20,274 bases of DNA from IMG/VR virus record IMGVR_UViG_3300032046_000267, positions 1 to 20,274 of that record. One strand, written 5' to 3'. This document shows positions 1-20,274 of the stretch, piece by piece. Each line of letters opens with the position of its first letter. The stretch's first letter is position 1. The notes under the pieces were generated by a model. That model saw only the letters and a list, made by a program, of their open reading frames with translations. It was not told the origin of the DNA and did no database searches. The translations under genes were made by a program, and so were the position numbers. The stretch is from a virus.

Positions 1-962
1 TTCTCTCCACCTATAGACATAGCTCTTTCACTACTAGGAGTATTATAAGGAATAACATATCCTTCTGGTAACTTATCACTAGTTGGTTGTAAGAACGTTA
101 GTTTACCATTCTGTGCTACATTACCTTCTTGATTAGATTCTTTATTCTGTGCAACATTATTCATCAACCAAATCAAATCTTCTGGTGAATAATTTTTTAA
201 TAATCTTTCTTTTGCAAATGAATCAGGTGAATTTTTTAAATACTCTTCTGTAAACTCTTCATTACCTGCATCATACATATTACGTAAGTCATATCTAAAA
301 GAATTTAAATCAGATTTATTTTCTTCTGGAATAATATTATGTTTTGATCTATCATGTTTAAGTTCACCATTGATATAAACTTCAAGGTCTTCATCAGAAC
401 CTAGACGCAATCTATTTTTTAATTCCTCACGATCACGTTTGTTTAAAAGTGATGTTGCAGATCCTTGTCTATTAGTTTCTGAATGACCAAGCTCATGTGC
501 TATAATACTATCTAATTCTGGTTTAGTAGGATATAGATTTTTATGTATGTTATAATATTGTAGATCTTCAGGATAACCTGTCTCAATAGTATTTTTACTT
601 GGTTTATATACAGTGCCTCTTGGATTAGATGTATCTACAATATTTACATTTTCTAAATTTTGTAATCTTCTAGCTATCTGTTCATCTGGATTATTATAAC
701 CAGCATTTGTTATACGTTCTTTATACTTAGGTGACTTAACATATTCTTTTGTCCAACTAATTGCATCTTCACCATTCTGTGCTTGAGGAACATAGTTAAC
801 TGGATAGATATTTCCACCCATTTGAAACTGACCCCCCCATGCAGGAGAATAGTTTCTTCCTTTGGTATTATATCCCATACCAACAAATCCTTCTGGTAAT
901 GATACAGAGGAATTGTTTTCATTTTCTTTTGTTCCGTAATTATCTAACCAACCTTTTGCCAT
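1..962 (-). CDS. Gluzincin-like zinc metallopeptidase, virion-associated (3' end outside window)
   Basis: The reading frame starts with ATG at 962, one base after the stop of the preceding gene, and stays open for 320 codons to the left edge. The product begins MAKGWLDNYG. Residues 153-160 read IIAHELGH, an HExxH zinc site, and residues 214-218 read ENKSD, which fits the ExxxD third-ligand motif of gluzincins. The stretch after it (NSFRYDLRNMYDAG) is helical. A glycine-rich part at about 22-52 and two AQNG motifs (61-64, 283-286) surround the peptidase core. It is last in the muzzle/ring operon, so I infer a virion or assembly peptidase that cleaves a phage structural protein or a host surface protein. 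Zinc motif seen; substrate unknown. No signal peptide is visible. Confidence 0.75.
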   Translation of the reverse strand, partial: MAKGWLDNYGTKENENNSSVSLPEGFVGMGYNTKGRNYSPAWGGQFQMGGNIYPVNYVPQAQNGEDAISWTKEYVKSPKYKERITNAGYNNPDEQIARRLQNLENVNIVDTSNPRGTVYKPSKNTIETGYPEDLQYYNIHKNLYPTKPELDSIIAHELGHSETNRQGSATSLLNKRDREELKNRLRLGSDEDLEVYINGELKHDRSKHNIIPEENKSDLNSFRYDLRNMYDAGNEEFTEEYLKNSPDSFAKERLLKNYSPEDLIWLMNNVAQNKESNQEGNVAQNGKLTFLQPTSDKLPEGYVIPYNTPSSERAMSIGGE

Positions 963-963
963 T

Positions 964-1830
964 TTACTTGTAAGAGATTTGTGAAGGTGTTAATATAAAT
1001 TGACTCACTAAATGAGTTGTTGAACTGTTATCTAGTATATGTCTCACTTTTAATTCTTTTGCTCTTAGCGTTGCTTTCTTAAAGCTTCTAGGACCATAAT
1101 CCATATTAGCTTGATTCACTATCTTATCAATAGATAAGTTTTCACAAGTTGTATTGAATAATGGAATCTGAGAACTTTTCTCTGTAGCCCAGAATGTATT
1201 GTACTGATAGAAGTTATCACTTTTAGTATATGTAATAGTTTTACTATCTGTATTAAATATAGGGTATTGTAAGTAAGCCTTTAAGTTATGTAAAGGTTTG
1301 GCCACAAGCTCTAGCACACCAGAACTCTGTTGTCCATTATATAAGACAGCTTTATTAAACCATTTATCATTTGTTTCTATTCTTGTGTTATCATTAAACA
1401 CACCATCTTCTACAGGATAGTATTCATATGCTTTAGTGTAGTCTTTTACATTCTGAAGAATTTCATCTTGATATTGATAGGCAAAAGGATATTCAATAAT
1501 GTATGGTGCTATGTTTCCATAGAATGTATTGTAAATTCTTATGTTAGTTAAGTGTCTCCATATACAACCTGTTATAGTTTGAGTGTACACTGAAGCAGAA
1601 TATTGTAATGCATCAAATACAGTGAGAGGAAAACTTTTTATAAACTTACATTTTCCTGTAGATTCAATTGTAATAACATTAACATTATCATTCACTATAT
1701 AACTAATACCTCTAATTAATGTTTTCTTAGATACATCTATAGCAATAACATTACCAAACTCATCGCTGATATTAAATGGTCCAACGTTTGGTGCAGATAC
1801 TGTTAATTTTATTGTTATAACTTTTGACAT
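964..1830 (-). CDS. Detached C-terminal part of the muzzle/stabilization protein with a GPFN anchor module
   Basis: I chose the ATG at 1830 (MSKVITIKL, 288 residues) rather than 1881. The upstream start would overlap the previous gene by 40 bases, while 1830 has the A/T leader used throughout and begins exactly at a module shared with the genes at 11036 and 10759. Residues 1 to about 70 are that module (GPFN near residue 17, a Cys near 61). From about residue 88 the protein reads CIWRHLTN, then an aromatic stretch with IIEYPFAYQYQDEI, and it ends LVSQFILTPSQISYK. I remember these as C-terminal sequences of crAss-like muzzle/stabilization proteins, which are normally continuous with the part encoded just upstream. 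Probable role: tail tip of a podovirus-type virion, working with the 1774-residue protein. The family call is from memory. Confidence 0.65.
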   Translation of the reverse strand: MSKVITIKLTVSAPNVGPFNISDEFGNVIAIDVSKKTLIRGISYIVNDNVNVITIESTGKCKFIKSFPLTVFDALQYSASVYTQTITGCIWRHLTNIRIYNTFYGNIAPYIIEYPFAYQYQDEILQNVKDYTKAYEYYPVEDGVFNDNTRIETNDKWFNKAVLYNGQQSSGVLELVAKPLHNLKAYLQYPIFNTDSKTITYTKSDNFYQYNTFWATEKSSQIPLFNTTCENLSIDKIVNQANMDYGPRSFKKATLRAKELKVRHILDNSSTTHLVSQFILTPSQISYK

Positions 1831-1841
1831 ATTATTAATGT

Positions 1842-4800
1842 TTAAGGAACGGTTGTAGTGGTTGTGGTTGTTGGTTGACAATCAAGATCACTTGTACAAG
1901 GATTTCCACTAAGTGTAACTATTACTGAACCACCTGGTTCACATACTGATGTAATTGAAGCTTCTCTTGCACATATATAAATTATACCAAATGATACAGA
2001 TTGAGTTTGTAGAATGTCTGAATAATCAATCCAACTTATCTCACAATTATTTTGTACTTGAACAGTGTAACAAAAATACAAAGGAGGGAATAAAGTTGTG
2101 CTAGTAGTTGTAGTGGTAAAGGTACAACTTGAAATTTGTGAAATAATTCCACTTACTACGTGATAAGCAAATCCATCCACTCTACTCTCATCTGTAAAAT
2201 ACCATCCATCAGGAACTAATGTACAATCAATACCATTACCTAAATAAACAGTAGAGCCATATAAAAGATTTGCAGCATTAACAGAGAAACCAGTCATTGA
2301 TGCACTAACTAGATTTGTAAAAGTAATTGCAGCACATGCATCAATAAGACTTCCTGTTGAATCAACTGGAGGATCAGATTCAAATTGATATCCAGTATAG
2401 AATCCATATAGATTTAATCCAGCAGGTCTAGTACATATTGTAGTGGTTGTTGTTGTAGAAGGAGAAGGTACAGTAGTTACAGCATTACCTGCTAACTCAC
2501 AATTAAGTGTAGTTGCAATTCCTGCTAATTCACAATCTAAAACTATTACTGTAGTAGTGGTAGTGGTTGTTAATGGAGGAACTGCAGTGGTGGTAGTTGT
2601 TGTACTTGGAATAGGTACTAAACTTCCAACCAATGCTTCAAAAGTTGCATCATCACAACATCCATTAATTCCTGAATAGAAGAAATTATTTTCTGCTATA
2701 TAGAAATTAGGAATATAAGTATGGAAACTTACCCAAGACTTAGTATTCATATTAAATGATATAGTCCAAGACTTATTACAGAAGTAATCAGGATCTGTTA
2801 AGTACACTTGAGTTCTTAATACAACAGTTTCAATTATGTCTTCTACATAGTATTCTTGTAATATAGGATCATATTTAACATCTTTATCAATAGGAATATA
2901 ATCTAGTTTAGTAATTATAACTCTTTCAAACTTACTATCATATACACCATGTAATCCAACTCCTGTAAAATTGTTATCTATATTTACTTTTGGAAAATAT
3001 CTTAATATCTCAAATGCTAAGTGGTCTGTAAAGAATCTATTCATACCACTACCAAATCCAGATATCTCTGCAGCTTGAGTTCCAGAGATTAAAAATATTT
3101 GTCCTCTCTTAGCATCCACTGTTATTTGACCATTAGGAATTTTTAGTAAGAACTTATTCTGACTTCCTACATAACCAAGATCTGTTTCAGCAAAATCAAT
3201 AGGAGGTGAACCTTTAAATAATGATGGGTTACCTACATATGCTGCTTGTGGATTAGTTGTATTAATAGTTAAAAGATTATCATACATCAAAGATTTGTTT
3301 TCAAATCTAGCAAGTATAGCTCTATTCTGAATACCATCTAATGATATAAGATTACCATAGTTTTGAGGAAAATCATAATATGATAATGCTCTATAAGTTA
3401 ACCAGTTGTTAACTCTATTATCAGCATCTACAATTTGTGAATCAGAATAGATTGCTCTAAATGGATAATATGTATAACAAAATTGGCTAGTCCAATCTGC
3501 AGGTAAATGTGTAAATGTATTCTCTTTATTTTGTTTAGAGAATGTTACATTGTATGTATATGTATTATCATTTGCTATAGATACATAATCTTCTTGTACC
3601 CAATCATCAGGAATACCTGTTGATACATGTGGCCAGAAATCTCCTTCTCTATTATTAAATGCTTGTCTAAGATCTACATTATAAGAACTCTCACAATAGA
3701 AGTTAGGAATACCATATGAAAATAAATAAAAGTATCCATCATAGAATGTTCTATTTGAACCAGCATCTGGTGGAAGAGTTAATTCAGGATGATTAGGACA
3801 ATCAAAGTTATGTGCTTTGTATGAAATAATGTTTGACATCACAACACCATTAACTGTAAAATCTTCTAATATAGATCTAGCAGAATGCCAGTATACTGGA
3901 TATGCTATATTACCAATCTCATCATAAAATATATCTGAATCATCAGGAGCATTAACTCTATTATCAATAAAGAATGGAAGTTTTGTTTTAAATGTAAATC
4001 TAGAGATGAATGTATCACCACCAAATACAGTAGCAACTTCTAACGATGCTGGATCAACTCTTTTTTGAAATCCAGTGTCTATTGTAACATATGAATATAT
4101 TTGTCCCCATTGGTTCACAAATATATTTTTCATAGAACCATAATAAGAAACAACACTAATATCTTTTTCTTTACCTGGAGAATTACATACTTGACCACTA
4201 CTTATAGTGTATCTAGATTTATCTGTAATTATAGAATTTCCTGATACAACAAGACTTGGTGTTTTACTAGGAAATTCTAAAGGTGTAACTGCAACACCAT
4301 TTCTATCTGCTATAGTTTTAATATAAACAGAACTTTCTCTTTCATAATTATTTACATTGATACCACCTGGTTCTCCAACAGATTGAACACCTGGAATAAG
4401 ATAACGAGCAAAATCAATTTTTCTCTGTTTAATTCCAAGACCATTGTTTATGTTTCCAAAATAATCATAATTAGCTATAGAGTTAAATGAATATGCATAG
4501 TTCTTTCTAGTAATACCATTTACATATATAGTTAGGTATGCTTGATATGCTGCAAACATATATGAAGCATTAAACGTAGCAGATGCAGCTAATGCTGCAG
4601 AACTAGCTAATGCATCTCTTTGAGCTTCTTCTGTAAGTAGTTTATATTTAGCATTACTCTTCACTTGAACAAAATGTGCTCTACCAGCACCAAACATTAC
4701 ATTCTCAAGTTTCAATACATTACCTAAAAATGGTTGTCCAAAAGAAGTTTCTGGAGAATTAAATATTTGTCTGTAGTTTAAAACTCCTCCAGTAAAAGCA

Positions 4801-7166
4801 GGAATTGGTGTTTCTCCTTTACAGCTAAGTGAAGATCTTCTACTTATATTAAAATTTACACTGTATGGTAATCCTGGTACAGGTGCAGGTTGAACAACTT
4901 CAGGTTCAATATCATAACGTGGATTACATCTACAAGGATCAAAAATACCATTAGTACAATCTTCTCCAATACCTCCACCAACATTTACTACTGCTTGACC
5001 AGTACTACATCCACCACCAAAAATATTACTATTACCATCTAAAAACTCCATCCTTGGATTAAGTGCACTATTATCTGAAGTAAATGGAGTGGCCCAAGTT
5101 GCTCTCCATCCTTTACATCCACGACAACCACTTAAAAAATATGAATCAAAGTTTCCAGGTCCAATAGTTGCTTGACCAGTTAATACTGTAGGTCTACTTG
5201 TTGAACAAAATTCATATGTTTGTCCAGCAACCATAGTTCCTACAGCAGTCTGATTTGTATTAGGATCATTAAATTGATAAGTTCCATTAGTAGTAGCTAT
5301 TACTAACCATGGTTCAGATATTGCACTAAATGCATTATTAGTTGAATTTAAAAAAGGATCTTCATTAAGGTCGTTATATGGATAGTTTGGATAATAGAAA
5401 GTTTGATTTTGTCTTTCATATGTTCCAATGTTACGAAGTATCCCTTTAGCTATAATAGATTTATTAGTTCCTCTATCTCCTCTAACTATTTTGAATGCAA
5501 CAATATCATCTTTCTGTTCAACGGTTAATGCTGAGTTAGCAATTAAAGTACTAACTTGTCCAACATCAAGTCTTACACCAATTGGGTACACTGCATCATT
5601 TTGCATTACAGGAACTACTTGAGTTCCTGAATATATATACACAGGATTCTCAAATATAGGACTTACAAGAACATCTGGAAATTTATGATGTCTAATAGGT
5701 TGACCAGCAAGATCACCCCACACATCTATGTTACAAGGATACTCTTCTGTAGATTCCCAATAAGCAAACTCACCATATTGATACGGTGTAGCGTTTCCAA
5801 TATTATCTCCAGTACCAGCTCCTATTACAGTTGCTGTATTATATATCTTCCAGTAAGGACTAGTGTTTGTTCCTGGATCTGGTTCACCAATAAAATCAGG
5901 ATCAGTATCAGAAACAGGAGGTCTTCCTATTTCATTATTGTTCATCATTCTACCAGGAATGTGAAAACCATCTGTTTGTTTTCCATTCTTTAATAGGAAT
6001 ACAATTTCAAATGCATACACTTCATCACGTAGATATCCACGTAAGTTTGTAGCATTTAATTCATCTGAATAGTTTTCATCTTTTGGTATTCTATAAGTTT
6101 GCCAATTAAGAGTTATTTGACTAGCAATAGATTGATAGTTAAGTCTATCTATAGATGAAAGATTATCCCATACAAGAACATCTTGTACAGCTGTAAGATC
6201 TTGTGCAATATCGTAGTAAGGATATTTTTCAAATATATCTGCAATAGTCAAACGAATACTATCTACATTCTGTCCAGTATATATAACTTGGTCAGTAGCA
6301 TTTTCAATAAAATATGTACCAACTAATTCTACAGAAGTAATTGCATTCACAGTGGTAATCACTGCTAGATTATAATATTGATATTGTCCTGTAACATCAA
6401 GATTTGTAATATCAAGAACAACTGATCTACCAACAGTGTAGTTATAATTTACAGTGGTGATAAAAGGATCAACAATAGGTGTAGGATTAGTAACAGAGTA
6501 ATATGATGTAAATGCATTACCAGCAGCATCAGAATATTGTATAGCAAATTGTACAGTTCCTGCTTTTAATTCTCCACCACTAATTACACCTACAACATTT
6601 AAAAATGGAATACTAAAGTTAGGTTGTATTTTTAATTGATTACAATCTAACTGATCAAGATATTGAGGATCACATAAATCAAAGGCAGGATTTATTAAAT
6701 AAGGAATATTATTAATATCTAAATATCTTCTTGGATTTAATCCATCTGTCCAATATATCTCTGTAGTACAATTAGTAATCTTATGTACAGTTTTTTGTAT
6801 TGGATGTTTTATATTAAAATTAAGACATTTACCACCTACTAATATATGATAGATACAATCGTTATTATCCATATATCCAATCTCACAATCTCCTGTATTA
6901 GGATTTGTAATAAAAAATATATGTTTATTTTGTTCTCCAATAAAATGATTACCTATTAGTGTAAATCCTTGTGGAAAACTTACACAGAATTCATTCCCTT
7001 GTTCATTCTGATAATTAACAGAACTTGCATCAAAGTTTTCTAAGGCAGCATTTAGTGCATATGTAAGAGTACCTGGTTTAATCTGGTTCAGAGTTTGATC
7101 CATATTTAAACCTACAGTAGCATTATTATATTCTAGTCTTATATTGCCTTTTTCTTCTTCAGCCAT
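1842..7166 (-). CDS. Muzzle / tail stabilization protein, crAss-like, with C-terminal adhesin modules
   Basis: This is a 1774-residue protein. The N-terminus has GLNMDQTLNQIKPGTLTYAL followed by IYWTDGLNPRRYLDIN, a pattern I associate with crAss-like stabilization (muzzle) proteins, which close the distal end of the short tail. The core runs to about residue 1515, where SWVSFHTYIPNFYI and NNFFYSG occur. It is then interrupted by Thr tracts and extra modules over the last 260 residues. These are two copies of a C-E-L-A-G motif, a 100-residue domain beginning CTRPAGL, a Cys-paired beta domain beginning YFCYTV, and a bare terminal Thr tract ending TVP. The expected C-terminal continuation lies in the next gene, 11 bases downstream. 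The start is ATG at 7166, 8 bases after the previous stop. The protein is unusually rich in Asn, Tyr, Ile and Thr, as large tail proteins often are. Confidence 0.7.
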   Translation of the reverse strand: MAEEEKGNIRLEYNNATVGLNMDQTLNQIKPGTLTYALNAALENFDASSVNYQNEQGNEFCVSFPQGFTLIGNHFIGEQNKHIFFITNPNTGDCEIGYMDNNDCIYHILVGGKCLNFNIKHPIQKTVHKITNCTTEIYWTDGLNPRRYLDINNIPYLINPAFDLCDPQYLDQLDCNQLKIQPNFSIPFLNVVGVISGGELKAGTVQFAIQYSDAAGNAFTSYYSVTNPTPIVDPFITTVNYNYTVGRSVVLDITNLDVTGQYQYYNLAVITTVNAITSVELVGTYFIENATDQVIYTGQNVDSIRLTIADIFEKYPYYDIAQDLTAVQDVLVWDNLSSIDRLNYQSIASQITLNWQTYRIPKDENYSDELNATNLRGYLRDEVYAFEIVFLLKNGKQTDGFHIPGRMMNNNEIGRPPVSDTDPDFIGEPDPGTNTSPYWKIYNTATVIGAGTGDNIGNATPYQYGEFAYWESTEEYPCNIDVWGDLAGQPIRHHKFPDVLVSPIFENPVYIYSGTQVVPVMQNDAVYPIGVRLDVGQVSTLIANSALTVEQKDDIVAFKIVRGDRGTNKSIIAKGILRNIGTYERQNQTFYYPNYPYNDLNEDPFLNSTNNAFSAISEPWLVIATTNGTYQFNDPNTNQTAVGTMVAGQTYEFCSTSRPTVLTGQATIGPGNFDSYFLSGCRGCKGWRATWATPFTSDNSALNPRMEFLDGNSNIFGGGCSTGQAVVNVGGGIGEDCTNGIFDPCRCNPRYDIEPEVVQPAPVPGLPYSVNFNISRRSSLSCKGETPIPAFTGGVLNYRQIFNSPETSFGQPFLGNVLKLENVMFGAGRAHFVQVKSNAKYKLLTEEAQRDALASSAALAASATFNASYMFAAYQAYLTIYVNGITRKNYAYSFNSIANYDYFGNINNGLGIKQRKIDFARYLIPGVQSVGEPGGINVNNYERESSVYIKTIADRNGVAVTPLEFPSKTPSLVVSGNSIITDKSRYTISSGQVCNSPGKEKDISVVSYYGSMKNIFVNQWGQIYSYVTIDTGFQKRVDPASLEVATVFGGDTFISRFTFKTKLPFFIDNRVNAPDDSDIFYDEIGNIAYPVYWHSARSILEDFTVNGVVMSNIISYKAHNFDCPNHPELTLPPDAGSNRTFYDGYFYLFSYGIPNFYCESSYNVDLRQAFNNREGDFWPHVSTGIPDDWVQEDYVSIANDNTYTYNVTFSKQNKENTFTHLPADWTSQFCYTYYPFRAIYSDSQIVDADNRVNNWLTYRALSYYDFPQNYGNLISLDGIQNRAILARFENKSLMYDNLLTINTTNPQAAYVGNPSLFKGSPPIDFAETDLGYVGSQNKFLLKIPNGQITVDAKRGQIFLISGTQAAEISGFGSGMNRFFTDHLAFEILRYFPKVNIDNNFTGVGLHGVYDSKFERVIITKLDYIPIDKDVKYDPILQEYYVEDIIETVVLRTQVYLTDPDYFCNKSWTISFNMNTKSWVSFHTYIPNFYIAENNFFYSGINGCCDDATFEALVGSLVPIPSTTTTTTAVPPLTTTTTTTVIVLDCELAGIATTLNCELAGNAVTTVPSPSTTTTTTICTRPAGLNLYGFYTGYQFESDPPVDSTGSLIDACAAITFTNLVSASMTGFSVNAANLLYGSTVYLGNGIDCTLVPDGWYFTDESRVDGFAYHVVSGIISQISSCTFTTTTTSTTLFPPLYFCYTVQVQNNCEISWIDYSDILQTQSVSFGIIYICAREASITSVCEPGGSVIVTLSGNPCTSDLDCQPTTTTTTTVP
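2548..2606 (-). repeat. Thr tracts at the junction between muzzle core and added modules
   Basis: Two Thr tracts flanking AVPP lie at about 2587-2606 and 2548-2571. Further Thr tracts of the same gene are near 2436-2459, 2093-2119 and, as the very end of the protein, 1848-1874. They mark the borders of modules added after the conserved core. Confidence 0.8.
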
Positions 7167-7174
7167 GATATATA

Positions 7175-8149
7175 TTAGTTATTACGTCTTCTACCATATC
7201 TATTAGTACGGTTAGGAAGTTCATACATATTGAATCTGTTAAGATCATTTTTGATTCTTCTTTGTTTCTCCCAAGGAGTTTGTTTCTTCATTTCAATCTC
7301 AGCCATAATATAAGCTTCTTCATAAGCTTGTTTATGATACATTAATTTCTGTTGTAACTGATTGAAAGTTTCATCATTAGTTTGATTAGTCAATGTTTCA
7401 AACACCTTAAACTTAAGGAATGCTTCTACATACTCTCTAATACGATAGTTATCAGGAATCATTTGATTTCCTATTTCATCATACTCTGTAGCATAGAATA
7501 ATAAATGAACTGTTCCATTTCTAAAATTAGTTACAAACTTATTATCTCTAATGTCAAATGAGTCATAACTAGCAGCACCAGGAGTGAACTCATGAATAGG
7601 AGGAGCTTCTGCATAGAAGTCCCAGTTGTTAGTATATTCCACTCCACAGTTTTGTCTTGCAGATATATTTCCAGGCTTAAGTAAATACTCGTGAGTAAAT
7701 CCTCTAGCTACAGTGTTGTTTGTTTTATATACAGCTTGAACTAATACAGGCATACATGTACCATCACATTGTGGAGATTGACAACCAGGATTATTACAAG
7801 GAGTTCCTCCAATAGTTAATGGAGCCACTTGAATAGTGGTAGCTGAAGCAGCTTGAGAATAGAATGAGTTAGCTGACTGATATGGATATCCAGAAACTTC
7901 TGTACACATCCAAGCCTCTCTTACAGCATAAAAATTGTCAGGAAGTCTAGCTTGGAAATCTTCTATAAATAAGACCTCTTCACTTATTACAAAAGTGGTT
8001 CTTCCTAACTTCTTAAGACATTTGTCTAAGTAGGTAGGAAATAAAAGATCGTCCACTGCACCAGTATCAAAGTAGCTTTTAAGCTCTTCTTTAACTGTTG
8101 AGTAGACAGGCTCTGGGGATACGAAATTATATTTATAGTAGTATGACAT
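7175..8149 (-). CDS. Neck/ring protein, candidate P22 gp4-like (crAss-like ring protein)
   Basis: This 324-residue protein begins MSYYYKYNFVSPEP. Residues 20-80 form a helical block followed by RLPDNFYAVREAWMC, a pattern seen in head-tail adaptor proteins of the gp4/gp6 type. A Cys cluster (C118, C123, C128, C132) sits in a loop and could bind metal or form disulfides. The last 90 residues are strongly helical and basic, ending YGRRRNN. It lies directly upstream of the muzzle gene, where crAss-like phages carry the ring protein that joins portal and muzzle, and this order is the main support. Expected role: one ring of the tail barrel. The fold is inferred; a different ring position is possible. 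Confidence 0.55.
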   Translation of the reverse strand: MSYYYKYNFVSPEPVYSTVKEELKSYFDTGAVDDLLFPTYLDKCLKKLGRTTFVISEEVLFIEDFQARLPDNFYAVREAWMCTEVSGYPYQSANSFYSQAASATTIQVAPLTIGGTPCNNPGCQSPQCDGTCMPVLVQAVYKTNNTVARGFTHEYLLKPGNISARQNCGVEYTNNWDFYAEAPPIHEFTPGAASYDSFDIRDNKFVTNFRNGTVHLLFYATEYDEIGNQMIPDNYRIREYVEAFLKFKVFETLTNQTNDETFNQLQQKLMYHKQAYEEAYIMAEIEMKKQTPWEKQRRIKNDLNRFNMYELPNRTNRYGRRRNN

Positions 8150-8155
8150 AGTTCA

Positions 8156-8632
8156 TTATTTTTTCCATTCTCGGTAAATGTTTTGGTACTTGTCGCTGGT
8201 TTTTAGATAATGTGATAAAAGTCTTGAAGTGAGTCTAGAAGGTTTGAAATACCATAGGTCAGAGTTTTTGAAACGTGCTGATGGTTTAAACCACATCCAA
8301 CCAAAAAAATAACCTTCCGTATGATAATTAAAGTTATATATAACCTTTCCTTTCTCTTTAGTTTTTTGCCAGTCGATTGGTAAGTTAATAAATTCTTTTC
8401 CATCAGCTAGTTTTATCTTTCTTCTTTTCTTTTTATTGATAGAGAAATCTCCAAATCCATAAGGTAGTTTTGCTTTCTCACCAGTTTCTAATATATACTC
8501 TTTAAAGAATTCATTATAAGTGTAGATTATATTTCTCCACTCATCATACGTAAGAGTTATAGAAGGGTGTTTTTTGCAGAACTGATTATAGTTATCTTTG
8601 CTAGAGCTTCTCCAATCAATCTTTGTTCTCAT
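8156..8632 (-). CDS. IHF/HU-like or conserved basic protein of the neck operon
   Basis: This 158-residue, Lys- and aromatic-rich protein has the segment LPYGFGDFSI at 56-65, followed by a run of Lys/Arg (KKKRRK) and then NLPIDW. This resembles the GFGxF strand and DNA-binding arm of HU/IHF proteins, and crAss-like phages are known to carry IHF-type genes among their tail genes. The rest (HTEGYFFGWMWFKP, SRLLSHYLK) is unlike classical HU, which is about 90 residues, so this would be an extended or divergent member. Its ATG shares one base with the stop of the previous gene (TAATG), so translation is probably coupled. If the HU assignment is wrong it may be a small structural adaptor. Confidence 0.45.
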   Translation of the reverse strand: MRTKIDWRSSSKDNYNQFCKKHPSITLTYDEWRNIIYTYNEFFKEYILETGEKAKLPYGFGDFSINKKKRRKIKLADGKEFINLPIDWQKTKEKGKVIYNFNYHTEGYFFGWMWFKPSARFKNSDLWYFKPSRLTSRLLSHYLKTSDKYQNIYREWKK

Positions 8633-9360
8633 TAATTAGTTGGTTTTGAGTTTGGTGCTTGACCATCTATTCCTTCTTGACTTACATCTGTTTTCAAATT
8701 GAAATACGTAGATAGAAGTTTTTGAGATGTAAGTTGTAACACTTGTTGTTCTAGATATCCAGGAAGTGCAAACTCTTTATCTAATGGATTCTTACATAGT
8801 TCTTCAGTAGTATATTCTGGGGTTCCACATCCACATTCAGGATACATAATTTCATTCTCTACATCTTCTTCAAATAATGCAACAAGTCTAATTGCTTTAA
8901 GTAAAGGATTGTTTACATATAGATATCCATTAGTAATCCAGAAGTATTCTTGATTTTTAATTACAGGAAGTTTTAAAAGATTTATATATCTATTTACAGT
9001 GATTTCTTTTAACTTCTTTCCTACACCACTTAAAGCATTAATAGAATAAACTCCTTGTATTACATATTGATAATTACCTTCTGATACTCGTGGGAGCTTA
9101 AACTTAGTTCTAGCTATGCTACATTCATCTACATAATTACAACATTCAGAAATAGATACTTCTACCATTTCCAAACAAGGAATGGTAGTAAATAATGTAT
9201 CAGTTGCCCATAACTTTCTAAGATTGGTTTCTCTCTTGATTAATAACAAAGAGTTGTTTCTTATCTCAGAAGCAATAGCTCTATCTGTAATAAGACTATC
9301 TGTAGAAAGTATCTTGTGGACACTTCTAACATCACTGACTAATTTTCTTAATGTTGCCAT
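8632..9360 (-). CDS. Putative ring/connector protein of the neck
   Basis: This 242-residue protein has a helical N-terminus (residues 1-55, VRSVHKILSTDSLITDRAI). The middle is beta-rich, with Cys pairs at 73-74 and at 176/178. The C-terminus reads FALPGYLEQQVLQLTSQKLL. The ending YLE..(L)..L(T)...L is shared in form with the 243-residue protein at 19341-20072, suggesting the same fold class. Its position between the phosphoesterase and the IHF-like gene and close to the gp4-like ring protein makes a neck-ring role likely in a crAss-like virion, but I recognise no catalytic motif. The start lies 2 bases after the preceding stop. Confidence 0.5.
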   Translation of the reverse strand: MATLRKLVSDVRSVHKILSTDSLITDRAIASEIRNNSLLLIKRETNLRKLWATDTLFTTIPCLEMVEVSISECCNYVDECSIARTKFKLPRVSEGNYQYVIQGVYSINALSGVGKKLKEITVNRYINLLKLPVIKNQEYFWITNGYLYVNNPLLKAIRLVALFEEDVENEIMYPECGCGTPEYTTEELCKNPLDKEFALPGYLEQQVLQLTSQKLLSTYFNLKTDVSQEGIDGQAPNSKPTN

Positions 9361-9362
9361 AA

Positions 9363-10583
9363 TTATATTCGAGTTTCAAACTCTGCTATCTTACCTAGAT
9401 TAATATCATAGACTAAAGCAAGAGCTGCACGTACTGAGTGTACGAAGTTATTATCTAAGTGCCATCTGTCTGTACCAGACAAGCTAGGCATTTGTTGTAT
9501 TCTTACTCCCTTAACCTCTTTAGCCATATAGTGATGTTTATCACCTGTATGTACCTCTCTGTATTTAGCATTACCAAATGCTTGACTATATTCTGGATGT
9601 GTTGCAAACAATAATGGTAAGTCTTCTAATTTACAATTACCATGGTGCCAACCAATAAATGTATTTCCTAACGATATTCCTTTTATTACACTATGTTCTC
9701 TTATAAAGTCTACGTCTACAGCTTCTTTGAAAAATACATCTAGTGCATGCGCAAGGTAGAAAGATTTAGTTCTGTCGTGGTTACCTTGTACTAAGACTAC
9801 CACAACTTGATGTGAATGAGCTCTTAACATATTGATAGTATCAACTAGTACATTAAAACCTAATTCATATTCTGAATGGTAATCCATTATAGTGTCCTGT
9901 GGTGTACCATTTGTAGTTTGATGTTGATAGTTATCAGTATGAAAGAAATCATTTGATATAGGAAGTACCACTGTGTTTATATCATAATTAGCTTCCACTT
10001 TATTAATCAAAGACTGAGCCACATTGAAATATCTTAAAGCTCTGGTTGATGGATCATTATCACCATCTATTGTTTTCTTAGCTAAATGATAATCAGCTAT
10101 AGAGATTTCCACATTCACAAAATCTTTGTGTACTTGAAAATCTGGTTTGGTAATCTCTACATTAGTTGGTTTGTAGTTTTCTAAGAATCTAGCAAAGTCC
10201 TCAGGTGAGTAATCTTTTGCTTCTTTCTTCTTTGAGAAGACTGAGGAAGTAAACTTACCACTTGGTAACATCTTAGACCAGTAATTGGTAATTACATACT
10301 TGTCTAGATTTATTTTGTGTAGCTTAGCTAGTTCAATATCATCTTTAGGTTCATAGTCAGTAACTATTGTACTTTCTATTGTTCCTCTTTCAACATTTAC
10401 CTTTCGTTCTTCTGTATAGTTTTTTCCTGTATTCACAGGATCATCATCTTTTTCTCTGAGCTCTTTGAGAAGCTCATTCACTTCGTATTCACTTATTCCT
10501 AATCTTTCAGCATAGAACTTTTTACTTTTCTTATGCGTTAACAACTCTTCTAATCGGTGTAACAAGCTTTGATTTTCAGACAT
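9363..10583 (-). CDS. HTH plus calcineurin-like metallophosphoesterase (nuclease-like)
   Basis: This 406-residue protein has two parts. Residues 16-44 look like a helix-turn-helix (KKFYAERLGISEYEVNELLK). The region from about 155 carries the ordered motifs of the calcineurin-like phosphoesterase fold: D164-Y-H166, N211-D212-x-x-H215 in place of the usual GDxxD/N, G267-N-H-D270, H313-H314 and G347-D-K-H350-H351. These are two-metal ligands, as in SbcD/Mre11-type nucleases and related phosphodiesterases. The DNA-binding N-terminus favours a nucleic-acid substrate, but this is inference. It is the first gene after the terminator and the promoter candidate at 10612-10644, and heads the ring/muzzle operon. 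Possible roles are DNA processing during packaging or entry, or degradation of a host molecule. Confidence 0.8.
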   Translation of the reverse strand: MSENQSLLHRLEELLTHKKSKKFYAERLGISEYEVNELLKELREKDDDPVNTGKNYTEERKVNVERGTIESTIVTDYEPKDDIELAKLHKINLDKYVITNYWSKMLPSGKFTSSVFSKKKEAKDYSPEDFARFLENYKPTNVEITKPDFQVHKDFVNVEISIADYHLAKKTIDGDNDPSTRALRYFNVAQSLINKVEANYDINTVVLPISNDFFHTDNYQHQTTNGTPQDTIMDYHSEYELGFNVLVDTINMLRAHSHQVVVVLVQGNHDRTKSFYLAHALDVFFKEAVDVDFIREHSVIKGISLGNTFIGWHHGNCKLEDLPLLFATHPEYSQAFGNAKYREVHTGDKHHYMAKEVKGVRIQQMPSLSGTDRWHLDNNFVHSVRAALALVYDINLGKIAEFETRI

Positions 10584-10611
10584 ATGTATTCATATTAGTT
10601 AAAAAATATTG

Positions 10612-10644
10612 TAAAGATAAACAATTGTTTTTATATATTCCAAA
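10612..10644 (-). promoter_or_regulatory. Bacteroidota-type promoter candidate for the neck/muzzle operon
   Basis: On the minus strand TTTG (10644-10641) is followed after 21 bases by TATCTTTA (10619-10612). The Bacteroidota primary sigma factor consensus is TTTG or TTG near -33 and TAnnTTTG near -7, so only the last base deviates. Predicted transcription starts roughly 20-25 bases before the ATG at 10583. It lies just downstream of an intrinsic terminator, in the longest intergenic gap of the window (10584-10758). Confidence 0.55.
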
Positions 10645-10688
10645 TAATTTTAATTAAAAACGTTATTATTTATAATCAAATTAGTTAT

Positions 10689-10722
10689 AAAACAAAAACT
10701 CCCCAAGAAAAATCTTGAGGAG
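10689..10722 (-). terminator. Intrinsic terminator closing the fibre operon
   Basis: On the minus strand a 10-bp stem (CTCCTCAAGA / TCTTGGGGAG, one G-T wobble) with a TTTT loop is followed directly by TTTTTGTTTT. It stands 37 bases after the stop of the 84-residue gene and upstream of the promoter candidate, separating two transcription units. Confidence 0.85.
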
Positions 10723-10758
10723 AAAACTTGTAAAACCAACAAAACAAGAATTTTTTTA

Positions 10759-11013
10759 TTAAGTTAAAGTTGTAGAAGTAGTGGTTGTTGTCACTTCATC
10801 TAGAACTATATCTATAAAATTAGTACAATCTCCAAGAGATACTAATCTGACAGTAGTTGTAAAATTAGGTACTGCTGAAGAGGAATATCCTGCAAGCAAA
10901 GATGCTTTAGGAACATTTGTTGCAAATGCTGATACAAATCCATCGGTATTTGAAAACAGGTTGAAGGGGCCTGTATCAGCCCCAGCAACTGTTAGTGTTA
11001 TTAATACTGTCAT
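10759..11013 (-). CDS. Short GPFN-module protein with bare Thr tail (partner of the 354-residue fibre)
   Basis: This 84-residue protein consists of one module (residues 1-72: GPFNLFSNTDGF at about 15-26, SSAVPN, one Cys near 62) followed by TTTTTSTTLT and the stop. About half of the module is identical by eye to residues 1-74 of the fibre encoded just upstream (11036-12100), and it is more distantly like the N-terminus of the gene at 964-1830. Nothing follows the Thr tract, so it is an anchor without a head. It could be a truncated paralogue, or a functional short form that fills virion attachment sites. It is the last gene before the terminator. Confidence 0.7.
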   Translation of the reverse strand: MTVLITLTVAGADTGPFNLFSNTDGFVSAFATNVPKASLLAGYSSSAVPNFTTTVRLVSLGDCTNFIDIVLDEVTTTTTSTTLT

Positions 11014-11035
11014 ATGTTATTGATTTTAAATTAAA

Positions 11036-12100
11036 TTAAACTGAACAAGGACCAGATGAATTTACAATTATATCTCCTGATATTGCACCAGCGCTAGTTG
11101 CACAAAAGACACCTGATAGCTCTGGTCCATAAGGAACATTAGAGATAACACCTGTTAAACAATCAGTTACAATTACACTTCCTCCTTCTGCTCCTGTAGT
11201 CCAAGAATAATTATTACAGTCTCCTGAACAAGATCCTCCTTCTGTTGTATATGCAGGTTGGTTATCACTAATTAAAGGATTTTCAGCACATATTTGTGTT
11301 GAAGGCTCTGTTGGTCCCAATTCAATAATAAGTGGATCTACTGCACCACATGGTATATATTCTACTGAATGAATACCACCACCCCATGCATTTATTGTAT
11401 ATACTTTACATCCAGTAATAGGTGTAGTTGTAGTGGTAGTAGTTGTTGATGGTGTTGGTGTACAACATGGACCATAAGCTACTACAGTAAAGGGTACAGT
11501 TGCTGATAATGAATTTCTATTTACACATTCAGGATAATCAAGACCAATAAATACGTTTGGACCTGAAACTATAAATACTGACCTAGGAGTACCAAAACAA
11601 TCTAGATATTCAAATGTACCATCTCCATCTGCAATAATACTTACATAGTCAATACATAAACATTCAGTGGTAGTACTAGTTGTTGTAGAACTACTTGTTG
11701 ATGTACTAGTAGAAGTTGATGTACTTGTACTACTTGAGGTACTTGTAGTTGTACTAGTAGGAGGAACAGTAGTTGTGCTAGTTGTTGTACTAGAAGATGT
11801 GCTAGTAGAAGTACTGGTACTAGTTGATGTAGAACTACTTGTACTAGTAGAACTAGAACTTGTTGTTGTAGTAGTAATTAAATTGATTGGTATATCAATG
11901 TAATTTGCACATGGTGCAATAGATTTCACTCTAATGATTGTTGTTCCGTTAGGTACAGCAGATGATATATATCCAGCTGTTAAAAGAGCTGCAGATACAT
12001 TTATTTCAAATGGTGCAAGAAATCCATCTGTATTTGAATAAAGATTAAAAGGACCTGCAATTCCACCAGGAGGTATAACCAATGTTATTAATGTTGTCAT
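11036..12100 (-). CDS. Modular fibre/adhesin: GPFN anchor, Thr/Ser linkers, three Cys-paired beta domains
   Basis: This 354-residue protein has a GPFN module at 1-74, a 70-residue Thr/Ser linker at 76-145, a Cys-paired domain at 147-213, a second Thr linker at about 218-226, and two more Cys-paired domains at 231-293 and 295-352 (ending GPCSV). The linker contains the same 27-residue Thr/Ser pattern twice (85-111 and 119-145), joined by VPPTSTTT. The Cys-paired domains resemble those in the 646-residue fibre and at the end of the 1774-residue protein: a Cys near the start, one after a central strand, and a G-x-C ending. It probably decorates the virion and binds host glycans or surface proteins; no enzyme motif is seen. 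Confidence 0.65.
   Translation of the reverse strand: MTTLITLVIPPGGIAGPFNLYSNTDGFLAPFEINVSAALLTAGYISSAVPNGTTIIRVKSIAPCANYIDIPINLITTTTTSSSSTSTSSSTSTSTSTSTSTSSSTTTSTTTVPPTSTTTSTSSSTSTSTSTSTSTSSSTTTSTTTECLCIDYVSIIADGDGTFEYLDCFGTPRSVFIVSGPNVFIGLDYPECVNRNSLSATVPFTVVAYGPCCTPTPSTTTTTTTTPITGCKVYTINAWGGGIHSVEYIPCGAVDPLIIELGPTEPSTQICAENPLISDNQPAYTTEGGSCSGDCNNYSWTTGAEGGSVIVTDCLTGVISNVPYGPELSGVFCATSAGAISGDIIVNSSGPCSV
11666..11875 (-). repeat. Duplicated Thr/Ser linker with scrambled synonymous codons
   Basis: These bases encode the linker of the 354-residue fibre. Two 81-base units, 11768-11848 and 11666-11746, encode the same 27 Thr/Ser residues, yet I count only 9 identical codons. Ten of the 13 serines switch between AGY and TCN codons. 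On the plus strand the tract appears as GTW/AGT trinucleotides, which produces long valine-rich shadow frames. Confidence 0.85.
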
Positions 12101-12132
12101 ATTATTTTATTATTATTGTTATTATTAGTTTA

Positions 12133-12465
12133 TTATAATTGATTAGCATTACCTATAAATGAACAATCTAATTCATTAGCAGTTCCAGTGAAATTACATA
12201 TAGCAGGACAACATGTAGCAAGTTGACCATATATGTTAATTATATCTTCTTCTATATTTGTTATACTTATATTAATATCTGTTACATTTATTGTAATTTC
12301 ATTTACACCAACTATAGCATCACATATAATAGCATCAAACTTAGCAAGGATAGTGTTTAAATTATCACATGTGTTTACATCTGTACAAGGAAGTGGAGTA
12401 CCATCATATGTGACAGCACTCGTTCCTTGTATTGTTGTATTATTTACTTGAGAGCAATTTCCCAT
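12133..12465 (-). CDS. Short coiled-coil anchor protein (partner of the 646-residue fibre)
   Basis: This 110-residue protein begins MGNCSQVNN. Its residues 15-90 (VTYDG, C-x-x-x-x-CDNLNTIL, IIC, then an Ile/Asn/Thr-rich coiled coil ending DIINIYGQLATCC) match residues 45-115 of the protein encoded just upstream, where the same landmarks end in DIINIYNQLGECC. It then has two short motifs, CNFTGTANEL and CSFIGNANQL, and stops. Related motifs occur in the 646-residue fibre and in the 1774-residue protein. It therefore carries the presumed trimerising stalk without any head domain. Function unknown; a short fibre or site-occupying form is possible. Confidence 0.65.
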   Translation of the reverse strand: MGNCSQVNNTTIQGTSAVTYDGTPLPCTDVNTCDNLNTILAKFDAIICDAIVGVNEITINVTDINISITNIEEDIINIYGQLATCCPAICNFTGTANELDCSFIGNANQL

Positions 12466-12499
12466 TTTTAAATTTTGATTTAAATTACTGTTGCTTATA

Positions 12500-14440
12500 T
12501 TAGTCTTGTATTAGTCTTACTGATAAACCAGCTTTATTATTAACATAAGCTAAAAGAAGAATACTGTTGCTTGAAGTTAATCCTCGATAAATAGAATTTG
12601 TTAAATCAACCGATGTTGTAGTCCACCAAAGACCAAAATCATTAGTAGGATAGAATGTACCATCGAAAGCACGATGGTTTCCACCAAGACCTGTCCAACC
12701 ACTACTGTTTGTAGCGAAATTATTTGGACTATCCCAATGACATGTTCCAACCTCTTTCATTTCTCCACCTGCTGCAGCTAATCCTCCTAAAAATGTAGCA
12801 AGAGTTGCCCATTCAGTAGCTGATGGAACATGATAACCAGTTGGAGCTAATCCTCTAGGATCTAGTACAGCAGCTAAGTTATATAATTTTCCATAAGCAA
12901 GTTCATTACCTGGATCATTATTATTATAGCACCATGCTCCAGTTGTTAAAGCTGCCCAAGCAGTTGGATCAGTAACTTGTGGAATTGGATCACCATTTGC
13001 ATATGTGTCTACATTTAAATTACATCCAGTCCAAACTTGAGTTCCAATTGTTACATCATCTAAAGTACAATTAACACATATAGTAGTTGTTGTACTTGTT
13101 GTTGATGTTGTTGGTTCTGGACAAAGTCCTCCAACACAAGATGCTCCAACTGCAATTGTTACAGTAGGATCATCTGCAGATCCTTGAGATCCACAAACTT
13201 TTATAATTTCATAACCACTAATATTTACACCTGTAATAGGAACATTACTACAATCAGTATATGCTATTACATGAGTAAATTTATCTGTATTTTCAAACGT
13301 TAAACAATCACAAGGATATAATGTTGTAGTTGTAGTTGTTGTGCTACTACTTGTTGAAGTAGAAGTACTTGTTGTTGATGTTGTTGGTTCAGCAGTAGTT
13401 GTACTTGTTGTAGTTGAGCTAGTAGAAGTTGATGTACTACTAGTTGTACTGGTTGAACTACTACTACTTGTAGTGGTTGTTGTTACATCTGGAACCTGAT
13501 TAGCAGTTCCTGTAAATTCACAATTTGGTAATATAGTAGTACTAGTGGTTGTAGTGGTAGAAATTCCAACACATGATCCATCAACACAATCAGCACCAAT
13601 TGTAATTGTTACAAGAGCATCATTTGCTTGTCCACAACATCCACAAACATTTATAACTTCATTAGCAAGAATTGGTAAAGTTCTTGTTTCACCCATACAA
13701 TTTTTATATCCTATTGAATGAACTACACTATCTGTATTTTCAAATGTCAAACATTCACAAGGAATAGCTGTTGTTGTTGTGGTAGTAGTAGAACTTGTAC
13801 TAGATGTACTAGTAGATGTTGTTGATGTTGTACTACTAGTTGGAGGAGTACAAGGACCATTTGGTGTCACAATAACAGTTCCAGGAACAGTTAAAGGGCT
13901 ATCTGTTATAACACAAATATTTGTATCTCCTGGGTTTAATATAATAGCTTCTGGCTCTCCTGTATCACAATTAGTAATAATTATAGCTACTGGATCAACT
14001 CCTGTATTATCTAATGAGAAGTTTTCACAAGGGTGTATTGTTGTTGTACTACTTGTTGTTGATGTAGAACTTGAACTAGTACTAGTAGTAGTTGTACAAC
14101 ATTCACCTAATTGATTATATATATTAATAATATCACCATTGATAGTTATTATCTGTGTAGTGATATTAGTAATTTGAATATTTAATATATTAATCTGTGT
14201 TAATAGATTACATATAATCTCATCAATCTTTTGTAATATCACATTAAGTGTATCACATGGTTCAGCTGTCGTGCAACTTAATGCAGGACCATCATAAACA
14301 ATAGTACTAGAAGCAGTTAGATTAGTACCACATGAATTGTTATTACAACTACAATTACCAATTGTAGAACCACATCCACAAGGACTATTTATAACTACGT
14401 CTGTACAGCAAGGATTTACTGGTAAAAAAGGATATGCCAT
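12500..14440 (-). CDS. Long modular tail fibre with C-terminal FISUMP domain
   Basis: This 646-residue protein has a Cys-rich N-terminus and Ile-rich coiled coil (1-115), then alternating Thr/Ser linkers and small domains. Cys-paired beta domains lie at 136-198, 227-291 and 377-441; the last two share CLTFENTD. A short CEFTGTANQ motif sits at 307-315. Residues 455-646 form a FISUMP (Fibrobacter succinogenes major paralogous) domain, with GTQVWTGCNLNVDTY, NGDPIPQVTD, GAWCYNNNDP, DPRGLAPTGYHVPS and the ending VRLIQD. FISUMP domains occur in surface proteins of Bacteroidota and Fibrobacterota and look C-type-lectin-like. I infer a receptor-binding fibre whose head is the FISUMP domain. The start gives a 12-base gap after the preceding stop. 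Confidence 0.75.
   Translation of the reverse strand: MAYPFLPVNPCCTDVVINSPCGCGSTIGNCSCNNNSCGTNLTASSTIVYDGPALSCTTAEPCDTLNVILQKIDEIICNLLTQINILNIQITNITTQIITINGDIINIYNQLGECCTTTTSTSSSSTSTTSSTTTIHPCENFSLDNTGVDPVAIIITNCDTGEPEAIILNPGDTNICVITDSPLTVPGTVIVTPNGPCTPPTSSTTSTTSTSTSSTSSTTTTTTTAIPCECLTFENTDSVVHSIGYKNCMGETRTLPILANEVINVCGCCGQANDALVTITIGADCVDGSCVGISTTTTTSTTILPNCEFTGTANQVPDVTTTTTSSSSSTSTTSSTSTSTSSTTTSTTTAEPTTSTTSTSTSTSSSTTTTTTTLYPCDCLTFENTDKFTHVIAYTDCSNVPITGVNISGYEIIKVCGSQGSADDPTVTIAVGASCVGGLCPEPTTSTTSTTTTICVNCTLDDVTIGTQVWTGCNLNVDTYANGDPIPQVTDPTAWAALTTGAWCYNNNDPGNELAYGKLYNLAAVLDPRGLAPTGYHVPSATEWATLATFLGGLAAAGGEMKEVGTCHWDSPNNFATNSSGWTGLGGNHRAFDGTFYPTNDFGLWWTTTSVDLTNSIYRGLTSSNSILLLAYVNNKAGLSVRLIQD
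13319..13483 (-). repeat. Long Thr/Ser linker of the 646-residue fibre
   Basis: Encodes about 55 residues of Thr and Ser broken once by AEP. Shorter linkers in the same gene lie at 14039-14095, 13769-13840, 13532-13561 and 13079-13114. Each separates two compact domains, which defines the domain borders clearly. Confidence 0.8.
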
Positions 14441-14452
14441 CTTATTGATTTA

Positions 14453-15547
14453 TTAAGGTATGTATATAATATAGTAACATCCATAAGCAGGTTGATTATT
14501 TGGATGAGCAAGTCCTCCACCAGTTACCTGGTTAGTTACAGAAGTGGCAACAGTTATTCCTGTAAGACTTTCTGATGTTTGTCTAGTAACAATAGGTCCA
14601 TCAGGATGATTATCTGCATTACCTGAAGCACTACCTTCTGCATTAGGAACTGTATAATCATGTTTATGTTTAGGATCAGTAACTGTAGAAACAGCTGTAG
14701 CTACGTGCGTATGTGAAGGAATTTGTGTAGATAATAACGTAATTTCATTTGCACCAACTGTAGTTCCTAAAAAATAATTAGGATTAGCTCCACCTGGATT
14801 CACTGCAGGATTCATTGCTCCTCCATTCATTCCTGTAGTTGCTCCTACTAACACTCTTCCTCTTAAATCAGGAACACCTGGATTAGCTCCATTACATAAA
14901 TATATTTTTGTCCAAGTTCCTATACCAGCACCTGTACCATCAAATTTACCTGTAAGAAAAGCAGGAGTTGGAAAGAAAGGAACTGCTACATAAGGAATCA
15001 TTTTAGCACTTACTAATGCAGTTACACCATTTATATAAGCTTCAATATAAGAATCAATATCAGCTATAGTTACATAGTTTGTAGTGAGATCTAATGCAAG
15101 AGCAATTAAATCAACTTCTAATTCACAAACTTTATTAATTGTAGCTTGTACAATAGCATGTGTATCTGATGAAGCTGTAACTCCTGCTAAACATCCAATA
15201 TTATAATCAGCATTTAATATAGCAAGTTCTGCCACAATAGCATCAATTTGTTCTTGAAGATCACAAGCAGCCTCTATAAGAGCTTTTGATATATCTACAA
15301 TAGAAAGATCTTTACATGTTGGAAGATACTTCTGTACAAGTTCACATACCACTGTAGTTCCAAGATCTATCTTCACTCCTGTACCATCCAATGTTGATAC
15401 AAGAAATGTGATTAATGCTTGTTCTACAAATGATAATGAATCACCTGTTTGTATTCCTAGGACAGGAACATCTATTCCTGTATATTTGACACATCTGTCA
15501 GAGACAATCTCTGTACATCCGTTATAACAATTTGAGCAATTAGACAT
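14453..15547 (-). CDS. Tail-collar-domain fibre with HxH motifs
   Basis: This 364-residue protein has a Cys-rich N-terminus (C4, C7, C11, C19), helical and coiled segments to about 180, then a phage tail collar domain. That domain shows PFFPTPAFLTG, WTKIYLCNG, PDLRGRVLVG (226-235), ITLLSTQIPSHTHV (269-282), HKH (294-296) and the typical ending HPNNQPAYGCYYIIYIP. Collar-domain proteins of this kind form short tail fibres or receptor-binding tips, and HxH pairs in such tips are known to bind metal in T4 fibres. It sits between the two FISUMP fibres, consistent with a shared host-recognition apparatus. Confidence 0.8.
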   Translation of the reverse strand: MSNCSNCYNGCTEIVSDRCVKYTGIDVPVLGIQTGDSLSFVEQALITFLVSTLDGTGVKIDLGTTVVCELVQKYLPTCKDLSIVDISKALIEAACDLQEQIDAIVAELAILNADYNIGCLAGVTASSDTHAIVQATINKVCELEVDLIALALDLTTNYVTIADIDSYIEAYINGVTALVSAKMIPYVAVPFFPTPAFLTGKFDGTGAGIGTWTKIYLCNGANPGVPDLRGRVLVGATTGMNGGAMNPAVNPGGANPNYFLGTTVGANEITLLSTQIPSHTHVATAVSTVTDPKHKHDYTVPNAEGSASGNADNHPDGPIVTRQTSESLTGITVATSVTNQVTGGGLAHPNNQPAYGCYYIIYIP

Positions 15548-15573
15548 ATTATTTATTTTTTAAATATTTATTA

Positions 15574-17382
15574 TTAATCTTTTATTAAACGAATTGAATA
15601 GCCATTAGTTAGTTGATAATTACCAAAACCTAATGTACTATTAGCAGCATATACGTTATATGAATAAGCACCGCCAGCAATAGGGTCAAAAGGTGTAGTA
15701 GTCCAAAATCTACCAATAATACCTAAATCTGTAGTTGCACCAAGTCCATCACGACCTCCTCCTGGAAATGCTGTAAAACCAGAAATATTAGTAACGTCTA
15801 TAGATGTTACAACCCAATGACATAATCCAGTTTCTTTTAATGCATTACTAGCTACACTATTTCCTCCTAAATATCCACCTAATATATTCATTTCACTTAC
15901 TGATGGAATATGATAACCTACTGGAGCTAGACCTCTAGGATCTGTAACAGCATACCAATTATACAATTTTCCATAAACAGTACCATTTGCTGGGTCATTA
16001 TTGTAATAACACCAAGCGCCAGTTGTTAACCCTAACCAAGCAGTTGGATCTGTAACTTGGGGTATTGTATCTCCATTTCTATATGTTGTTATATCTAAGT
16101 TACACCCAGTCCATATTTGTGTTCCAATTGTTACATCATGATTAATACAATTAGGACATACTCCTGAAGTAGTAGTAGTTGTAGTTGTTGATGTACTAGA
16201 ACTTGTACTAGTGGTTGTGCTAGTTGGTGGTACAGTTGTAGTGCTTGTAGTTGTACTTGAACTAGTAGAACTAGTTGTAGTTGTTGTACTTGAACTTGAA
16301 CTTGTTGTTGTTGTTGTGCTAGTAGAACTAGAAGTTGTAGTGGTTGTAGTTGATCTTGTATTTTTTATACAACGTACTACAAAACCATTTTCTGATGAAT
16401 AAAATCCTCGTATTGCTAAAGTATCAGAAAATCCTAATTGATATGCGTAACCATCAGCACCACCAAAATTTGGTGTACTAGTCCAAAAAGAAGTAACATA
16501 TGTTATAAGTTCAAATTCAGGTAATGTTAATATTCTTCTTCTACCAGATGGAAGAGCTGTAAAACCGCTACTATTATCTGCACCAGTATTTGGACTTGCC
16601 CAATGACAAAATCCTTGTTCTTTCAAATGTCCACCTGCAACAGTATCTCCTCCTAAATAGTTAACTAAAGTAGTCCATTCATCATCAGTAGGAACATCAT
16701 ACCCTGTAGGTGCTAATCCTCTAGGGTCATTTACAGCGTACCAATTATAAATCTTTCCATAGGTTGCTCCATTTAATGGGTCATTGTTATAATAACACCA
16801 GGCACCTGTCGTTAAGCTTTCCCAAGCAGCTTGATTAGTTACTTCAGGAATTGGATCACCATTTCTATATGTTGTTACATCTAAGTTACATCCAGCCCAT
16901 GTCTGTGTTCCAATAATAACATCATGTTGTATACAGTCTTGACATATAGTAGTGGTTGAAGTTGTAGTACTAGAAGTAGAACTTGTACTTGAAGTTGTAG
17001 TGGTTGTAGTTATTGGTAAAGTTGTAGTTGTAGTTGTAGTTCTTACAGGATTTGGTACAATAATAATATCACAAGGTTCCTCTAAACAACGTTCTGGTTC
17101 ATTACATCTGCTAACACATCCTAATGTAAGACGTATCACTCTACTAGCTATCATCTTAACAGAGTACTTATGTACATAGTTAGGATTACAATACTTATAA
17201 GTTAATATTCTCCTGTAGCCTATTAACTGGAGAATATCACCAGCAGGTATAGGTTTATTTAACATATACGATATGTTATTATATAAATTATTGCCAAGCT
17301 CAGCTAACTTACAATCTATCTTTTTAAGTAGAGAAGGTATATCAGCGCATTCTGGGCAATCATTTAGTCTTGGTGATAACAT
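15574..17382 (-). CDS. Tail fibre with two tandem FISUMP domains
   Basis: This 602-residue protein has a helical, Cys-containing N-terminal region (1-112, ECADIPSLLKKIDCKLAEL) that probably attaches it to the virion. A Thr/Ser linker (115-145), FISUMP domain A (147-341), a second linker (344-406) and FISUMP domain B (408-602) follow. Both domains carry TTYRNGD, TTGAWCYYNNDP, YGK-Y-NWYAV-DPRGLAP, a KE-G-CHW motif and FWT-TP, and they end in VRCIKN and IRLIKD. Domain B is closer to the FISUMP domain of the 646-residue protein in places such as PQVTDPTAW. The surfaces between the conserved TALP/TAFP and FWT motifs differ strongly, as expected for ligand-binding loops. Role: host receptor recognition, inferred. 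Confidence 0.75.
   Translation of the reverse strand: MLSPRLNDCPECADIPSLLKKIDCKLAELGNNLYNNISYMLNKPIPAGDILQLIGYRRILTYKYCNPNYVHKYSVKMIASRVIRLTLGCVSRCNEPERCLEEPCDIIIVPNPVRTTTTTTTLPITTTTTTSSTSSTSSTTTSTTTICQDCIQHDVIIGTQTWAGCNLDVTTYRNGDPIPEVTNQAAWESLTTGAWCYYNNDPLNGATYGKIYNWYAVNDPRGLAPTGYDVPTDDEWTTLVNYLGGDTVAGGHLKEQGFCHWASPNTGADNSSGFTALPSGRRRILTLPEFELITYVTSFWTSTPNFGGADGYAYQLGFSDTLAIRGFYSSENGFVVRCIKNTRSTTTTTTSSSTSTTTTTSSSSSTTTTTSSTSSSTTTSTTTVPPTSTTTSTSSSTSTTTTTTTSGVCPNCINHDVTIGTQIWTGCNLDITTYRNGDTIPQVTDPTAWLGLTTGAWCYYNNDPANGTVYGKLYNWYAVTDPRGLAPVGYHIPSVSEMNILGGYLGGNSVASNALKETGLCHWVVTSIDVTNISGFTAFPGGGRDGLGATTDLGIIGRFWTTTPFDPIAGGAYSYNVYAANSTLGFGNYQLTNGYSIRLIKD
16165..16353 (-). repeat. Thr/Ser linker between the two FISUMP domains
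   Basis: Encodes about 63 Thr/Ser residues around VPP. A stretch of about 26 residues centred on TTTSTTTVPPTSTTT is identical in amino acids to the linker of the 354-residue fibre, but codons differ, including all three of VPP (GTA CCA CCA here, GTT CCT CCT there). Confidence 0.85.
16948..17040 (-). repeat. Thr/Ser linker between virion anchor and first FISUMP domain
   Basis: Encodes about 31 residues, nearly all Thr or Ser with one LPI break, separating the helical N-terminal region from FISUMP domain A. Confidence 0.75.
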
Positions 17383-17394
17383 AGTATTAATTTT

Positions 17395-17490
17395 TTATTT
17401 GGTTACTTTAGAAGCACAGTGTGCACACAGTCCATTTTTCAATTGACATCCACACCCCACATTAGCTCCACATGAATTACATTGTGCCAT
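17395..17490 (-). CDS. 31-residue Cys-rich zinc-ribbon-like mini-protein
   Basis: ATG at 17490, two bases after the stop of the previous gene; TAA at 17395-17397, twelve bases before the next ATG. The product starts MAQCNSCGANVGCGCQLKNG and has cysteines at 4, 7, 13, 15, 22 and 25 plus His24. The CxxC at 4-7 and CxHC at 22-25 have the spacing of a small zinc ribbon or knuckle, with CGC between them. The fit into an otherwise gene-sized gap and the A/T leader ATTAATT support it as real. Function unknown: a structural zinc mini-domain, a chaperone-like cofactor for the Cys-rich virion proteins around it, or a regulator. Confidence 0.6.
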   Translation of the reverse strand: MAQCNSCGANVGCGCQLKNGLCAHCASKVTK

Positions 17491-17492
17491 AA

Positions 17493-18056
17493 TTAATAAA
17501 AGTTTATTAGGTAGTTGTTACCTGAACAACCACAGTTGGTTCTTAAAAAGTTATCTAACATATTATCTGCCTGAACATATAATGTATTTGATTCATATTC
17601 TGCACAGTTATTAGCTGCTGCAATAGCTCCTTGGATAAAGAAGTTTATTGTGTTTAACATAACACTAGATTGTGTTTTAAGTGCTCTGTCACATTCCATC
17701 ATATTTAATTGCAAAAACGCATTGTCAAACTTCTCTTGAAGTCTATCAACACGTAATATTGTTTTCTCCACAAAGTTTGCATATGCAGGAGCAACAGAAT
17801 ATCTTAATCTGTACACTCCATCTGGAAGTGGTTGATTACAACCAGGATCTGTAATTCCTAAATTAGAAGATGTAAATACATTTAATTGGTCAGGAACAAA
17901 AGGTACTATCTTGGTTCCGAATCCTGGTATATCAATCTCAATAGATGGTGCTGAGACCACTGGAGGATTGGTAGGATATACAGAAGCATCTGCAACACCA
18001 AGAGTATTAACATCGTAAGTAGGTACTACTAGTATATCTAATTGTAAGTTTGCCAT
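17493..18056 (-). CDS. Virion structural protein of unknown position
   Basis: This 187-residue protein has a beta-rich N-terminal half (residues 1-88: LDILVVPTYDVN, IDIPGFGTKIVPFVP, LPDGVYRLRYSV) and a helical second half (89-170) with a coiled-coil look, ending TNCGCSGNNYLINFY. It lies between a likely abundant virion protein and the fibre cluster, so an adaptor that carries fibres or joins tail parts is plausible. I do not recognise the family with certainty. A strong hairpin precedes it at 18073-18113. Confidence 0.55.
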   Translation of the reverse strand: MANLQLDILVVPTYDVNTLGVADASVYPTNPPVVSAPSIEIDIPGFGTKIVPFVPDQLNVFTSSNLGITDPGCNQPLPDGVYRLRYSVAPAYANFVEKTILRVDRLQEKFDNAFLQLNMMECDRALKTQSSVMLNTINFFIQGAIAAANNCAEYESNTLYVQADNMLDNFLRTNCGCSGNNYLINFY

Positions 18057-18064
18057 GTTGTTTT

Positions 18065-18113
18065 TAAATAAATATGCCAGAGGAATATGAGTTATCCTCT
18101 TTCCCCTGGCATA
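18065..18113 (-). terminator. Strong intercistronic hairpin, possible terminator or attenuator
   Basis: On the minus strand a 12-bp stem (TATGCCAGGGGA / TCCTCTGGCATA, one G-T pair) with a 17-base loop is followed by TTTATTTAAAAA. An AGAGGA inside the loop can compete for the TCCTCT arm, so two folds are possible. It lies 30 bases after the stop of the 389-residue gene and 17 bases before the next start. The T-tract is weak, so it may lower downstream expression or protect upstream mRNA rather than stop transcription. Confidence 0.55.
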
Positions 18114-18142
18114 GGTTATTATTAATTTCTACTTGTTAATTC

Positions 18143-19312
18143 TTAAGGTATAAGAGCTGTAGTAGTTGTTGTTGTTGTAGGTGCTACAGCAGTTGTAGTA
18201 GATGTAGTAGTGATACAAACATTGTTATCTGGAACAGTTCCTAAACCAGCTTCTAATACAGTTTCAATTGCAGCAGCAATACCACTTACACTAGCATTTG
18301 GAGCAGCAATGATTACAGTGCTATCTTCCATGATGTAATCACCCCATTGGTATTCAGATTTGTTATACTCATTAAATCTAATGTAGTATGTATCGTAAAT
18401 AACACCACTAGATACCCAAGATTCAAAGTTCTCGTTATATCCATTCATTCTGTATAAGTGTTTCAAGTAACCTGCTTGATAGCTGTAGAAGTTTTTCTCT
18501 AATTGAGCAATCTCTGCAGATGTACCAGTAGGATAAGAAGCACGTTGTGTAATTGTTTCAAGAGCAACAATGTTACAAGCATCTGCAACAATAAAGTCAG
18601 CAGTAGTAGCAGGTCCAGCATATACAAAAGTTCTGAAAGAGAATCTATCATATTCAAATGGGAACGCTGCAATATCACAAGGTTGTCCATATATGGTTAA
18701 TGGTTTCCCAGTAATACGTAAGATAGTTCCACCTACATTTTCGAATGTATAGAACGTGTTGAAGCTAATGTTATCAGGGTTGTTACCTGGAGCTTGTTGA
18801 GTTAATTTATTGATTAATAAATCAATGATAATGTTTGGACTCACATCGTCACATGGATTATCTGCACAACCACAACATGGAGCTTGGATAGTTACTGAAC
18901 GAGTGAAACCATTGAAATACAAAGTGTTTACATAGCTAGAGAAACCACGTAAAGTTAACGTGATGCTTTCGCCACATTGTACTAAGAAATCAGTTACATC
19001 AGTAACTTGGTTAGCAGCTGTAGGACATCCTGTTGCTTTATACCATTCTGTTACGTTAGAGTTGCAACCAGATCCTGAAGGACATCCTTTGATCTTGTCA
19101 GATCTTTTAGAGCCTTGTAAATAAGTGTTTGTTCTACCTTGAGCTACGTAGAAATAAGGAGAAGCAGCAATGTTCCCAGCAGTAGCTAAAGAATAATCGC
19201 TTCTAAAAATACCAACTTGTCCTGCAGTCAAGTTTTGTGTTGAGCCAGAGCTAGGGAGTGCAGTTTGCCCCACTGGAACCACGAAGAGCGTGGTTAATGA
19301 AAAATCAGCCAT
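18143..19312 (-). CDS. Probable abundant virion structural protein with C-terminal Thr tail
   Basis: This 389-residue protein begins MADFSLTTLFVVPVG, followed by LTAGQVGIF and YFYVAQGR. It has a dense set of cysteines (C77, C83, C96, C113, CCGC at 146-149, C154). The body is beta-rich up to about 240, then a helical segment (260-300, YSYQAGYLKHLYRMNGYN) and further strands. It ends in two Thr tracts with no domain after them. It uses more C-ending codons (TTC, AAC, CGT) than the fibre genes, and is followed by a stable hairpin, both consistent with high expression. A capsid, capsid-decoration or main tail protein are all possible; I cannot decide. Confidence 0.55.
   Translation of the reverse strand: MADFSLTTLFVVPVGQTALPSSGSTQNLTAGQVGIFRSDYSLATAGNIAASPYFYVAQGRTNTYLQGSKRSDKIKGCPSGSGCNSNVTEWYKATGCPTAANQVTDVTDFLVQCGESITLTLRGFSSYVNTLYFNGFTRSVTIQAPCCGCADNPCDDVSPNIIIDLLINKLTQQAPGNNPDNISFNTFYTFENVGGTILRITGKPLTIYGQPCDIAAFPFEYDRFSFRTFVYAGPATTADFIVADACNIVALETITQRASYPTGTSAEIAQLEKNFYSYQAGYLKHLYRMNGYNENFESWVSSGVIYDTYYIRFNEYNKSEYQWGDYIMEDSTVIIAAPNASVSGIAAAIETVLEAGLGTVPDNNVCITTTSTTTAVAPTTTTTTTALIP
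19277..19295 (-). other. Perfect hairpin inside codons 6-12 of the 389-residue gene
   Basis: AACCACG and CGTGGTT form a 7-bp perfect stem around a five-base loop, starting 17 bases after the first base of the start codon. The codons here (ACC ACG CTC TTC GTG) are GC-rich for this genome. It could affect translation or mRNA stability; chance is possible. Confidence 0.4.
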
Positions 19313-19340
19313 TGTTTATTTATTTAAATATTAATAAAGT

Positions 19341-20072
19341 TTATTCGTTTGTTTGTATTCTGAACTGAGCACTTTGTACTGCTGCAGCATTTTCAGTATA
19401 CATTGCTAGATTCTGTACTGTTAAATCTAACAGCTCATCCTCTAAATATAATTCAAGTTCACAATCAGCATCATAAGATGGATTACCATCTAACATGATA
19501 TATCCTGTTTTATTTATATACACTGGGTATCTCATGTACATCATGTAAACTTTAGTTGGGATAAATGTACCATCTGTAAAGTAACTTATCTCATCTGATG
19601 ACAAAGAGTTGAATGTTTCTTGATATTCAAAACTTGGTCTATAATGATCATTGTTTAATATAAACTGAAGATCACCATGTTTAGCAAGATCTCGATTAAT
19701 CCAAATCTTTCTATCTTTACATCTACCTTTATCTGCCAACAAATATGAATCTATATAGAACATATATTGTGGACTAAGTTGATGTACATATGTGCACCAT
19801 TGATTTAATTCAACATTCTTTAATGTAAGATCTAAAGGTTGATGATTGTAATTCATTATAAGACTTTGTAAGTCTTCATAACGTTTCTTAAATGAATCTT
19901 GACCTAATTGACTAGCAATACTAATACCATCAATCTTTTGTTTTATCAACTTAATCTGAGCCTCATTCAAAGCTAAGATTTTGTCTTCTAATTGAATCTG
20001 TTGGTGCTCATTAGTTGATAGTTTATTTAGTTTCTGATCGATCTTATATAATAAACTATCTACTGGTATCAT
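19341..20072 (-). CDS. Coiled-coil structural protein with ring-protein-like C-terminus
   Basis: This 243-residue protein has a coiled-coil N-terminus (residues 5-75, KIDQKLNKL, KILALNEAQIKLIKQKI). A mixed domain follows with paired aromatic strands (YMFYIDSYLLADKGRCKDRK, VYMMYMRYPVYI). The C-terminus, LELYLEDELLDLTVQNLAMY, resembles the end of the 242-residue protein at 8632-9360. This suggests a virion component of the neck/connector type, but no diagnostic motif is present. The start at 20072 is preceded by a hairpin and an A/T leader. It is immediately upstream of the presumed abundant virion protein. Confidence 0.5.
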   Translation of the reverse strand: MIPVDSLLYKIDQKLNKLSTNEHQQIQLEDKILALNEAQIKLIKQKIDGISIASQLGQDSFKKRYEDLQSLIMNYNHQPLDLTLKNVELNQWCTYVHQLSPQYMFYIDSYLLADKGRCKDRKIWINRDLAKHGDLQFILNNDHYRPSFEYQETFNSLSSDEISYFTDGTFIPTKVYMMYMRYPVYINKTGYIMLDGNPSYDADCELELYLEDELLDLTVQNLAMYTENAAAVQSAQFRIQTNE

Positions 20073-20091
20073 ATGCTTTTATATTTTTAAA

Positions 20092-20114
20092 CTAGCCTCT
20101 TATACAGAAGCTAG
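20092..20114 (-). terminator. Hairpin overlapping the 3' end of the right-edge gene
   Basis: CTAGCTTCT and AGAGGCTAG pair over 9 bp (one wobble) around a GTATA loop on the minus strand, followed by TTTAAAAAT. The stop codon of the upstream gene lies at the loop/stem border. The short T-run makes full termination doubtful; partial termination or mRNA 3' protection is likely. Confidence 0.5.
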
Positions 20115-20274
20115 CTTTTTAGTTTTCAACTTACCTTCTAATGTTAATAACTCATCTTGGTTATCATCATCAGCTAGGAATTTAATTAAATCTTGTTCAT
20201 CTTTAGCAATTTCAAATTCACCTTCGTAAACTTTACCATTTGGTTTAACTCTGTAAACTGAATGTGTAACTGCT
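20100..20274 (-). CDS. C-terminal end of an unidentified gene (5' part outside window)
   Basis: A minus-strand frame open at the right edge gives 57 residues before TAA at 20100-20102. It reads VYRVKPNGKVYEGEFEIAKD, then an acidic stretch (ADDDNQDEL) and the ending KLKTKKLASV. The first visible part looks like beta strands, and the end is charged and helical. Its position at the head of a structural operon suggests another virion or assembly protein, but the fragment is too short to identify. Confidence 0.7.
   Translation of the reverse strand, partial: AVTHSVYRVKPNGKVYEGEFEIAKDEQDLIKFLADDDNQDELLTLEGKLKTKKLASV

Follow-up and report, generated by a model that had tools for sequence, protein, structure and literature searches.

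Threonine/serine order in the linkers of a crAss-like phage protein: an exact 27-residue repeat written in different codons

For the Thr/Ser-rich or PTS-type linkers that join the domains of extracellular proteins, composition alone is usually assumed to matter. Elsewhere, low-complexity repeats such as the collagen-like Gly-X-Y are known as sites of recombination in phage tail fibres. In human homopeptides, mixed codons have already been linked to the maintenance of amino-acid tracts and pure codon runs to slippage (Mularoni et al. 2006, PMC1557989). The phage linkers considered here resemble those human tracts in being low-complexity protein sequence written in mixed synonymous codons, but differ in that what they conserve, in a phage, is how two residues alternate along tens of positions, in one paralogous linker after another. 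Like PTS-type linkers they are disordered Thr/Ser/Pro tracts between beta-rich modules, whereas their order recurs, is constrained and follows a stereotyped layout, T5-S4-(TS)n. With the Gly-X-Y repeats they share a concentration of breakpoints and module swaps, although the residues differ and the concentration is known here from alignment breakpoints. As in the phi-crAss001 atlas (PMC10172136), a muzzle homologue is present, in this case beside the locus, and the words 'threonine' and 'linker' are absent from the text of that atlas. In the library searched, no relevant paper turned up on Thr/Ser linkers of tail fibres or of crAss-like phages.

The locus and its linker-bearing proteins

The stretch analysed here (the window) is 20,274 bases long and comes from a metagenomic assembly, virus record IMGVR_UViG_3300032046_000267. 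Judged by its genes it is a fragment of a crAss-like phage, with a muzzle homologue (PF25731 crAss_MUZ, E 6e-35) that places it in the Crassvirales. By this protein the closest isolates are Leptolyngbya phage Lbo-JY46 (33% identity) and Cellulophaga phages including phi17:2 (28%), and no such Thr/Ser linkers were found in the muzzle-gene regions of Lbo-JY46 or phi17:2. The features under discussion are collected in the table.

The protein that contains the repeat has homologues in 43 viral loci. In its AlphaFold model the beta domains at either end are confident and pLDDT drops below 50 over residues 76-143, and a Foldseek search of the product against the PDB returned no significant match. 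It is probably a virion protein, as its neighbours match crAss_MUZ and PHROG virion and tail families. The invariant columns of alignment A1 lie mostly in residues 1-66, and a short ORF at 10759-11013 carries the same N-terminal domain. The linker holding both copies is found codon for codon in L007, a relative with 99.1% identity to the window along 10.8 kb, and the protein with the 63-residue linker includes two Fib_succ_major (PF09603) stretches.

Features of the window discussed in the text
Feature	Position	Strand	Basis or remark
Gene for 354-aa modular protein: N-terminal beta domain, T/S linker, beta-rich C-terminal modules	11036..12100	-	ORF
N-terminal domain, residues 1-75, conserved across paralogues	11876..12100	-	alignment A1
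70-residue Thr/Ser linker, residues 76-145, containing both copies	11666..11875	-	predicted disordered
Repeat copy 1 (N-terminal), TSTSSSTSTSTSTSTSTSSSTTTSTTT	11768..11848	-	DNA lineage common to L008
Spacer VPPTSTT separating the copies	11747..11767	-	VPP junctions recur in relatives
Repeat copy 2 (C-terminal), same 27 residues, 18 codons different	11666..11746	-	
Second, poly-Thr linker of the 354-aa gene, TPTPSTTTTTTTTP	11420..11461	-	pLDDT below 50, residues 217-224
Crassvirus muzzle protein, 1774 aa, Thr-rich linkers and C-terminal Thr tail	1842..7166	-	PF25731 crAss_MUZ, E 6e-35
Modular protein, six T/S linkers and C-terminal FISUMP module	12500..14440	-	ORF and domain match
63-residue linker of neighbouring FISUMP-domain gene; STSSSTTTSTTTVPPTSTTTSTSSSTST common to target linker in other codons	16165..16353	-	

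Relatives were gathered from viral contigs as about 290 loci, several of them on contigs of about 110 kb; genomes of the order measure about 100 kb. The clade is a group of aquatic crAss-like phages that join virion-protein modules with Thr/Ser linkers. One 13.4-kb contig, L299, is binned in a Tissierellales MAG and encodes a 63% relative of the 18143-19312 protein together with a T/S linker; it is probably a misbinned phage contig and provides no evidence of a host. Many proteins of the clade close with a Thr tract, a short hydrophobic end and the stop (...TTTTTTTVP or ...TTTTTTTALIP, then stop), as do those encoded at 1842-7166, 18143-19312 and 10759-11013 in the window, all on the minus strand, and those of many relatives. 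A C-terminal tail of at least five Thr occurs in 248 distinct ORFs, most commonly ending in I, LIP, NIP or IP and followed by TAA in 244; it resembles a linker left open at one end, or a C-terminal tag common to these proteins.

The repeat and the linker grammar

The preliminary description had claimed an exact 27-residue duplication written in different synonymous codons, and the identity in residues and the difference in codons are both confirmed. The reverse complements of 11768-11848 and 11666-11746 each translate to TSTSSSTSTSTSTSTSTSSSTTTSTTT, matching at 27/27 residues, with identical codons at 9 of 27 positions (7 Thr and 2 Ser) and exchanges between AGY and TCN at 10 of the 13 serines. 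Recent tandem duplication or slippage would be expected to leave high DNA identity, and only 49 of 81 nucleotides agree. The nine identical codons compare with about 10.3 expected from independent draws of Thr and Ser codons at linker usage, the ten serine swaps with 6.4 expected (one-sided binomial about 0.04), and the longest exact DNA repeat in the linker, taken from the L007 copy of the same sequence, is 15 nt against 15.9 expected. There is no memory of copying in the DNA of the two units. Antisense coding by an ORF on the other strand (11667-11903, +) was considered and rejected by reasoning, as AGY would there be read as Leu and TCN as Glu or Asp, and the swaps would alter that protein.

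Across the relatives we recovered 1,194 distinct linker DNA sequences of at least 7 residues, and these share a grammar, T5-S4-(TS)n-SSS-TTTSTTT, with VPP as a frequent connecting element. The long linkers tend to be laid out as TTTTT-SSSS-(TS)n-(SSS)-TTTSTTT or TTTTTTT with junctions VPP, AVP or AAP; Ser makes up 0.10-0.11 of the outer tenths of linkers against about half of the middle, and the length of the first Ser run, single Ser aside, peaks at four. The idea of a two-faced beta-strand, whose alternation phase would be kept by interruptions of odd length, was unsupported (T3 25 vs T2 22; S3 12 vs S2 15).

Exact amino-acid repeats of 16-28 residues within one linker are common in the relatives, the longest being 28 in L143 and L209, 27 here and 24 in several others. 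Among homologous linkers, exact-order repeats recur family-wide in unrelated DNA: in the 85 linkers with exact repeats of at least 12 residues, codon identity is 0.378 against a random expectation of 0.363, and it exceeds 0.75 in only 3, which are recent duplications. The 17-residue word STTTVPPTSTTTSTSSS exists in 7 DNA versions, most pairs of which have a codon identity of 0.2-0.5, and the target linker and that of the FISUMP-domain gene have a long word around VPP in common whose codons differ.

Constraint on residue order and the origin of the copies

To assess constraint, A/T exchange at codon position 1, which interchanges Thr and Ser, was compared with synonymous A/T exchange at position 3 in the same linkers of aligned relatives, only ungapped linkers being used. 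At identities of at least 99% we counted 0/3089 Thr/Ser changes against 16/2712 synonymous ones, and at 97-99% 2/1913 against 63/1781. The ratio of the two rates was 0.18 (0.10-0.29) at 95-97% and 0.27 (0.22-0.33) at 92-95%, the intervals being HSP bootstraps over pairs that were compared without a tree and are not phylogenetically independent, drawn from metagenomic assemblies in which some viruses are redundantly represented. The comparison rests on A/T exchange, as C/G exchange at position 2 had too few synonymous events to set it against. Relative to four-fold A/T sites outside linkers in the same ORFs, the corresponding values in ascending bins of divergence were 0, 0.10, 0.57 and 0.59. 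Thr/Ser change is therefore slower than synonymous change by either measure (0-0.27 within linkers and 0-0.59 against the same-ORF four-fold sites), and the order of the two residues is constrained to roughly the degree of average positions in folded modules, a level not usual in disordered linkers. Selection on Thr/Ser order, the core of what was first proposed, is thus supported: the constraint within linkers and the recurrence across the family speak for it, but 'exact' was an overstatement given frequent length change and slow drift of the order.

The account that we favour, and consider somewhat more probable than its negation, is that the 27-residue repeat represents two neighbouring units following the family grammar, with their order held by selection, their codons drifting freely and no recent copying. 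In a phage protein that is probably part of the virion, the linker would be the disordered tract that spaces the folded modules, and purifying selection on the protein would keep Thr and Ser in their positions, for which the observed rate difference speaks and a physical reason is presumed. Codons would drift without constraint and at the highest rate in the Thr runs, at which linkers and modules may join and exchange by recombination, a mechanism suggested by the enrichment of breakpoints described below. The two units would stem from DNA lineages that separated before the window phage and L008 split, and their match would arise from selection holding or repeatedly restoring the order and not from recent copying of one unit, loss of DNA repetition being a passive outcome of free codon drift. 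Counting against this are the only moderate constraint relative to four-fold sites (0.57-0.59 at 92-97% identity) and the codons common to the VPP junctions described next.

An old tandem duplication, in which both copies descend from one DNA segment, the residues having been kept by purifying selection while synonymous sites became saturated, would also give an exact order. VPP-delimited units do repeat in relatives, and recent exact duplications occur elsewhere, as in the 76-nt DNA repeat of L061. The codons GTT CCT CCT, retained at both VPP junctions of L008 and present at the window's own, hint at a real duplication of the unit with faster scrambling of Thr/Ser codons. Yet a drifted duplication is an unlikely origin for the copies: relatives at 92-97% identity show 102 Thr/Ser changes against 5 swaps between Ser codon families, the former being some 20 times commoner, whereas the window's pair shows 0 against 10. 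Codon identity is at the random level, and synonymous change is slow in the (TS)n tract where most of the swaps lie. In addition, copies 1 and 2 match different units of the L008 linker by DNA (the codons surrounding the start of copy 2 match its second VPP unit), which places the parting of their lineages before the common ancestor. That selection led both to one order independently, or retained it in both, explains the match better than a drifted duplicate does. Coincidence would require only that linkers be filtered for Thr/Ser content and for local habits, namely Thr-run ends and an alternating middle, such that some pair happens to match over 27 residues. In the shuffling check put forward in the preliminary description, shuffling the 70-residue linker 2,000 times at constant composition never produced an exact repeat above 15. 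When Markov chains of T/S order were trained on 600 other linkers, the probability of a repeat of at least 27, per linker of 60-80 aa, was 0 for orders 1-4 (0/1,500 draws each), 0.005 for order 6 and 0.008 for order 8. The match is far beyond what composition gives, yet it was chosen because it was conspicuous and lies in the tail of the family distribution. In favour of coincidence, it is a 1-in-100-to-200 event given the family's local word structure, much of it is (TS)n, and repeats of 27 or more were found in 3/233 linkers. The failure of low-order grammars, the slower rate of Thr/Ser substitution and the recurrence of a complex 17-residue word with VPP in unrelated DNA argue the other way, and the grammar would itself need a cause, so we regard coincidence as quite improbable.

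The preliminary description further suggested a loss of DNA repetition and a breaking of hairpins by codon mixing; the linkers bear out neither an active loss of repetition nor hairpin breaking. Diversification of codons by selection against repeats or hairpins could draw on the slightly low identity of adjacent codons (ratios of 0.94 at distance 1 and 0.95 at distance 2), with a mildly low value for Ser-Ser neighbours (0.910 in linkers vs 1.002 outside), and on A/T change at linker position 3, which is 2.2 to 8.8 times that at same-ORF four-fold sites. However, linkers do not have fewer repeats, palindromes or RNA structures than synonymous permutations of their codons: exact DNA repeats are in excess at every length tested (12-mers, 2662 vs 1291), ACTAGT occurs 570 times in the linkers of all loci against 460 expected (SD 14), and RNA folding energy shows no shift (z 0.05, SEM 0.07). 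Thr-Thr neighbours are as alike as elsewhere (0.977 of expectation vs 0.971 outside linkers). Such selection is largely refuted, and we consider it highly improbable; codon mixing is about what free drift would give. The enrichment of the ACTAGT palindrome, which is Thr-Ser written as ACT AGT, perhaps reflects codon-pair context. Synonymous change also depends on context, reaching 0.024 and 0.198 in TTT against 0/284 and 0.027 in STS in two identity bins, and changed codons are mildly clustered (162 adjacent vs 115 expected); patchwise exchange in Thr runs fits this pattern better than a general codon-scrambling pressure. A diversity-generating retroelement would be a poor candidate, because the first-position A of ACN stays fixed, which does not fit adenine mutagenesis. 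Separately, the (TS)n tracts of L034 and L018 contain a 12-nt unit, ACAAGTACTTCT, in differing copy numbers, and slippage thus acts on some linkers.

Linkers as module junctions

Among related phages, 43% of the alignment breakpoints within the linker cluster fall inside linkers, compared with 9% of random positions, and 57% fall within 30 bases of one, compared with 15%. Some breakpoints reflect variation in linker length, and homologous modules were therefore sought on the far side of the linker in every case; none was present at 207 of 394 testable breakpoints. For the pooled linkers of the clade, rather than the target linker specifically, breakpoints are thus concentrated in linkers with non-homologous modules beyond, and about half of the linker breakpoints are module swaps. 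Several pairs of linkers whose flanks are identical come from genomes that are 5-20% different, so those flanks do not imply recent divergence. Within the gene at 12500-14440 (region 12483-13406) the window and L007 differ in length by about 0.6 kb and the 2 kb beyond are only 94.9% identical, the pattern that would be expected if a gene with linkers had recently changed a module.

A more ambitious reading, which we offer tentatively and think rather doubtful, is that Thr/Ser order is a functional code in which set positions must be Thr or Ser, for reasons that might include register-specific modification, packing against neighbouring chains or recognition in tail assembly. Numerous genes of a single phage would keep this code although their DNA is unrelated, and the ends of Thr runs would be joints that can be used again and again when modules are exchanged.

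It is usual to regard low-complexity, disordered linkers as drifting without restraint so long as their composition holds. In the present linkers two residues of similar chemistry keep an order that changes less rapidly than silent sites do and that is met repeatedly in unrelated DNA, and so the function of order in a disordered linker becomes directly testable. The hundreds of linkers in this one clade also represent a large natural data set on module exchange in phage tail proteins.
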